Shown: piece after piece, positions 1 to 64,000 of the stretch
Layout of the letters: each line of letters starts with the position of its first letter
Position numbering within the stretch: position 1 is the stretch's first letter
NCBI RefSeq assembly: GCF_901447155.2
Contig: NZ_LR588415.1
Location: forward strand, 44,885-108,884
Source of the DNA: Peptoniphilus catoniae
GTDB taxonomy: Bacteria; Bacillota; Clostridia; Tissierellales; Peptoniphilaceae
DNA length: 64,000 bases
Direction of reading: 5' to 3'
Notes under the pieces: model-generated
The model's input: only the letters and a program-made list of their open reading frames with translations
Database searches by the model: none
Told to the model about the DNA's origin: nothing
Position numbers and translations under genes: made by a program

Positions 1-7
1 GAAACAA

Positions 8-1147
8 ATGGATTTCGGATTTAACGAAGAATATAAAATGATACAAAAGATCTACAGAGACTTTGCAGAAAAAGAAATAAAACCACTAGCAGAAGAAATA
101 GACGAAGAAGAAAGATTTCCAAGAGAAAGCGTAGAAAAGATGGCAGAACAAGGAATGCTTGGAATACCATGGCCAGAAGAATACGAAGGAGAAGAAGGAG
201 ACTACCTAACCTACGTAATAGCAGTAGAAGAACTATCAAAAGTATGCGCATCAACAGGAGTAACCCTATCAGCCCACACATCACTAGGCTCAGCACCAAT
301 CTATGACTGGGGAACAGAAGAACAAAAACAAAAATACCTAACAAAACTAGCAAGCGGAGAATGCCTAGGAGCCTTTGGCCTAACAGAACCAAACGCAGGA
401 ACAGACGCATCAAGACAAAGAACAACAGCAGTAAAAGACGGAGACCATTACATTCTAAACGGCACAAAGAACTTCATAACCAACGCAGGCGAAGCAGGAA
501 TCTACGTAGTAATGGCAATGACAGACAAAGAAAAAGGCAACCACGGCATATCATCCTTCATAGTAGAAAAAGACTTCGAAGGCTTTAAGATAGGAAAACA
601 CGAAAAGAAGATGGGCATAAGAGGCTCAGCAACAGCAGAACTAATCTTCGACAACTGTAAAGTACCAGCAGAAAACCTACTAGGCAAAGAAGGCGAAGGC
701 TTTAAGATAGCGCTACACACCCTAGACGGAGGAAGAATAGGAATAGCAGCCCAAGCAATAGGCATAGCCCAAGGAGCCCTAGCAGTAGCAGTAGACTACG
801 TAAAACAAAGAGAACAATTCGGCAAGACCCTATCAAGCTTCCAAAACACCCAATTCGTAATAGCAGACCTAGCAAACAAAATAGAAGCAGCAAGACTATT
901 AGTATACAAAGCAGCATGGTTAAAAGACAACAAACAACCCTACTCAGTAGCATCAGCCCATGCAAAACTAAACGCAGCAGAAACAGCAATGTATGTAACA
1001 ACAAAATGCGTACAACTACTAGGAGGATACGGCTACACAAGAGAATATCCACTAGAAAGAATGATGAGAGACGCAAAGATAACAGAAATATACGAAGGAA
1101 CATCAGAAGTACAAAGAATGGTTATCTCAAGATCAATTCTTAGATAA
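8..1147 (+). CDS. Acyl-CoA dehydrogenase, copy 1 of a near-identical pair
   Basis: This 379-residue protein is a full-length FAD-dependent acyl-CoA dehydrogenase. The N-terminal helical domain, the middle beta domain ([13 protein letters not shown], about 120-132) and the C-terminal helical domain are all present. The catalytic base is Glu363 in IYEGTSEVQ. It would oxidise acyl-CoA, or in reverse reduce enoyl-CoA, exchanging electrons with the EtfBA encoded downstream; the substrate cannot be told from sequence. I find only two differences, both synonymous, from the copy at 7467-8606 (c289 versus t7748, c1126 versus t8585). Codon use is extreme: Leu is almost always CTA, and codons mostly end in A, or in C for Tyr, Asn, Asp and Phe. 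The window opens 7 bases before the ATG, so the ribosome site and promoter are out of view. A transporter gene follows after 93 bases. Confidence 0.95.
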
Positions 1148-1240
1148 AATATTTTAATCTAAAGAAGGTGAAGCGTTATCACCATAAATTTGAATTTATT
1201 TTAATAAATAAATTATATAAATTAAAAAAGGAGGATTAAA

Positions 1241-2674
1241 ATGAACGAAGAAATTAATGCTAAGGTAAAGGAAGAAGAGCTTACTGAAGCCGAAAGAGTT
1301 GAGAGAGATCTTAGTGAAAAAGTAGGTATTCAAGTTGACTACAGTACACTAACAACAGCTAACTTTTTAAAGGCACTTATATTTTCAGGCATAGGGGTTT
1401 TCATGTTCTTTATACCATGTCTTACAGGCTCCAAGGGGGAATCTATAGTACCTATGGTTTACCTTGTAAATGGCGCTAAGACAGCTGCTGCAGGAATACT
1501 TAACCACTTGGTAATGATTGTATGTATAGGACTTTCTATTACTTATACTTATGGTAAAATTAACAAAAACTCTTATTTTGGAAAATTCCACGAAAAAGAC
1601 GGAGTTTTTACTGGTATTTTATACTATTTGGCAGCAATATTCTCTACAATGCTTGTATTCCAAGTAGGACCCGAACAAATTGTAAATCCTGATGTAGGAG
1701 GACTTGCAATCAGTCTTGCAGGATCAACACTATTTACAGTAACAATAGCAGGCTGGTTAGTAACATTTTTAATTGAATTCGGTATTCTTGAATTTATAGG
1801 AACACTTATTGAGCCTATTATGCGTAGAGTATTCTTACTGCCCGGACAATCAGCAGTAGATGCGCTTTCATCATTCGTAGCTGCTCCAGCTGTAGGTGTA
1901 TTTATTACAAACAAACTTTACAATGAATGCGTTTATACTGAAAAAGAAGCTTGCTGTATAATGACAAACTTCAGTGTTGTATCCCTTGGATTCTTTGCAC
2001 TTTTAGTATCAATTACAGATACTCAAGAAATGTATGGAGCTGCAGTACTTACATCACTTCTTACAGTATTTATTCTGGCGATTATAGTTATTAGAATTCC
2101 ACCCCTATCAAAGAAAAAAGAACAATATAAAAATGGGGTTATGCAAACAGCAGCAATGAAAAAGCCAGGCAAATATGATTCAAAAATATTTAAGAGAGCT
2201 GTAGCAGCCGCAACAACAAAAGCTTCAGGAACTCAATATAGTGTATTCCTAACAGCTTTTGAAGATGTATTTTCATTTGCTCTTAAAGTAGTTGCTTTCG
2301 TACAAGCACTTACAGTTCTTTCAATGTTAATCAGTACTTACACTCCTGTATTTGAATGGATAGGTAAGCCAATGGTTCCATATCTAAACTTAATGGGACT
2401 TGAAAATGTTAATGATATAGCACCTGCAACTCTAGTAGGTATATCTGAAATTGCCCTACCGGTAATGACTATAGCAGGAAAGGCAATAGCACCTGCAAGT
2501 ATATTCTTTGTAATAGTTCTTTCAACTGTACAAATTATATTCTTCACAGAAAGTGCCAACGCTATGTTACAATCTGATGCGGGACTAAAAGTCGGCGAAT
2601 TAGTTTTAATATTTTTAATTAGAACAATTATCGCGGTTCCAATCGTAGCATTCTTTGCAAAGATGTTATATTGA
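1241..2674 (+). CDS. YjiH-type nucleoside-recognition-domain membrane transporter, paralogue 1
   Basis: A 477-residue integral membrane protein with a charged cytoplasmic N-terminus (about 50 residues) and roughly nine to ten hydrophobic segments. It resembles the YjiH family with nucleoside-recognition (Gate) domains, including the repeated polar-Gly pattern TVTIAGWLVTFL and the conserved end APASIFFVIVLSTVQIIFF. Family substrates are poorly defined, so import of an organic acid or amino-acid derivative for the neighbouring acyl-CoA enzymes is inference. An AAGGAGG site at 1228-1234 sets the start. It lies 93 bases after acd copy 1 with no convincing terminator between, so the two are probably co-transcribed. 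A diverged paralogue follows the second acd copy at 8845. Confidence 0.8.
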   Translation: MNEEINAKVKEEELTEAERVERDLSEKVGIQVDYSTLTTANFLKALIFSGIGVFMFFIPCLTGSKGESIVPMVYLVNGAKTAAAGILNHLVMIVCIGLSITYTYGKINKNSYFGKFHEKDGVFTGILYYLAAIFSTMLVFQVGPEQIVNPDVGGLAISLAGSTLFTVTIAGWLVTFLIEFGILEFIGTLIEPIMRRVFLLPGQSAVDALSSFVAAPAVGVFITNKLYNECVYTEKEACCIMTNFSVVSLGFFALLVSITDTQEMYGAAVLTSLLTVFILAIIVIRIPPLSKKKEQYKNGVMQTAAMKKPGKYDSKIFKRAVAAATTKASGTQYSVFLTAFEDVFSFALKVVAFVQALTVLSMLISTYTPVFEWIGKPMVPYLNLMGLENVNDIAPATLVGISEIALPVMTIAGKAIAPASIFFVIVLSTVQIIFFTESANAMLQSDAGLKVGELVLIFLIRTIIAVPIVAFFAKMLY

Positions 2675-2706
2675 CGCTAGATTAGTAAAATAAAAATGTA
2701 AAAAAA

Positions 2707-2746
2707 GTCATAGAATAACATGGTAATCGCCATGTTATTTTATGAC
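2707..2746. other. Long intercistronic hairpin without a U-tract on the + strand
   Basis: A 17-bp stem (2707-2723 with 2730-2746, a single G-U pair) closes a 6-base loop. Six A residues precede it and no T-run follows on the + strand, so it is not a normal terminator for the transporter. It could protect an mRNA end or be a processing site. On the minus strand it would have the form of a terminator, but no minus-strand gene is near. Confidence 0.6.
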
Positions 2747-2781
2747 TCATAAAACAATAGTAAGATAAGGAGGAAAAAGAT

Positions 2782-3972
2782 ATGAACAAAGCTTTGGAAG
2801 GCGTTAAGGTTTTAGACTTTACCAATGTTTTGGCAGGACCTTTTTGCACAATGAATCTTGCCGATTTCGGAGCCGAAGTTATAAAAATAGAAAGACCCGG
2901 AACCGGAGACGGCAGCAGAATTTTCGGACCTTTTGTAGAAAAACAAAGCGGTTATTACATATTTGCCAACAGAGGTAAAAGAGGTATAACCCTTGACCTT
3001 AAGAATCAAAAGGCTAAAGAAATAATATATGAACTTGTTAAAAAAGTTGATGTTGTAGTTGAAAACTTTAAACCAGGTGTTATGGAAAAATTAGGTTTTT
3101 CCTATGAAGACTTTAAAAAGTTAAATCCGGGACTTGTTTACTGTTCAATATCAGGATTTGGACAAGTCAGCCCTCACAGAGATTTACCTTCATATGATAT
3201 AGTAGCACAAGGTAGAGCCGGAATGATGAGCATTACAGGTTACCCCGATAATCCGCCTGCAAGAGTTGGAAGTTCTTTAGGTGATGTAAGTGCAGGACTA
3301 TATGGTGCTTTCGGTATTATGCTTGCCCTATATCATAAGGAAAAAACAGGAGAAGGACAACTTGTAGACGTGGCTCTAATGGATTCAGTATTTGCTTTTA
3401 TTGAAACCAACATAGTAAGACACACAATAGGAAAGATTTTGCCTAAGAGAGTTGGAGCAAGACACCCTCTAAGTGCACCTTTCGATATTTATAAATGTAA
3501 AGACGGTCAATATGTAATAATAGCAGTTGCAAGTAATCCTCATTTTAATGCTCTTTGCGATTTAATTGGAAGACCTGATCTACCTAAGAATCCTAAATTT
3601 GATGAAGATTGGCACCGTTCAGACAATGATGTTGAACTTAAGGCTATTATTGAAGACTTCTTAAAGGATTATACTTTAGATGAAGCTGTAAAACTTTTTG
3701 AAGAACATTCAATTCCATGCGGACCTATATTTACTGTAGAACAAGCTTGTAAAGATGAAAGTATTTTAGCAAGAAAGATGCTAGTTGATATAGATCAACC
3801 TGAAGCAGGAAAACTTACAATTACAGGTAACCCTGTAAAGCTATCACAAACACCACCGGATCCTGAACATCCGGCACCTTTACTAGGTCAAGACACAAGA
3901 GAAGTTTTAAAGGAATACCTAGGTTACTCAGACGAGGAGCTTGACAAATTAAAGGAAGAAAAAGTTTACTAA
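2782..3972 (+). CDS. CaiB/BaiF (class III) CoA-transferase
   Basis: The 396-residue protein has the formyl-CoA-transferase/CaiB fold: the N-terminal signature VLDFTNVLAGPFCTMNLADFGAEVIKIE, the conserved ENFKPGVMEKLGF, and catalytic Asp168 in SSLGDVSAGL, which aligns with Asp169 of the family. Class III enzymes move CoA between an acyl-CoA and a free carboxylate without ATP. The neighbours (two acyl-CoA dehydrogenase types, EtfBA) suggest it activates the imported acid and releases the product acid. CaiB (carnitine), FldA (aryl-lactate) and formyl-CoA transferases are all in this family; no neighbour decides between them. AAGGAGG lies 7 bases before the ATG. Confidence 0.9.
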   Translation: MNKALEGVKVLDFTNVLAGPFCTMNLADFGAEVIKIERPGTGDGSRIFGPFVEKQSGYYIFANRGKRGITLDLKNQKAKEIIYELVKKVDVVVENFKPGVMEKLGFSYEDFKKLNPGLVYCSISGFGQVSPHRDLPSYDIVAQGRAGMMSITGYPDNPPARVGSSLGDVSAGLYGAFGIMLALYHKEKTGEGQLVDVALMDSVFAFIETNIVRHTIGKILPKRVGARHPLSAPFDIYKCKDGQYVIIAVASNPHFNALCDLIGRPDLPKNPKFDEDWHRSDNDVELKAIIEDFLKDYTLDEAVKLFEEHSIPCGPIFTVEQACKDESILARKMLVDIDQPEAGKLTITGNPVKLSQTPPDPEHPAPLLGQDTREVLKEYLGYSDEELDKLKEEKVY

Positions 3973-3985
3973 AATTTATGAAAAT

Positions 3986-4014
3986 TTGATTTTCCAGGAA
4001 CATGTTATTATAAT
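3986..4014 (+). promoter_or_regulatory. Sigma-A-type promoter for the acd gene at 4072
   Basis: TTGATT (3986-3991), a 17-base spacer and TATAAT (4009-4014) lie 58 bases before the next start codon, giving that gene and etfBA their own start point. Confidence 0.55.
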
Positions 4015-4071
4015 GGAAAAGTCTAATATAAATATTTAGCATATAGAATTGAAAAATAAAAGGAGGATATA

Positions 4072-5217
4072 ATGAATTTTAAGTACACTGATGACCAAAT
4101 TGAAATAAGACGTATGGTTAGAGATTGGGCACAAGGATATTTAGCACCTAAGGCTGCTGAAATTGACGAAACTAATGAATTCCCAATGGACAACGTAAAG
4201 GCACTAATGGAACAAGACCTTATGGGTATTGCATATCCTGAAGAGCTAGGCGGCGGCGGAGCTGACGCTATATCTGAAGCAATTGCTATGGAAGAAGTAA
4301 CAGCAGCTTGTGCAGCAACAGGTTCAATTATGACTGGACACTATCTAGGATTTGACTCTCTTTACCTACAAGGTACTGACGAACAAAAGGAAAGATGGTT
4401 AAGACCTGCTCTTGAAGGAGAAAAACTAGCAGCTTTCTGTTTAACTGAACCTGCAGGAGGATCAGACCCCACAGCTACAAGAACTACAGCTACAGAAGAT
4501 GGAGATTGCTACGTACTAAACGGTGTTAAGCACTTTATTACAAGTGGTGCATATGCAGACTTCCTATCAGTATTTGCTATGACTGACCGTTCAAAGGGCA
4601 GAGACGGATTAACTTGCTTTATAGTAGAAAAAGGAACTCCAGGTATGAAGATAGGTGCTGGAGACGACAAGATGGGTATTAGAGGAGCAAGAACTCACGA
4701 AATTATTTTTGAAGACTGTAGAGTTCCAAAGGAAAACATTGTTGGTGAAATCGGAAAAGGATATCGTCTAGCACTTGACGTAATAGACAGAGGTCGTATC
4801 GGTATAGCTGCAATGTGTGTAGGTTTATCACAAGCAGCATTTGATGCAGCAGTAAAATATTCTAAGGAAAGAGAAGTATTCGGACGTCCTATTTCTAAAT
4901 TCCAAGGTATTAGCTGGATGATCGCAGACATGGGAACTCAACTTGAAGCTATGAGAATGCTTACTTACTATGCAGCAGACCTTAAGGAACAAGGAGTTAA
5001 CTTCTCTAAGGTTGCTTCAATGGCTAAGCTTTTCGGCGCAGAAGCATCTCACAAGATTGTAACTACTGCACTTCAAATTCATGGCGGATATGGATACATG
5101 AAAGAATATCCAATTGAAAGAATGTACAGAGACCAAAGAATCCTTGAACTATTCGAAGGTACTTCACAAATTCAAAGAATAGTAATTGCCGGACAAATTT
5201 TAAGAGAAGCTAAGTAA
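4072..5217 (+). CDS. Acyl-CoA dehydrogenase, second type
   Basis: A complete 381-residue acyl-CoA dehydrogenase, clearly different from the twin copies on either side. It has FCLTEPAGGSDPTATRT in the FAD/substrate region, a beta domain, and catalytic Glu362 in LFEGTSQIQ. It probably exchanges electrons with EtfBA, encoded 116 bases downstream. Codon use is ordinary for the window (CTT, GTT and CGT occur), unlike the twin copies. Three acyl-CoA dehydrogenase genes within 9 kb suggest two successive reactions or two substrates rather than one beta-oxidation step. No thiolase, hydratase or hydroxyacyl-CoA dehydrogenase is present in the window. AAGGAGG precedes the ATG. Confidence 0.95.
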   Translation: MNFKYTDDQIEIRRMVRDWAQGYLAPKAAEIDETNEFPMDNVKALMEQDLMGIAYPEELGGGGADAISEAIAMEEVTAACAATGSIMTGHYLGFDSLYLQGTDEQKERWLRPALEGEKLAAFCLTEPAGGSDPTATRTTATEDGDCYVLNGVKHFITSGAYADFLSVFAMTDRSKGRDGLTCFIVEKGTPGMKIGAGDDKMGIRGARTHEIIFEDCRVPKENIVGEIGKGYRLALDVIDRGRIGIAAMCVGLSQAAFDAAVKYSKEREVFGRPISKFQGISWMIADMGTQLEAMRMLTYYAADLKEQGVNFSKVASMAKLFGAEASHKIVTTALQIHGGYGYMKEYPIERMYRDQRILELFEGTSQIQRIVIAGQILREAK

Positions 5218-5248
5218 GAAAATAAAATAATATAATATAAGATTTTTG

Positions 5249-5292
5249 TTTTAAAGCAAGACAAAGTGAAAAAACCAAGTCTTGCTTTAAAA
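5249..5292 (+). other. Intercistronic hairpin before etfB
   Basis: Perfect 14-bp inverted repeat (5249-5262 with 5279-5292) around a 16-base A-rich loop. No T-run follows. It sits between acd and etfB and could be a stability or processing element in one transcript, like the hairpin at 2707. Confidence 0.55.
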
Positions 5293-5333
5293 TTGCAAAA
5301 TCAAATAAAATATAAAATAAGGAGAGATCAAGT

Positions 5334-6107
5334 ATGAATATAATGGTTTGTATAAAACAAGTACTTGATAATGCAATTGTACCTACAGTAGATCAAGAAA
5401 AGAAATGCGTTATCAAAGACGGAGTAGAAACCATGGTAAGCCCATTTGATCAACATGCTATAGAAGCTGCTCTTCAACTAGTTGAAAAGCATGGCGGCGA
5501 AGTTAGCGTAATCACAGTGGGAGATGAATCATGTAAGTCAGCACTAAAAATCGGTTTAGCAATGGGTGCTGAACACGCTTATTTAATTCATGATGAAAAA
5601 ATAGGCGAACCTGATGCTCATGCAACAGCATATATATTAGCTAAGGCTATTAAGCACATTGGAGAATTTGACCTAGTTCTTTGCGGAAAACAAGCAATAG
5701 ATGCAGATGATGCTCAAGTAGGAGCTCAACTTGCAGAACAACTTGACATTCCACAAATTACATTTATAGAAGAAATAGTAGAAGTTGGAGAAGATAAAAT
5801 CACTTGTAAGAGAGTAAGCTCAGTAGCAGAAGAAGTTGTAGAATCAACAATGCCTGCTGTATTAACTTGCGAAAAATCTCTTAACGAACCAAGATACCCG
5901 ACCTTGAAGCGTACAAGAAAAGCTAACAAAATGGAAATTCCTGTATATGACTTAGCTACAATTGGTGCAGAAGATGTAGTACAGCCTACTTCAATAATTA
6001 AAATGTATCCACCTGCACCAAGAGAAGGCGGAGAAATTATAACAGGGGACGCTGAAGAAATTGCTGTAATAGCAGTTAAAAAGCTTGTTGAAGCTAAGAT
6101 TATTTAA
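5334..6107 (+). CDS. etfB: Electron transfer flavoprotein, beta subunit
   Basis: The 257-residue EtfB begins with the typical MNIMVCIKQV and carries CGKQAIDADDAQVG near residues 117-131, the nucleotide-binding loop, plus the acyl-CoA-dehydrogenase recognition region near 190-205 (PRYPTLKRTRKANK). EtfBA is the redox partner of acyl-CoA dehydrogenases. The AQVG form of the loop resembles that of electron-bifurcating EtfB proteins, which would let NADH drive enoyl-CoA reduction coupled to ferredoxin reduction; that is suggestive only. The etfA start lies 16 bases downstream, so the two are co-translated. Length is normal. Confidence 0.95.
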   Translation: MNIMVCIKQVLDNAIVPTVDQEKKCVIKDGVETMVSPFDQHAIEAALQLVEKHGGEVSVITVGDESCKSALKIGLAMGAEHAYLIHDEKIGEPDAHATAYILAKAIKHIGEFDLVLCGKQAIDADDAQVGAQLAEQLDIPQITFIEEIVEVGEDKITCKRVSSVAEEVVESTMPAVLTCEKSLNEPRYPTLKRTRKANKMEIPVYDLATIGAEDVVQPTSIIKMYPPAPREGGEIITGDAEEIAVIAVKKLVEAKII

Positions 6108-6123
6108 TAAAGGAGGAAAACCC

Positions 6124-7122
6124 ATGGCAGAAACAAAAGTATTAGTTTGTCTTGAACAAAATAGCGGTGCTATAAGCGGAGTCTCCTTTGAAATACTAAG
6201 CGAAGGCAGAAGACTTGCAGACAAACTTTCATTAGATTTAGGCGCTATCCTTATTGGTAGCGGAGTAGAAGAAGTTGCAAAAGAAGCTTTCAAATACGGA
6301 GCAGACAAGGTATTTGTATGTGACGATGAAAAATTAAAGGATTACAGAAGCGAAAGCTATGTTAAAGCATTAGATAAAGTTGTATCAGAGCAACAACCTG
6401 AAATTCTTCTTTTCCCTGCAACAAACAACGGAAAAGATTTAGCAGCAAGATTTGCAGCTAAAACAGGTACAGGATTAGCATCAGATTGCGTTGAAATTAA
6501 AATTGACGAATCCAACAACAATATGCTATGTACAAGACCTATGTATGGTGGAAACGTAATGGTTGAAATTGAATGTCCTGAAAAAAGACCTCAAATGGCA
6601 ACTATTAGACCTAACTCTATGGAAAGAACAGAATGCCAAAAAGAAGGCGAAGTAGTTAAGGTTGAAGTTGACTTTGCAGAAGAAGACATTCGTACAAAGG
6701 TTAAAGAAGTAATTGAAAAAGCAACAGGAGAAATTAGTCTTGCAGATGCAACTATTATAGTTTCAGGCGGTAGAGGACTTGGAGATGCAAGCGGATTCGA
6801 TTTAATAAGAGAATTTGCCGACACTTTAGGAGCAGCAGTAGGAGCATCAAGAGCAGCTGTAGATAACGGATGGATAGAGTATGAACACCAAGTAGGACAA
6901 ACAGGTAAAACTGTAAGCCCTAAGGTATACTTTGCTTGCGGTATCTCAGGAGCTTTACAACACCTTGCAGGTATGAAAACTTCAGATGTTATTGTTGCAA
7001 TAAACAAGGACGAAGAAGCTCCTATGATTTCAGTAGCAAACTACGGAATCGTTGGAGACCTTTATAAGGTTATTCCTGTAATGATTGAAGAATTTAAGAA
7101 GGTATTTGAAGAAAGAAAATAA
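6124..7122 (+). CDS. etfA: Electron transfer flavoprotein, alpha subunit
   Basis: EtfA of 332 residues. An N-terminal alpha/beta domain is followed by the C-terminal FAD-binding domain (SGGRGLGDASGF near 214, QVGQTGKTVSPK, YFACGISGALQH). The ATG at 6124 is chosen because AAAGGAGG at 6110-6116 lies just upstream; an in-frame ATG at 6085 sits inside etfB with no ribosome site. It forms the FAD-carrying heterodimer with EtfB and ends the unit, with a clear terminator at 7145. Residues near the FAD are intact. Confidence 0.95.
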   Translation: MAETKVLVCLEQNSGAISGVSFEILSEGRRLADKLSLDLGAILIGSGVEEVAKEAFKYGADKVFVCDDEKLKDYRSESYVKALDKVVSEQQPEILLFPATNNGKDLAARFAAKTGTGLASDCVEIKIDESNNNMLCTRPMYGGNVMVEIECPEKRPQMATIRPNSMERTECQKEGEVVKVEVDFAEEDIRTKVKEVIEKATGEISLADATIIVSGGRGLGDASGFDLIREFADTLGAAVGASRAAVDNGWIEYEHQVGQTGKTVSPKVYFACGISGALQHLAGMKTSDVIVAINKDEEAPMISVANYGIVGDLYKVIPVMIEEFKKVFEERK

Positions 7123-7144
7123 GCTTTTAAATTTAAGACAAGAA

Positions 7145-7170
7145 GTAGGCGAGAAATCGCCTGCTTTTTT
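7145..7170 (+). terminator. Rho-independent terminator after etfA
   Basis: 8-bp stem (7145-7152 with 7157-7164), GAAA loop, then six T residues. Confidence 0.9.
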
Positions 7171-7217
7171 ATTTATATAAGACTTAAAAATTTTTTTAAA
7201 TTTCTTTTAGCTTTTCT

Positions 7218-7426
7218 TATAATCCCTATAAAGGCGTAATTAACAAGGGGAAGGTTAATACAAAAAAGCATATAAAATCTATAAAAGAGCTTAAAAGATT
7301 AGGTCATATAGTAACAAATAAACTTTTCCGTCAAAAGTTGAAGGAATTATTAAAGGAATAGAGGCTTTTATCAAATTCAAGACTTTAAAGATAATTGTCG
7401 ATTTTTAGATGGACAATAAATATAAT
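7218..7426 (+). promoter_or_regulatory. Candidate promoters in the 344-base gap before acd copy 2
   Basis: The gap 7123-7466 holds the etfA terminator and then A/T-rich DNA with no credible gene. TATAAT occurs at 7218-7223 (17 bases after TTTAAA) and at 7421-7426 (weak TTGTCG upstream, 20-base spacing). The second would give a leader of about 35 bases, the first one of about 240. Which is used cannot be decided from sequence. Confidence 0.4.
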
Positions 7427-7466
7427 CTCACTTAACAAAATACCAAAATTTGAAAGGGGAAAACAA

Positions 7467-8606
7467 ATGGATTTCGGATTTAACGAAGAATATAAAATGA
7501 TACAAAAGATCTACAGAGACTTTGCAGAAAAAGAAATAAAACCACTAGCAGAAGAAATAGACGAAGAAGAAAGATTTCCAAGAGAAAGCGTAGAAAAGAT
7601 GGCAGAACAAGGAATGCTTGGAATACCATGGCCAGAAGAATACGAAGGAGAAGAAGGAGACTACCTAACCTACGTAATAGCAGTAGAAGAACTATCAAAA
7701 GTATGCGCATCAACAGGAGTAACCCTATCAGCCCACACATCACTAGGTTCAGCACCAATCTATGACTGGGGAACAGAAGAACAAAAACAAAAATACCTAA
7801 CAAAACTAGCAAGCGGAGAATGCCTAGGAGCCTTTGGCCTAACAGAACCAAACGCAGGAACAGACGCATCAAGACAAAGAACAACAGCAGTAAAAGACGG
7901 AGACCATTACATTCTAAACGGCACAAAGAACTTCATAACCAACGCAGGCGAAGCAGGAATCTACGTAGTAATGGCAATGACAGACAAAGAAAAAGGCAAC
8001 CACGGCATATCATCCTTCATAGTAGAAAAAGACTTCGAAGGCTTTAAGATAGGAAAACACGAAAAGAAGATGGGCATAAGAGGCTCAGCAACAGCAGAAC
8101 TAATCTTCGACAACTGTAAAGTACCAGCAGAAAACCTACTAGGCAAAGAAGGCGAAGGCTTTAAGATAGCGCTACACACCCTAGACGGAGGAAGAATAGG
8201 AATAGCAGCCCAAGCAATAGGCATAGCCCAAGGAGCCCTAGCAGTAGCAGTAGACTACGTAAAACAAAGAGAACAATTCGGCAAGACCCTATCAAGCTTC
8301 CAAAACACCCAATTCGTAATAGCAGACCTAGCAAACAAAATAGAAGCAGCAAGACTATTAGTATACAAAGCAGCATGGTTAAAAGACAACAAACAACCCT
8401 ACTCAGTAGCATCAGCCCATGCAAAACTAAACGCAGCAGAAACAGCAATGTATGTAACAACAAAATGCGTACAACTACTAGGAGGATACGGCTACACAAG
8501 AGAATATCCACTAGAAAGAATGATGAGAGACGCAAAGATAACAGAAATATACGAAGGAACATCAGAAGTACAAAGAATGGTTATTTCAAGATCAATTCTT
8601 AGATAA
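7467..8606 (+). CDS. Acyl-CoA dehydrogenase, copy 2 of a near-identical pair
   Basis: The 379-residue product is identical to that of 8-1147, with the same catalytic Glu363. The ATG at 7467 is preceded by AAAGGGGA and is the start shared by both copies; a longer frame from 7395 has no ribosome site. Nucleotide identity stops within a few bases of the start and stop codons: leaders and trailers are unrelated, so only the coding part is shared. Codon use is the same extreme A/C-ending pattern. Its own promoter region and terminator make it a separate unit. Two copies of one coding sequence under different control regions suggest high or conditional demand for the enzyme. Confidence 0.95.
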
Positions 8607-8617
8607 AAAGCAAATTT

Positions 8618-8655
8618 AATAAACGGTTTGCAGACTTATTTGCAAACCGTTTATT
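8618..8655 (+). terminator. Terminator-like hairpin after acd copy 2
   Basis: Perfect 15-bp stem (8618-8632 with 8641-8655) and 8-base loop. The following bases are only moderately T-rich, so termination may be partial. Beyond it, TATAAT at 8678-8683 (with TTGTTA at 8657) may be the promoter of the next gene. The leader 8684-8844 shows no other feature I recognise. Confidence 0.65.
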
Positions 8656-8844
8656 ATTGTTAAATAAAAAAACTAACTATAATAATTATTTGTTTTAGAA
8701 ATTTAAAAGAGGAAAATTTATTAAAAATATAATTAGACAAGATAAGGTCTAAGAATTTTTTATTTAATATACTTTATCCAATTAACAGACTCCATGAAAA
8801 CTAAAAGATAATTTTAATTATATGGCTGGAAAAGGGGGAAGATA

Positions 8845-10314
8845 ATGTCAGATAATGATTATTCTGTTGAGAGTAAATATTTAAAAAAAGAAGTGGAAGA
8901 TAATAACTTAATAGAGGAAGAATTAAGTGAAGAGGAGCGAATTGAAAAAGCCCTTTCAGAAAAAGTAGGAATTAAAGCTGATTATGACAGTATTAATAGC
9001 AAAAATATTCTGAAGTTTTTATTTTTTTCAGGAATAGGAGTATTTTTATTCTTTATACCTTGTCTTAAGTATGGTGATGAAACCGTTGTACCTATGGTAT
9101 TTCTGGTAAACTTTGCCACAGATGCTGTAGCCGGAATAAAAAACTATTTAACTATGATAGTGTGCATAACCCTTTCTATAACCTATAATATTTCAAAATT
9201 TTATAAAAAGGGTGAAATTTATAAGTTTCACCAAAAAGACGGTCCTATTACTGCAAGTCTATACTATTTGGCTGCCATATTTTCTTTTATGATTGTTTTT
9301 CAAGTGGGACCTAAACAAATACTTGATCCTGAAGTAGGAACAACTGCAATAAGCCTTGCAGGTAACACCATGTTTACAGTAACTATAGCAGGCTGGTTGG
9401 TAACATTTTTAACTGAGTTCGGCATTCTTGAATTTATAGGAACACTTATAGAACCTGTAATGCGTAGAGTCTTTAAACTGCCAGGGCAATCAGCTGTAAA
9501 TGCTCTTTCCGCCTTTGTAGCAGCACCGGCAGTTGGAGTTTTTATGACAAACAAGCTTTACCATGAAAATGTTTATACTGAAAAGGAAGCTGCAAGTATT
9601 ATGACAAGTTTTTCTTTAGTATCTCTAGGATTTTTCGCCCTACTTGTATCAATTACAAATACGCCCTATATGTATGGTAATGTAGCTCTTACATCTTTAG
9701 CTACAGCTTTTATTATTGCCGTTATTATGATAAGGATACCACCACTTTCAAGGAAGAAGGACGTTTATATGGACGGATTTGTTCAAACAGCCGCTATGAG
9801 AAAGGGTGGAAAATACACTAAAGATATTTTTAAAAAAGCTCTTGCAACAGCTACAACTAAGGCAAGAGATGCAGAGTATTCAGTACTTTTAACATCAATT
9901 AAAGAAGCCCTATCCTTTGCCTTAAAGATAGTGGCATTTGTACAAGTATTAACGGTTCTTTCAATGGTACTTAGTATATACACTCCGGTATTTGACATAA
10001 TTGGCAAGCCGATGGTACCTTATTTAAAGCTTGTAGGCATAGCAGATGCTGAGATCGTTGCACCTGCAACCTTAGTTGGTATAGCTGAAATTGCCTTGCC
10101 GGTAATGACTATAGCAGGAAAGGCAATAGCACCTGCAAGTATATTCTTTGTAGTTGTCCTTTCAACTGTACAAATTATATTTTTCTCAGAAAGTGCCAAT
10201 GCTATGTTGCAATCAGATGTAGGCCTTAGTTTTGGAGAGCTTGTAGTAATATTTTTAATTAGAACATTTATAGCTATTCCTATAGTTGCTTTAGTTGCAA
10301 ACTTTTTATATTAA
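8845..10314 (+). CDS. YjiH-type membrane transporter, paralogue 2
   Basis: A 489-residue paralogue of the protein at 1241-2674, with the same segment order and strong identity in the membrane core (TVTIAGWLVTFLTEFGILEF, VMRRVFKLPGQSAVNALSAF, ALPVMTIAGKAIAPASIFF). Its N-terminal cytoplasmic segment is longer and different. The pair has drifted visibly while the linked acd copies have not, so the module duplication is old and only acd has been homogenised. The substrate is unknown. The start follows AAAGGGGGAAG. The gene ends before a strong terminator. Confidence 0.8.
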   Translation: MSDNDYSVESKYLKKEVEDNNLIEEELSEEERIEKALSEKVGIKADYDSINSKNILKFLFFSGIGVFLFFIPCLKYGDETVVPMVFLVNFATDAVAGIKNYLTMIVCITLSITYNISKFYKKGEIYKFHQKDGPITASLYYLAAIFSFMIVFQVGPKQILDPEVGTTAISLAGNTMFTVTIAGWLVTFLTEFGILEFIGTLIEPVMRRVFKLPGQSAVNALSAFVAAPAVGVFMTNKLYHENVYTEKEAASIMTSFSLVSLGFFALLVSITNTPYMYGNVALTSLATAFIIAVIMIRIPPLSRKKDVYMDGFVQTAAMRKGGKYTKDIFKKALATATTKARDAEYSVLLTSIKEALSFALKIVAFVQVLTVLSMVLSIYTPVFDIIGKPMVPYLKLVGIADAEIVAPATLVGIAEIALPVMTIAGKAIAPASIFFVVVLSTVQIIFFSESANAMLQSDVGLSFGELVVIFLIRTFIAIPIVALVANFLY

Positions 10315-10331
10315 ATAATCAGCTTATTAAG

Positions 10332-10356
10332 GAGCCTTAACAGTAAGGCTCTTTTT
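10332..10356 (+). terminator. Terminator after YjiH paralogue 2
   Basis: 8-bp stem (10332-10339 with 10344-10351), ACAG loop, then T5 and a T-rich stretch. Confidence 0.9.
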
Positions 10357-10383
10357 ATTTTGCCTTTAATTCTATGAACGATT

Positions 10384-10411
10384 AAAAAAACAGGGCTTAT
10401 AAATCCCTGTT
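10384..10411 (-). terminator. Terminator of the sigma-54 regulator gene
   Basis: On the minus strand a 7-bp stem (10411-10405 with 10395-10389) is followed by a T7 run. The stem overlaps the stop codon of the regulator. Confidence 0.8.
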
Positions 10412-12191
10412 AGTTTAAGTTAAATCTATATAATTTTCTGTAAAGAGTTGAAAGGTTAATTCCTAACTTTTCAGATATAATTTTTTTGGACTTTGTAGTC
10501 TCTCCATAGGTAGTTAAAAGATTTGAAATAATATTTTTTTCAAACTCATCAGTCATATCCTGCAAGGTCATACCCTGTTTAAAATTTAAAGAAGAAGCTT
10601 TAGTGTAGGAAGGGTCCCTGTAGCTGTTAAAGGATGGCGGCAGATCCTTAGGACTTATGACTTTGTCTGTAGAAACATTAACCAAATATTCAATTACATT
10701 TTCAAGCTCCCTTACATTTCCCTTCCAGTAGGCGTTTTTAAAAATTTCCATTAGCTCATTTGAGAAAACCTTCTTATCCTTGCCAAGCATAATACAATAA
10801 TCTGAAAGCTTTGATTCTGCAATAAGTTTGATGTCTTCCTTTCTGTCCCTTAAAGGAGGAAGTTCAAGAGGAATTACATTAAGTCTGTAGTAAAGGTCCT
10901 CTCTAAATTCACCCGCAGCTACCATTTCTTCCAAATTTCTGTTTGTTGCACTAATAAGTCTGAAATCTACATTAATTACCCTTTTGCCTCCAAGTCTTAC
11001 AAAGTTTCCGTCTTGAAGAACTCTTAAAAGTTTAGGCTGAAGGCTTAGGGGCAAATCTCCTATTTCGTCTAGAAAGAGAGTACCTCCATTAGCAAGCTCA
11101 AGCCTACCGACCTTACCTGAAACCCTTGCTCCTGTAAAGGCACCTTCTTCATAGCCGAAAAGTTCACTTTCAAGAAGATTATCAGGGATAGAGGCGCAAT
11201 TTATTGAAATGTAGGAGTTGTACTTACGAGGAGAGTTTTTGTGAATGGATTTGGCGAAAAGCTCCTTACCCGTTCCACTTTCCCCTCTTATCATTACTGA
11301 AGAATCACCTTCTGCAACTTGTTTAGCAAGGTTAATTGTATTTCTAATTGCAGCCGAGTTTCCTAAAATATATTCAAAATTAACATTGTTTTGATCTTCT
11401 ATAATGTTATAGGCATTGATAAGCTCCTTAGAGTAACTGGAAACTTGAAAAATATAGGTTTGAACTTTTCCGTTGACGGAATTTTCTATAGTTCTTACTA
11501 TAAATTCATTTTTTTGGCTTATAGGTCTTCCTTTAATGTAGTAGATACTTTTTTTGTTTTTAGGGTTAAAGTTCTTAAAGATGTCAAAAATTGTAACCTC
11601 TTTAAGAACTCCGTCGCCTATGCCTAAAAGCTTTTGAATTTTGTTGTTGTAATTTATTATTTTAAAATCCGAATCAGCCAAAATTATTCCATAGTCCAAA
11701 GCATTTACTATATTTGAAAACTCTTCATTTCTAAGAGACAGATTATTAATAGTTGCCTCATAATTCAAGTTGCCTGCAAGGAGAAGACTAAGCTTTTTTA
11801 AAAACAAATCTATTTCCTTTTGATGAGAGTAAATATATTCTTTTTGCTCCTGATTAAAGGCTATTAAGCCTATAACACCTAAAGTTTCATTGTTCTTGGA
11901 TAAAATAGGATATCCTATAGTAGCCACCTCTTGGCATTGGTTGGAAGATTGACAGTTGTGACATCTTTGACTTATGCCCTTTTCAATTATAAGCTCCGGT
12001 TTTTTGTTTGTGAGTATATAACTGTAAGAACAATCCTTAGGCAGTTGCTCGCCGATTCGGTCCTTATAAAGACCTGTAGCAGCTATTCTGATTAAGTCAG
12101 TATTAATTATAGTTACATCAACAGATAGTATAGAGCTTATAGCATCTGCCACTTCTCTAACAGAATTTTTTATATTAATAAGTTCTTTCAT
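10410..12191 (-). CDS. Sigma-54-dependent activator with Cys-containing sensor, PAS, AAA+ and Fis domains
   Basis: The 593-residue protein has four parts. A GAF-like N-terminal sensor (about 1-140) carries a Cys cluster, CHNCQSSNQC, with Cys77, Cys80 and Cys86. A PAS domain spans about 155-260. The AAA+ sigma-54 activation domain (about 275-500) has Walker A GESGTGKE (303-310), GAFTGA (350-355) and Walker B LFLDEIG. A Fis-type helix-turn-helix ends the protein. The start at 12191 is preceded by AGGTG; an upstream in-frame ATG at 12236 lacks a ribosome site. It reads away from the cysteine-desulfidase-family gene, which has a canonical sigma-54 promoter, so that gene is the likely target. The three Cys could bind metal, an Fe-S cluster or a thiol; this is inference. 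Confidence 0.92.
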   Translation of the reverse strand: MKELINIKNSVREVADAISSILSVDVTIINTDLIRIAATGLYKDRIGEQLPKDCSYSYILTNKKPELIIEKGISQRCHNCQSSNQCQEVATIGYPILSKNNETLGVIGLIAFNQEQKEYIYSHQKEIDLFLKKLSLLLAGNLNYEATINNLSLRNEEFSNIVNALDYGIILADSDFKIINYNNKIQKLLGIGDGVLKEVTIFDIFKNFNPKNKKSIYYIKGRPISQKNEFIVRTIENSVNGKVQTYIFQVSSYSKELINAYNIIEDQNNVNFEYILGNSAAIRNTINLAKQVAEGDSSVMIRGESGTGKELFAKSIHKNSPRKYNSYISINCASIPDNLLESELFGYEEGAFTGARVSGKVGRLELANGGTLFLDEIGDLPLSLQPKLLRVLQDGNFVRLGGKRVINVDFRLISATNRNLEEMVAAGEFREDLYYRLNVIPLELPPLRDRKEDIKLIAESKLSDYCIMLGKDKKVFSNELMEIFKNAYWKGNVRELENVIEYLVNVSTDKVISPKDLPPSFNSYRDPSYTKASSLNFKQGMTLQDMTDEFEKNIISNLLTTYGETTKSKKIISEKLGINLSTLYRKLYRFNLN

Positions 12192-12221
12192 AGAATCACC
12201 TAGATAAATTTTACATAAAAG

Positions 12222-12284
12222 TTTGCATAAATGCAAATTTAATTATCATATTTGCAAATTTAATAAAAACAAAAATTTGCAAAT
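12222..12284. promoter_or_regulatory. Three palindromic upstream activator sites
   Basis: TTTGCATAAATGCAAA (12222-12237) and two copies of the perfect palindrome ATTTGCAAAT (12250-12259 and 12275-12284) lie 20-90 bases upstream of the -24/-12 promoter at 12306. The last two are 25 bases apart. Repeated dyads in this place fit enhancer sites for the divergent sigma-54 activator, and they also cover its own likely promoter region. Confidence 0.7.
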
Positions 12285-12305
12285 CCGAAAACTCTCTTTA
12301 AATAA

Positions 12306-12322
12306 TTGGCACAATAATTGCT
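12306..12322 (+). promoter_or_regulatory. Sigma-54 (-24/-12) promoter
   Basis: TTGGCACAATAATTGCT matches the TGGCAC-N5-TTGC consensus. The invariant GG (12308-12309) and GC (12320-12321) have the required 10 bases between them. It is 64 bases before the start codon at 12386. Confidence 0.9.
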
Positions 12323-12385
12323 TATATATAAAGTGTAAGTAAATTTAGGTAAAAATAATTTTAATATTTATAGAAGGAGTGGAGT

Positions 12386-13627
12386 ATGGATTACAAAGAA
12401 TTCTTAAGAGCGGAGTTAATACCTGCCTTCGGATGTACTGAGCCTATAGCTCTTGCTTATGCGGCAGCTAAGGCGAAGGAAGTTCTTGGAGAAGAACCGG
12501 ATGGAATTGTTGCAAATTTGTCAGGTAATATGATAAAAAATGCCAACTCAGTTAAGGTTCCGGGAACTGAAGGAAGAAAAGGAATAGAAATTTCGCTTGT
12601 AGCAGGTGCTTTTCTGGGAGATGCTGATAAAAAACTTGAAGTTTTAGCTAATATTGACAAGTCAAGACTTGAAGAATGTGACAAATTAATTGAGAAGGGG
12701 ATCTGCAAGGTAAACCATGTGCCGGGTATTGAATCTCTATATATAGATGTAAATCTTACTAAAGGAGATCAAAGCTCAAGAGTTGTTATAGAACATGATC
12801 ATACAAATATAATTCTTATTGAAAAGAATAAGGAAGTTATTTTTGAAAAGGATTCAAGTAAAGTTGAGGAATCTGAAGTTGAACTAAGCTTTGACAAAAT
12901 TTACGATTTTGCCAAAGAGGTTGACTACTCCGACATTAAAGAAATATTTGACCTTCAAATGGAATATAACTACGCTATTGCCAAGGAAGGTATAAAAAAT
13001 GATTGGGGAGCAAATATAGGCAGCATAATTTTGGAAAATGCAAAAGATAATGAAAGAGAAGAAATTGCAGCCTATGCCAGTGCAGGTTCAGATGCCAGAA
13101 TGAGCGGTTGTGAAATGCCTGTAGTAATTAATTCAGGTTCAGGCAACCAAGGTATTACAGTTGCAGTACCTATAATAGTTTACGCAAAGAATCACAAAAT
13201 AGAAGGGGACATCCTTTACAGATCCTTAATATTTGCAAATCTTATAGGCCTATATATCAAGCAAGGAATAGGAAAGCTTTCAGCTTACTGCGGAGTTGTA
13301 GCTGCAGCATCTGCATCAATGTGTGGAATAGCTATGCTTCAGGGAGAGGACAGACAAATTATTAAGGAAACACTTTCCAATGCTCTTGCAACTAATTCAG
13401 GTATGATTTGTGACGGAGCTAAACCTTCTTGTGCCATGAAAATAGCATCAAGCATAAGAAGTGCCTTTTTAGCATTGGATCAAGCTAAAAGTGGCAACTC
13501 TTTTAAAGCCGGAGACGGAATAGTAAAAGATGACATTGATAAAACAGTTAAAACTGTAGGAAATATTGCAAGATTTGGAATGCAGAAAACAGATGAGGTT
13601 ATTTTAGAGGAGATGCTTAATAACTAA
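12386..13627 (+). CDS. cyuA: L-cysteine desulfidase / serine dehydratase-alpha-like family (CyuA/YhaM)
   Basis: The 413-residue protein belongs to the UPF0597/CyuA family. Cys17 (AFGCTEP) and Cys302, Cys342 and Cys349 (YCGVV, ICDGAKPSC) match the conserved Cys of archaeal L-cysteine desulfidase, with the same 40- and 7-residue spacings, so a [4Fe-4S] cluster is likely. The family reaction is L-cysteine to pyruvate, ammonia and sulfide. A sigma-54 promoter and a divergent activator show inducible control, probably by the substrate. AAGGAGTG precedes the ATG. Action on serine or another beta-substituted amino acid cannot be excluded. The transporter genes downstream have their own promoter. Confidence 0.85.
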   Translation: MDYKEFLRAELIPAFGCTEPIALAYAAAKAKEVLGEEPDGIVANLSGNMIKNANSVKVPGTEGRKGIEISLVAGAFLGDADKKLEVLANIDKSRLEECDKLIEKGICKVNHVPGIESLYIDVNLTKGDQSSRVVIEHDHTNIILIEKNKEVIFEKDSSKVEESEVELSFDKIYDFAKEVDYSDIKEIFDLQMEYNYAIAKEGIKNDWGANIGSIILENAKDNEREEIAAYASAGSDARMSGCEMPVVINSGSGNQGITVAVPIIVYAKNHKIEGDILYRSLIFANLIGLYIKQGIGKLSAYCGVVAAASASMCGIAMLQGEDRQIIKETLSNALATNSGMICDGAKPSCAMKIASSIRSAFLALDQAKSGNSFKAGDGIVKDDIDKTVKTVGNIARFGMQKTDEVILEEMLNN

Positions 13628-13774
13628 GTCTATAAGCCTGTCTTATAGGCAGGTCTACATAAAAAATAAGACAATATGAAAAAGTAACAAGGCCTTTTAT
13701 TTAATAAAGTATAAAAGATTTATCAAAAAAGCATACAAAATTTTTAATTTATCCATAGTTATAATTCTAATTTA

Positions 13775-13783
13775 TGATATAAT
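13775..13783 (+). promoter_or_regulatory. Extended -10 promoter for the tct transporter operon
   Basis: TGATATAAT (13775-13783) is an extended -10 element with no good -35. The gap 13628-13874 also has a short inverted repeat just after cyuA (13628-13650, no T-run) and a leader stem GTCTTTA/TAAAGAC (13805-13811 with 13835-13841). Confidence 0.5.
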
Positions 13784-13874
13784 TTTACTTGTATTTGTAA
13801 AATGGTCTTTATATAACTTTTTAGGTTTAGTAATTAAAGACTAAAATAATGAATAAATTTTAAGGGGGACAATT

Positions 13875-14960
13875 ATGTTTAAGAAGAACGGAATCATAGT
13901 TTCAATCCTTGCGCTTATTTTGGTTATGAGTGTTGCCGCTTGCGGTAAAAAGGAAAACGCTACTAACAATTCAAAAGAGGCAAATACTGAAACTACAGAA
14001 ACAACTACAAATGAAACTACCGAAACTACCGGTACAAGTAGTTTAAGACCTGAAGGTCTACCTGAAGATTATCCTAATAAAGATATTACTTATCTATATG
14101 GATTCTCAGCAGGATCAATTCAAGATGCTTATATCAGAATTCTATTTGACAAGATTAAAGAAATGGAAGGCTGGAAACATGGTATGGTAGTTAACTACCA
14201 AGAAGGTGCCAGCGGAAGAATTGAATGGAACCAACTTGCAACAGCAAAACCTGACGGATATACTATAGGATTTACACCAAGTGCAATAGCAATTCCTTCA
14301 GTATCTGAAAAGGGCAAAAACAGTTTTGATTTTGACTCATTTGATTATACTTTCAATATGATGAGTGACCCGGGTGCAATCGGTGTTGCTGCGAACTCAC
14401 CTTACAATTCTCTAAAAGAATTGGTAGCTGCAGCTAAGGAAAAACCGGGAACAATTTCCATCGGTGTTACTTCAGCAATAGGATCAGAAGGTCTAACGGT
14501 TAAACAAATTCAAAAGCTTGAAGGAGCTAAATTTAATATTACAGCCTTTGATGGTGGTGCGGACGTTGTAGCTAACGTAATAGGCGGACACATTGATGCA
14601 TTCTGTCTAAACGTAGGAGATACTACCAGCTTCCTTGAAAATGGACAAATTAAAGTTCTTGCAACAGGTGCAAGTGAAAGATCTCCGTATTTACCTGACG
14701 TACCTACTTACCAAGAAGAAGGTTATGATGTAACTCAAGCAAGTATGAGAACAATATCTTTCCCTAAGGGAGTAGATCCTGCAATTAGAAAATACATTGA
14801 AAATTGTCTAATGGCTGCGGCTAATGATCCTGAAGTAAAGGCAAAGGCTGAAGAAATGAAGATTCCGGTAGACAGCAAGGGATCAGAAGAAATTACAGCT
14901 GAATTTACTAAACAATATGAAGCATTATTAAAGCTTTGGGAATCTGATCCATGGCAATAG
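13875..14960 (+). CDS. Tripartite tricarboxylate transporter substrate-binding lipoprotein (TctC family)
   Basis: A 361-residue secreted solute-binding protein. The lipoprotein signal ends at VAAC, giving lipidated Cys23, and a Thr/Glu-rich linker (about 28-58) leads to the Bug/TctC periplasmic fold. Features include EGASGRIEWNQLATAKPDGYT and the second-lobe GGADVVANVIGGHIDAF. It catches a carboxylate or related ligand outside the membrane for the permease encoded by the next two genes. The ligand is unknown. A GC-rich hairpin with five T residues directly follows and should leave this subunit in excess over the membrane subunits. AAGGGGG precedes the start. Confidence 0.9.
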   Translation: MFKKNGIIVSILALILVMSVAACGKKENATNNSKEANTETTETTTNETTETTGTSSLRPEGLPEDYPNKDITYLYGFSAGSIQDAYIRILFDKIKEMEGWKHGMVVNYQEGASGRIEWNQLATAKPDGYTIGFTPSAIAIPSVSEKGKNSFDFDSFDYTFNMMSDPGAIGVAANSPYNSLKELVAAAKEKPGTISIGVTSAIGSEGLTVKQIQKLEGAKFNITAFDGGADVVANVIGGHIDAFCLNVGDTTSFLENGQIKVLATGASERSPYLPDVPTYQEEGYDVTQASMRTISFPKGVDPAIRKYIENCLMAAANDPEVKAKAEEMKIPVDSKGSEEITAEFTKQYEALLKLWESDPWQ

Positions 14961-14980
14961 TTTAAAGACTGATATTAAAG

Positions 14981-15004
14981 GGGAGGAAATTTTCCTCCCT
15001 TTTT
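14981..15004 (+). terminator. Intraoperon partial terminator between tctC and tctB
   Basis: 8-bp stem GGGAGGAA/TTCCTCCC (14981-14988 with 14992-14999), ATT loop, T5. Placed after the binding-protein gene, it would let most transcripts stop there and a fraction continue into the permease genes. Confidence 0.75.
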
Positions 15005-15025
15005 AAAAAGGTAAGGAGTGTATAA

Positions 15026-15514
15026 ATGGAATCAAAGGAAATAAAAAATGAAAACCGCGAAGTAAAATCAGAAGAAAAAAGAACCGGTTTCAATTACAAC
15101 TTCATATCTGTAGCCATTCTTTATATATGGGCCCTGGCCTTTATATTTGAAACGGGAAAAATTGAAGAGCCTGACTCAAGGATTTTCCCCTATGCAGTTT
15201 CAGCTTTTGCAATATTTCTTGCAACGATACTTCTTCTAAGTTCAATTTTTGGGAAAAGAAGATACGAGGAATTTGATTTTAGCGGAACAGGAAAGGCTGT
15301 TAAATATGGAATTATTTTAGTAGGTTATGTAATTTTAGTTGCATTATTCGGATTTTATATAGCTACACCTATTTATATGATGGTAGGTATGTATTCTTTA
15401 GGACAGAGAAAAATTCCTCTTATGGTTGCAGTTTCAGTAATAACTCCTGTAATTGTATATGTTTTTTTCCAAGTGCTATTGAAGCTTCAAATTCCTAAAG
15501 GAATGTTTTTCTAA
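15026..15514 (+). CDS. TctB-family small membrane subunit
   Basis: 162 residues: a charged N-terminal tail of about 25 residues, then four hydrophobic segments, the usual layout of the small TctB subunit of tripartite tricarboxylate transporters. Sequence conservation in this family is low, so the call rests on size, topology and the position between binding-protein and TctA genes. The tctA start follows after 10 bases, indicating translational coupling. TAAGGAGTG lies before the ATG. Confidence 0.85.
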   Translation: MESKEIKNENREVKSEEKRTGFNYNFISVAILYIWALAFIFETGKIEEPDSRIFPYAVSAFAIFLATILLLSSIFGKRRYEEFDFSGTGKAVKYGIILVGYVILVALFGFYIATPIYMMVGMYSLGQRKIPLMVAVSVITPVIVYVFFQVLLKLQIPKGMFF

Positions 15515-15524
15515 GGAGGCACAG

Positions 15525-17018
15525 ATGGATTTTTTAAGCTACGCTTTAACTTTATTTACATTTGACAATATGTTATGGCTTACCATAGGTTCAGTAGTGG
15601 GATCTATTCTTGGAGCTCTTCCCGGAATGTCAGCTACAACCGGTATAGCTATATTTTTGCCTGTTACTTTCGGTTTGCCACCGGTTACAGGACTTATAAC
15701 TTTAGCGGCAATTTATGTTAATGCATCTTACGGAGGTAATATTACAGCAGTTTTAATAAATACTCCGGGAACTGATGACTCATTATTTATGACAATTGAC
15801 GGATATCCCATGACAGTTAGAGGAGAAGGTCTTAAGGCCATAGGAGTTACCACCTTTAGTGCTTTTGTTGGAGGCATGGTAGGTAGTATTGCTCTTTTAT
15901 TTATAGCACCACCTCTAGCACAAATTGCAGTAAAATTTGGACCTGTTGAGTTGTTTTTAACTACTATGATGGGTATTGTAATAATAGTAGGTTTATCTAA
16001 GGAAAACATGCTAAAAGGCCTTGCCAGTGCGTCATTGGGGCTACTTTGTTCAGTAGTTGGAGTAGATGGCGTAACAGGTATGAGCAGGTTGAACTTCGGG
16101 ATTCATCCGATTTTTGACTCTCTACCTTTACTTCCTGTAGTTCTTGGACTTTTTGCAGTATCACAAGTGCTTATAATGGTTGCTGAAGATCAGGATACTA
16201 TAGCTATTGACGGTTCAAGTATGAAAGGCAGTCCGTTTTTGTCAATGAAGGATCACCTACATATATTAGGAACAAATATAAGATCTGCAATTATAGGAAC
16301 TATAGTAGGTATTATACCTGCAGCAGGTACAACAGTTGCAGCAGGTATCAGCTACAATATAGCGAAAAAAACAGATAAAAGGCCTGAAACCTTCGGAAAG
16401 GGAAATGAAAGAGGACTTGCAGCGGTATCTGCAGCAAACAATGCTGTAGTAGGCGGATCAATGGTACCTTTACTTACTTTAGGTATTCCAGGAAACGGTA
16501 CATCAGCACTATTTCTTGGAGGACTTTTAATCCATGGTCTTGCTCCAGGGGTTCAACTTTTTGAAAGAAGTGCAGATGTTGCCTACGGTTTAATTTTCGG
16601 TTTTATGTTTGCCAATTTGTTTATCCTTTTAATAGGACTTTTCGGAGCACCTTTATATGCAAGAGTTACAATTATACCTAAGAGCATACTTATTCCTGTA
16701 GTAGGATGTTTCTGCGTACTTGGAGCATTTACTTTCAGATCATTGGTATTTGATATATTTCTAATATTATTCTTCGGATTTATAGGATACTATATGATAA
16801 GAGCAAATTTCTCTATGGCACCTTTTGTACTTGCCTTTGTACTTGGCAAGACTACTGAAATAAGTCTTAGAAGGGCCATGTCTCTTTATGGAGGAGCAGG
16901 AATGGTGCAAGCTTTCACAAAGCCGATTCCGCTACTTTTAATTGCTGTAAACTTAATATTTTTACTGTCACCTTTTATAGATGACTTTAAAAAGTTAATT
17001 TTTAAAAAGAAGGCTTAG
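15525..17018 (+). CDS. TctA-family large permease subunit
   Basis: 497 residues with about eleven to twelve membrane segments and the family repeats: GALPGMSATTGIAIFLPVTF near 30-50, NASYGGNITAVLINTPGTDDS near 65-86, and the second-half equivalents IIPAAGTTVAAGISYNIAK and TLGIPGNGTSALFLGGLLIHG. It forms the channel of the secondary tripartite transporter, driven by a cation gradient. Length and motifs are normal. A URO-D-family gene begins 31 bases downstream and is probably in the same transcript. Confidence 0.93.
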   Translation: MDFLSYALTLFTFDNMLWLTIGSVVGSILGALPGMSATTGIAIFLPVTFGLPPVTGLITLAAIYVNASYGGNITAVLINTPGTDDSLFMTIDGYPMTVRGEGLKAIGVTTFSAFVGGMVGSIALLFIAPPLAQIAVKFGPVELFLTTMMGIVIIVGLSKENMLKGLASASLGLLCSVVGVDGVTGMSRLNFGIHPIFDSLPLLPVVLGLFAVSQVLIMVAEDQDTIAIDGSSMKGSPFLSMKDHLHILGTNIRSAIIGTIVGIIPAAGTTVAAGISYNIAKKTDKRPETFGKGNERGLAAVSAANNAVVGGSMVPLLTLGIPGNGTSALFLGGLLIHGLAPGVQLFERSADVAYGLIFGFMFANLFILLIGLFGAPLYARVTIIPKSILIPVVGCFCVLGAFTFRSLVFDIFLILFFGFIGYYMIRANFSMAPFVLAFVLGKTTEISLRRAMSLYGGAGMVQAFTKPIPLLLIAVNLIFLLSPFIDDFKKLIFKKKA

Positions 17019-17049
17019 AACTGGTTATTTATAAGGAGAACTGAACTAT

Positions 17050-18060
17050 ATGAAGAAAATGACTAAAAAAGAAAGAATATTGGCTGCAATTGAAAAAAAG
17101 GAAGTAGACAGAATACCTTTTAGTATTTGGTACCACCTTCCTGAAATTGATCAAGATGCGGTACACCTTGCAGAAGTTCAAATTGAGCTTGCTCACTTAT
17201 ATGACATGGATTTTATTAAACTTATGCCCTATGGAAACTATGGAGCTCATGATTTCGGACTAAGCTGTAATTTTTATTGCACACCGACTCAACCTGTTTT
17301 TGAAAGAAAATTTGCAATTGACAGTGTAGAAGAATGGAAGGATGTAAAAGCCCTTCCCGGATGTTTTGGAGAACATGGTAAGCAAGTACAACTTGCAAGA
17401 GAAGTAAAAAAACAACTTAAAGGTGAAGAGATACCTTTTGTACAAACAGTATTCAGTCCTTTAACAACAGCTAAAAAGCTTGCAGGGAAAAGAATATTTG
17501 AAGATATGAGATCTCACCCTGACTACATTCACCATGCACTTGAAGAAATTACAAAAACTACAATAGAATTTGTAAAACTTAATATTGAAGCAGGTGTAGC
17601 AGGATTTTTCTTTGCATCTCAATGTTCAACAACAGACTATATGACAGAAGAAGAATACAAGAAATTTGGAGTTAAGTATGACCTTGAAGTTCTAAAGGCT
17701 TGCAATGAAGGAACCTACTTCAATATACTTCATATTCACGGAGACCACACTATGTTTGAGCTTCTTGATGATTACCCTGTTCAATGTATTAACTGGCATG
17801 ATAGATGGACTAAGCCAAGTATGAAGGAAGCAAGAAAACTTTCAGACAAGTGTTTCCTTGGAGGAATTAACGAAAAATGGCTTGTTGAAGCAAAGCCAGG
17901 TGAAATAAAAGATCATATAAGGGAAGTTGTAATGGAAGCAGGGCCTAAGGGTATGATGATTACACCTGGATGTGTAGCAAAACTTGATACACCTGAGGTT
18001 AACTACTATGCAGCAAGGACAGCTGTTGAGGGTCTTTACGAAGAAGCGATGAATAAATAA
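17050..18060 (+). CDS. URO-D-fold protein (uroporphyrinogen decarboxylase / corrinoid methyltransferase superfamily)
   Basis: This 336-residue protein has the URO-D superfamily start (TKKERILAAIEKKEVDRIPF) and the barrel motifs of its methyltransferase branch. In MtaA-like enzymes zinc is held by H-x-C and a distant Cys. Here the first pair reads His228-Ile-His230 (ILHIHGDH) and the distant Cys308 sits in TPGCVAK, so a His-His-Cys site is possible. No heme genes, corrinoid protein or methyltransferase partner are visible, so heme biosynthesis is unlikely. Linkage to the tct transporter suggests it acts on the imported compound. The reaction is not known. Confidence 0.7.
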   Translation: MKKMTKKERILAAIEKKEVDRIPFSIWYHLPEIDQDAVHLAEVQIELAHLYDMDFIKLMPYGNYGAHDFGLSCNFYCTPTQPVFERKFAIDSVEEWKDVKALPGCFGEHGKQVQLAREVKKQLKGEEIPFVQTVFSPLTTAKKLAGKRIFEDMRSHPDYIHHALEEITKTTIEFVKLNIEAGVAGFFFASQCSTTDYMTEEEYKKFGVKYDLEVLKACNEGTYFNILHIHGDHTMFELLDDYPVQCINWHDRWTKPSMKEARKLSDKCFLGGINEKWLVEAKPGEIKDHIREVVMEAGPKGMMITPGCVAKLDTPEVNYYAARTAVEGLYEEAMNK

Positions 18061-18078
18061 GTATAGAAAAATAAAAGG

Positions 18079-18120
18079 ACTCCCTTAAATTCCTATATAG
18101 AATAAGGGAGTTCTTAATAT
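18079..18120 (+). terminator. Terminator-like hairpin after the URO-D gene
   Basis: 9-bp stem ACTCCCTTA/TAAGGGAGT (18079-18087 with 18103-18111), 15-base loop, modest T content afterwards. Confidence 0.6.
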
Positions 18121-18138
18121 TCAAGGAGTGGTGATTAT

Positions 18139-19149
18139 ATGGACGGTGACGGGTGGTTACAAATATTAACATTATTTTTACTTTTGCTTGGAGCATCATA
18201 TTGTGCTTCAGCAGAGATAGCCTATGCGTCAATAAATAAAATTAAATTAACAAAACGTGTGGAAGAAAAGGATCCTAGAGCAATAAGAGCAGAATATATT
18301 ACAGAGAACTTCGACAAGGCTCTTACAACCCTTTTAATAGGCAACAATATAACTCATATAGGATTTGCGTCTCTTGTAACGGCAATGACTACGTCTCAAT
18401 TCGGAATAAAATATGTCAAATATGCGACGATTATTTCAACCTTGGTAGTTTTTTTATTTAGTGAAATGATACCGAAAAGCTTCGGTAAGTCAAATCTTAA
18501 ATATGCCCTTTCAATTTCAGGATCTTTAGAATTTATGATGAAGGTTTTTAAACCTCTTAACTATTTTTTTATGTTAATATCTAATTTTTTATCAAAGCTT
18601 TTTCCTGAAAGTGATGAACCTGAAATAAACAAGGAAGAGTTTTATGAAATAATGAAAACTGTAGGAGAGGAAGGGATTTTAAGCAGCGACAAACACGATC
18701 TTGTTTTGTCAGCCTTAAATTTTGACGAAAAATCTGTTAAAAAGGCCTATCAGCCTATAGAGAAAGTAATTGCACTGGATATTAACTCAAATAAGGAAGA
18801 GATAATCTCAACAGTTAAGCATTCTCGCTATTCAAGATTTCCCGTATATAACAAGGACATTGATAATATAGTGGGTATTTTGCAGAAAAAAGAATTTTAC
18901 AGAGAATATGTTAAATCTGGAGATTTTGAAATTACAGACCTTTTAATAGATCCATATTTTGTTGATTTAAATACAAAAATAGATGATCTTCTTGAAAATT
19001 TAAGTAAAAAGAAAAATCATCTCGCCATAGTAAGAGATAAGGGAAAAGTTATCGGGATAGTTACAGCTGAGGACATTCTTGAAGAACTTGTCGGCGAGAT
19101 ATGGGACGAAGAAGACATAGTAAATGACGAGGTAGGTGTTAAAGCATGA
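18139..19149 (+). CDS. CNNM/CorC (HlyC) family membrane protein with CBS domains, upstream partner
   Basis: 336 residues. An N-terminal CNNM (DUF21) domain has hydrophobic segments to about 150 and the family motifs ASAEIAYASINKIKL and LLIGNNITHIGFA. A pair of CBS domains follows (about 185-325, with SRYSRFPVYNKDIDNIVGIL). The C-terminal CorC_HlyC domain of the longer family members is missing. CNNM proteins are linked to magnesium or other cation export. Its stop overlaps the start of a full-length paralogue (ATGA at 19146-19149), so the two are translationally coupled and may form a heterodimer. Confidence 0.88.
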   Translation: MDGDGWLQILTLFLLLLGASYCASAEIAYASINKIKLTKRVEEKDPRAIRAEYITENFDKALTTLLIGNNITHIGFASLVTAMTTSQFGIKYVKYATIISTLVVFLFSEMIPKSFGKSNLKYALSISGSLEFMMKVFKPLNYFFMLISNFLSKLFPESDEPEINKEEFYEIMKTVGEEGILSSDKHDLVLSALNFDEKSVKKAYQPIEKVIALDINSNKEEIISTVKHSRYSRFPVYNKDIDNIVGILQKKEFYREYVKSGDFEITDLLIDPYFVDLNTKIDDLLENLSKKKNHLAIVRDKGKVIGIVTAEDILEELVGEIWDEEDIVNDEVGVKA

Positions 19150-20414
19150 AAGCACTACCTTATATAGGAATAATAATATGTATCCTTCTGTCAGCCTTTT
19201 TTTCAGGCTCAGAAATCGCGTTTGCTTCTGCAAATAAGCTAAGACTTAAGACAAAAGCTGATGCAGGCCATATGAATTCAAAAATTGCCCTTAATATTAT
19301 GGAAAATTTTAACGACACTCTTTCTACAATATTAATAGGCAACAACCTTGTAAATATAGTTGCAACATCTATTTCTACTATAATTATTATGGATCTTGTT
19401 GGAAATGGAGGAACTTTAATTGCAACAATTGTAATGACTGTAATAATTTTAATATTCGGTGAAATAACTCCTAAGGTTATAGCTAAAAGAGAAGCTGATA
19501 AATACGTACTTGTAGCAGCACTGCCTTTAAAAATATTAAAGATTCTACTTTTACCAGTTGTAAAATTGGTGGGTCTTATAGTAGGCGGTCTTTCTAAACT
19601 TTGGGAAGAGGACAGCGAAAAGATAACTGAGGAAGACTTAGTTACAATAATAGAAAATGTTGAAGATGAAGGAGTAATAGACAAGGAAAAGTCCGATCTT
19701 TTGCAATCCGCTCTGGAGTTTTCAGATACTATAGTATCAACTATAATAACCCCGAGAACTGACCTTCTTGCCATAGACCTGGAGGACAGCGAAGGGGAAA
19801 TTATGGACACTATTTTAAACTCCTCCTATTCAAGGATACCTGTTTATGAAGAAAACATAGACAATATAATAGGCATACTTCATATAAACAGATTTCTTGA
19901 GGCTATAACAGATATAGAAGATAAGAAAAATCCTAACTTACACAAGCTTTTAAGGTCAACCTTAATTGACACCTGTTTTATTCATGAAACTATGAAATTG
20001 CATAAGGTATTTAAGCTCTTAAATAGGGGAGAAGTCCAAATGGCAATTGTAACAGATGAATACGGAGGTACCATGGGTTGTGTAACTATGGAAGACCTTA
20101 TAGAAGAGCTGGTGGGAGAAATTTATGACGAATACGATGAAAACGAGCTTCTTATACGTAAAATAAAGGATAATACCTATGAAGTAAGCGGAGAAATTTA
20201 TACAAAAGACTTGTGTCAGGAATTAGACCTTGACGAGGATATTTTTGAGAGCAATTTTAATACCCTCGGAGGATTTGTAATAGATAAGTGTCAGGAATTG
20301 CCAAAAGAAGGAAGGGAGATTAAGGTTGAAAATATAGACCTTAAGGTTTTAAAAGTTTGCGTAAATAGAGTTGAGAAGGTACTTATGACGATTAATCCGA
20401 CAGAAGAGGATTGA
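19146..20414 (+). CDS. CNNM/CorC (HlyC) family membrane protein, full length
   Basis: 422 residues: a CNNM membrane domain with SGSEIAFASANKLRLKTKADAG near 20-42 and LIGNNLVNIVATSI, a CBS pair from about 195 (SRIPVYEENIDNIIGILHI), and the C-terminal CorC_HlyC domain (about 330-420, including EVSGEIYTKDLCQELDLD). Members are cation exporters or regulators of cation transport at the membrane. It overlaps the shorter paralogue by 4 bases. An EamA permease gene follows after 19 bases. Confidence 0.9.
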   Translation: MKALPYIGIIICILLSAFFSGSEIAFASANKLRLKTKADAGHMNSKIALNIMENFNDTLSTILIGNNLVNIVATSISTIIIMDLVGNGGTLIATIVMTVIILIFGEITPKVIAKREADKYVLVAALPLKILKILLLPVVKLVGLIVGGLSKLWEEDSEKITEEDLVTIIENVEDEGVIDKEKSDLLQSALEFSDTIVSTIITPRTDLLAIDLEDSEGEIMDTILNSSYSRIPVYEENIDNIIGILHINRFLEAITDIEDKKNPNLHKLLRSTLIDTCFIHETMKLHKVFKLLNRGEVQMAIVTDEYGGTMGCVTMEDLIEELVGEIYDEYDENELLIRKIKDNTYEVSGEIYTKDLCQELDLDEDIFESNFNTLGGFVIDKCQELPKEGREIKVENIDLKVLKVCVNRVEKVLMTINPTEED

Positions 20415-20433
20415 CTGTAAAGGGAGGATAAAT

Positions 20434-21324
20434 ATGGAAAACAAGACGACGAAGAATGCTAATATAGGAGTGCTTTATGTTTTACTTTCGGCACTTTTTT
20501 TCGCTGCAAGCTCCTCCTTCGGGAAAATAATTACAAGAAACTCAGAGCTTTCAGGTGCAATGAGTTCCTTCAGTAGGTTTACTGTGGGAACTATGATAAT
20601 GTTTGTCTATATGGTGGCGACTAAAAAATCTTTTAAAGCTAATAAGATGAAACATATAGTTTTTAGAGCTGTCAGTAACAGTATAAGTATTCTTCTGTTT
20701 TCAATAGGATTTCAATTTACTACAATTACTAATGTAAACATGCTTCAAATGACCTATCCCGTATTTGTAATGATACTCGCACCTTTGCTTTATAAGGAAA
20801 AAATTGCAAAAAAGAGTTATTTTTACCTTGTTTTGGTAATGCTTGGTTGCTACCTTGTTGCCTATCCGAAATTTGATAACTTAAATATAGGCGATGTCCT
20901 GGGATTTTTGTCAGCAATTGCAGGAGCCTTCAGTGTTCTTTCACTAAAGAATGCTCGTAAATATGATGATACATACATAATAATATTCTATGTATTTTTA
21001 ATTGCCATGGCAATTAACTTTCCCTTTGCTTTAAGGGACTTTCCTAAACTGACGGCAGATCCTTTTATTATATTTAATATATTAATGTCAGGATTAGCAG
21101 GATTTTTAGGACAAATCTTTATTACTGAAGGTTACAAATATGTAGACAATGCTACAGGAGCTATGGTATCAACAAGTAGAATAGTTATAGCTGCTGTAAT
21201 GGGCTACTTTATCTTTAATGACCCTATAAACTTAAGGATAGTTATAGGTGGAATTATAGTTATATTTGCCCTTATAGGTGCTAGCGGATACTTTGGTAGA
21301 AAAAGAGCCGCTAAAAATAAATAA
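20434..21324 (+). CDS. EamA/DMT-family permease
   Basis: A 296-residue drug/metabolite transporter-type permease with ten predicted membrane segments from two EamA repeats (about 15-145 and 155-290). The second repeat ends with the usual pattern ATGAMVSTSRIVIAAVMGYFIFND, then a basic tail (GRKRAAKNK). Substrates in this family range over amino acids, nucleotides and sugars and cannot be assigned here. AGGGAGG precedes the ATG. The position after two CNNM genes suggests one operon closed by the terminator at 21369. Confidence 0.85.
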   Translation: MENKTTKNANIGVLYVLLSALFFAASSSFGKIITRNSELSGAMSSFSRFTVGTMIMFVYMVATKKSFKANKMKHIVFRAVSNSISILLFSIGFQFTTITNVNMLQMTYPVFVMILAPLLYKEKIAKKSYFYLVLVMLGCYLVAYPKFDNLNIGDVLGFLSAIAGAFSVLSLKNARKYDDTYIIIFYVFLIAMAINFPFALRDFPKLTADPFIIFNILMSGLAGFLGQIFITEGYKYVDNATGAMVSTSRIVIAAVMGYFIFNDPINLRIVIGGIIVIFALIGASGYFGRKRAAKNK

Positions 21325-21368
21325 AATATAAATTTGCCAAGTTTTATTTCTTGACTAGTCTTAAGAGT

Positions 21369-21426
21369 AAAGGCGAAAACTTTTATAAAAATCATATTTT
21401 ATAAGGTTTTCGCCTTTATATTTTTG
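21369..21426 (+). terminator. Terminator after the EamA gene
   Basis: Long stem starting AAAGGCGAAAAC (21369-21380) pairing with 21406-21417, extended by a bulged A/T segment, then a T-rich tail. Confidence 0.75.
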
Positions 21427-21559
21427 TAATCAAACTTGAATAAAAACAAGAAAAATCTATTAGATTAAAGGTTTGTTAAAAATGCTTTACTATTTTTACT
21501 TTTATCATTTAAAAAATTTACCTTTTCGGTTATTATATTTATGTATCAAGGAGGTAGAT

Positions 21560-23158
21560 ATGTCTATTAATTATTTGTTGGGTTTATTGGGAGGCTTAGT
21601 TCTTTTTCTTTACGGCATGGAACTTATGAGCTCTTCTCTTGAGCTTGTTGCCGGTAGAAAAATGCACAATATTATTGAAAAAATAACATCAAACCCCCTT
21701 AAGGGAGTGCTGGTAGGCGCCATAGTTACTGCAATTATACAATCATCATCTGCAACTACCGTAATGACAGTAGGTTTTGTTAATGCAAGGCTTATGACCA
21801 TACCCCAAGCAGTAGGTATAATAATGGGTGCCAACATAGGTACCACAATTACAGGACAACTTGTTGCTTTAAATATTACAAAAGTAGCACCGGCTATGGC
21901 TTTTTTAGGCTTTGTAGTTTATAAGGCATCAAAAAAAGAAAGAATTAAATACTTAGGTAGAGTAGTTTTAGGTTTGGGAATGCTTTTTATAGGAATGCAG
22001 ATGATGTCAGATTCAATGTCTCCTTTAAAAGATGAACCGGTTTTTGTAGATCTTATGACAAGATTTGAAAATCCTTTTTTGGGGGTAGCTGTAGGAGCGA
22101 TCTTTACTGCTATTATACAATCTTCCTCTTCATCACTTGGTATTCTGCAAGCCATATCCAATCAAGGGCTTATAGGTTTAAGTTCCAGTATGTATATAAT
22201 TTTTGGATTTAACATAGGCACCTGTATTACATCTGTACTTTCAGCTGTAGGTGCCAGTAAAAATGCACAAAGAACATCTGCAGTTCACGTGCTTTTTAAC
22301 CTTATAGGAACCATTATATTTATAATAATTGCTAAAGTAGTACCTGTGTCGGATTTTGTAGTAGGTTTTTCCAAAAACACCGGAGCTGCACAAGTTGCAA
22401 ATATGCATACCTTATTTAATATAGTTACAACTATTTTGCTCTTCCCCTTCTCTAAAAAGCTTGCCCTTCTTGCAAGTAAAATAATACCTGGAGAAGACGA
22501 AGAAGCTGATTCACTATCACTTCAATATATAACCGACAGAAATATGATTGATCCTAATATTGCCATTACCAATGTTAGAGCTGAAACCAACAGGATGCTT
22601 AAGCTTGCAAGGGAGAATTATGAATTATCCATGAATATATTCAGAAACTTTGAAGAGGATCAATATGAAAAGGTCTTTAGAAATGAAGAAACTATTAACT
22701 TTTTAAATTCCAACATTACCAGATATATTATAGATGTTTTAGGGGACAGGATGAATGACGCCTTGGCACAGACCTTTACTGACTATATGAGAATAGTAAG
22801 GGATATAGAAAGAATAGGGGACCATATTAAATCCATAGCTGAATTTGCCAAGTCCAATGTTGAAAGAGAGCTTGCCTATACCCAAATGTCGGCTGCTGAA
22901 CTTAAAAATATAGAAATTCAAATAGAAACTATGTTTGAGCTGGTTGAAGCTAAGAAGGAAGGAAAATCTAAGAAGGAAGAATTAAGAGAACTTAACAAAA
23001 AAATAGAAATTGAAACTATACAGTACAGACAATTTCATGTAGAGCGTATGAAAACTGGAGTTTGTGACCCTGAAAGCGGACTTATCTACGAGAAAATTTT
23101 AACCGCTCTTGAAAGAGTTAGCTCTTATCTGTCAAATGCAGGCAAGCTAATGTTATAA
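21560..23158 (+). CDS. Na/Pi-cotransporter family protein with PhoU-like C-terminal domain
   Basis: The 532-residue protein has the two inverted QSSS repeats of sodium-phosphate cotransporters: VTAIIQSSSATTVMTVG near 58-74 and FTAIIQSSSSSLGIL near 180-194. A soluble PhoU-like helical domain (about 340-530) completes it. It should import phosphate with sodium or act in phosphate sensing. AAGGAGG at 21548-21554 supports ATG 21560; the in-frame ATG at 21473 has no ribosome site. It converges with the minus-strand gene at 23210 across a shared terminator. Confidence 0.88.
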   Translation: MSINYLLGLLGGLVLFLYGMELMSSSLELVAGRKMHNIIEKITSNPLKGVLVGAIVTAIIQSSSATTVMTVGFVNARLMTIPQAVGIIMGANIGTTITGQLVALNITKVAPAMAFLGFVVYKASKKERIKYLGRVVLGLGMLFIGMQMMSDSMSPLKDEPVFVDLMTRFENPFLGVAVGAIFTAIIQSSSSSLGILQAISNQGLIGLSSSMYIIFGFNIGTCITSVLSAVGASKNAQRTSAVHVLFNLIGTIIFIIIAKVVPVSDFVVGFSKNTGAAQVANMHTLFNIVTTILLFPFSKKLALLASKIIPGEDEEADSLSLQYITDRNMIDPNIAITNVRAETNRMLKLARENYELSMNIFRNFEEDQYEKVFRNEETINFLNSNITRYIIDVLGDRMNDALAQTFTDYMRIVRDIERIGDHIKSIAEFAKSNVERELAYTQMSAAELKNIEIQIETMFELVEAKKEGKSKKEELRELNKKIEIETIQYRQFHVERMKTGVCDPESGLIYEKILTALERVSSYLSNAGKLML

Positions 23159-23169
23159 AAGAAAAATCA

Positions 23170-23208
23170 AAAAAGACATAAGAAGCTTAAAGCTTCCTAT
23201 GTCTTTTC
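23170..23208. terminator. Bidirectional terminator between convergent genes
   Basis: 17-base arms starting AAAGACATA (23172-23188 with 23190-23206 region) with one mismatch. T-rich on the + side and A-rich before it, so it should work for both strands. Confidence 0.75.
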
Positions 23209-23209
23209 T

Positions 23210-24235
23210 TTATTCACTAACAGTTTTTAGAAAGCTCTTACTTGTTAAAATAAGGCTTAGGGTAAGTAAAATGTGTCCCAGTCCACTTATAGAAATAAGA
23301 CCAACCTTAGTAAAGGTGGCATAAGTGTAAGGGTCGGTTAAACCATGTAGGAAAAGACCGGACAAAGAAAAGTAAATGCCGAAATTATAAAGCCTCATTA
23401 ATTTTTCAGGTTTATCTTTTGATAAATTTGAATCCTTAGCAAGAAGGTAGAATATAGAGGGTAAAACAAAGCCTAAAATTATTAAGTGAGTATGAACCAA
23501 GGCCATGGGTTTAGCCAAGGGATAAATTTTTCCAAGCTCTCTATAAACCGCACCTGCAAGTATACCTGTAAAAAGATAAGCTATGGCAAATTCAAGTATG
23601 CTTCTTTTTTCAAAGTCACCCTTTATATTTGAATAAAGCTTTACTACTATCATTACATACATTACAGTTTTAGGCACCATTAACATTCCAACAGTGGGGT
23701 AAGCTTCCTTTAATAAAACTACAGAAAGATAGAAGAAGAAACTGAAGAAAACATAGATGTAAAGATTTTTAAAATCTTTTCTGTCTCTGTATTTGTAAAG
23801 AAGGATAATATCTAAAAGACCCATTAGTACAAAGGGAGTGTTGGCAATAATATTAACACTATTTGACTTGTTAAAAGATACAAAGACACCTACAAGCCTT
23901 GCTATAAAAAGTCCTCCCATTAAAAGGTCCAGGGATTTATTCTTATTATCAATTTCTTTTGATATATAAATGTAAAAAAGCAGATAAAAAACTGACATAG
24001 TTATTGCGGATATTCTAGTTCCGAAAAATAAAGCATTTGCATTTAGAATAAATCCATTTTCCATGGAGTGTGAAATCATTCTGGGGATCAAGTGAAATGC
24101 ATCACCAAGGCCCAAAAGCAGGGTCATGGATCCTAAAATCAAATTGTTTTTATTTCTGAGAAGAAGCATCCTTATACCTATAAATATTACAAAAGCCAAA
24201 TATAAACCGTCAAAATAAATTTCAAAAGCTTTCAT
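23210..24235 (-). CDS. Membrane protein with DUF2871-like C-terminal domain
   Basis: A 341-residue polytopic protein with about eleven hydrophobic segments. The last third (from about 215, GILAGAVYREL...ALVHTHLIILGFVLPSIFYLL...LSGLFLHGL) resembles DUF2871 proteins, which normally stand alone at about 130-150 residues. The first 200 residues are a separate membrane domain I cannot name, so this looks like a fusion. The conserved His of VHTH could bind metal or heme; no experiment supports that. Its start overlaps the TetR regulator gene by 14 bases, so the regulator probably controls it. Confidence 0.65.
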   Translation of the reverse strand: MKAFEIYFDGLYLAFVIFIGIRMLLLRNKNNLILGSMTLLLGLGDAFHLIPRMISHSMENGFILNANALFFGTRISAITMSVFYLLFYIYISKEIDNKNKSLDLLMGGLFIARLVGVFVSFNKSNSVNIIANTPFVLMGLLDIILLYKYRDRKDFKNLYIYVFFSFFFYLSVVLLKEAYPTVGMLMVPKTVMYVMIVVKLYSNIKGDFEKRSILEFAIAYLFTGILAGAVYRELGKIYPLAKPMALVHTHLIILGFVLPSIFYLLAKDSNLSKDKPEKLMRLYNFGIYFSLSGLFLHGLTDPYTYATFTKVGLISISGLGHILLTLSLILTSKSFLKTVSE

Positions 24236-24779
24236 TTTTAATTCCTCCCATTAACCAATTTATATATTTATCTGAAAATTTTAAAAACTCATCTTTTCCA
24301 TATTCTTCTAAAATACTTTCCTTCATTAATTGATGAAATACAGCCATAATATATAAAATATAGTCCATTTCATCCTTAGATAAGTGCTTGTTTAAAAAAT
24401 CTTTTCCATGAGAAAGGTAAGAATTTTCAAAAATAAAAAAATTAGGCCTATATAAATTTTTCAAATTTTTATTGTAAAATTCATCAGTTAGAAATTCTTT
24501 GTAAGAATAAAGAGTCTTTTCGATATCGTGATTATTCTTTTCCCATAAATCAAAAAATTTATGGTGAATTAGTCCTGTTTCCTTTTTTAAAATAGTAAAG
24601 TAACAGTCATCAAGGTTTTCAAAGTATTGATAAAATGACCCTCTTGCAATGTCAAGTTTTTTAACTATATTGGAGACATTTATATTATAAGGATCCTCTT
24701 CTTCAAAAAACTCCTTAAGTTTTTGATAAATTATACTTCTTTTTTCTTCATCCAGATTATAAAAAGTAGCTTTTGCCAT
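24222..24779 (-). CDS. TetR/AcrR-family repressor
   Basis: 185 residues. The N-terminal helix-turn-helix (about 10-55) includes NVSNIVKKLDIARGSFYQYFENLDD, the family recognition pattern, followed by a helical ligand-binding domain without obvious relatives. GGAGGACTT precedes the ATG. A perfect 19-bp palindrome lies 12 bases upstream of the start, at the predicted transcription start, so autoregulation is very likely. The overlapping downstream membrane protein would be under the same control. The inducer is unknown. Confidence 0.9.
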   Translation of the reverse strand: MAKATFYNLDEEKRSIIYQKLKEFFEEEDPYNINVSNIVKKLDIARGSFYQYFENLDDCYFTILKKETGLIHHKFFDLWEKNNHDIEKTLYSYKEFLTDEFYNKNLKNLYRPNFFIFENSYLSHGKDFLNKHLSKDEMDYILYIMAVFHQLMKESILEEYGKDEFLKFSDKYINWLMGGIKNESF

Positions 24780-24790
24780 AAGTCCTCCCT

Positions 24791-24844
24791 AAGTGACACG
24801 GTGTCACTTTATTAGAGTTTAATTCCTATTTTTACTTTTGTCAA
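24791..24844 (-). promoter_or_regulatory. TetR operator and promoter
   Basis: AAGTGACACGGTGTCACTT (24791-24809) is a perfect palindrome with 9-base arms and one central base. On the minus strand TTGACA (24844-24839), a 17-base spacer and TAAACT (24821-24816) form a promoter whose start point would fall at the palindrome edge. Confidence 0.85.
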
Positions 24845-24854
24845 AGGATTTTTA

Positions 24855-24883
24855 ATAAAAAAAGCAAGATTTTTATCTTGCTT
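24855..24883 (-). terminator. Terminator of the DUF1284 gene
   Basis: 9-bp stem AAGCAAGAT/ATCTTGCTT (24862-24870 with 24875-24883). On the minus strand it is followed by a T7 run. Confidence 0.85.
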
Positions 24884-24948
24884 ACTTATAAATAGTCTAA
24901 ATAACTTAATAATTTTTAAATTTTATCAATAAATTTTCAAAGTTTTTC

Positions 24949-25338
24949 TTAAGCTTTAAAAATTTCAGAGTGTACCTTTAAGCAAAGCTCATTCCAGATA
25001 CAGTCCCAACAAATTTCTTCTCTCCTACCGAGGATAATAATATTTTCCAGGGCAATTTTTTTTAATTCTAGCCAAGGTTTTATTTCTCCGGGCTCTAATC
25101 CGGTAAGCTCTAAAACTTTCTTATCATAGGAGGAAACTTTTTCAAGGCTTTGACAAATACCGTTTTTGTTTTCGGGGCAGGCCCTACAAATATTATCCAG
25201 GCTATTTATTATTTCAACTTGAGGATTCTCCTCCAGCTTTTTTAAAATTGATGCCATATTTTTTGAGAATTCATTGTTATAGCCTTCTCCTACAAAATAG
25301 CTTGTACATAAAAGATGGTGAGCTCTAATTTTTATCAT
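24949..25338 (-). CDS. DUF1284 family Cys-rich protein
   Basis: 129 residues starting MIKIRAHHLLCTSYFVGEGY, the DUF1284 signature. Seven Cys are present, including two clusters, ICRACPENKNGIC and ICWDCIWNELC, likely ligands for zinc or an Fe-S cluster. The ATG at 25338 follows AAGGAGG with good spacing; an ATG ten codons upstream has no such site. It is a single gene with its own terminator. Function is unknown for the family. Confidence 0.85.
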   Translation of the reverse strand: MIKIRAHHLLCTSYFVGEGYNNEFSKNMASILKKLEENPQVEIINSLDNICRACPENKNGICQSLEKVSSYDKKVLELTGLEPGEIKPWLELKKIALENIIILGRREEICWDCIWNELCLKVHSEIFKA

Positions 25339-25459
25339 AAGTACCTCCTTAGATTTCCACCTAATCATATATTTTTATAACTTTCCTGTCAATTAAGATG
25401 AAGGTTAAAAAACCTTAAGTATTTTTTTGATTACTAGGAAGAAAAATTTCCTTAACTTA

Positions 25460-25468
25460 TGGTATAAT
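25460..25468 (+). promoter_or_regulatory. Extended -10 promoter of typA
   Basis: TGGTATAAT (25460-25468), 22 bases before the typA start. The same TGGTATAAT motif is seen before the genes at 31928 and 40622, which suggests a common housekeeping form. A short stem AAGGTT/AACCTT with a nearby T7 run lies at 25401-25428. Confidence 0.6.
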
Positions 25469-25490
25469 CTTAACTCGAGGAGATGGGAAA

Positions 25491-27317
25491 ATGCCAAAGA
25501 GAGAAGATATTAGGAACATAGCTATTATCGCCCACGTTGATCACGGCAAGACAACCTTAGTTGATTCCTTGCTTAAACAATCGGGAATATTCAGACAAAA
25601 TCAACAGGTAAACGATAGAGTTATGGATTCTGGAGATATAGAAAGGGAAAGAGGTATTACTATTCTTTCTAAGAATACCTCAGTAAGATATAAAGATACA
25701 AAGATAAATATAATAGATACACCGGGACACGCGGACTTCGGGGGTGAAGTGGAACGTGTACTTAAAATGGTAAACGGCGTAGTTCTTTTAGTAGATGCTT
25801 TTGAAGGACCTATGCCTCAAACTAAGTTTGTTTTAAAAAAGTCCTTTGAACTGGATCTTGATGTTGTAGTGTGTATTAATAAAATAGACAGACCTGAAGC
25901 AAGACCTAATGAAGTTGTAGATGAGATATTGGAACTTTTTATAGAACTTGGAGCCAATGAAAGAATCTTAGAAAGTCCCTTTGTCTTTACATCAGCTAAG
26001 GCGGGGATTGCAAAGCTTAATCTTGATGATAAGGCTCAAGATATGTCAGCACTTTTTGATACTATTTTAAAATATATACCAGCACCGGAAGCTGACGAAA
26101 ATGCTCCCTTTGCTCTTTTAGTGTCAACTATAGACTATAATGACTATGTTGGTAGAATAGGAGTAGGCAGAGTTGAAAGCGGAGTCTACAGAGAGGGAGA
26201 CAACGTAGTTTTAGGCAACTATCAAAGGGGAGAGGACTTTAGAAAAATTAAAATTTCAAATATTTATGAATTTGAAGGTTTAAAAAGGGTGCCTGTAAGT
26301 GAAGCAAGAGCAGGTTCAATAGTAGCTGTTTCAGGTATAGAGGGTATTAATATAGGGGATACTCTTTCCTCTGCTGAAAATCCCAGGAACCTTGAATTTG
26401 TAAAAATTTCCGAACCTACAATTGCCATGAACTTTTCAGTTAATGACTCTCCCTTTGCCGGTAGAGATGGAAAATTCTTAACTTCAAGGCAAATCAGGTC
26501 CAGACTTTTTAGAGAATTGCAAACTGATGTAAGCTTAAGAGTTGAAGATACAGACACTACGGATAGCTTTAAGGTGTCAGGTAGAGGGGAACTTCATCTT
26601 TCAGTTTTAATAGAAAACATGAGAAGAGAGGGCTATGAGTTTCAAATTTCAAAGCCTCAAGTTCTTTTTAAGGAAGAAAACGGAAAAATACTTGAACCTA
26701 TGGAAATTGTAACTATAGATGTTTCTAACGACTATGTAGGCAGTGTAATAGAAAAACTCGGCAGGAGAAAGGGGGAACTTGTGTCCCTTCAAGAACCCAA
26801 CGGAGGCTACTCAAGACTTATATTTAAAATGCCTGCAAGAGGGCTTATAGGCTATAGGGCCGAATTTTTAACCGACACTAAGGGGGAAGGTATACTTAAT
26901 ACGATTTTTGACTCCTATGAGGCCTACAAGGGAGATATACCTAAAAGAGTTGACGCATCAATTATATCCTTTGATACCGGAACGGCATCAGCCTATGGAC
27001 TTAACAACGCTCAGGATAGAGGGGAACTTTTTATTGAACCCGGAGAAGAAGTATATGAAGGTCAAGTTGTAGGATCATCTCCTAAGGGAGTAGAAATTGA
27101 AGTTTCAGTTACAAAAACCAAGAAGCAATCCAATGTCAGAGCATCAGGTTCAGATGAAGCTCTAAGACTTTCACCGATAAAACAAATGAGCTTGGAAGAT
27201 GCTCTTGAGTTTATTGAAGATGATGAACTTATAGAGGTTACTCCTAAACTTTTCAGAATAAGAAAGAAGATTTTAAGTAGTCAAACCAGATATAAATCAA
27301 AAAAATATGATAGGTGA
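25491..27317 (+). CDS. typA: TypA/BipA ribosome-associated translational GTPase
   Basis: 608 residues, the usual TypA length. The G domain has AHVDHGKTT (14-22), DTPGHADFGGEVER and NKIDRPEARPNEV, followed by domain II, the EF-G-like domains III and V (SGRGELHLSVLIENMRREGYE) and the TypA-specific C-terminal domain. It binds the ribosome and helps 50S assembly and growth at low temperature or under stress. The cardiolipin synthase gene starts immediately after it, so the two share a transcript. Confidence 0.97.
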   Translation: MPKREDIRNIAIIAHVDHGKTTLVDSLLKQSGIFRQNQQVNDRVMDSGDIERERGITILSKNTSVRYKDTKINIIDTPGHADFGGEVERVLKMVNGVVLLVDAFEGPMPQTKFVLKKSFELDLDVVVCINKIDRPEARPNEVVDEILELFIELGANERILESPFVFTSAKAGIAKLNLDDKAQDMSALFDTILKYIPAPEADENAPFALLVSTIDYNDYVGRIGVGRVESGVYREGDNVVLGNYQRGEDFRKIKISNIYEFEGLKRVPVSEARAGSIVAVSGIEGINIGDTLSSAENPRNLEFVKISEPTIAMNFSVNDSPFAGRDGKFLTSRQIRSRLFRELQTDVSLRVEDTDTTDSFKVSGRGELHLSVLIENMRREGYEFQISKPQVLFKEENGKILEPMEIVTIDVSNDYVGSVIEKLGRRKGELVSLQEPNGGYSRLIFKMPARGLIGYRAEFLTDTKGEGILNTIFDSYEAYKGDIPKRVDASIISFDTGTASAYGLNNAQDRGELFIEPGEEVYEGQVVGSSPKGVEIEVSVTKTKKQSNVRASGSDEALRLSPIKQMSLEDALEFIEDDELIEVTPKLFRIRKKILSSQTRYKSKKYDR

Positions 27318-27325
27318 GTGAGTTT

Positions 27326-28798
27326 ATGCTAGGTATTTATTTGGCAATAAGTAAATTTATAGAAACCTATTTAATTATCTTTATAATTAATATTGTTTTC
27401 AGTATGATTATAATTTTTGCCGAAAGACGAAATCCAGTATCCACCCTTATGTGGGTTATGGCAATTAACTTTTTGCCTATTATAGGATTTATAACCTATC
27501 TTTTAATAGGTCAGGATCTTTCCAAGAAAAAAATGTTTAAGGAGTCTAAAGATCTTAATCAGGAAATCAGAAATATAGCAGATAGGCAACTGGAAGATAT
27601 AAAAAGCGGCAAGCTTGTTCTAAGTAAAAGAACAGAAGAATACAAGGAGATAGTAGAACTTTTTAACAGAGGTGAAGGTGAGGTCCTTTATACAAAAAAC
27701 TCCATTAAAAAGTTCAATAATGGAGAAGATCTTTTTGGGCAAATGCTAAAGGATATGAAAGAGGCAAAAAATTGCATATACCTTGAGTCCTATATTTTTA
27801 AGTCCGATAAATTAGGCAAAAAGTTTATGGAGCTTCTTAAGAAAAAGGCCGGTGAAGGTCTAAAAGTAATACTTCTTGTAGACGGAATGGGAGGCAGAAA
27901 TTTTAAAAACTCGGACAGAAAAGATCTTGAGAAAAACGGAGTGGAAGTTGTTATATTTTTCCCTGGACTTTTTAGAACTATAAATACCCGTATAAACTTC
28001 AGAAATCACAGAAAAATAGCTGTAATAGACCATGAAATAGGATATGTAGGAGGCTTTAATATAGGGGATGAATATCTATCTGAAAGTAAAAAATTTGGAT
28101 TTTGGAATGACACTCACCTTAGAATAATTGGAGACGCTGTATCAGGGCTTGAGTATAGGTTCTTTTTAGACTACAGCTTCGCCTCAAATAAAAAATCGGG
28201 GGAGTTTATATCCCTTGTACCGGAGCTTCTTCCCTATAAGGAAGACATGGATAAGGAAGTATGTATAGTATCAAGTGGACCGGACACAAAGGTAAACTCC
28301 ATAAGAAGCGGTTATGGAAAGCTTATTACCAGATCCAGAAAGTCGGTTTATATAAGAACTCCTTACTTTATTCCCGACAGTGGTCTTATGAATGCTTTAA
28401 AAACGGCAGCACTGTCAGGCTCAGATGTAAATATTATAATACCTAAAAAAAAGGATCATCCCTTTGTTCACTGGGCATCTCTTTCCTATATAGGAGACCT
28501 TCTTTCCTGGGGTGTTAAGGCCTATATGTATGACGGAGGCTTTTTGCACTCAAAGGTTCTTATTTGTGATGACTATATTTCCAGTGTAGGAACGGCAAAT
28601 TTTGACATAAGATCATTTGAACTTAACTTTGAAGTTAATGCCTTTGTCTTTGATGAAGTTCTTAATGCTTCACTTAAGGAAGATTTTATTAAGGATACCA
28701 AAGAGTCAATAGAGATTACGGAAGAATATTACAAAAACAGATCTGTAGTAGTGAAATTTCTTGAAGGAATCAGCAGATTGCTTTCTCCTTTACTATAG
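27326..28798 (+). CDS. cls: Cardiolipin synthase (phospholipase D superfamily)
   Basis: 490 residues: two N-terminal membrane helices (about 10-60), then two phospholipase-D catalytic repeats with HxKxxxxD motifs, HRKIAVIDHEIGYVGG (near 227) and HSKVLICDDYISSVGTANFD (near 407). It joins two phosphatidylglycerols into cardiolipin at the membrane. ATG 27326 lies 8 bases after AGGTGA and is preferred; a GTG at 27314, overlapping the typA stop, would add four residues. A small membrane protein gene follows 8 bases after the stop. Confidence 0.93.
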   Translation: MLGIYLAISKFIETYLIIFIINIVFSMIIIFAERRNPVSTLMWVMAINFLPIIGFITYLLIGQDLSKKKMFKESKDLNQEIRNIADRQLEDIKSGKLVLSKRTEEYKEIVELFNRGEGEVLYTKNSIKKFNNGEDLFGQMLKDMKEAKNCIYLESYIFKSDKLGKKFMELLKKKAGEGLKVILLVDGMGGRNFKNSDRKDLEKNGVEVVIFFPGLFRTINTRINFRNHRKIAVIDHEIGYVGGFNIGDEYLSESKKFGFWNDTHLRIIGDAVSGLEYRFFLDYSFASNKKSGEFISLVPELLPYKEDMDKEVCIVSSGPDTKVNSIRSGYGKLITRSRKSVYIRTPYFIPDSGLMNALKTAALSGSDVNIIIPKKKDHPFVHWASLSYIGDLLSWGVKAYMYDGGFLHSKVLICDDYISSVGTANFDIRSFELNFEVNAFVFDEVLNASLKEDFIKDTKESIEITEEYYKNRSVVVKFLEGISRLLSPLL

Positions 28799-28806
28799 GT
28801 GGTAGT

Positions 28807-28995
28807 ATGAAATTTTTAAAGAAAAGTCTTATAAAGGTTGTTTTGCTTTTATTTCTTGCGCTGATTCTTATAAGGTTTTTAGACTTAAGGGATTACGTTG
28901 CCTATGAAAAAATGGACGGCAAGGTTAAAATTGAAGAAATAAAGGAAAAAAATAAAAATATTATTGAAGTCCTTTTAAATAAGCTGCCTATATGA
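28807..28995 (+). CDS. Small single-span membrane protein
   Basis: A 62-residue protein with a basic N-terminus, one hydrophobic helix (about 9-25) and a charged Lys/Glu tail. AGGTGGT before the ATG and the 8-base distance from cls support translation as part of the typA-cls operon. I do not recognise a family. It could be a membrane partner of the cardiolipin synthase, but only position suggests it. A terminator follows at 29024. Confidence 0.6.
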   Translation: MKFLKKSLIKVVLLLFLALILIRFLDLRDYVAYEKMDGKVKIEEIKEKNKNIIEVLLNKLPI

Positions 28996-29023
28996 AATTT
29001 GAAAAATAAAATCTAAAGTTAAA

Positions 29024-29051
29024 AAATCTCTTCTGAAAGGGAGATTTTTTT
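29024..29051 (+). terminator. Terminator after the small membrane protein gene
   Basis: 7-bp stem AAATCTC/GAGATTT (29024-29030 with 29041-29047), 10-base loop, then a T-run. Confidence 0.8.
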
Positions 29052-29137
29052 ATTATGTCATTAAGCTTTAGTACAAGTTTTTTAAAATTTATTATATAAT
29101 TAGTAATTAAGAAATTTTATAAATTAAAGGAGAAGAA

Positions 29138-30598
29138 ATGTTAAAAGATTTTAAAATAGATGAATTTAAAAATATATATGAAAATGAAAAAAGAAGCGAT
29201 TTAGGTAAGGAGCTCGCCTACTATCAAAGAATATGTATGGAGGAAAATATTCCTGTTATTATTATGATAGAAGGTTGGGAGTCTTCAGGTAAGGGCTATG
29301 TTTTAAATGATCTTGTAAGAGAGCTTGATACAAAAAACTATAAGGTAAGTATTTTTAAGGACCTAAAAGATAATGACGATTACTTTTATACCCATCAGTT
29401 TTGGGAGCATATGCCTGCCAAGGGACATTTCGCTATATTTGATTGCAGTATGTACTATCATATGTTTAATGACCTTAATAGTAATGAAGATATTGAAAAA
29501 ATTCGTATAAAACAAATTATGAACCTTGAAAAAATCCTTTATGATGATCACACCATACTTATAAAGTTTTTCCTTCATCAAAGTAAAAAGAGACAAAAAA
29601 AAGCTATAGAAGAATATATCAAAAGCGACAGCCGTAAGTTTTTAGTAAGTGAAGAGGATATAGATCAAAATCAAAGGTATGAAGATTACCTTAATCACTT
29701 TGACTTGCTTCTTAGTCAAACGGATTTTGATATAGCTCCCTGGAACATAGTTTCATCAGAAAATAGGAAATCGGCATCAAAGTATATTTTGGGAAAAACT
29801 CTTGAAATCGTAAAAAGTCAAATTGATTACATAAGACAAAGAAGAAAGGCAGAGGAAAGCTGGAAGCATTCAGATAAAAATATCCCGGATATTATAGGAA
29901 GCCTGGACCTTGATAAAGGTTTAGATGAAAAAGAATATAAGAATCAAATAAAGGATCTTCAAAAAAAGGCGGGAGACCTGGCCTATAGCCTACATACCAA
30001 GGGAATACCAGCGGTTCTTGTATTTGAAGGACAGGATGCATCAGGTAAGGGAGGAGCCATTCAAAGACTTTTAAGAAGAATAGATGCAAGGTCTTATTCC
30101 ATTAACCCTACATCAGCACCATCTGACCTGGAGAAAGACCACCACTACTTATGGAGATTTTACAACAACCTTCCTAAGGATGGATACATTGCAGTTTTTG
30201 ATAGGAGCTGGTACGGCAGAGTTATGGTGGAAAGAGTAGAGGGATTTGCCAACGAATTTGAATGGTCAAGGGCCTATAGGGAAATTAACGATATGGAAAA
30301 AGAGCTGACAGATTACGGAGCCTTGGTGATTAAATATCTTATAGTTATTTCAAAGGAAGAACAGGAAGAAAGATTTAAAAAAAGACAGAAAGAAAAGCCC
30401 TATAAAATAACTGAAGAAGATTGGAGAAACAGAGAAAAGTGGGATGACTATGTCCTTGCTATAAATGAAATGCTTTACAATACAAATACAAGTCATGCTC
30501 CCTGGAAGGTAATAGAGGGAAATGATAAAAAATATGCCAGAGTGGAAGTTTTAAAAGAGTTTATAAAAAGAGCTGAAGAAATCTTAAAAGAAAATTAA
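29138..30598 (+). CDS. pap: Polyphosphate:AMP phosphotransferase (double PPK2 domain)
   Basis: 486 residues made of two PPK2 domains. The C-terminal domain has intact motifs: Walker A EGQDASGKGG (about 296-305) and the lid/catalytic FDRSWYGRVMVERVEGF (near 352-368). The N-terminal domain keeps a Walker A (EGWESSGKG, about 44-52) but the catalytic stretch reads FDCSMYYHMF, so Arg and Trp are lost and it is probably inactive or regulatory. The family makes ADP from AMP and polyphosphate in the cytosol. TATAAT at 29095-29100 may be its promoter. It is a single gene with its own terminator. Confidence 0.92.
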   Translation: MLKDFKIDEFKNIYENEKRSDLGKELAYYQRICMEENIPVIIMIEGWESSGKGYVLNDLVRELDTKNYKVSIFKDLKDNDDYFYTHQFWEHMPAKGHFAIFDCSMYYHMFNDLNSNEDIEKIRIKQIMNLEKILYDDHTILIKFFLHQSKKRQKKAIEEYIKSDSRKFLVSEEDIDQNQRYEDYLNHFDLLLSQTDFDIAPWNIVSSENRKSASKYILGKTLEIVKSQIDYIRQRRKAEESWKHSDKNIPDIIGSLDLDKGLDEKEYKNQIKDLQKKAGDLAYSLHTKGIPAVLVFEGQDASGKGGAIQRLLRRIDARSYSINPTSAPSDLEKDHHYLWRFYNNLPKDGYIAVFDRSWYGRVMVERVEGFANEFEWSRAYREINDMEKELTDYGALVIKYLIVISKEEQEERFKKRQKEKPYKITEEDWRNREKWDDYVLAINEMLYNTNTSHAPWKVIEGNDKKYARVEVLKEFIKRAEEILKEN

Positions 30599-30615
30599 AT
30601 ATTATATTTAATAAA

Positions 30616-30657
30616 AACCTTTTTGTTGAGTAAAAATCTTGGCAAAAAGGTTCTTTT
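30616..30657 (+). terminator. Terminator after pap
   Basis: 10-bp stem AACCTTTTTG/CAAAAAGGTT (30616-30625 with 30643-30652), 17-base loop, then CTTTTG. Confidence 0.8.
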
Positions 30658-30756
30658 GTAGGTAAAAGCTTTTATAAAAGTATTAAAATTTCTTAAACTT
30701 TACACAATATAAGAGAATTTCCGCTGATTTTATGTATAATTATAAAGAGGTGTTAT

Positions 30757-31881
30757 ATGAATATAAAAATAGTTGTCAACATGAATTTCGGTCTTGAGTC
30801 CGTTGTTAAAAGAGAGCTTGTTGACTTGGGTTATAATAATCTTGAAGTAAATGACGGTTCTATAAAGCTTGACGGGACCTTAAGGGACATAGCAATTCTT
30901 AATTTAAGGCTAAGAAGTGCTGAAAGAGTTTTTATAGAACTGGCAAGCTTTAAAGCTGAAAGCTTTGAAGAATTATTTGACAATGTATATGAGCTTCCCT
31001 GGGCTGATATTATCTCTAAAAATGGAAATTTTATTGTCCAAGGCAGAAGTGCAAAATCTAAACTCTTTTCAGTTTCGGACTGTCAAAGAATTACTGAAAA
31101 GGCAATAATAAAAAAGCTTCAAAAAACCTATGACATAGATTTTTTCGAGAAAAGTGCAGAGAGATACAAGATAGAGGTTATCCTTTTTAAGGATGTAGCA
31201 AGAATAGTCCTAGATACATCAGGAGAAGGGCTTCATAAAAGAGGATACAGAGAAGCATCCTATAAGGCTCCTTTAAGTGAAACTATAGCTGCAGGATTGG
31301 TTCAGCTATCCTATTGGAGAAAAAATAGAATTTTTTGGGACCCCTTTTGCGGATCAGGCACTATAGCAATAGAGGCGGCTATGATAGGAAAAAATATAGC
31401 ACCTGGACTTATGAGAAAGTTTGACTTTGAAAAGTTTTTCTTTATAGATGAAAACTATTTTAAGGAAGAAAAGGCTAAGGCCTATGGCGATATAGACTAT
31501 GAAAGCAAGCTTGAAATTTACGGGACTGACATTTCCTATAAGGCTATAGACATAGCTAAACACAACTTGGAAATTTTAGGTTTGGAAGACGATGTGAAGT
31601 TTTTTGTAAAGGATATAGCAGATCTTGATATAGCAGGGGAATACGGAGTAATAATTACAAATCCTCCCTATGGTATAAGAATAGGACAAGCTGAAAAAGA
31701 TCAGCTTGAGAAAGAGCTTGGAGATCTTTACAAGAGCCTAAGCACCTGGTCCCTTTATGCCATATCTGCAGATGAGGACTTTCAAAAGAACTTCGGGAAA
31801 AGGGCAAATAGAAACAGAAAGCTTTACAACGGCAGGATAAAAACCTACTACTATCAGTACCATGGTCCTGCACCTAAGTAA
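30757..31881 (+). CDS. THUMP-domain class I SAM-dependent RNA methyltransferase (RlmL/YpsC-like)
   Basis: 374 residues. A THUMP RNA-binding domain lies at about 45-155, then a Rossmann methyltransferase domain with the SAM motif FWDPFCGSGTIAIEAAM (near 193) and the catalytic TNPPYGIR (near 300) typical of N2-guanine methyltransferases. By family the likely target is a guanosine in 23S rRNA; a tRNA target is the alternative. GAGGTG precedes the ATG, and TATAAT lies at 30735-30740. Confidence 0.9.
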   Translation: MNIKIVVNMNFGLESVVKRELVDLGYNNLEVNDGSIKLDGTLRDIAILNLRLRSAERVFIELASFKAESFEELFDNVYELPWADIISKNGNFIVQGRSAKSKLFSVSDCQRITEKAIIKKLQKTYDIDFFEKSAERYKIEVILFKDVARIVLDTSGEGLHKRGYREASYKAPLSETIAAGLVQLSYWRKNRIFWDPFCGSGTIAIEAAMIGKNIAPGLMRKFDFEKFFFIDENYFKEEKAKAYGDIDYESKLEIYGTDISYKAIDIAKHNLEILGLEDDVKFFVKDIADLDIAGEYGVIITNPPYGIRIGQAEKDQLEKELGDLYKSLSTWSLYAISADEDFQKNFGKRANRNRKLYNGRIKTYYYQYHGPAPK

Positions 31882-31902
31882 GTATAAAATTTAAAAACTA
31901 TG

Positions 31903-31911
31903 TGGTATAAT
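31903..31911 (+). promoter_or_regulatory. Extended -10 promoter of the PAS-SpoIIE/pgi unit
   Basis: TGGTATAAT (31903-31911) just before the GGAGGTG ribosome site (31916-31922) of the next gene, implying a leader of only about 10 bases. Confidence 0.6.
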
Positions 31912-31927
31912 CTTCCGGAGGTGCGAA

Positions 31928-33028
31928 ATGAAATCTGTTTATAAAGATATTATATTTAATAAATCTAAACTTAATTACCAAATGCTTGATGCCATAGCGG
32001 ATCTTGTTAGAGTAATAGATGCAAATGACAGGGTTATCTTTGTAAACAGCGCCATGGAAAAGCAACTGGGTTATGACAAAATGACTCTTGTATGCAGAAT
32101 TGACGAATTTGAAATTCCAACAACTATAGCTAAGAGAACTATTGATACGGGAGAAATTATTCAAAGGGAAGAAATCATAAATGGCATATATTATTCAGTT
32201 AAATGCTCACCTATTAGAAATACCGGGGGACAAATACTTGGAGCTATTGAAGTTTTTAGAAATATTTCAACAGAAAGAAAACTTATAACTGAAATTATAG
32301 ATAAAAACAAAAACCTTTCTGTAGAAATGGCACAGGCTGAAAAAATTCAAACCCTGCTTTTACCTGAAGAAGGCTTTAACGAAAACATCAAGCTTAATTA
32401 CATATATAAGCCATCAAGTATTTTAAGCGGCGATATGTTTGATTTATTTAAAATTGACGAAGACAACTTCGGCATTTATATCGCCGACACTGTAGGTCAT
32501 GGTTTTGCGGCTTCAATGCTGACTATGTTTATAAGATTTATTATAAGAAGTATTAGGCCCTACACTTTACTTTCTCCGGCGAAAGCTTTAAAAGCTTTAC
32601 AGACCAGGTTTTCAGAATTAAATTTAGGCATAGAAAATTATTTTACATTTTTTTATGGAGTCTATAACAAAAAAACATCTGCCTTTCTATATTCCAATGC
32701 CGGTCATTATCCCTCTCCAATACTTATATCTAAAGGTGAGGCTCAGGTTCTTGAAAGCAGGGGCTATCCTATAACCAAGTTTTTAAAAGATGCCGACTAT
32801 ACAGAAAAAAAGACGGATCTTAATACAGGAGATAAGCTTTTTCTAATGACTGACGGTATAATGGACAGCAAAAACTCTAAAAATGAAATTTACGGCACAA
32901 ACAGAGTGGTAAAAATCCTTGAAGATCATGAAAATGGAGAACTTGATCTTTTAGCAAATGATCTTTACAAATTTACTCTAGGAGAACAAAAAGATGATAT
33001 TACTGCCGTTTTATTAAAGGTATGGTAA
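31928..33028 (+). CDS. PAS domain plus SpoIIE/RsbU-type PP2C phosphatase
   Basis: 366 residues. A PAS domain spans about 15-120, a short coiled linker (STERKLITEIIDKNKNLSVEM) follows, then a PPM/SpoIIE phosphatase domain (about 135-366) with metal-binding acidic residues in SGDMFDLF, ADTVGHGFAASM, MTDGIMDS and DDITAVLL. Such proteins dephosphorylate anti-sigma-factor antagonists in partner-switching pathways. No antagonist or anti-sigma gene is nearby. It overlaps the start of glucose-6-phosphate isomerase by 1 base, an unusual pairing that may link a stress or redox signal to sugar metabolism. Confidence 0.9.
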   Translation: MKSVYKDIIFNKSKLNYQMLDAIADLVRVIDANDRVIFVNSAMEKQLGYDKMTLVCRIDEFEIPTTIAKRTIDTGEIIQREEIINGIYYSVKCSPIRNTGGQILGAIEVFRNISTERKLITEIIDKNKNLSVEMAQAEKIQTLLLPEEGFNENIKLNYIYKPSSILSGDMFDLFKIDEDNFGIYIADTVGHGFAASMLTMFIRFIIRSIRPYTLLSPAKALKALQTRFSELNLGIENYFTFFYGVYNKKTSAFLYSNAGHYPSPILISKGEAQVLESRGYPITKFLKDADYTEKKTDLNTGDKLFLMTDGIMDSKNSKNEIYGTNRVVKILEDHENGELDLLANDLYKFTLGEQKDDITAVLLKVW

Positions 33029-34275
33029 TGATTAAATACATAAACAAAGAATTATCGGAAAAGGTCTTTTCAGAAAATAAAGAAAGCTTAACTAAAGCTG
33101 AGACCTTTTTAAAAGAAGAATACAAAGATAAATTAATTTGGACAGATATAGAAAAAAACATAAAAATTGCAGAATCCATAAAAAACCTCGCCGATAAAAT
33201 AAAATCCGCCTACGACTTAGTAATAGTTTGTGGAGTTGGAGGATCCTATCTTGGATCAAGAGCAGTTATAGAGGCGATAAATGGATTTCAGGGGACAGGT
33301 CTTAACAAGCCATCAGTTATTTATATGGGCAACAACTTGTCTGTTTCCTATATATCAAATGTAATGGATATAGTAAAGGCATCTAACCCCTGCCTTATTG
33401 TGATATCAAAGTCCGGCAACACCATGGAAACCCTAATAGGCTTTAAAATAATTAAGGACTATATGGAGGAAACCTATAAGGACTATAAAAATAGGATTTA
33501 CATAATTACTGCAGACAATGAAGGCAGCCTTAACAGATACAGAAGGGAAAATGACATTGAATTTATTTCCCTTGATGATGACTTAGTGGGCAGGTACAGT
33601 CTTTTAAGTCCTGTTGGACTTTTGCCTATGGCAATTTGCGGCATAGATATAGATGCTCTTTTACAAGGAGCTCTGGACTACAAAAATCATCTTGAAAGAG
33701 GATCTATAGATGAGAAGGAGGCTTTAAAGTATGCTCTTTCAAGAAAATTATTTTTCCAAAAAGGCAAAAACATAGAAATACTTACAGTTTCAAATCCTAA
33801 CTTTGAATTTTTGCTTAAATGGTATGTGCAACTTTTTTCAGAATCAGAAGGCAAAAGCAAGGAAGTTATTTTACCCATTTATCTTATTTATTCTCAGGAT
33901 CTTCATTCTATGGGCCAATTTCTTCAAGAAGGACCAAACAATATATTTGAAAGTCACATAGACTTTCAACAACCTAAGAAAGACTACAATATAAATTTAG
34001 AAGCAATAGATTCAAAAAGATTTCCGGGCTTAAATAAATTTTCTCTTGAAAGTTTAAATAAAAAGATAATGAAGGCGGCAAGAAAGGCTCATAAGCAAAA
34101 CGGCATAGACAGTTCAGAAATAATTTTAAAAACTCCTGACGAATATCATCTTGGTCAGCTCCTTTATTTCTTTATGTACTCCGCTTCAATATCTTCAGTA
34201 CTTTTCGGAGTCAATCCCTACAATCAACCGGGAGTGGAAAAATACAAATCAATATTTAGAGAAATTATAAAATAA
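33028..34275 (+). CDS. pgi: Glucose-6-phosphate isomerase
   Basis: 415 residues with the sugar-phosphate isomerase folds: VVCGVGGSYLGSRAVIEAI, SKSGNTMETLIGFKII, the catalytic Glu region LQEGPNNIFE, and C-terminal HLGQLLYFFMYSASISSVLFGVNPYNQPGVE. It interconverts glucose-6-phosphate and fructose-6-phosphate. It is slightly shorter than the 450-residue bacterial form but all core motifs are there. AAAGG at 33016-33020 favours ATG 33028 (TAATG overlap with the phosphatase gene) over ATG 33022. It is away from the other glycolysis genes at 45.8-52.6 kb. Confidence 0.95.
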   Translation: MIKYINKELSEKVFSENKESLTKAETFLKEEYKDKLIWTDIEKNIKIAESIKNLADKIKSAYDLVIVCGVGGSYLGSRAVIEAINGFQGTGLNKPSVIYMGNNLSVSYISNVMDIVKASNPCLIVISKSGNTMETLIGFKIIKDYMEETYKDYKNRIYIITADNEGSLNRYRRENDIEFISLDDDLVGRYSLLSPVGLLPMAICGIDIDALLQGALDYKNHLERGSIDEKEALKYALSRKLFFQKGKNIEILTVSNPNFEFLLKWYVQLFSESEGKSKEVILPIYLIYSQDLHSMGQFLQEGPNNIFESHIDFQQPKKDYNINLEAIDSKRFPGLNKFSLESLNKKIMKAARKAHKQNGIDSSEIILKTPDEYHLGQLLYFFMYSASISSVLFGVNPYNQPGVEKYKSIFREIIK

Positions 34276-34300
34276 TCCGGGAGACCGGATTTTTTATTTT
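34274..34300 (+). terminator. Terminator after pgi
   Basis: 7-bp stem AATCCGG/CCGGATT (34274-34280 with 34285-34291), GAGA loop, T-rich tail. Confidence 0.9.
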
Positions 34301-34477
34301 AATTATAAGCTAAAGAAAATTAGTGCATATTTTTAAAGGGTTCAAGGGAAAAAAGGATTTCATGGGAAAAAAGAGCTTTAATTTCAAGGACTAGCTAAAA
34401 AGAATAAAGTACTTTAAATAAGCTATATTCCATAAAATAAAAACTTTTAAAATAGTTAAAAAATTTCATAAAAACGA

Positions 34478-34600
34478 TTGCAAAATTCATTTCCTTATGC
34501 TACTATGTACTTGTGAATATTTCCACTATGTTGTTAATATTATTCAATTATCTTTTTTCTTCCCAGCTATACAAAAAGGACACCTGAAGGTGTCTTTTTT
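34478..34600 (+). ncRNA. Candidate small RNA of about 88 bases with promoter and terminator
   Basis: The 376-base gap 34276-34651 has no gene. Within it TTGCAA (34478-34483), a 17-base spacer and TACTAT (34501-34506) form a + strand promoter, and 34579-34600 is a strong terminator. A transcript from about 34513 to 34600 would have no open frame or ribosome site. A second + strand terminator stands at 34631-34653. I do not recognise an RNA family. Confidence 0.35.
34573..34600. terminator. Bidirectional terminator, birA and candidate small RNA
   Basis: GACACC-TGAA-GGTGTC (34579-34594) with T6 on the + strand and CTTTTTG on the minus strand, so it can end birA and a + strand transcript. Confidence 0.85.
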
Positions 34601-34630
34601 GCTTGGTAAATTTTATAAGTAACTTGTTTT

Positions 34631-34653
34631 TTCGACTGATGTCGAATTTTTTT
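34631..34653 (+). terminator. Second + strand terminator before birA
   Basis: TTCGAC-TGAT-GTCGAA (34631-34646) followed by T7. Only the + strand has the T-run. Confidence 0.75.
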
Positions 34654-35638
34654 ATGAATAAAAATCTCCCTTAACTGAAATTTCTCCGCTGGAAAGATTT
34701 TTTTCAGAACCGTCTTTAAATTTAACTATAAGGTTTCCCTTTTCGTCAAAGTCTTTGGCTAGGGCGGTGTATTTTTGTCCGTTTAATTCAAATTCAACTT
34801 CCTTTCCCAGAACTAAAGAATAGGACCTGTAAAGGTCTAAAATTTCTTCGTCGGTTTTTTCATAATAGGCACTATAAAATTCATTTAGGACCTGAGCGAG
34901 AAATTGATTTCTAAGAAGGGACTTTTCATTAATGGACCCTGCAGTGGTGCTTAGTTCTTTGCCAAAGGTTGACTCCTTAGTAGTAAAGTTAACACCTATG
35001 CCTACAATTATGGAGTTAATATGTTTAGTTTCAAAGTCGGCATCAGCTTCTGATAAAATTCCGCAAACCTTTCGACCATTAATAAATATATCATTAACCC
35101 ATTTTATTTTAGGGTTTTTGCCTGTGCTTTTATCTATGGCAAGAGCCACTGCAACAGCTGCTTTAACTGTAATTAAATCAAAGGAATCCATTTTAAAGTC
35201 CTCCTTCGGGAAAAGACAAAGGGAAAAATATATACCGGTTTCCTTAGGAGATAAAAAATCCTTGCCTCTTCTTCCTCTTCCGGCAGTTTGTTCGTTTGAA
35301 ACTATCAGGCTGAAATTTTTAAGAGTGCCTGAATATAAAAGCCTTTTCATCTGTGTGTTAGTTGAGTCAATAGAGTCATAGACCATAATATCCATGTCCC
35401 TTAGCTCTTTTCTAAGGTCCTTTAAAATTCCGTACTTGTTTAATTTGTCACAGGACTCGTCTAAGCGGTAGCCCTTGTTGGGAGAACTGTTTATTAAAAA
35501 TCCCTCTTCTCTTAAACTGTTGACCCCTTTCCAAATGGCACTACGAGATATGTTAAGGGACCTTCCCAAATCCTCGCCGGATATAAAAGTATCCCTGCTT
35601 TCTTCCAGAAGCTTTAAAATTTTTTCTTTAGTATTCAC
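34652..35638 (-). CDS. birA: Biotin-protein ligase / biotin operon repressor
   Basis: 328 residues. An N-terminal winged helix (about 1-60, with SGEDLGRSLNISRSAIWKGV) is followed by the ligase domain with the biotinyl-AMP motif SNEQTAGRGRRGKDFLSPKETG and KWVNDIFINGRKVCGIL, then an SH3-like C-terminal domain. It attaches biotin to carboxylase carriers, and the helix-turn-helix makes it a class II enzyme that can repress biotin genes. The start is probably GTG 35638, 9 bases after AAGGA; an upstream ATG at 35686 lacks a ribosome site. No biotin gene is nearby. Confidence 0.93.
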   Translation of the reverse strand: MNTKEKILKLLEESRDTFISGEDLGRSLNISRSAIWKGVNSLREEGFLINSSPNKGYRLDESCDKLNKYGILKDLRKELRDMDIMVYDSIDSTNTQMKRLLYSGTLKNFSLIVSNEQTAGRGRRGKDFLSPKETGIYFSLCLFPKEDFKMDSFDLITVKAAVAVALAIDKSTGKNPKIKWVNDIFINGRKVCGILSEADADFETKHINSIIVGIGVNFTTKESTFGKELSTTAGSINEKSLLRNQFLAQVLNEFYSAYYEKTDEEILDLYRSYSLVLGKEVEFELNGQKYTALAKDFDEKGNLIVKFKDGSEKNLSSGEISVKGDFYS

Positions 35639-35820
35639 CTTGTCACATCCTTGCTTAGATTCTACTACATATAAAAGTAAAAGCACAGTTTAATTAAAAA
35701 GTAAAAAAACAAAAAAATTAAATATTTAAGGATTAGGAATTTGCGGACTTTTAAAGCGTTGAGGAAAGTGATAAGATAAATCTTAGCTGATACCCAGTTA
35801 AATTAAAATAGGAGGATTTT

Positions 35821-38800
35821 ATGAAAGTAAAAAATTTAAAGCTTGCCTTTGTATTTTTTCTTATACTTGCAGCAGGTCTTGTGCTTCCAAAAGAAATAGA
35901 AGCTACAACCTATACACCTGCAAGTATGGATGAAGTAAAAAGCCAAATTGAAAGCGCAGCTGACGGAGATGTTATAGACCTTGTAAAATTTTATAACAAA
36001 AATGAATTTAAGTCGGGAGGCAATGACTTTTCTTCCCTTGGACTAATTAATGTAAATGGTAATATTACCATTATGTCATCGGACCCTAAAAAAGCTGCCT
36101 ATGGATGGGCTACAACAGAAGGAGCAAGAGCCGTTTATATTTCTAATATAAGCTTTGATATAGCTTACGGAAAAACCCTTACTATGAAGGGACACCTTTA
36201 TTTAAAGGGACCTGAAAATAGGGCATTAATTTCAGGTGAAGGTAATCTTTATTTAACTGAGAGAATGAATCTTTCGGGACAAAATGGCAACCCTGCCATT
36301 TATCTACCTAAAAGTTCAGTAAAAATAGAAAACCTTATGTCCTATACCGGAGATGAAAAAACAGGAAAAACTAATGAATATGGAAATCCTATAAGAGTTT
36401 CCTTAAAATATTACAGCAGAATTATAGGTGGAGATTCTTCAACAGTCAGGGGAGCAGATGCTATTGTTGCTAAAGATATTGAAGTTGATCAAACTAATTT
36501 AGACTTTAAACCTTACCCTTATACCGTTGATCAAGGCCTTTTTATAAGGGGAGGTAATGGTCTGGGAGATAATATCCAAGGCGGCTATGGTATAAGAGGA
36601 GAAAATATAAGTGTAGATCTGTCAGGAGAAAAAAATGAAACTTATTCTAACTCAATTATTATTTCAGGAGGAGCAGGTGGTTACGGTCAAGGAGCAATAA
36701 TAGGAAAAAATATTAATATCAAGTGCGCCGGATACAATAAAATAGTTTCAGGTAATGGAGTTGATCTATCCGTAGATGAAGGCAAAAGAGAAGAATTTTA
36801 CTATGGTACTATTGAAGTGGAAGACGGAGGCCATTTAGACTTTGCAACAAAAGAATTCTCGGACCAAAAAATGAATAGCATAACTGGTGGCAATGGTAGA
36901 TACATAGACTCCAACGGAAATCCTGCTTCAGAAAAATTTTTTAATGGAAAAAGATTTACCAACTTCTATGGACCTATTATCCTTGCCAATGGTAATGCAA
37001 GTGTAAATGTCTATAGAGGAGACTTTATAGATAAGGGTGGCAATGACATGATGCCTTCCGGTTCACCTGATCCAGACTTTATGGATAAGCTTCCCCATTC
37101 GCCTGTTATAGAAATGGACATGGGAACCTTGAATTTAGGGAGGCCGGGTCAAACCGATCCTTTATCAATAGGTTGCGGTTCTCACTTCTTTAACACATCA
37201 GAAGCCATTATAGACTCAAAGGCTGATGTAAATGTTTATGGAGTAAACACCTTTATTCAAGGTCCGACACCTGGAACAAGAACACCTAATACAGGTTACA
37301 GTGACAACCCCATAGCTCCTAAGGTTGGGGCTGCAGGTATTAGAACTATCGGTAGGGTTTTAGTTGACGGGGCTAATATTTGCGGTGGAGGAATATATAA
37401 CATATTAAGTGATAATGGTTCAAAAAAAGACCAATACAGATTCGGTTCAGGTATAAAAGATGCAAGTGAGGTTAAACTTGTAAATGGAGCAGTGGTTCAA
37501 GGCTATGGTCCTATAAAATATTTGAAAGATAAAAGTATATACAAATACAGCAATAGAATTGTTGTACCAAATGTATCTGCAGGTTACGGACTTGAAAATG
37601 TAGGCAGTGTATATATTGAAAACTCAGAGGTCCATGGTGGAGACATTTCAACAACAGGATCAAACTGCCCAGGCTCAACTCCTGGAAACTGTGAAGGCAA
37701 GGGTAGTGCCGGAGCCGGGATAAAGGGCGCAAAAGACATTCAAATTATAGGTGACTCTTTAATAACAGGAGGTTCATCTATTAATCAAATCGGAAATCTT
37801 TTTGCAGACAGACTTAGTGCAGGAAGTGCCATTGACGGAGCAGAAAATCTATCTGTAAGGGGTGGAGCACAAATTTACGGCGGTGGAAGCTCTACAAAGT
37901 CAGGTCACGGCATTGCAAATGTAGATAATGTAGTTGTTGAAGGTGATGAAGCAAGAGGAACGGAACCTATAATTTTTGGCGGGGGCTGCAGACCTGTAGG
38001 TACTGGAACTGACAAGCAAGCAGGCTCAGGTCTTTATATGGTAGGAAATGCAACTATAAAGGCAGGTAAAATTGAAGCTGGTAATAAGCTTTATCAAACC
38101 TATGTAGAAGCCTATAAGACTAAGATGCACGAAAGCACTACAGGGGATGGATTTTCAGGTTTATCAGCTGAAGCCTATGCCATATCAGCAAGTGGCAAGG
38201 TTATAATTGATGGTGAAGGTCAATTTACACCGCAAGTTATGTCTTATACACCTTTTGACGGTTCAGTTAAAGGAGATCCTATAAGTTCAATCTTCCTAAA
38301 GGATAATGGAGCCTTATACGTAGGAAAGGCCAAGGTGTTTTCCGGCGGAGATGAAGCCTACAGAGATAAAAATATTTTAGTTACCGGCGGTAAATACCAT
38401 GTGGACATATTTAAAGAAAACACCATAAACTCCTATGAAGAAGTTAAAGATGAAAATGGAAATCCTCAAGGTATAAAGTATAGATCCAATAATTCCCTTG
38501 CCCTTTATAGAATACTTAATAAGGGTAAAGGCGGAGCTTACTCAGATTTTATAAAGGAAGAATTAATATCAAGTCCTGCCTATGATGGCGTATTTTTAAA
38601 TGATTTAGGATTAAATCTTTATAAGGAAAATGAAAATCTGTCAACTAAAGTTTTGCAAAAGGAAATATTGAGAAAGAATTTACCTCAGGGACTTGAAACC
38701 ACTAACTTTAAAGAAGAAAAAAGCCTTACAGATATGGCAAAAGACAATATAATTTTAGGAGAGGAAGTAGTTGAAGATCATTATTCTGTAAAGTATGATT

Positions 38801-39759
38801 CCAACAAGGACTCCTATCCGGGAATTCTAATAGAGGGAAATGCACCTGTAGACAGTAAAATCTATAAATCAGGTGAAAGTGCCACAGTTTTAGGGTTAGG
38901 CACAATGACTGCTCATGGATACAGGTTTGCAGGTTGGAACACAAGTAAAGACGGAAGCGGACAAATCTATTTAGAGGGAGATAAAATTCAATTAGATAAA
39001 GAATTAGTTCTTTTTGCCAAGTGGGAAAAAATAGAAGATAAACCGGGAAAAAACGAAGTAGAGCATGATCATGAAATCACTGTTGGAACCTATATTCTTC
39101 CAGCTAGTAAAACAGAAATCCACGACAGATATATTTACGGTTATCCTGACGGAAATCTTCTACCTGAAGGCAAAATAACAAGGGCTGAAGCTGCAACAAT
39201 TGCTATAAGGCTAAAAGGAATTTCAGCAAATAATACCACAAAACCCGACTATGCTGATTTGGAAGAGGGAGCATGGTATCTACCTTATATAAATGAAGCT
39301 TTAAAGCTAAATCTTTTAGAGGCTGATAACAATAAGCTTAGACCTAACGATCCTATAACAAGGGGAGAAATGGCAAGACTTCTTTCTCCTATTGACAAGA
39401 CCAACACCGACAAGGCGGATTTTAAGGATATAGTGGGACACAAGTACGAAAGCCAAATTAATCAAGCCTATGGCAACGGAAGGACTATAGGTTATCCTGA
39501 CGGAAGCTTTAAGCCGGACAATGAAATAACAAGGGCTGAAGCAGTTAAAATGTTTAACAGTATCTTTAATAGGGTTCCTGATTTTGATTTTGTTAACAAG
39601 GAAGAAGCCTTTTTAATAAAATTCAAGGACCTTAATAAAAATCACTGGGCTTACTATGAGCTTGTAGAAGCTGCAAACAGTCACGAATTTAAAAGAAAGG
39701 CAAATGGAATAGACGAAACCTGGATTGAGCTTATAAAATCCGGCAGTCTAACTAAATAA
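35821..39759 (+). CDS. Large cell-surface protein: beta-solenoid-like region, InlB-type repeat, S-layer homology domains
   Basis: 1312 residues. A signal peptide covers about 1-28 (cleavage near IEA). Residues 100-900 are Gly/Asn-rich with recurring short beta-strand units (for example IYGGGSSTKSGHGI and VNGAVVQGYG), like right-handed parallel beta-helix proteins. About 990-1075 is a Listeria/Bacteroides-type repeat (GYRFAGWNTSKDGSGQIY). Three S-layer homology units follow (about 1095-1305, marked by ITRAEA, ITRGEM, ITRAEA), which anchor proteins to secondary wall polysaccharide. No catalytic motif is recognised, so adhesion or a glycan-binding role is inference. AGGAGG precedes the ATG. The leader 35687-35820 has only a weak promoter (TTTTAA 35749, TAAGAT 35772). 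Confidence 0.88.
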   Translation: MKVKNLKLAFVFFLILAAGLVLPKEIEATTYTPASMDEVKSQIESAADGDVIDLVKFYNKNEFKSGGNDFSSLGLINVNGNITIMSSDPKKAAYGWATTEGARAVYISNISFDIAYGKTLTMKGHLYLKGPENRALISGEGNLYLTERMNLSGQNGNPAIYLPKSSVKIENLMSYTGDEKTGKTNEYGNPIRVSLKYYSRIIGGDSSTVRGADAIVAKDIEVDQTNLDFKPYPYTVDQGLFIRGGNGLGDNIQGGYGIRGENISVDLSGEKNETYSNSIIISGGAGGYGQGAIIGKNINIKCAGYNKIVSGNGVDLSVDEGKREEFYYGTIEVEDGGHLDFATKEFSDQKMNSITGGNGRYIDSNGNPASEKFFNGKRFTNFYGPIILANGNASVNVYRGDFIDKGGNDMMPSGSPDPDFMDKLPHSPVIEMDMGTLNLGRPGQTDPLSIGCGSHFFNTSEAIIDSKADVNVYGVNTFIQGPTPGTRTPNTGYSDNPIAPKVGAAGIRTIGRVLVDGANICGGGIYNILSDNGSKKDQYRFGSGIKDASEVKLVNGAVVQGYGPIKYLKDKSIYKYSNRIVVPNVSAGYGLENVGSVYIENSEVHGGDISTTGSNCPGSTPGNCEGKGSAGAGIKGAKDIQIIGDSLITGGSSINQIGNLFADRLSAGSAIDGAENLSVRGGAQIYGGGSSTKSGHGIANVDNVVVEGDEARGTEPIIFGGGCRPVGTGTDKQAGSGLYMVGNATIKAGKIEAGNKLYQTYVEAYKTKMHESTTGDGFSGLSAEAYAISASGKVIIDGEGQFTPQVMSYTPFDGSVKGDPISSIFLKDNGALYVGKAKVFSGGDEAYRDKNILVTGGKYHVDIFKENTINSYEEVKDENGNPQGIKYRSNNSLALYRILNKGKGGAYSDFIKEELISSPAYDGVFLNDLGLNLYKENENLSTKVLQKEILRKNLPQGLETTNFKEEKSLTDMAKDNIILGEEVVEDHYSVKYDSNKDSYPGILIEGNAPVDSKIYKSGESATVLGLGTMTAHGYRFAGWNTSKDGSGQIYLEGDKIQLDKELVLFAKWEKIEDKPGKNEVEHDHEITVGTYILPASKTEIHDRYIYGYPDGNLLPEGKITRAEAATIAIRLKGISANNTTKPDYADLEEGAWYLPYINEALKLNLLEADNNKLRPNDPITRGEMARLLSPIDKTNTDKADFKDIVGHKYESQINQAYGNGRTIGYPDGSFKPDNEITRAEAVKMFNSIFNRVPDFDFVNKEEAFLIKFKDLNKNHWAYYELVEAANSHEFKRKANGIDETWIELIKSGSLTK

Positions 39760-39770
39760 AATAAAAAACT

Positions 39771-39814
39771 AAGAAGCCTCGGAAGCTATAAACCATAGCA
39801 AGCCGAGGCTTCTT
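39771..39814 (+). terminator. Branched hairpin terminator after the surface-protein gene
   Basis: 12-bp stem AAGAAGCCTCGG/CCGAGGCTTCTT (39771-39782 with 39803-39814) enclosing a second stem GCTAT/ATAGC (39785-39789 with 39795-39799). The tail is only weakly T-rich. Confidence 0.7.
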
Positions 39815-39903
39815 ATATGTTAGCTTATGTAGAAAGGCCTCTAGATAAATTTATAATTTAGTCTATAGGTTAGATTCAAAAATTTACATAAAATTCACCA
39901 ACC

Positions 39904-39932
39904 TTGACAAAAAACCTTAAAGAGGTTAAAAT
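39904..39932 (+). promoter_or_regulatory. Promoter of the tRNA-Ser/SRP RNA unit
   Basis: Consensus TTGACA (39904-39909), a 17-base spacer and TAAAAT (39927-39932). It is the best sigma-A promoter in the window and fits a stable-RNA gene. A small stem AAGAC/GTCTT follows at 39941-39957. Confidence 0.85.
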
Positions 39933-39971
39933 GTTCTCCTAAGACTGTTAAGGTCTTATAATCAGAAATTT

Positions 39972-40062
39972 GGAGAGATGTCCGAGTTGGCTGAAGGGGC
40001 CCGCCTGGAAAGCGAGTATACGGATTACCGTATCGAGGGTTCGAATCCCTCTCTCTCCGCCA
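39972..40062 (+). tRNA. tRNA-Ser(GGA)
   Basis: Seven-bp acceptor stem GGAGAGA/TCTCTCC with encoded GCCA end, a T arm with GGTTCGAATC, a long class II variable arm (TACGG/CCGTA) typical of tRNA-Ser, and anticodon GGA at 40007-40009, which reads UCC and UCU. The anticodon stem has a C-A mismatch (40001 with 40015) where related tRNAs have U-A. SRP RNA follows directly. Confidence 0.95.
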
Positions 40063-40335
40063 TAGCCATGATAGACGGGGAATTAGCGATGCCTTGTAGC
40101 CTGCGATTCGCTATAGCAGGGTCGAATTCCCATAGGAGGGCGTAAACTGTGTAGCCTGCCCCAAGTGTGTGGCGTTGATGATAGGGTCCTGCGCAAAGTG
40201 GCCCTGCGAACCGTGTCAGGTCTTGACGGAAGCAGCACTAAGTAGGTGTCCGCTTGTGCCGCAGGAGTGCCTTATCTGAGTTAACTGCTTGGGTACCGTA
40301 TGTTGTTTAAGTTCGAATATGGGTTCATGGTACAT
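40063..40335 (+). ncRNA. ffs: Signal recognition particle RNA, large Bacillus type
   Basis: The SRP54-binding hairpin is at 40215-40236, reading GTCAGGTC, then TTGACG, then GAAGCAGC, with a URRC-type tetraloop (TGAC) in place of the more common GGAA. Long-range pairing CCTGCG (40188-40193) with CGCAGG (40260-40265) and CCCAAG with CTTGGG extends the central helix. GGGAATT/AATTCCC (40078-40084 with 40124-40130) closes an Alu-like 5' domain, and CCATGA (40065-40070) pairs with TCATGG (40325-40330) at the ends. At about 270 bases it is the long Gram-positive form. Ends are approximate. It lies against the tRNA CCA, so its 5' end is likely made by tRNA 3' processing. dnaX, the frequent neighbour in Firmicutes, is absent. 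Confidence 0.92.
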
Positions 40336-40339
40336 ATTT

Positions 40340-40400
40340 AAGCACCGAAAGGTGCTTTTTTCATTTACTTACACCGGGATTAATTTATCCCGGCTTTTTT
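40340..40400 (+). terminator. Two tandem terminators after SRP RNA
   Basis: AAGCACC-GAAA-GGTGCTT with T6 (40340-40361), then CCGGGAT-TAATTT-ATCCCGG with C and T6 (40374-40400). Confidence 0.92.
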
Positions 40401-40564
40401 ATTGAGTGCATTTCAAATTTTAATAAAATCACTTTTAAAATTAAAAGAATTGATTATTTTAAAAATAAAATATTTTAAAGATAGAAATAAAAAAACGGTT
40501 TTGTTTATCAAATAAAAAAATATTTAATAGGAAATTATAAAATTAAGCTACAAATTAAAAAAAG

Positions 40565-40616
40565 ATTGATAAATTTTATCAATTACTCTTTAAATTTTAA
40601 AAAGATGTGGTATAAT
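40565..40616 (+). promoter_or_regulatory. Fur-box-like palindrome and promoter of the decayed feo locus
   Basis: ATTGATAAATTTTATCAAT (40565-40583) is a perfect inverted repeat with one central base. Its core TGATAAA-T-TTTATCA follows the 7-1-7 Fur pattern TGATAAT-N-ATTATCA, differing at one position per arm. TGGTATAAT (40608-40616) is an extended -10. Regulator identity (Fur versus another iron or manganese repressor) is inference. The 40401-40564 stretch is AT-rich with nothing I recognise. Confidence 0.6.
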
Positions 40617-40632
40617 CATTATTAAATGAAAA

Positions 40633-40926
40633 GGGTTATCAATAAATGACAACTAAACCTTATACATAAAGACAAATAAAAATAGACTATGGAAGCCGGA
40701 CAGGAAATTATTCTAAAAAGTAAGCAGAAAATAGGAATAGGCAGATAAAACAATAATATTATAAGTAGATATTTAAAAATATTTACTTAAAAGCTAAGTG
40801 CATATAAAAAACATTTAAAAGAAGCCTTATTCCAAAATCCAAGCTAAGCTATTTCAGAAAACAGAAGCTTGGAAACCCCCTAATAAAAAGTATGATTAAC
40901 ATATAAAAAACATTTTTTGATAACCC
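40633..40926. repeat. Non-coding element with 16-bp inverted ends (MITE-like)
   Basis: GGGTTATCAATAAATG at 40633-40648 is matched in inverted orientation at 40911-40926 with one mismatch, enclosing 294 bases without an open frame. Inside are a 12-bp hairpin (40763-40788), a stem TCCAAGCT/AGCTTGGA (about 40837-40873) and a 16-base direct repeat CATATAAAAAACATTT (40801-40816 and 40900-40915). No target-site duplication is obvious. It could be a miniature transposable element or a large structured RNA transcribed from the promoter at 40611. Confidence 0.5.
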
Positions 40927-40940
40927 GCTCTTTTAGAATA

Positions 40941-41060
40941 TAAGTTGATATGTGAGGATCTTTAAAATTATAGGAAGCTTATCTATAAATTAAGAGAGAA
41001 ATACCTCACTTATAAAAATTCAACTTAAAAATATAATTATGAGTCCATAAATAACTCATA
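40941..41060. repeat. Two palindromic segments abutting the feoB break point
   Basis: The first is a stem with arms TAAGTTGA/TCAACTTA (40941-40948 with 41020-41027) and GTGAGG/CCTCAC (40952-40957 with 41004-41009). The second is TATGAGT/ACTCATA (41038-41044 with 41054-41060). Recognisable feoB coding sequence begins directly after the second. Confidence 0.5.
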
Positions 41061-41063
41061 TAG

Positions 41064-41420
41064 GTAGCTGATGATCCGGGTCTTATACCTGTAATTCAAT
41101 CAAACTTCACTACAGCATCAATTTTGTCCTTTATGTTCTTTAATCAACTTACCATACCTTGCTTTGCAGCAACGGGTGCAATAAAAGAAGAAATGAATGA
41201 CAAGAAGTGGTTTACCTTTGCCATAGTTTATCAAATAGTTTTCTCCTATACTATAGCCTTTATGATTTACCAGTTTGGCAGAGTTCTATTTGAAGGCGGA
41301 GCAGTAAACGGATGCACCTTTGGTGCTGTTGCAGTTCTTTTAGCTTACATTTATCTATTATTTAGACCAGAAATCAAGGGAAATGTAGAACAGCTAAGAT
41401 CTGTAGAGGTGAGACAATGA
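41064..41420 (+). pseudogene. feoB: 3' remnant of feoB (ferrous iron transporter)
   Basis: The frame from 41064 to the stop at 41420 encodes about 118 residues matching only the extreme C-terminus of FeoB: ADDPGLIPVIQSNFTTAS, then LSFMFFNQLTIPCFAATGAIKEEM and two membrane segments. Intact FeoB is about 600-800 residues with an N-terminal G domain; here the G domain and most of the permease are gone, replaced by palindromic non-coding DNA, and a TAG stands at 41061. A TTG at 41124 could start a 98-residue peptide but has no ribosome site. The fragment has no internal stops, so the loss may be recent. Confidence 0.8.
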
Positions 41421-41560
41421 ACATTCAAACATTTATAGTATTGGCAGTAGTTGCTACAGTAGTTTTTTTCGCTGCAAGATACAGCCTAAAGAAAAAAACC
41501 TGCGGTTGTAATTGCAGAGGATGCAGTCAATCAAAATCCTGCCAAGTTAAAAAAGCTTAA
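41417..41560 (+). CDS. FeoB-associated Cys-rich membrane peptide
   Basis: A 47-residue protein overlapping the feoB stop (ATGA, 41417-41420). It has one N-terminal membrane helix (about 4-22) and a cytoplasmic tail with five Cys (KKKTCGCNCRGCSQSKSC), the form of the FeoB-associated Cys-rich proteins that follow feoB in Gram-positive bacteria. It is intact although its partner is not. Whether it is still expressed depends on the promoter at 40611. A terminator follows at 41620. Confidence 0.8.
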   Translation: MNIQTFIVLAVVATVVFFAARYSLKKKTCGCNCRGCSQSKSCQVKKA

Positions 41561-41619
41561 TAGATAATTTAAACATAAATTGGCACTTTTCGGTGCAAAA
41601 CCCCATAAAAAAACCTTTT

Positions 41620-41653
41620 AAAAGAAGTCTAATCATAGGATTAGGCTTCTTTT
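41620..41653 (+). terminator. Terminator closing the feo remnant locus
   Basis: 15-bp stem (41620-41634 with 41639-41653, one G-U pair), ATAG loop, T-rich 3' arm. Confidence 0.75.
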
Positions 41654-41825
41654 AATTTATAAAGATTTAAGAAACCTTCAGTAGATATAATATTTATAAA
41701 AAAATTTATTATAGTAAAGATTTGTAGCCTTCTATTTTGTCTTATTTAACTTATATGAGTCTTATGAGGCTTGAAAGAAGGGGCTATAAAGTATAAAATT
41801 ATTTTAGTAGATAAAGAGGTGTAGT

Positions 41826-42131
41826 ATGATTATAGTTATAAGGATTTTGTTTGCCCTTGGTCTTGTAATTTTTTTAATTGATCTATTGGGACTTATAATG
41901 TATATTTTCGGATTTAAAAACACCTTAACAAGGCTTGCTTTTAGAGGACTGTCTCAAGATAAAATAAGAGCCTATAAGCCTTTACTTATTATAAAAATTA
42001 TGGTTATGGCAATATTTCTTTCAGTAAGCCTTTACGCTTATATAAAGAAGATAAATATGCTTTGCCTTATTTTGCTGATAATGGATAATGTTTTTATAAG
42101 TTTTTATGAAAGAATAGTGAAGGAATTATAA
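41826..42131 (+). CDS. Hypothetical three-span membrane protein
   Basis: 101 residues with three hydrophobic stretches (about 3-30, 53-70 and 78-93) and a short basic loop between the first two (KNTLTRLAFRGLSQDKIRAYKP). AGAGGTG before the ATG supports translation. The stop is 9 bases before gltX, so it is probably the first gene of that operon. I do not recognise a family. Confidence 0.6.
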   Translation: MIIVIRILFALGLVIFLIDLLGLIMYIFGFKNTLTRLAFRGLSQDKIRAYKPLLIIKIMVMAIFLSVSLYAYIKKINMLCLILLIMDNVFISFYERIVKEL

Positions 42132-42140
42132 GGAGGAAGT

Positions 42141-43616
42141 ATGGAAGAAGTTAGAGTTAGATTTGCGCCTAGTCCTACGGGATTTTTGCATATAGGAGGA
42201 CTTAGAACAGCACTTTATAATTATTTGTTTGCCAAGAAAAACGGTGGCAAGTTTATTTTAAGAATAGAGGACACTGACAGAACAAGATACGTTGAGGGGG
42301 CTATAGAAAATCTTATAAGATCCCTTGAATGGGCGGGGATTGATCATGATGAAGGCGTTTTTATAGAAAATGGTAAAATTGTTGAAAAAGGAGATGCAGG
42401 TCCCTACATTCAATCTAAAAGACTGGATATTTATAAAAAGTATGTAGACTATTTAATTGAAAACGGTAAGGCCTATTATTGCTTTTGCTCCAAGGAAAGA
42501 CTTGACAGTTTAAGAGAGGAGCAAAGAATTAAGGGACAGGTACCTAAATACGACGGTTTTTGCCGAGGACTTTCTTTGGAAGAAGCAAAAAAGAGAATCG
42601 CCGATGGTGAAGACTATGTAGTAAGACTAAAGTTGCCTAGAAATGAAGATATAGAGTTTAACGATGCCGTAAGGGGAAGAGTTGTAATAAACAGTGACGA
42701 AATGGATGATCAGGTTTTAATGAAGTCTGACGGATTTCCTACATACCATTTGGCTGTAGTTGTTGATGATCACCTTATGGGAATCACCTATGTAGTAAGG
42801 GGAGAGGAATGGTTGCCTTCAACTCCAAAGCATGTTTACCTCTATCAAGCCTTCGGTTGGCAAGCTCCCACCTTTGTTCATCTGCCTACAGTTTTAAATA
42901 AAGACAGAAAAAAGCTTTCCAAGAGAAATGATGACGTGGCAGTTGAGGACTTTAGAGATAAGGGATATTTACCAGAGGGTTTAGTTAATTATCTTGCTCT
43001 TGTAGGCTGGTCACCAGAAGACGGGAAGGAAATTTTAAGCCTTGATGAAATGGTTGACAAGTTCTCCTTTGACAGAGTTGGAAAAAGCGGAGGAATTTTT
43101 GACAAAGAAAAGCTTGACTGGGTTAATTCTCATTATATTAAAAATTATCCCCTTGAAAAGATTGCCGAGCTCTCTATAAAGCCTATGGTTGAATCAGGCC
43201 TTATGACTGAAGAGGAAATAAGAGGAGATTGGGAAGGTTACCTTTATCTTGTAGGAACTGTAGTGGATAGCCTTAACAATGTTGGCGAAATAGCCGACAA
43301 GGTTTCCTTCTTATTTGGAGATTTAAAAATAGAGGAAGAAGATGCTCTTGCTGAAGTGAGATCTGAAAACATGCCTATATTAATAGATGCCTTTGAAAAT
43401 GAACTAAATCAAATAGATGAAGTTGACGAAGACTTTGCTAAAAAAGTTATGAAAAAAATTCAAAAGGCTACGGGAATAAAGGGCAAGGGTCTTTATATGC
43501 CTGTAAGAGCTGCTATAAGCGGAAATGTTCATGGACCGGAGCTTAGCAACATTATTATGATTCTTGGCAAGGACAGACTTTTAGAAAGACTTAATGCCGC
43601 AAGGAGCTACAGATAA
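42141..43616 (+). CDS. gltX: Glutamyl-tRNA synthetase
   Basis: 491 residues. The class I motifs are PSPTGFLHIGGLRTA near 10-24 (HIGH equivalent HIGG) and KKLSKRNDD near 252-260 (KMSKS equivalent), with the anticodon-binding helical domain in the C-terminal third. It charges tRNA-Glu with glutamate; in organisms without GlnRS it is also the first step to Gln-tRNA. AAGGAGG precedes the ATG. An isochorismatase-family gene follows after 20 bases. Confidence 0.96.
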   Translation: MEEVRVRFAPSPTGFLHIGGLRTALYNYLFAKKNGGKFILRIEDTDRTRYVEGAIENLIRSLEWAGIDHDEGVFIENGKIVEKGDAGPYIQSKRLDIYKKYVDYLIENGKAYYCFCSKERLDSLREEQRIKGQVPKYDGFCRGLSLEEAKKRIADGEDYVVRLKLPRNEDIEFNDAVRGRVVINSDEMDDQVLMKSDGFPTYHLAVVVDDHLMGITYVVRGEEWLPSTPKHVYLYQAFGWQAPTFVHLPTVLNKDRKKLSKRNDDVAVEDFRDKGYLPEGLVNYLALVGWSPEDGKEILSLDEMVDKFSFDRVGKSGGIFDKEKLDWVNSHYIKNYPLEKIAELSIKPMVESGLMTEEEIRGDWEGYLYLVGTVVDSLNNVGEIADKVSFLFGDLKIEEEDALAEVRSENMPILIDAFENELNQIDEVDEDFAKKVMKKIQKATGIKGKGLYMPVRAAISGNVHGPELSNIIMILGKDRLLERLNAARSYR

Positions 43617-43636
43617 AATTTTTAAAGGAGAAGATT

Positions 43637-44353
43637 ATGGACATAGATAAAAGGTTGGACGACTTTACTGAAGATCACTATTATAAACTTAAAGATCTTA
43701 TGTATAGTGAAAAAATGGAGGTTAATCCTAAAAACACAGTTTTAGTTATTATAGATGCACAGAAGATCCACTATAGAGAGTTTATAGAAAAGTCCTATAG
43801 GGATATGGGCTATAACCTTGAGGAAATAAAAGATATAGTTGACAGACAGGTGGAACACGAAGGTGAAACCCTAAAGAAGATAGAAAAGATTTTAAATAAG
43901 TGCAGACAGGTGGGAATAAAACCAATTCACGTAAAAATAGAGTCTCTTTTACCGGGAGCTGAAGATACAGGCAGGCTACATGCATCAGCCGGAATGTACT
44001 ATCCGCCGGGAAGTCTTGCAACTGAATTCTGTAAAGAGGCTGAGCCACTTAAGGGAGAAATAGTTTTAACTAAAACCTGTTCCGGTATTATGGTAGGCAC
44101 CCCTATAGACAGAATTCTTAGGAATTTGTCTATAGAAAATGTTATAGTAACGGGATTTTATACAGATCAATGTGTTTCAACATCTGTAAGGGACTTAGCT
44201 GATGCTGGATATAATGTAACAGTGGTAGAGGATGGAGTAAATGCCATGTCCAAGAGAAGACATATTCATGCAATGGAACCTTTAAGGTACTTGTATGCCA
44301 ATTGTGAAGATACAAAAAGTCTTTTAGAAAGACTTGATGCTATAAATAAATAA
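43637..44353 (+). CDS. Isochorismatase-family cysteine hydrolase
   Basis: 238 residues with the triad of the family: Asp40 (LVIIDAQ), Lys146 (LTKTCSG) and nucleophile Cys179 (FYTDQCVSTSVRDLADAGY). Members hydrolyse amides (nicotinamide, ureidoacrylate, carbamoyl compounds) or isochorismate; the substrate is not identifiable here. An N-terminal extension of about 30 residues precedes the core. It is downstream of gltX in the same orientation and ends at a terminator. Confidence 0.88.
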   Translation: MDIDKRLDDFTEDHYYKLKDLMYSEKMEVNPKNTVLVIIDAQKIHYREFIEKSYRDMGYNLEEIKDIVDRQVEHEGETLKKIEKILNKCRQVGIKPIHVKIESLLPGAEDTGRLHASAGMYYPPGSLATEFCKEAEPLKGEIVLTKTCSGIMVGTPIDRILRNLSIENVIVTGFYTDQCVSTSVRDLADAGYNVTVVEDGVNAMSKRRHIHAMEPLRYLYANCEDTKSLLERLDAINK

Positions 44354-44368
44354 GTTCTGCAAAAAATA

Positions 44369-44413
44369 AGCGGTTTGCCTAGTGAAAGAATCAGAAGCAA
44401 ATCGCTGTTTTTT
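44369..44413 (+). terminator. Terminator after the isochorismatase-family gene
   Basis: 10-bp stem AGCGGTTTGC/GCAAATCGCT (44369-44378 with 44397-44406, one G-U pair), then GT6. Confidence 0.85.
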
Positions 44414-44444
44414 ATTGATGCTTATAAAGCTTTATTAAAGGCAA

Positions 44445-45020
44445 CTAGGACCTAAAGATTATTTTACCTTCATCTATAGTGTCTACAATGGCAAGGGACA
44501 AAAGATCATAGCCTTTTTCTCTTAAACTGTCGCCGCCTTTTTGAAAGCCCTTTTCTACTGCTACTGATAAACCCTTAATTTCGGCACAGGCTTGATTAGA
44601 TATATCAATAAGCCCTTCCATAGCAAGTCCTGTTGCTAAAAAGTCATCTATAATAAGGAGCCTATCCCCTTGTGAAAGATATTTTTTTGAAACAGTTACT
44701 GAATAGGTTTTATCATATGTATAGGATTTGACCTGTGATGAGAAAACATCCCCTTCAATATTTTTGGACTTGGATTTTTTGGCGAAGACCACAGGGATAT
44801 TGTCCATATGATAAGCTGTTAAAATAGCCAGGGCTATACCTGAAGCTTCAATAGTCAAGATTTTATTAATCCCTCTGCCTGAAAAATACCTTGAAATTTC
44901 TTCGGCGAGTTTGTTTAAAAAGTCCGTTTCTAAACGATGATTTAAAAAGGAATCTACCTTAATTATATTATCTTCTAAAATTTTTCCGTCATTTAAAATT
45001 TTTTCTTCTAAGAGTTTCAT
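44445..45020 (-). CDS. xpt: Xanthine phosphoribosyltransferase
   Basis: 191 residues, close to the B. subtilis Xpt length. The PRPP-binding motif is LLIIDDFLATGLAMEGL (near 125-141), with an N-terminal MKLLEEKILNDGKIL typical of Xpt. It converts xanthine and PRPP to XMP for purine salvage. ATG 45020 has GAGGTG upstream; an ATG four codons earlier has not. Its leader is only about 10 bases, so the purine riboswitch often found before xpt is absent. Confidence 0.93.
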   Translation of the reverse strand: MKLLEEKILNDGKILEDNIIKVDSFLNHRLETDFLNKLAEEISRYFSGRGINKILTIEASGIALAILTAYHMDNIPVVFAKKSKSKNIEGDVFSSQVKSYTYDKTYSVTVSKKYLSQGDRLLIIDDFLATGLAMEGLIDISNQACAEIKGLSVAVEKGFQKGGDSLREKGYDLLSLAIVDTIDEGKIIFRS

Positions 45021-45030
45021 TGCACACCTC

Positions 45031-45061
45031 ATGACAATTATATCAAATAGGGTAGTATAAT
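45031..45061. promoter_or_regulatory. Overlapping divergent promoters of xpt and the nitroreductase gene
   Basis: On the minus strand TGATATAAT (45045-45037) is an extended -10 for xpt. On the + strand TATAAT (45056-45061) with TGACAA (45032-45037) serves the nitroreductase gene. The two -10 boxes are 13 bases apart, so the promoters should interfere with each other. Confidence 0.55.
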
Positions 45062-45102
45062 ATATAGTAATAAGAAAATTATAAAGTAATAAGGAGGAAA
45101 AA

Positions 45103-45612
45103 ATGTTTTACGAATTAGCTAAAAGGAGAAGATCCTACAGGAAGTTTTCCAATGAAGAGATAGATGAAGACAAGCTTAAGAAAATTTTGGCCTCAGGGCT
45201 TTTAGCACCTACAGGCGCCAACTCAAAGAAAATTGAATTTGTGGTTTTAAAAAATCAAAAGGATATAGAAGTAGCATCTGAACTAAAACCTATGGGATCC
45301 GCTTTTTTAAAGGAAGCCAAGGTTGCTATTATAGTTTGTTGCGACAAGTCCGCTCCTACTTACAGACAAGATGCTTCCATAGCGGCAGCTTATCTTCAAC
45401 TTGCAGTAGAGGATGAAGGCTTGGGATCCTGCTGGGCAAATGTTATAGGGGCAAGATACAATGACACAAAGACTTCTGAGGACTACCTAAAGGATAAATT
45501 TTTCATACCTGAAAGCTTTCATATAGAGTGTGTTATAGGACTGGGAGGAAAGATTAAAGAGGCTGATGAAAAAGCTCCGGACTTTTCAAAAATTCACTAT
45601 AACAGGTTCTAA
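45103..45612 (+). CDS. Nitroreductase-family FMN oxidoreductase
   Basis: 169 residues, a short single-domain nitroreductase. The FMN-phosphate-binding RRSYRKFSNEEID is near 8-20, the substrate/FMN region LAPTGANSKKIEFVV near 31-45, and GSCWANVIGARYND near 106. It should reduce nitro- or quinone-type compounds with NAD(P)H; the physiological substrate is unknown. AAGGAGG precedes the ATG. It is a single gene with its own terminator, divergent from xpt. Confidence 0.9.
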   Translation: MFYELAKRRRSYRKFSNEEIDEDKLKKILASGLLAPTGANSKKIEFVVLKNQKDIEVASELKPMGSAFLKEAKVAIIVCCDKSAPTYRQDASIAAAYLQLAVEDEGLGSCWANVIGARYNDTKTSEDYLKDKFFIPESFHIECVIGLGGKIKEADEKAPDFSKIHYNRF

Positions 45613-45617
45613 AATTT

Positions 45618-45650
45618 CGCCTTTAAGCCCTGTGCTTAAGGGTGATTTTT
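45618..45650 (+). terminator. Terminator after the nitroreductase gene
   Basis: 11-bp stem (45618-45628 with 45634-45644, two G-U pairs), CCTGT loop, ATTTTTATT tail. The cggR promoter starts immediately after. Confidence 0.8.
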
Positions 45651-45651
45651 A

Positions 45652-45745
45652 TTGACAAAGGCAGGGACTATGGTATATTTATTATAGTATTTTGAAGAAT
45701 TATTTTTTTCTAATTGGTGGGACAAAAGTTATATGAATGGGATGG
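45652..45745 (+). promoter_or_regulatory. Promoter and candidate CggR operator of the glycolysis operon
   Basis: TTGACA (45652-45657), a 16-base spacer and TGGTATATT (45671-45679) form a strong promoter. Downstream, GGGAC at 45719-45723 and GGGAT at 45739-45743, 20 bases apart, resemble the direct half-sites of the CggR operator in B. subtilis, where binding blocks the polymerase. The promoter part is clear; the operator is inference. Confidence 0.6.
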
Positions 45746-45765
45746 ATAGAAAATGAGGGATAGAT

Positions 45766-46791
45766 ATGAATGCTGAACTTATTAGCACTTTTGTACCTGA
45801 ATTTAGGGACATTTTCATTAGAAGATATGAAATATTGGAGTTTTTAAATAGAGAGGGGATTGTTGGCAGAAGAACTCTTTCAAGTAAACTTAATATTCCT
45901 GAAAGAATTATTAGAGAAGAGATTGCAAAGCTGACAGAAATGGATTGTGTGTCAGTGGATTCATCAGGGATAACTATAAAAAAAGAAGGTAGGATAAATT
46001 TAAAAAGATTCTATGAAGTATATAGGGACCTAAACAATCTTACTGAACTGGGAAATAGAATAGCATCTATTTTGGGAATAGCTGAAACTATAGTTGTAAA
46101 GGGGGATTCATCAAGTGATGATTATGCCTTTATAAATTTAGGATCAGCCACAGCAAGACTTATTAATTTAAGCATTTGCGATGGAGATTATATGGGAATT
46201 ACCGGAGGCAAAACTCTAAGAGCTATAGCCGATAGGTTAAGTGAAAATAAAAGGGATCTTGATCTTACTATTATTCCTGCCAGGGGATCTTTAGGTAAAG
46301 TTGCAGATTATCAATCCAACTCCATAGCTGCCACTATGGCAACAAAGCTTCATTGCAACTATAAGGTCTTGCCTGTTCCTGATGCTGTTTCTAAAGAAGC
46401 TTTAAATATGCTTCTTGAAAATGAAGAGGTTAGCGAAACCTACAATATGCTTAAGAATCTTGACCTTTTTATTTTCGGCATAGGTAGGGCTGATGAAATG
46501 CTTCAACGTAAGGGAATAGATGAAGCTACAAAAAAAGAAATTTTAGATAAGGGTGCCGTATCTGAAGTAATAGGCCACTATTTCGACATTAAGGGCAAAG
46601 AGATTTACGAGGCTAAAAGCATAGGTATATCCCTGAAGGATTTTTTGAAAATTCCCAGAGTTTTCGCTGTAGCCGGAGGGGCTGAAAAGGCTGAGGCTAT
46701 AATATCCATTTCTAATTTGAGAAGTGACATGGTTTTAGTAATAGATGAAAGTGCGGCAAAGGAAATTATTAAATTAGGAGGTAAAAGATGA
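45766..46791 (+). CDS. cggR: Central glycolytic genes regulator, SorC/DeoR-type
   Basis: 341 residues. An N-terminal winged helix (about 18-70, with GRRTLSSKLNIPERIIREEIAKL) is followed by the sugar-phosphate-binding domain (about 85-341, with GGKTLRAIADRL and DLFIFGIGRADEM). CggR represses the gapA operon and is released by fructose-1,6-bisphosphate. Its stop overlaps the gapA start (ATGA), the usual arrangement, so it also controls its own synthesis. Confidence 0.95.
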   Translation: MNAELISTFVPEFRDIFIRRYEILEFLNREGIVGRRTLSSKLNIPERIIREEIAKLTEMDCVSVDSSGITIKKEGRINLKRFYEVYRDLNNLTELGNRIASILGIAETIVVKGDSSSDDYAFINLGSATARLINLSICDGDYMGITGGKTLRAIADRLSENKRDLDLTIIPARGSLGKVADYQSNSIAATMATKLHCNYKVLPVPDAVSKEALNMLLENEEVSETYNMLKNLDLFIFGIGRADEMLQRKGIDEATKKEILDKGAVSEVIGHYFDIKGKEIYEAKSIGISLKDFLKIPRVFAVAGGAEKAEAIISISNLRSDMVLVIDESAAKEIIKLGGKR

Positions 46792-47804
46792 CAGTTAAGG
46801 TAGCAATTAACGGTTTTGGAAGAATAGGAAGAGATGTTTTAAGAATATGGGCTCTAAGTGAGAACCCGGGTTTTGAAATAACTCATGTAACGGCAAGAAG
46901 ATTAAGTGACACTATGAAGGATAGAATAAATCTTTTTAAGTATGACACTATATACAGAAAATTCCCGGGAGAAATTGAAGTTCTTGATGACGGTTTTAAA
47001 GTAAATGGTAAAAAGGTTACCTTTTTAGAAAGTAAAAAACCTGAGGAAATGAACTGGAAAGAATTAGGAGTAGATGTAGTAATAGAATCTTCAGGTGCTT
47101 TCAGATCCAAGGAACAATGTCAAGGACACCTTGATGCAGGGGCTAAGAAGGTTATTATTACAGCGCCCGGCAAAGGGGTCGACCACACTTTTGTAATTGG
47201 TGTTAATGATAAGGAATATGATCCTAAGAACCACAACATTATATCTTCAGCTTCCTGTACAACAAACTGTCTTGCGCCTTTAACTAAGGTAATTTTAGAC
47301 AACTTCGGCATTAAAAGAGGGCTAATGACTACTATCCATGCCTATACCAACGACCAAAACATCCACGACTCAGTTCACAAGGATCCCAGACGTGCCAGAG
47401 CAGCAGCTGAAAATATAGTTCCTACAACTACCGGAGCAGCTAAGGCTGTATCTTTGGTAATCCCTGAAGTTGAAGGAATATTAACAGGTATGGCTGTAAG
47501 AGTTCCCGTAGCTACAGGATCTCTTGTAGATGTTACCTATGAAGTTGAAAAGGAAGTTACAGTTGAAGAAATTAATGCAGCTTTAAAGAAAGCCGCTGAC
47601 AATGAATTAAAGGGAGTTCTTGAATATACTGAAGATCCTATTGTGTCTTCGGATATTATTCAAAACGAACATTCTTGTATTTTTGATGCTTCTTTAACTC
47701 TTATAAAAGATAAAATGGTTAAGTGTATAGCTTGGTATGATAATGAATGGGGTTATTCAGAAAGGGTTATAGACCTTACAAGCCTTGTAGCACAAAAACT
47801 TTAA
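46788..47804 (+). CDS. gapA: Glyceraldehyde-3-phosphate dehydrogenase
   Basis: 338 residues: NAD-binding INGFGRIGRDVLRIW at the start, catalytic Cys157 in SASCTTNCLAP, and the phosphate-binding ATTGAAKAVSLVIPE region. It oxidises glyceraldehyde-3-phosphate to 1,3-bisphosphoglycerate with NAD and phosphate. It is coupled to cggR by a 4-base overlap. A hairpin at 47811 separates it from pgk and may set the relative mRNA level. Confidence 0.97.
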   Translation: MTVKVAINGFGRIGRDVLRIWALSENPGFEITHVTARRLSDTMKDRINLFKYDTIYRKFPGEIEVLDDGFKVNGKKVTFLESKKPEEMNWKELGVDVVIESSGAFRSKEQCQGHLDAGAKKVIITAPGKGVDHTFVIGVNDKEYDPKNHNIISSASCTTNCLAPLTKVILDNFGIKRGLMTTIHAYTNDQNIHDSVHKDPRRARAAAENIVPTTTGAAKAVSLVIPEVEGILTGMAVRVPVATGSLVDVTYEVEKEVTVEEINAALKKAADNELKGVLEYTEDPIVSSDIIQNEHSCIFDASLTLIKDKMVKCIAWYDNEWGYSERVIDLTSLVAQKL

Positions 47805-47810
47805 AAATTG

Positions 47811-47832
47811 GCGAGAACCTTAGGGTTTTCGC
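47811..47832 (+). other. Hairpin between gapA and pgk
   Basis: GCGAGAACC (47811-47819) pairs with GGTTTTCGC (47824-47832) with one G-U, loop TTAG, followed by TTATTTATT. It could be a partial terminator or an RNA processing and stabilising structure. Confidence 0.55.
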
Positions 47833-47876
47833 TTATTTATTGCAAATTTAAAATAGTTTAGGATTATGGAGGAAGT

Positions 47877-49067
47877 ATGAAAAAAACTTTAAAGGATTTT
47901 GATTTTAAAGATAAAAAAGTTTTGCTAAGATCAGACTTAAATGTTCCTATAAAGGACGGAAAGATAACTGATGACACCCGTATAGTAAAGAGCCTGCCTA
48001 CTATGAATTATATTTTAGATCAAGGGGGATCTCTTATTGTTATAAGTCACTTAGGAAGACCAAAGGGCAGCTACAAAAAAGATCTTAGCCTTAAGCCTGT
48101 TGCCCATAGAATGTCAGAGCTTTTAAATAGAGAGGTTAAGTTCATAGAAGATAAGGATGTAATTAATGAAAGGGTAAAGGGTGAGCTTAAAAATTTAAGG
48201 CCCGGAGAAATAGCCCTACTTGAAAATACCAGATTTAGACCTGAAGAAACTGAAAATGAAAAATCCTTTGCTAAGGACCTAAGTGAAGAGGCGGATATTT
48301 ATATAAATGATGCCTTCGGCACCAGCCACAGAGCCCATGCTTCAAATGTGGGAGTATCGGAATTTTTACCTTCAGCCATGGGGCTTTTAGTTGAAAAGGA
48401 AGTAAAGTATCTTTCAGACAGTATTGAAAATCCAAAAAGACCCTTTGTAGTAATCCTTGGAGGAGCAAAGGTTTCAGACAAAATAGGAGTAATTGAAAAT
48501 CTTATTAACAAGGTAGATAAAATACTTATAGTAGGAGCCATGGCTTTTACCTTTATTAAGGCAGAGGGTTATGAAGTGGGAAAATCTCTTGTTGAGGAAG
48601 ATAAACTTGATGTAGCCCTTAATCTTTTAAAAAAGGCTAAAGAAAAGGGAGTAAAATTGGTACTGCCTGTAGACGTTCTTGCTGTTTCTGAAATTAAAGA
48701 GGGACAAAAGGGACAGATGGAAGACATAAAACATATAGGTTCAGACTTAATAGGAGTGGATATAGGAGAAAAATCCATTGAAAATATTAAAAAAGAACTT
48801 GAGGGAGCAAAAATGGTAATTTGGAACGGACCTGCAGGAGTTTTTGAAATAGATGAGTTTGCAAGGGGAACCTTTGAAATAGCAAAGACCTTGGCAAGCT
48901 TAGACGGAGCTTTAACTATAATAGGTGGAGGAGATTCCGCTTCTGCAGCTGAAAAATCCGGATATGGAGACAAGATTTCCCATATATCAACAGGTGGAGG
49001 AGCCAGCCTTGAAATGATAGAGGGCAAGGAGCTTCCGGGAATAAAATGCATTGAGGAGAGAAAATGA
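47877..49067 (+). CDS. pgk: Phosphoglycerate kinase
   Basis: 396 residues, normal length. The 3-phosphoglycerate site (LLRSDLNVPI, VISHLGRPKG) is in the N-domain and the nucleotide site (GPAGVFEIDEFARGT, TIIGGGDSASAAEK, HISTGGGASLEMIEGKELPG) in the C-domain. It makes ATP from 1,3-bisphosphoglycerate. TATGGAGGAAGT precedes the ATG. The stop overlaps the tpiA start by 4 bases. Confidence 0.97.
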   Translation: MKKTLKDFDFKDKKVLLRSDLNVPIKDGKITDDTRIVKSLPTMNYILDQGGSLIVISHLGRPKGSYKKDLSLKPVAHRMSELLNREVKFIEDKDVINERVKGELKNLRPGEIALLENTRFRPEETENEKSFAKDLSEEADIYINDAFGTSHRAHASNVGVSEFLPSAMGLLVEKEVKYLSDSIENPKRPFVVILGGAKVSDKIGVIENLINKVDKILIVGAMAFTFIKAEGYEVGKSLVEEDKLDVALNLLKKAKEKGVKLVLPVDVLAVSEIKEGQKGQMEDIKHIGSDLIGVDIGEKSIENIKKELEGAKMVIWNGPAGVFEIDEFARGTFEIAKTLASLDGALTIIGGGDSASAAEKSGYGDKISHISTGGGASLEMIEGKELPGIKCIEERK

Positions 49068-49813
49068 GAAAAAAGATTATAGCGGGAAATTGGAAAATGA
49101 ATATAAATCATCTTGAGGCTGAAAAGCTTTTAGAGGATTTAGTTAAATGTGATATTAAAGATAATCATGAGGTTATTGTATTTCCACCATTTACTTCTAT
49201 TCCTGCAGCTCTTAAAGTCGCATTAAATAGTGAAATAAGAGTAGGGGCACAAAATATATCCCAATATGAAAATGGAGCCTATACAGGAGAAATATCCTCA
49301 GATATGCTTTTGACTTTAGGTGTAAAGGATGTAATAGTAGGCCACTCTGAAAGAAGAGAAATCTTTAAGGAAGATAATGAAATTGTAAGAGATAAGGCGA
49401 AGAAGGCTTTAGAGGATGGATTCCATGTAATTTTATGTCTTGGGGAAAATCAAGAAATAAGAGATAGAAGTAAAGAAGAGGATTTTGTTAAGAATCAGCT
49501 TATAAATTCCTTAAAAAATATAGACATTAGGGGCAAAAATATTATCCTTGCCTATGAACCTATTTGGGCTATAGGAACAGGCAAAACCTGTAGTGGGGAA
49601 GATGCTGAAAAAATGTGCTTCTTTATTAGAAAAACTATTAAAGAGCTTTACGGTGAAGATGAAGCATCCTTAATTAGAATTCTTTATGGAGGATCCGTTA
49701 AAGCTGAAAATATTTCAGACCTTATGGCAAGAGATAACATAGATGGAGTTTTAGTAGGAGGAGCTTCTCTTAAAAGCGAAAGCTTCAAAAAACTTATAAA
49801 TTACGAGGTATAA
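49064..49813 (+). CDS. tpiA: Triosephosphate isomerase
   Basis: 249 residues with N-terminal IIAGNWKMN (Asn and Lys of the active site), catalytic His in VGHSERREIF, catalytic Glu in LAYEPIWAIGTGKT, and the phosphate loop YGGSVKAEN and GVLVGGASL. It interconverts dihydroxyacetone phosphate and glyceraldehyde-3-phosphate. It overlaps pgk by 4 bases, and gpmI starts 2 bases after its stop. Confidence 0.97.
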   Translation: MRKKIIAGNWKMNINHLEAEKLLEDLVKCDIKDNHEVIVFPPFTSIPAALKVALNSEIRVGAQNISQYENGAYTGEISSDMLLTLGVKDVIVGHSERREIFKEDNEIVRDKAKKALEDGFHVILCLGENQEIRDRSKEEDFVKNQLINSLKNIDIRGKNIILAYEPIWAIGTGKTCSGEDAEKMCFFIRKTIKELYGEDEASLIRILYGGSVKAENISDLMARDNIDGVLVGGASLKSESFKKLINYEV

Positions 49814-49814
49814 T

Positions 49815-51338
49815 ATGAAACCGGTAATGTTAATAATATTAGACGGATTCGGCTTAGGCAAAGACTATGAAGGCAATGCCGTTAAGCTGGCAAAAAAAGA
49901 AACTATAGATAGACTTTACAAAACCTGTCCCTATTCACAACTTTTAACATCTGGAGAGGCTGTGGGGCTTCCTGAGGGACAAATGGGAAATTCCGAGGTA
50001 GGTCACTTAAATATAGGTTCAGGTAGAGTTGTTTACCAAGATTTAAGTAGAATATCAAACTCTATAAAAAATGGAAGTTTTTTTGAAAATAAAGTTTTAA
50101 AGGACACTATGAAAAACGCCCTGGATAAAAAGTCAGCTCTACATCTAATGGGCCTTCTATCAAAGGGCGGAGTTCACTCTCACATGGATCATCTTGTAGC
50201 CTTAGTTAAAATGGCAAAAAAGGAAGGACTTAAGGATGTATATATCCATGGAATTCTTGACGGAAGGGACGTGGCCCCTGACAGCGGTCTTAATGATATA
50301 AAGGAGTTTGAAGAAAAATTAGCTGACATAGGCATTGGAAAAATTGTTACTCTTTCAGGAAGATATTATGCCATGGACAGGGACAAACGCTGGGATAGGA
50401 CAAAACTCTATTATGACGATGTTACTGAATCAAAAGGAGAGTCCTATGAAAGTGCCGAGGATCTTATTATAGCAAACTATGAAAGAAAAATTTTTGATGA
50501 GTTTGTAGTTCCCGGATATATAAAAGAAGATGGTAAGGAACCTGTAAGAATTAAGGAAGATGACAGTCTTATTTTCTTTAACTTCAGACCCGACAGAGCA
50601 AGACAAATAGTAAGGGCCTTTCAGGATGAAAACTTTGAAGGCTTTAAAAGAGATAGGATTAGGGTCTATATGACTACCCTAACAGAATATGATACTACCA
50701 TTCCCCATACTCACATAGCATTTGAAGAGATAAGACCTGAGAAAACTCTTGGAGAAATTCTTGCAAGGGAGGGCAAAAGACAACTTAGAATAGCGGAAAC
50801 AGAGAAATATGCCCATGTAACCTTTTTCTTTAACGGAGGCAGGGAAACTCCTTATAAGGGAGAGGATAGAGTTCTTGTTCCATCACCTAAGGTTGCAACT
50901 TATGATCTTAAACCTGAAATGAGCGCCTATGAGGTAACTGATGAGCTTATAAAAAAACTTGATGAAAGGGTTTACGATTGTATAATCCTAAACTTTGCCA
51001 ATACTGATATGGTGGGACACACAGGTTCTCTTGAGGCGGCTGTAAAGGCAGTCGAAGCTGTAGATAAATGCCTTAATAGAATTTTAAATAAGCTTGATCA
51101 AGTAGGTGGGGGAGCTATAATTACGGCAGACCATGGTAATTGCGAAGAGATGATAGCAGAAGACGGAAGTCCTGTAACAAGTCATACCACCAACCCTGTT
51201 CCGGTATTTTTATACGGAGGGAAAGGTTATAAAATTTCCCAAGGTGCCCTATGTGATATAGCACCTACTATTTTAGAATTGTTGGCTATAGAAAAGCCTG
51301 TAGAAATGACGGGCAAATCATTGTTAATAAAGGAGTAG
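49815..51338 (+). CDS. gpmI: Phosphoglycerate mutase, cofactor-independent
   Basis: 507 residues. Two-metal alkaline-phosphatase-type active site: LIILDGFGLG, the phosphoserine loop MGNSEVGHLNIG, FNFRPDRARQI, and C-terminal ITADHGNCEEM and SHTTNPVPVFL. It interconverts 3- and 2-phosphoglycerate using manganese. It sits 2 bases after tpiA and 4 before eno, so the glycolytic steps are tightly coupled. Confidence 0.97.
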   Translation: MKPVMLIILDGFGLGKDYEGNAVKLAKKETIDRLYKTCPYSQLLTSGEAVGLPEGQMGNSEVGHLNIGSGRVVYQDLSRISNSIKNGSFFENKVLKDTMKNALDKKSALHLMGLLSKGGVHSHMDHLVALVKMAKKEGLKDVYIHGILDGRDVAPDSGLNDIKEFEEKLADIGIGKIVTLSGRYYAMDRDKRWDRTKLYYDDVTESKGESYESAEDLIIANYERKIFDEFVVPGYIKEDGKEPVRIKEDDSLIFFNFRPDRARQIVRAFQDENFEGFKRDRIRVYMTTLTEYDTTIPHTHIAFEEIRPEKTLGEILAREGKRQLRIAETEKYAHVTFFFNGGRETPYKGEDRVLVPSPKVATYDLKPEMSAYEVTDELIKKLDERVYDCIILNFANTDMVGHTGSLEAAVKAVEAVDKCLNRILNKLDQVGGGAIITADHGNCEEMIAEDGSPVTSHTTNPVPVFLYGGKGYKISQGALCDIAPTILELLAIEKPVEMTGKSLLIKE

Positions 51339-53008
<1,670 letters not shown>

Positions 53009-53099
53009 AAAATTTAAGGAATAAAGGATTTAGATAATGTTAAGGTCATGGTATTTAATCTTTTCTTAAAGTCTTATAAAAATATAATTGAGGTAAACA

Positions 53100-53516
53100 A
53101 TGGATAAGTACGATAAATATATAAAAGCAAGAAATGAACAAAACCTTTATGCAATTCATTTAGGTATAATAACCACTAAAATGGAAGAAGGCTATGCTAA
53201 GGGAGAGATAAGTCTTAAAAAAGAATACTTTAATCCTATGGGTAGCGTTCACGGTGGTTTAATATTTTCTTTAGCCGATACAATAGCAGGCTCAGCCTCA
53301 GTATCCTATGGAAGTAAAACCGCCACCTTATCAAGTAACATGAATTTTGTTTCAGCAGCCTTTAACACTGAAAAAATAGTTGCCGATGCAAAAGTGGTAA
53401 AAAGAGGCAAAAAGGTAATAGTAGTAGAAGTAACTGTAAGTGACGATAAAAACAAAGCTGTAGCCCTAGGTACCTTTACCTTTTTTAATCTTGAAAAACC
53501 TTTCCTTGAAGAATAA
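53100..53516 (+). CDS. Hotdog-fold PaaI-type thioesterase, tandem copy 1
   Basis: 138 residues of the PaaI/YbgC-like hotdog family, with the signature FNPMGSVHGGLIFSLADTIAGSAS near 45-68, where Asn and the acidic residue of the helix serve thioester hydrolysis. It should hydrolyse acyl-CoA, perhaps linked to the acyl-CoA metabolism elsewhere in the window. GAGGTAAACA before the ATG is nearly repeated before the next gene. The two proteins are the same length and similar throughout (very roughly 60 % identical by eye). Confidence 0.88.
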   Translation: MDKYDKYIKARNEQNLYAIHLGIITTKMEEGYAKGEISLKKEYFNPMGSVHGGLIFSLADTIAGSASVSYGSKTATLSSNMNFVSAAFNTEKIVADAKVVKRGKKVIVVEVTVSDDKNKAVALGTFTFFNLEKPFLEE

Positions 53517-53539
53517 GAAATAAAGTATTGAGGTAGACA

Positions 53540-53956
53540 ATGGGTAAGTATGATAAATATATAAGGGCACAAAATGAAGACAGTCGCTATGCAATTCACC
53601 TTGGAATAAAGACTACGGAAATAAGAGAAGGCTATGGGAAGGTAGAAGTGGATTTAGTTGAAGATCACTTTAATCCTGTAGGCAGCGTTCACGGAGGTTT
53701 AATATTTTCTCTGGCGGATATTGCTGCAGGTTCAGCTTCAGTATCCTATGGTACAGGTACTGCAACTGTGGCAAGTAACTTGAATTTTGTTTCAGCAGCG
53801 GTTAATAGTCATAGGATTATTGCAGAGGCAAAGGTTATAAAAAGAGGAAAGAAAATATTAGTAATAGATGTGAAGGTTTATGATGATAAGGAAAAGCTTT
53901 TAGCAACGGGAACCTTTACCTACTATAACTTAGGTGAACCCTTCGGCAAGGAATAA
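53540..53956 (+). CDS. Hotdog-fold PaaI-type thioesterase, tandem copy 2
   Basis: 138 residues, a tandem paralogue of 53100-53516, with FNPVGSVHGGLIFSLADIAAGSAS at the same position. The repeated leader (TTGAGGTAGACAATGG here, TTGAGGTAAACAATGG before copy 1) shows that the duplication included the ribosome site. Surface residues differ more than the active-site strip, which suggests different substrates or a hetero-oligomer. A strong terminator follows. Confidence 0.88.
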   Translation: MGKYDKYIRAQNEDSRYAIHLGIKTTEIREGYGKVEVDLVEDHFNPVGSVHGGLIFSLADIAAGSASVSYGTGTATVASNLNFVSAAVNSHRIIAEAKVIKRGKKILVIDVKVYDDKEKLLATGTFTYYNLGEPFGKE

Positions 53957-53980
53957 ATTTTAAAATTAGTTACAAGAGAA

Positions 53981-54028
53981 AAGAGTTTAATAAATCGGAA
54001 GGCCCGGTCTATTAAACTCTTTTTTTTT
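53981..54028. terminator. Bidirectional terminator between the thioesterases and the serine operon
   Basis: 12-bp stem AAGAGTTTAATA/TATTAAACTCTT (53981-53992 with 54010-54021), T8 on the + strand and CTTTTCTCTT on the minus strand. Confidence 0.9.
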
Positions 54029-55259
54029 ATTTCAGCTCATGTATAAACAAACCTGATCTGGGCTTAGGCTCAAACCAAGTTGACTTGGGAGGCATTACAA
54101 AATTAAGATCTGCAATTCCCATTACTTCTTCAAGAGAGGTGGGGTAAAGTGAAAAGGCAACCTTCATGTCTGATTTAACTCTCTTTTCCAATTCCTCCAT
54201 TCCTCTTATTCCACCGATAAAGTCTATTCTGTTGTCGGTTCTGGGATCTCTTATACCAAGATAAGGAGAAAGAATCTTATTCTGTAAAATTGAAACATCA
54301 AGCTTTGCAATTGGGTCCTTTATTTCCTCACCCCTGTAGGTAAGCTTGTACCAATCTCCATTAAGATACATCCCGAACTGTCCCTTTGACTGAGGTTTAT
54401 AAGCTTTATTGACCTTTAAGATGTCAAAATCCTTTGATAGCTTCTTAAGAAGCTCTTTAGGACTGTTATTGTTTAAATCTTTAACTACTCTGTTATAGTC
54501 GTAGATTTTAACGCTGTCTGAGTCAAAAAGAATTGACATAAAGTAGTTAAATTCTTCATTGCCCCCGTAATTTGGAAACTCTTTTCTTCTAGCTTGTGCA
54601 ACCTTTACGGCAGAGGCACTTCTATGATGGCCATCTGCAATATAAAGATTTTCCACTTTTTTAAAAGCTTCTATGAGCTTCTCTATTGTGCTTTTATCCT
54701 TTATTAGCCAAAGGCTGTGTCTTACTCCGTCAGGACTTATAAAATCCACATAGGGGTCACTTTTCTTTACATTTTCAATAATGTTTTTTATATCGGCTTT
54801 TGTTCTATAGGTTAGGAAAATCAGACCGGTATTGGCGTCAAGCTTATCTATATGGTCCGTTCTGTCCTCTTCCTTATCGGATCTTGTATACTCGTGTTTT
54901 TTAATAGTATCATTTAAGTACTCATCTACTGAGGTCGTACAAACAAGTCCTGTCTGACTATGGTCTGAGCTTTCAAGTCTGTATAGATAGAAGCAGTCCT
55001 CTTTATCTTTTACAAAGTAACCTTGATTAACCATTTCTTTAAAATTATTAAGAGCTTTAAGGTTAATATCTTTTTTATTAATTTGACTGTTTTCTTCAAG
55101 GCTTGCCAAAGGAAGATCAACCTTAAGAAAGCTTAAATTTTCTCTTTTTATTTCTTCTTTTGCTTCTTCAACTGAATATACATCATAGGGTAGGGCTGCA
55201 ATGCGGCTTGCTGAACTATTAACGGGCCTTATAGCCTTAAAGGGTTTTATTGTTGCCAT
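54027..55259 (-). CDS. DUF1015 family protein of the serine operon
   Basis: 410 residues starting with the DUF1015 pattern IKPFKAIRPVNSSASRIAALPYDVYS and containing YIADGHHRSASAVKVA near 210 and an Arg-rich end with NFVMPPKSTWFEPKPRSGL. These proteins are often encoded with serA/serC in Firmicutes. A kinase-like or serine-metabolism role has been proposed for relatives but is not proven here. It lies 8 bases after serA and is the last gene of the operon. Confidence 0.9.
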   Translation of the reverse strand: MATIKPFKAIRPVNSSASRIAALPYDVYSVEEAKEEIKRENLSFLKVDLPLASLEENSQINKKDINLKALNNFKEMVNQGYFVKDKEDCFYLYRLESSDHSQTGLVCTTSVDEYLNDTIKKHEYTRSDKEEDRTDHIDKLDANTGLIFLTYRTKADIKNIIENVKKSDPYVDFISPDGVRHSLWLIKDKSTIEKLIEAFKKVENLYIADGHHRSASAVKVAQARRKEFPNYGGNEEFNYFMSILFDSDSVKIYDYNRVVKDLNNNSPKELLKKLSKDFDILKVNKAYKPQSKGQFGMYLNGDWYKLTYRGEEIKDPIAKLDVSILQNKILSPYLGIRDPRTDNRIDFIGGIRGMEELEKRVKSDMKVAFSLYPTSLEEVMGIADLNFVMPPKSTWFEPKPRSGLFIHELK

Positions 55260-55267
55260 AACTCCTC

Positions 55268-56449
55268 CTATTTAATTAATCTTACTCTTACTACTCCTTC
55301 TATATTCCACAACTGATCTCTTAGGGCTTCATCCACCTCTGAATCAATGTCTATCATAGTATAGGCCCACTTATCCCTGTGCCTGTTTAGAAGATTGGCT
55401 ATATTAATATTTCGGTTTGCTAAAACTGCAGTAATTTGACCGATCATGTTAGGTATATTTCTATGGTTTACTGTAATTCTATGGACGCTTGAGCAAACTC
55501 CCATATCACAATCGGGAAAGTTCACTGAGTTTTTAATATTGCCGTTGTTCATATAGTCGACCATTTGATTTACTATCATTTTTGCGGAGTTTTCTTCACT
55601 TTCAGGTGTTGATGCTCCTAGGTGGGGGATATTAATCGTATTTTTAAGCTTTAAAGTTTCAGCATTGGGAAAGTCCACTACATACTTTGATACAAGACCT
55701 GTATCCAGAGCTTTCTTTAGGGCTTCAATATCCACTAATCCGCCTCTTGCTATATTAATAAGTCTTAGTCCTTTTTTAGCATTTTCAAGAAGCTCTGCAC
55801 TTACATATCCCCTTGTAGCATCTGAAAGAGGTATATGAATGGAGATGTAATCGCATATTTTAAAAAGCTCTTTGGGATCCTCCAGGTATTTTACCTTTGA
55901 GTCCAGAGTCAGTGCATTTTGAATTGATATAAAGGGATCAACTCCGTAAACCTTCATTCCCATGGCAAGTCCCATGGAAGCGACGAGTTTTCCTGTGGCA
56001 CCTAGGCCTATTACTCCAAGGTTCTTTCCGTAGATTTCAGGACCTGCAAAGTTTTTCTTATAGGCTTCAACTTCTTTCTCGGCGTCAGAATCGTCTTTTA
56101 AGGTCTTAGCCCACTCAATGCCTCCGATAATATCCCTTGAAGACATAAGCAGGGCTGAAGCCACCAGCTCCTTAACTGCATTTGCATTGGCTCCCGGAGC
56201 CTTTGCAACTACTATGCCCAGTTCTGAGCAGCGCTCCACAGGTATATTATTTACTCCGGCACCTGCTCTACCTATATAACGAATGTTTTTTGAAAAATTG
56301 TAGTGGTGCATATCGGCACTTCTTACTAAAATTGCATCTTCCTCATCTATATCGGGACCGAATGTGAAGTTATCCGGGATAAGGGCCAAGCCTTTAGCTG
56401 ATATATTGTTAATAGTTTTTATTTTATAATTTTTAATGGCTTTATTCAT
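55268..56449 (-). CDS. serA: D-3-phosphoglycerate dehydrogenase
   Basis: 393 residues. The NAD-binding motif is LGVIGLGATGKLVAS (near 145), the catalytic Arg and Glu lie in NIARGGLVDIEALKKAL and the His in PHLGASTPESEENSA, and a C-terminal ACT domain (about 320-393) may sense serine. It oxidises 3-phosphoglycerate, the first step of serine synthesis, drawing on the glycolysis operon product. It starts 9 bases after serC. Confidence 0.95.
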   Translation of the reverse strand: MNKAIKNYKIKTINNISAKGLALIPDNFTFGPDIDEEDAILVRSADMHHYNFSKNIRYIGRAGAGVNNIPVERCSELGIVVAKAPGANANAVKELVASALLMSSRDIIGGIEWAKTLKDDSDAEKEVEAYKKNFAGPEIYGKNLGVIGLGATGKLVASMGLAMGMKVYGVDPFISIQNALTLDSKVKYLEDPKELFKICDYISIHIPLSDATRGYVSAELLENAKKGLRLINIARGGLVDIEALKKALDTGLVSKYVVDFPNAETLKLKNTINIPHLGASTPESEENSAKMIVNQMVDYMNNGNIKNSVNFPDCDMGVCSSVHRITVNHRNIPNMIGQITAVLANRNINIANLLNRHRDKWAYTMIDIDSEVDEALRDQLWNIEGVVRVRLIK

Positions 56450-56458
56450 ATTTTCTCC

Positions 56459-57550
56459 TTAAATGTTATTTATTTCAAAATCCTTCATGTAATCTATAAG
56501 GGCATTTACTCCTTCTAAAGGCATGGCATTATAAACACTTGCCCTCATACCTCCTACAGATCGATGACCTTTAAGGTTAATAAGACCCTTTTCTTTTGCT
56601 CCCTTAACAAAGGATTCGTCTAAATTTTTATCCCCTGTTACAAATACTACATTCATAAGGGATCTGTCCTCTTCTTTAATTTCATTTTTAAAGAGCCTGC
56701 TGTTATCTATAAAGTCATAGAGAAGCTTGGATTTTTCTCTGTTAATTTTTTCGATTTCCTTAACTCCTCCAAGGTTTTTAAGCCACTTGGCAACAAGACC
56801 GCAGATATAAATGCTGTAGCAGGGAGGAGTGTTATAAAGAGAATCCTTTTCTATGTGAGTTCTGTAGTCAAACATAGTCGGCAGACTTCCCTTTTCCTTA
56901 TTAAATATATCTTTTCTAACAACAACAAGGGTAAGACCGCTGGGGCCGAGATTTTTTTGTGCCCCTGCAAAGGCAAGGTCAAACCTATTCATGTCATAGT
57001 CCTCTGACAGGATATTTGATGACATATCTCCTACAAGTAGAGCTGGTATTTTAATGGAATTAATAAGGCTAGGAGAAATTCTTGTTCCATAAATAGTGTT
57101 GTTGGTACATAGGTAAAGATACTTTGTCTTGGGATCTATTTCATCCACTTTAATGTCGGGAATATAGTTAAAGCTTTTATCCTCTGAGCTAGCAAGGATG
57201 CTTATATCTCCAAAAAGTAAAGCCTCTTTATAAGCTTTTTTTGCCCAGGAACCTGTTATTACATAGGCCGCTTTATCCTTAGGGTCAAGTAGGTTCATAG
57301 GAACCATGGAGAATTGCGATGAAGCGCCACCTTGTAAAAATAATATTTCGTGATTTTCATCCACTTTTAAAAGTTCTTTTAATAAAGTTTTTGTTTCCTG
57401 ATGGATTTCACTATACTCAGGGCTTCTATGGCTCATTTCCATAACCGACATACCGCAGCCCTTGTAGCTTAACATATCTTTTTTAGCTTCCTCTAAGACT
57501 TCTATGGGTAACATTGCCGGACCTGCTGAGAAATTATAAATTCGTTTCAT
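56459..57550 (-). CDS. serC: Phosphoserine aminotransferase
   Basis: 363 residues. The start MKRIYNFSAGPAMLP and GGASSQFSMVPMNLL are family hallmarks, and the PLP lysine is in AFAGAQKNLGPSG. It converts 3-phosphohydroxypyruvate and glutamate to phosphoserine. ATG 57550 has AAGGAGGAAACG just upstream; an ATG twelve codons earlier lacks a site. No serB phosphatase gene is in the window. Confidence 0.95.
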   Translation of the reverse strand: MKRIYNFSAGPAMLPIEVLEEAKKDMLSYKGCGMSVMEMSHRSPEYSEIHQETKTLLKELLKVDENHEILFLQGGASSQFSMVPMNLLDPKDKAAYVITGSWAKKAYKEALLFGDISILASSEDKSFNYIPDIKVDEIDPKTKYLYLCTNNTIYGTRISPSLINSIKIPALLVGDMSSNILSEDYDMNRFDLAFAGAQKNLGPSGLTLVVVRKDIFNKEKGSLPTMFDYRTHIEKDSLYNTPPCYSIYICGLVAKWLKNLGGVKEIEKINREKSKLLYDFIDNSRLFKNEIKEEDRSLMNVVFVTGDKNLDESFVKGAKEKGLINLKGHRSVGGMRASVYNAMPLEGVNALIDYMKDFEINNI

Positions 57551-57571
57551 CGTTTCCTCCTTATTTTTATT

Positions 57572-57646
57572 ATTATCATTAGGCACTGTGATGAAGTGAT
57601 AAATGATAATTGGACTTATTATACTCTCAATGATTTTTTATTGCAA
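57572..57646 (-). promoter_or_regulatory. Promoter and palindromic leader of the serine operon
   Basis: On the minus strand TTGCAA (57646-57641), a 17-base spacer and TATAAT (57623-57618) form the promoter. In the leader, ATTATCATT (57572-57580) and AATGATAAT (57602-57610) are a 9-bp inverted repeat around an inner CACT/AGTG stem. It could be a leader hairpin or a repressor site. Confidence 0.6.
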
Positions 57647-57827
57647 GAATTTTATTTAAAAGGATTTGTAAATCTTCCAAGAAAAAAATCCTATAGAGTC
57701 GGACTTAAAATTTGTCTTTAAAAATTAAAAAACCAAGACTTCGTAAGAAATTTTTAATATTTGAAAAGACTTAAAATTATATTTTTATAAGGGGAATATG
57801 ATACAATTAGTTGGAAAAGAGGTAATT

Positions 57828-59333
57828 ATGAAAACATCATATATATTAATGCTTGTAACAATAATTTCAAAAATTTTCGGTTTGGCAAGGGAAAAGGCTC
57901 TTGCACATTTTTTCGGTGCCGGTATGGTAGCAGATGTATTTTTAGTAGCTTTTCAAATTCCTATGACCTTTACCAATGTTATAACAGGTGCAACGGCAAA
58001 TGGATATATTCCCATTTACAATGAAATTGCAGAGAAGGAATCCTACAAAAAAGCCGACGACTTTACTGCAAATCTATCAAATATAGTATTCATATTTACT
58101 TTTATTATTTCAATAGTAGGTATAATTTTCGCCAAGGATTTAGTTAACCTTATGGCTATAGGATTTAAGGGAGAAAAGCTTGAGCTTGCCACCTTTATGA
58201 CTAAGGTATCCCTTTTAAGCCTGTGTGCGACCTCTGTTTTTTCTATATTTAAGGCCTATCTTCAAATAAAAAAGAACTTTATAGTTTCCGTCTGTCATGC
58301 AATAATTATGAACCTTATAATAATTGCTTCCATGGCCTTTGCCTATAAGGTCGGGGCTGAGTATCTTGCCTGGGGAATTTTGGCAGGCTTTGTTTGTCAG
58401 TATCTTATATTTTTACCTTATATTAAGAAAAACGGATACAGACACAGCTTTAAAATCAACTTAAGGGAAGACAACTTTTTAAATCTTATGAAGATAATTC
58501 TGCCTGTTTTAATATCGACTTCTGTTATTGAGCTTAATTTTATAATATCCAAGTCTTTGGCATCAGATCTTTTTTCAGGAGCCATATCTTCTTTAAACTA
58601 TGCCTATAAGCTTCAAAGCTTTGTTACAGGGATTGTTGTTACCTCTATAGTAACTGCGGTTTATCCACAAATGGCAAAATACGGAGTTAAAAAAGATTTT
58701 AAGGGACTTAAAGAAGAAACGGGAGACGCCCTTTTAACCATGGCAATTTTAGTTATACCGGCATCCTTGGGCCTTTTTATATTCTCAGGTCCCATAGTGA
58801 GGCTCTTATTTTTAGGAGGAGCTTTCTTGGAAAAAGACGTTACATTAACAGCAACAGTTTTGTCCTTTTATGCCTTTGGAATTATAGCCATAGGCTTTAG
58901 GGAAATAATATCGAGGGTGTTTTACACCTTTATGGATGCAAAAACTCCTGTTATAAACTCTGTTATTATGGTGGCAATAAATATAGCTTTAAGTCTTGTT
59001 TTAGTAAAGCTTATGGGAATAGAGGGCCTTGCCTTGGCAACTACTATATCCTTTATAATAGGGGCGCTTTTAATCACCCTAAGTGCCGGATTAAAAATAG
59101 GAAATCTTTTTACTAAAAGGACCTCCAAGGAGCTTTTAAAAATAATTATCGCTTCAGGTCTTATGGGTCTTTTGTCAAAAATAGCCTTCGAATTTTTAGG
59201 AGGATTTTTAGGACAAGCAATATCCCTTTTATTATCCATAGCTTTGGCAGGCTTTGTTTATCTTTTGGCACTTATAGTATTAAAGTCAGAAGAGGTCTAC
59301 TCAATTATTAATAAGCTTAAAAATAGAAGGTAA
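57828..59333 (+). CDS. murJ: Lipid II flippase MurJ (MVF superfamily)
   Basis: 501 residues with about fourteen membrane segments. The N-terminal ILMLVTIISKIFGLAREKAL and FGAGMVADVFLVAFQIP are MurJ hallmarks; a charged central cavity is expected. It moves lipid II across the membrane for peptidoglycan synthesis. ATG 57828 follows AAGAGG and matches the family start. ATG 57798, with AAGGGGA, would add ten residues and cannot be excluded. The gap 57647-57797 holds AT-rich DNA only. Confidence 0.9.
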   Translation: MKTSYILMLVTIISKIFGLAREKALAHFFGAGMVADVFLVAFQIPMTFTNVITGATANGYIPIYNEIAEKESYKKADDFTANLSNIVFIFTFIISIVGIIFAKDLVNLMAIGFKGEKLELATFMTKVSLLSLCATSVFSIFKAYLQIKKNFIVSVCHAIIMNLIIIASMAFAYKVGAEYLAWGILAGFVCQYLIFLPYIKKNGYRHSFKINLREDNFLNLMKIILPVLISTSVIELNFIISKSLASDLFSGAISSLNYAYKLQSFVTGIVVTSIVTAVYPQMAKYGVKKDFKGLKEETGDALLTMAILVIPASLGLFIFSGPIVRLLFLGGAFLEKDVTLTATVLSFYAFGIIAIGFREIISRVFYTFMDAKTPVINSVIMVAINIALSLVLVKLMGIEGLALATTISFIIGALLITLSAGLKIGNLFTKRTSKELLKIIIASGLMGLLSKIAFEFLGGFLGQAISLLLSIALAGFVYLLALIVLKSEEVYSIINKLKNRR

Positions 59334-59390
59334 AAATATTTTTAAACACTTATAAAAATATAAGATTAAGATTTAACTGAAGACAAATAA

Positions 59391-59423
59391 AAAAGGCGGG
59401 TCCATAAAAGCTACCTGCCTTTT
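59391..59423. terminator. Bidirectional terminator between murJ and the NSS transporter
   Basis: 11-bp stem AAAAGGCGGGT/ACCTGCCTTTT (59391-59401 with 59413-59423, one G-U). A/T-rich on both sides. Confidence 0.8.
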
Positions 59424-59439
59424 CATGTATTATTTAATT

Positions 59440-60738
59440 TTATAGAAGCTGAGTTATAAAAATTACAACTATAGCTATTGGAGAAATATACTTAATACTT
59501 AAAACCATCCACTTTCTAATAAGTGGATTTTTTATATTGGCAGCATTCATAGTGTTTTCAATTCCCCAAACGTAGCCGCAAAAAATTGCAATTAACAAGC
59601 ATCCTATAACAAGGACGAAGTTGCTTTCAATTTTGTCCAAAAGTTTAAAGAGAGCATTATTTCTTATGGAGAAAAATGCTATAAAAAGTATAAAGGCTAC
59701 AGCTATTAAAACTGCCTTAATTCTTGATATTTTATACTCTTCACTCAGTAGACCCACTATAGCTTCAAGGACTCCTACTGAAGATGTAAAGGCTGCAATA
59801 TAAAAGCCCAGATAAAATAAAGGAGATAAAATCCTGCCTGCCGGTATAATGTTAAAGGCATTGGGCAAGGTTAAAAAGCTTAGGGCAACTCCCTCTGCAG
59901 CTTCAAGCTTAGTGGCAAATACTATAGGCATAATCATAAGCCCTGCAGCTATACCTGCAAATATAAGGGCTATACACACTACACTTGCACTTTTAAAAAT
60001 GTCTTCATCCTTATTCTTTATGTAAGATCCGAAAACCATAGAGCCTAACATTGCAAGGCCTAAGGCGAAAAAGGCCTGACCTAAACAGGTAAGCAGTGAA
60101 TCCATAGTAAACTTTGAAGGATCAGGTAAGAATAAAAACCTTACTCCTTCCATAGCTCCTTGAAGTTTTAAAGATGAAACTATAATTATAGCCATAATAG
60201 CAAAAAGCACAGGTAGAAGTATTTTTGAAATTCTTTCTATACCCTTTTGCACACCGAAAACTATAACAACTACATTAAGGAGAATATTAATTACAAAATA
60301 AATAAAGACTGCATTTTTGTCAGCATTAAAGCTTTCAAAGAAGTTTACAATTTCATCTGTTGAAAGATTCATTAAGCTGCCCCCAAAACTTGCTACTACA
60401 TACTTAAATATCCAAGCATAAATAGGTGCTGTATATCCTAAAATAAGTATTGCGGCAAGTAGATGCAGATAACCTGCATAGTACCATTTCTTTCCGGGAG
60501 CTAAAGACTCATAGGCCTTAATGGCGGTTTTTTGTGATGCAAACCCTATAGTTATCTCACAAGTCATTAGAGGTATGCCTATTATTAAAATAATTGCAAC
60601 GTACATAATTATAAAAATTGCTCCGCCGTTTTCTCCAACTACATAGGGGAACCTCCAAAGACTTCCTATACCTAAAGCAAGACCTATTGCCACAAGTATA
60701 AAGCCCATTATGGAGCTAAATCCTTCTTTCTTTTCCAT
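59440..60738 (-). CDS. Sodium-dependent neurotransmitter-symporter family transporter (NSS/SNF)
   Basis: 432 residues with the usual bacterial NSS layout of eleven membrane segments. Segment 1 has GLALGIGSLWRFPYVVGENGG, the unwound Na/substrate-binding site, and segment 6 has CLGQAFFALGLAMLGSMVFGSY. It likely imports an amino acid with sodium, as LeuT and Tyt1 do. Three closely spaced ATG codons (60747, 60744, 60738) are possible starts; 60738 has the best distance from AGGAAGG. Confidence 0.9.
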   Translation of the reverse strand: MEKKEGFSSIMGFILVAIGLALGIGSLWRFPYVVGENGGAIFIIMYVAIILIIGIPLMTCEITIGFASQKTAIKAYESLAPGKKWYYAGYLHLLAAILILGYTAPIYAWIFKYVVASFGGSLMNLSTDEIVNFFESFNADKNAVFIYFVINILLNVVVIVFGVQKGIERISKILLPVLFAIMAIIIVSSLKLQGAMEGVRFLFLPDPSKFTMDSLLTCLGQAFFALGLAMLGSMVFGSYIKNKDEDIFKSASVVCIALIFAGIAAGLMIMPIVFATKLEAAEGVALSFLTLPNAFNIIPAGRILSPLFYLGFYIAAFTSSVGVLEAIVGLLSEEYKISRIKAVLIAVAFILFIAFFSIRNNALFKLLDKIESNFVLVIGCLLIAIFCGYVWGIENTMNAANIKNPLIRKWMVLSIKYISPIAIVVIFITQLL

Positions 60739-60950
60739 TGACATCATCCTTCCTCATCAAATAGTATAATATATAAAGTTCTTAATTAGTATCATTCATT
60801 TTTAAATATTAGAATAAATTTATCTATAAGGGGAAATTATAAAATATCTTCTTATTTTTAAATAATATTTAAGCAAATGCTTATAGAAACACAATTAAGG
60901 GTATAATATAATACCACAATAAAGCAATAATTTTATAAGGAGGAAGAAAA

Positions 60951-61400
60951 ATGAAAATATTGGTGCCTATTGACGGATCAAAAATATCACAAAATGCAGT
61001 TAAGGCTGCAAAGGAAATAGGAGAAAAGTTCAAGGCTAAATTAATTGTACTTACAGTTATTCCCGAAACTACAATTTTTGAACAATTTCCTACCAATTTT
61101 CCCTATGCCCTTGAGGTAAGCAAGGCAAATACCGAACATGCTGAATATGTATTATCAGATATAGAAAAGGAAGTTTCAGACTATCCTTATGAAGTTGAAA
61201 CCTTTTATAAAAGCGGAAATCCTGCAAGTAAAATCGTAAAGTTTGCAGAGGAAGAAGGTGTAGATCTTATAGTAATGGGAAACAGAGGTCTGGGAGCTTT
61301 TTCAAGAACTTTATTGGGATCAGTATCATCAAAGGTAATTAATCAGTCTAAAATATCTGTATTAGTTGTTAAAAGCGATATTGAAAAGAAGGGCGAATGA
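60951..61400 (+). CDS. Universal stress protein, ATP-binding type, copy 1
   Basis: 149 residues, a single UspA domain starting MKILVPIDGSKISQNAVKAAKE. The motif GNRGLGAFSRTLLGS matches G-x2-G-x9-G-S, so it should bind ATP. These cytosolic proteins accumulate in stress or starvation; the exact role is unknown. AAGGAGGAAG precedes the ATG. TATAAT at 60902-60907 is a likely promoter. A close paralogue follows after 167 bases. Confidence 0.9.
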   Translation: MKILVPIDGSKISQNAVKAAKEIGEKFKAKLIVLTVIPETTIFEQFPTNFPYALEVSKANTEHAEYVLSDIEKEVSDYPYEVETFYKSGNPASKIVKFAEEEGVDLIVMGNRGLGAFSRTLLGSVSSKVINQSKISVLVVKSDIEKKGE

Positions 61401-61451
61401 TTTGTCATAAATCCATTTATTTGCTGGACGAAGAGGTTTCTTTATTGTGAA

Positions 61452-61509
61452 AAGACTGTCTTAAATTTTTCTACTTAGCACTAAGTTCTATTACTTATAG
61501 ACAGGTCTT
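61452..61509 (+). other. Structured leader between the two usp genes
   Basis: AAGACTGTCT (61452-61461) pairs with AGACAGGTCTT (61499-61509) with one bulged base. The loop contains a further ACTTAG/CTAAGT stem. No T-run follows. It may control stability or translation of the second usp. Confidence 0.45.
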
Positions 61510-61567
61510 GTAAATTAAAGGTTGGAGTTGTTTTTCATTAGGATGATAATTTAGGGAGGAAGAGAAA

Positions 61568-62017
61568 ATGAAAATTTTAGTACCTATTGACGGATCAAAA
61601 ATGATGAAGAAAACAATCGATGCTGCAAAAGAAATCGGAGAAAAGTTTCAAGCTGAGCTTACTTTACTGATGATTATACCTAGCGGTTCAACTTTTGACC
61701 AAATATCCTTTGAAGGAACAAATTATCCTTATACCAAGGAGCTGAAAAATGCAAATGAGGAGAACGCCAAACGTGTACTTTCTGAAGCTGAAAAGCAAAT
61801 GTCAGGCTACTCTCATGAATTTAAAACAGTATATTTAATGGGCAAAGCTTGGGAAAAAATAATCAACTATGCCGAAGAAGAAGGCATGGATATGATAGTA
61901 ATGGGTAATAGAGGTTTGGGAGCCTTTTCAAGAACTCTTTTAGGATCAGTATCATCTAAAGTAATTAACCATTCTCCTATAACTGTAGTTGTAGTAAAGG
62001 GAGAGCTTGAAAAATAA
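61568..62017 (+). CDS. Universal stress protein, ATP-binding type, copy 2
   Basis: 149 residues, paralogous to 60951-61400, with the same start (MKILVPIDGSK) and an identical GNRGLGAFSRTLLGSVSSKV stretch, hence the same ATP-binding motif. The central helices differ more. Tandem duplication is clear, and the two could form heterodimers. GGGAGGAAG lies before the ATG and a strong terminator follows. Confidence 0.9.
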   Translation: MKILVPIDGSKMMKKTIDAAKEIGEKFQAELTLLMIIPSGSTFDQISFEGTNYPYTKELKNANEENAKRVLSEAEKQMSGYSHEFKTVYLMGKAWEKIINYAEEEGMDMIVMGNRGLGAFSRTLLGSVSSKVINHSPITVVVVKGELEK

Positions 62018-62044
62018 GAGTTAGACAATAAAGAGAAAATAAAG

Positions 62045-62071
62045 CAGGAGACCGGGAGGTCTCTTGTTTTT
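62045..62071 (+). terminator. Terminator after the usp pair
   Basis: 9-bp stem CAGGAGACC/GGTCTCTTG (62045-62053 with 62058-62066, one G-U), GGGA loop, T5. Confidence 0.88.
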
Positions 62072-62220
62072 GTTTATAAAGCACTTGCACTTATTCTATT
62101 TTAAAACAATCTGAGAATTTAAAAGTTTACAATAAATTATATAAGAAAACCTATAAGAGAATTTTTAATTATCCACCCTTGAATTTACAGAATTATATAA
62201 GTGCCTGTTGGGGCCTAATA

Positions 62221-62249
62221 TTGAATATATAGAGGATTTAGAATATAAT
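62221..62249 (+). promoter_or_regulatory. Promoter of metG
   Basis: TTGAAT (62221-62226), a 17-base spacer and TATAAT (62244-62249), giving a leader of about 40 bases. No T-box elements are seen in the 278-base gap. Confidence 0.75.
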
Positions 62250-62295
62250 ACATAGTTAATGACGTTAATTTTAGATATTTGGAGGGAATGAAATA

Positions 62296-64000
62296 ATGAA
62301 AAAATATTATTTGACTACTCCTATTTATTATCCCAGTGATAATTTACACATAGGACATACTTACTGCACCGTTGCTGCGGACAGTATTAAAAAATACAAG
62401 GAACTTCAAGGATATGATGTATTTTTTACTACAGGTGCTGATGAGCATGGTCAAAAGATAGAGGAAAAAGCAAAAGAAGCGGGAGTAAGTCCTAAGGAAT
62501 ATGTAGACCATATAGTTAAAGGCATAGAAGAACTTTGGAAAAAAATGGACATAAGATATGATGCCTTTGAAAGATCCACCGACCCCAAACATGAAAAGGC
62601 CGTTCAAGAGATTTTTCAAAAACTTTATAATAAGGGCGAAATCTATAAATCTCAATATGAAGGCTACTATTGTACACCTTGCGAGTCCTTTTGGACAGAA
62701 GCACAATTAAAAGAGGGCCACAAGTGCCCGGACTGCGGCAGAGAAACTCATCTTAGCAAGGAAGAAAGTTATTTTTTCAGACTTTCCAAGTATAGGGACA
62801 AGCTACTTGACCTTTATGAAAAAAACCCCGGCTTTTTGGAACCCCTTTCAAGAAAAAATGAAATGATTAACAACTTCCTCAAGGAAGGGCTTGAAGATCT
62901 TTCCGTTACAAGATCCACCTTTGATTGGGGAGTTAAGGTACCCTTTGATCCTAAGCATGTAATTTATGTTTGGGTAGATGCTCTAAGCTGCTACCTTACA
63001 GCTATAGGCTACGGAAGTGATGAGGAAAAATTTAACAGCTACTGGCCGGCAAATGTTCACCTGGTAGGCAAGGAAATAGTAAGATTTCATGCTATTATCT
63101 GGCCGGCTCTTTTAATGGCTCTTGATATAAAGCTTCCTGAAAAGATTTTCGGTCATGGTTGGATTCTTTTTGACAACGATAAAATGAGTAAGTCCAAGGG
63201 AAATGTAGTTTATCCAGAACCTATTATTAAACTTTATGGTGTAGATGCTTTAAAATACTATCTTTTAAGAGAATTTAGCTTCGGCTCCGACGGATCCTTC
63301 ACTAAGGAAAACCTAATGCAAAGACTTAACTCCGACCTTGCCAACGATTTGGGAAATCTGCTTTCAAGAACAGTATCCATGATAGAAAAGTACAGGGACG
63401 GACAACTTCCTCAAGCGGGAGAAAAGGAAGATGTAGATACAAATCTGATAGATCTTGCAACAACTACATCACAAAAAGTGGATGAAGCAATGGATAACTT
63501 CGAGTTTTCAGTAGCCCTTGAAGAAATATGGAAGCTTATTAGGAAATGTAACAAGTATATAGATGAAACAAGTCCATGGATTTTGGCAAAGGATGAAAGT
63601 AAAAAGGAAAGACTTGATACGGTTCTTTATAATTTAAGCGAGTCTTTAAGAATAGTATCTATACTTTGTTATCCATTTATAACTGAAACTTCTAAAAAAA
63701 TCAGAGAGTCCTTAAGCATAGAAGAAGAACCATTATGGGAAAATGCAAGTTCCTGGGGTCTTATTAAAGCGGGAGAAAAGGTTAAAAATTTAGGACCTAT
63801 CTTCCCAAGACTTGATATAAAGGCTGAAATAGAAAATCTTAACAATGAAAATCAGGCATTTGCAGATTATAGAGCAGCGGAAAAAGCAAAATGGCAAAAA
63901 AATGACAAAAGTGAAGAAAAAGAAGACGAGTCAAATCTTTGCACCATAGAAGATTTTAAAAAGCTTGAAATAAAAACAGCCTTAATAGAGTCAGCGGAAG
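62296..64000 (+). CDS. metG: Methionyl-tRNA synthetase, cut by the window end
   Basis: The frame runs open from ATG 62296 through the last base, giving 568 residues so far. It has the HIGH motif (DNLHIGHTYC, near 14-23), a zinc knuckle with four Cys (CTPC, CPDC, near 126-150), KMSKSKGN near 297 and the anticodon-binding helical domain. The C-terminal tRNA-binding (EMAP-like) domain begins near residue 550 (CTIEDFKKLEIKTALIES), so about 85-95 residues are probably missing. GGAGGG lies upstream; an ATG at 62288 ends at once in a stop. Confidence 0.96.
   Translation, partial: MKKYYLTTPIYYPSDNLHIGHTYCTVAADSIKKYKELQGYDVFFTTGADEHGQKIEEKAKEAGVSPKEYVDHIVKGIEELWKKMDIRYDAFERSTDPKHEKAVQEIFQKLYNKGEIYKSQYEGYYCTPCESFWTEAQLKEGHKCPDCGRETHLSKEESYFFRLSKYRDKLLDLYEKNPGFLEPLSRKNEMINNFLKEGLEDLSVTRSTFDWGVKVPFDPKHVIYVWVDALSCYLTAIGYGSDEEKFNSYWPANVHLVGKEIVRFHAIIWPALLMALDIKLPEKIFGHGWILFDNDKMSKSKGNVVYPEPIIKLYGVDALKYYLLREFSFGSDGSFTKENLMQRLNSDLANDLGNLLSRTVSMIEKYRDGQLPQAGEKEDVDTNLIDLATTTSQKVDEAMDNFEFSVALEEIWKLIRKCNKYIDETSPWILAKDESKKERLDTVLYNLSESLRIVSILCYPFITETSKKIRESLSIEEEPLWENASSWGLIKAGEKVKNLGPIFPRLDIKAEIENLNNENQAFADYRAAEKAKWQKNDKSEEKEDESNLCTIEDFKKLEIKTALIESAE

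Follow-up and report, generated by a model that had tools for sequence, protein, structure and literature searches.

Nearly identical acyl-CoA dehydrogenase genes in Peptoniphilus catoniae: probably an old duplication with recent gene conversion between the copies

The window analysed here, i.e. a 64,000-nt stretch of the Peptoniphilus catoniae genome (assembly GCF_901447155.2, contig NZ_LR588415.1, positions 44,885 to 108,884), carries two nearly identical copies of an acyl-CoA dehydrogenase gene (ACD1), for which an old duplication followed by recent gene conversion between the copies is the best reading and, in our judgement, a likely one; the product of a fresh duplication they probably are not. 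Both genes lie on the forward strand, copy 1 at 8..1147 downstream of thl-crt-hbd (position 1) and copy 2 at 7467..8606 downstream of etfA (position 2), in direct orientation and with 6.3 kb between them. As an earlier note on this DNA had reported, they are 1,140-nt twins with two silent mismatches, both at third positions, at gene base 282 (window 289/7748) and gene base 1119 (window 1126/8585); the encoded 379 amino acids are identical, pS is 0.008 and dS 0.01. Its observation that homology ends close to the start and stop codons was likewise confirmed, i.e. identity reaches 6 nt 5′ of the ATG and 2 nt 3′ of the stop. Since the relatives are mixed at both mismatch sites (GGA/GGT/GGC and ATC/ATC/ATT), the donor copy cannot be named.

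ACD1 contains the N, M and C domains of the family (Pfam PF02771, PF02770 and PF00441), all above cut-off. Because its score against the NCBIfam equivalog for acryloyl-CoA reductase AcrC stays below the cut-off (541.6 versus 640 bits), no substrate is assigned, and the best explanation treats it as a putative short-chain (butyryl-CoA type) dehydrogenase. The best sequence match in the PDB is 5OL2_C, an acyl-CoA dehydrogenase chain (E 6e-171) from the Bcd-Etf complex of Clostridioides difficile, a match that implies neither the duplication nor the codon pattern described below. Electron transfer flavoprotein (Etf) is the electron partner of dehydrogenases of this type, and its genes lie between the twins. 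All on the forward strand, copy 1 is followed by GATE1, encoding a YjiH/YlbJ-like membrane protein (Pfam Gate; 1241..2674), CoAT3, a family III CoA-transferase (2782..3972), ACD2, an acyl-CoA dehydrogenase distinct from ACD1, with which it shares 46% identity (4072..5217), and the Etf beta and alpha subunits EtfB (5334..6107) and EtfA (6085..7122), the true start of EtfA being probably downstream of the first TTG. The gap between etfA and copy 2 holds a terminator-like hairpin on the forward strand that matches the consensus (7140..7169; L007:17140-17169), in a scan that gave nine sites overall versus 6.4 expected. Directly 3′ of copy 2 lies a 16-pair inverted repeat with a minus-strand terminator-like score (8617..8656; L007:18617-18656), and GATE2, the second YjiH-like gene, follows on the forward strand at 8845..10314. 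No sigma-54 sites were found in the spacers 5′ of the twins; matches numbered 11 in locus L007 (7.5 expected) and 29 in the window (20.2 expected, with as many in 5 of 100 shuffles). Sigma-70-type matches numbered 38 versus 32.4 expected, and therefore none was relied on.

In three congeners ACD1 is a single-copy gene, located after hbd (position 1) in G002 and G003 and after etfA (position 2) in Peptoniphilus obesi, and the order ACD1-GATE-CoAT3-ACD2-EtfB-EtfA is present in four of the six more distant loci scanned. In both the window and P. obesi, GATE2 comes after etfA-ACD1 and an SdaA-like gene comes next, the order in P. obesi being etfA-ACD1-GATE1′-GATE2 with a GATE1′ that is missing from the window. 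P. obesi is the one relative with a position-2 copy and is without a position-1 copy; its hbd-GATE1 spacer yielded no credible ACD1 remnant (best tblastn E 2.6, blastn E 0.20). Two homogenised copies were found in no second genome. Among the matches listed for 149 relatives and 199 members of the order, which are overlapping sets restricted to matches above strict E-value limits, no other genome had two equally scoring ACD1 matches; short-read collapse could hide some cases, and this count does not include a comparison of the G149 pair of matches with one another. As to whether the duplication is older than the homogenisation, both positions are occupied across the genus, but together in no other genome; for the species order within the genus, rpoB gives 59/25 and the neighbouring genes conflict.

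Spacer homology was assessed for all 66 pairs of 12 spacers with 200 shuffles each, and four pairs passed the threshold of z 3. The hbd-ACD1 and ACD1-GATE1 spacers of G002 and G003 matched each other with z 22 and z 3.4, respectively, and the hbd-ACD1 spacers of the window and G002 with z 3.7 (1 of 200 shuffles equally good), which weakly supports position 1. The fourth pair, P. obesi GATE1′-GATE2 versus G003 ACD1-GATE1 (z 4.4), was given no weight, as the positions do not correspond. In the same test the window and P. obesi shared no significant similarity in the etfA-ACD1 spacer, the position-2 spacers staying below z 3, and positional orthology therefore rests on gene order.

With the three congeners, the window ACD1 gives a dS of 1.4-1.9 and a pS of 0.64-0.69, and 47-65% of fourfold sites are different, so that identity within the genome exceeds identity between genomes by the comparison the earlier note had suggested (twin dS 0.01). 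A grouping of each copy with its positional counterpart, which by the earlier note would have refuted its reading, did not hold for copy 2: a group of copy 2 and the P. obesi position-2 copy was rejected (AU p 7.7e-6), the paralogues within the genome being closer to each other than to the positional orthologue, of which there is one for position 2. These results favour the gene conversion proposed in that note over the other explanations. An ancient duplication would have carried ACD1 from its ancestral site after hbd to a second site after etfA, probably together with the adjoining transporter gene; recent recombination (gene conversion) in this lineage would then have homogenised both coding sequences, going no further than the start and stop codons for want of homology in the flanks. 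An abundant enzyme would thereby be served by two expression units, which is the likely benefit.

The transporter genes had been brought forward in the same context, i.e. the wide divergence of the linked YjiH paralogues had been set against a recent block duplication. The divergence itself stands (protein identity of 69.7% and dS of 1.25 between GATE1 and GATE2 of the window), but it makes a poor clock and the argument is weak, since a closer partner transporter gene, GATE1′, exists in P. obesi but is absent from the window. In the tree, GATE1′ groups with GATE1 (79/94), and the window GATE2 is sister to that of P. obesi (97/100), the two forming a paralogue separate from GATE1. Hence, of the claim that the twins are not a recent block duplication, 'not recent' fits, but there is no ground for 'not a block': ACD1 and GATE1 may originally have been duplicated as one block, with GATE1′ lost later in the window lineage. 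Silent identity between GATE1 and GATE1′ of P. obesi is patchy (7 of 23 in one block and 38 of 40 in another; heterogeneity permutation p 1e-5), suggesting conversion in the same region in another species. For the window's own GATE pair the longest-run test was not significant (p 0.26).

A recent fresh duplication, in which the position-1 coding sequence was newly inserted between etfA and GATE2 without any link to the P. obesi arrangement, would account for the low dS between the copies and for position-2 spacers that lack detectable homology between the window and P. obesi. It is nevertheless unlikely, because the same gap must have received two independent insertions and some flank would be expected to travel with a new copy, whereas identity stops within a few bases of the gene. 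Even less probable is that strong selection on synonymous sites holds the copies identical without any exchange. ACD1 is indeed the extreme outlier in codon usage of our sample, with an effective number of codons (ENC) of 27.3, but orthologues at 92% protein identity mismatch at about half or more of the shared fourfold sites and are without the codon pattern, and many codons leave a choice (GGA 20/GGC 15, AAA 21/AAG 9), yet the copies agree almost throughout. The 'strong selection for identity' that the earlier note had offered besides conversion is therefore unsupported, as silent sites vary freely among species; we regard it as very improbable.

The assembly has to be considered as well. 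A single N lies directly left of window base 1, outside the window (G000:C3:44884), and the sequence left of it is an exact 227-nt duplicate of window 1..227 (forward strand), which looks like an unmerged scaffold overlap and places copy 1 at a scaffold join. Elsewhere in the assembly, contig ends at repeats have exact 127-nt overlaps in common, which suggests that short reads were assembled by the de Bruijn method. How many copies there are, and at exactly how many bases they differ, thus depends on the assembly, and there might be one real gene, or the 7.46-kb ACD1-to-etfA unit might be amplified in tandem or excised, with the arrangement misresolved; several copies of that unit would also be compatible with the same repeat graph. 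However, each copy has a left and a right flank of its own, copy 2 lies between unique flanks in N-free sequence (the window has 0 N), the copies differ at two bases, and relatives show each position independently, all of which makes an artefact improbable, though less so than identity maintained by selection.

Gene conversion would also be at work in a second peculiarity of the twins, namely their codon usage. In both copies, 88% of third positions are A or C, compared with a mean of 50% and a maximum of 64% in 276 other ORFs, in which the ENC averages 42.0 with a minimum of 33.0. T is almost eliminated from third positions, predicted mRNA structure is strongly lowered, and CTA makes up 23 of 27 Leu codons. 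A single mutation type was rejected as the cause, as transitions and transversions are mixed (T>C 17 with 7 unchanged at two- and threefold sites; T>A 11 and T>C 3 at fourfold sites). A foreign origin was rejected, the highest A/C share at third positions among the 78 other homologous loci counted being 0.65 (79 with copy 2 of the window; 40 of 80 genome-contig loci left out, and L050 and L057 entered via L009 and L010, which are the same places). Ordinary translational optimisation was rejected too, since EF-G, GroEL, GDH, S7 and S12 are without the pattern (EF-Tu was outside this set); for EF-G and the ribosomal proteins, the names are those we presume from the sequences. The Leu tRNA genes (UAG 1, UAA 2, CAA 1, CAG 1, GAG 1) give no reason for the preference for CTA; the two UAA genes sit at opposite ends of contig C1, whose last 419 nt match in inverted orientation at 99.8%. 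The extreme A/C usage would have built up in this lineage, with conversion keeping the copies in step. It is tempting, albeit only as a tentative idea that we consider rather doubtful, to speculate that ACD1 was recoded at most silent sites to A or C in this one lineage towards a message that folds weakly and is poor in U and G, and that conversion both spreads the recoding and preserves it.

In prokaryotes, protein-coding genes are reported to undergo concerted evolution over long periods only rarely (PMC6053082); the published cases include tuf, photosystem, ammonia-oxidation and Etf genes, and etfA and etfB (printed 'eftA, eftB') are counted there among 26 genes in which such evolution is recurrent. 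As described in PMC5485169 and PMC6053082, tufA and tufB of Salmonella and other bacteria resemble the ACD1 twins in being two separate copies that are alike within a genome, with gene-bounded exchange; in contrast to them, ACD1 encodes a fermentation enzyme, has been seen as a pair in just a single genome and has an extreme, gene-specific codon pattern. The etfA/etfB case concerns the same enzyme system, but here the homogenised gene is the dehydrogenase and not Etf. The words 'dehydrogenase' and 'acyl-CoA' are absent from the main text of PMC6053082, and our literature search found no paper on gene conversion of acyl-CoA dehydrogenase genes or on duplication or concerted evolution of butyryl-CoA dehydrogenase. 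Under the stricter definition of concerted evolution in that text, i.e. recurrence in several lineages, no such recurrence appeared for ACD1 among the matches listed (149 and 199 overlapping genomes).

With its Etf partner already among the listed genes, the dehydrogenase extends the idea of dosage balance between the partners of a complex. With its unusual codons, it is also a natural case in which to ask whether one gene can be driven much further at synonymous sites than ribosomal genes are, and whether conversion between copies speeds recoding. If true, the recoding would mean that the message itself is under selection, more strongly so than the ribosomal and elongation-factor genes of this genome, whose tRNA genes offer no obvious explanation.

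The two copies of the acyl-CoA dehydrogenase gene ACD1 (8-1147 and 7467-8606) in the 1.73 Mb, 15-contig genome of Peptoniphilus catoniae encode the same protein of 379 aa, which carries the Pfam N, M and C acyl-CoA dehydrogenase domains and has 5OL2_C as its best solved relative. As an earlier note had claimed, they differ at two of 1,140 nt, both silent, and homology ends near the start and stop codons, i.e. identity reaches 6 nt upstream of the ATG and 2 nt beyond the stop. Between them lie genes for a YjiH-like membrane protein (GATE1), a family III CoA-transferase (CoAT3), a second dehydrogenase (ACD2) and the electron transfer flavoprotein (Etf) subunits EtfB and EtfA, and the paralogue GATE2 follows copy 2. 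To the left, outside the window, are thl (by NCBIfam) and what we take, from sequence and order, to be crt and hbd. Since a terminator-like hairpin precedes copy 2 after etfA and an inverted repeat lies past it (in a terminator scan near chance overall), copy 2 may form a unit of its own, and the enzyme would then come from two genes under different control. In the thl-crt-hbd route, ACD1 probably acts as the crotonyl/butyryl-type dehydrogenase, with Etf as its partner; this role is read from context, because ACD1 scores under the AcrC equivalog cut-off and has a 64 % paralogue on contig C2, followed by two ORFs presumably resembling EtfB and EtfA.

The window spans C3:44885-108884. A single N at C3:44884, directly left of window base 1, is the sole N in the 407,623 bases of the codon sample, which did not include contigs C11-C15 (N from end to end), and the 227 nt to its left exactly repeat window 1-227. 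This is most simply read as scaffolds joined within copy 1 without merging of the overlap, and not as a further, third fragment of the gene. Immediately before the shared part stands a G, both at window base 1 and on the hbd side, but an A before copy 2, so that contig and hbd-side flank agree. Exact 127-nt overlaps link several contig ends, which we infer to be typical of a k=127 assembly. Both ends of contig C1 have 127-nt overlaps with C10 and carry similar, inverted tRNA clusters (C1:1-3200 and C1:482900-484647; 419 nt at 99.8 %). Two real ACD1 copies are credible, because each position is found in independent relatives; the exact difference count and the single presence of the 7.46-kb unit rest on the assembly.

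Of the three congeners (G001, G002 and G003), G002 (one contig) and the MAG G003 have ACD1 in position 1, between hbd and the run GATE1-CoAT3-ACD2-EtfB-EtfA, and neither holds a second copy at comparable similarity. P. obesi (G001) has it at position 2 only: hbd is directly followed by GATE1, then CoAT3-ACD2-EtfB-EtfA-ACD1-GATE1'-GATE2-SdaA, where GATE1' is an extra YjiH-like gene. The order ACD1-GATE-CoAT3-ACD2-EtfB-EtfA recurs in four of six more distant loci scanned (L051, L052, L053 and L055) and is absent from L054 (a 3.6-kb contig) and L056. Based on these gene orders, position 1 is probably the ancestral place of ACD1; position 2 is common to the window and P. obesi.

While pS between the twins is 0.008, the window or P. 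obesi gene shows 80.7-81.9 % nucleotide identity to congeners, with dS 1.4-1.9 and 47-65 % of fourfold sites different; G002 and G003 are closer (dS 0.63). The outcome that the earlier note had set against concerted evolution, i.e. each copy grouping with its positional counterpart, was rejected for copy 2: constraining it with the P. obesi position-2 gene lowered lnL by 42 (AU p 7.7e-6). The ACD1 tree was built under a model whose assumption on base composition fails for every row, but how large the contrast is does not hinge on it. In this tree, P. obesi joins G002/G003 (93/98) and the branch uniting the twins is too short for support. The within-genus species order is without agreement, since rpoB is weak (window + P. 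obesi, 59/25) and neighbouring genes conflict: CoAT3 and EtfB favour window + G002/G003, EtfA window + P. obesi, and ACD2 P. obesi + G002/G003. In the most likely mechanism, the direct repeats would recombine by homology, one ACD1 copy being written over the other and the flanks ending the exchange.

At E <= 1e-150, ACD1 matches occurred in 97 of 149 relatives, with two or more in six, and only the window's genome had two that scored equally. Among 199 genomes of the order, a set overlapping with these relatives, 92 had matches at E <= 1e-158, two matches being found besides the window's genome in G096 (66 and 64 % identity to the query) and G149 (69 and 68 %, one contig). The absence of other twin pairs is weak evidence, because near-identical pairs can collapse in short-read assemblies. 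The MAG Lachnospiraceae E15__bin317 holds four ACD1 relatives (69-71 % identity to the query) on four contigs (L058, L060, L064 and L068), reflecting either family expansion or a mixed bin.

In the GATE tree, the GATE2 genes of the window and P. obesi form a sister pair (97/100), and a weaker group (79/94) holds their GATE1 genes and P. obesi GATE1'. Judged from these groupings, GATE1 and GATE2 are older paralogues, and GATE1' is the likely partner of the duplicated ACD1, missing from the window. P. obesi GATE1 (L050:3624-5072) and GATE1' (L050:11280-12704) form a mosaic pair of paralogues whose blocks range from 58 to 97 % nucleotide identity, with 58-63 % near the 5' end and 93-97 % mid-gene. 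Silent identity by block (8/12, 7/23, 38/46, 38/40, 18/26, 30/36 and 7/8) is heterogeneous (permutation p 1e-5), suggesting conversion tracts. A longest-run test gave p 0.03 for this pair; it is weak alone, because an unexpected pair, window GATE2/G002, also scored (p 0.009) and the remaining 19 of 21 GATE pairs were not significant.

Elsewhere in the window, a perfect sigma-54 -24/-12 match (TGGCACAATAATTGCT, 12307-12322) lies between a PrdR/NtrC-type activator gene (10410-12236, minus strand) on its left and an SdaA-like gene (12386-13627) on its right, likely marking an amino-acid catabolic unit under sigma-54 control; when two mismatches were tolerated, the window gave 29 matches versus 20 expected. 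A direct repeat pair (60948-61085 and 61565-61702; 138 nt, 71 % identical) is spaced 617 nt start to start.

Third positions in both twins are A or C in 88 % of codons (A.64, C.24, G.06, T.05-.06), compared with a mean of.505 (SD.047, maximum.642) in 276 other ORFs of 150 aa or longer, taken from the 407,623 sampled bases, which with overlaps counted in amount to about a quarter of the genome. ENC is 27.3 for copy 1 versus a mean of 42.0 and a minimum of 33.0 in these ORFs. The pattern was not seen in EF-G, GroEL, GDH, thl or hbd, nor in the orthologues (P. obesi T3 =.40), and the next highest A/C3 value among 79 homologous loci, including window copy 2, was.65. Silent third-position T common to G002 and G003 is kept by the window gene at 8/58 sites and by P. 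obesi at 41/61; among sites with T in all three congeners, the window gene has changed at 3/50 first, 1/98 second and 34/43 third positions. The ACD1 message is predicted to fold much less than expected, averaging -13.2 kcal/mol per 120 nt versus -20.5 +- 1.15 in 40 random recodings with the codon usage of 13 window ORFs (z +6.3); folding is normal in three orthologues, ACD2 and thl (z -0.3 to +1.0). Since permuting ACD1's own synonymous codons leaves the value nearly unchanged (z 0.6), the low predicted folding is an effect of composition and not of the order of codons. Near the 5' end the bias is less strong, with G or T in the third position of 7 of the first 20 codons. Candidate causes are extreme expression, selection on the structure or stability of the mRNA, or another factor. 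EF-Tu is the natural comparison for this codon usage. Contigs C7 and C8 open with an identical 127 nt (C7:1-127 and C8:1-127) that contain the beginning of a gene of the GTP_EFTU family, probably EF-Tu; this shared start and the lack of a full EF-Tu gene in the readable contigs suggest that the assembly collapsed duplicate tuf genes.

That pairs of bacterial genes can evolve in concert is already known; the literature searched gave no ACD1-type example. One study (PMC6053082) counts Etf genes, encoding the presumed partner of ACD1 here, in a set of 26 genes under concerted evolution, considers dosage and gene balance, and notes that concerted evolution could rapidly spread optimised codon usage. 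The ACD1 pair fits this last expectation without proving it, and what is new is that both copies share a codon pattern specific to this gene.
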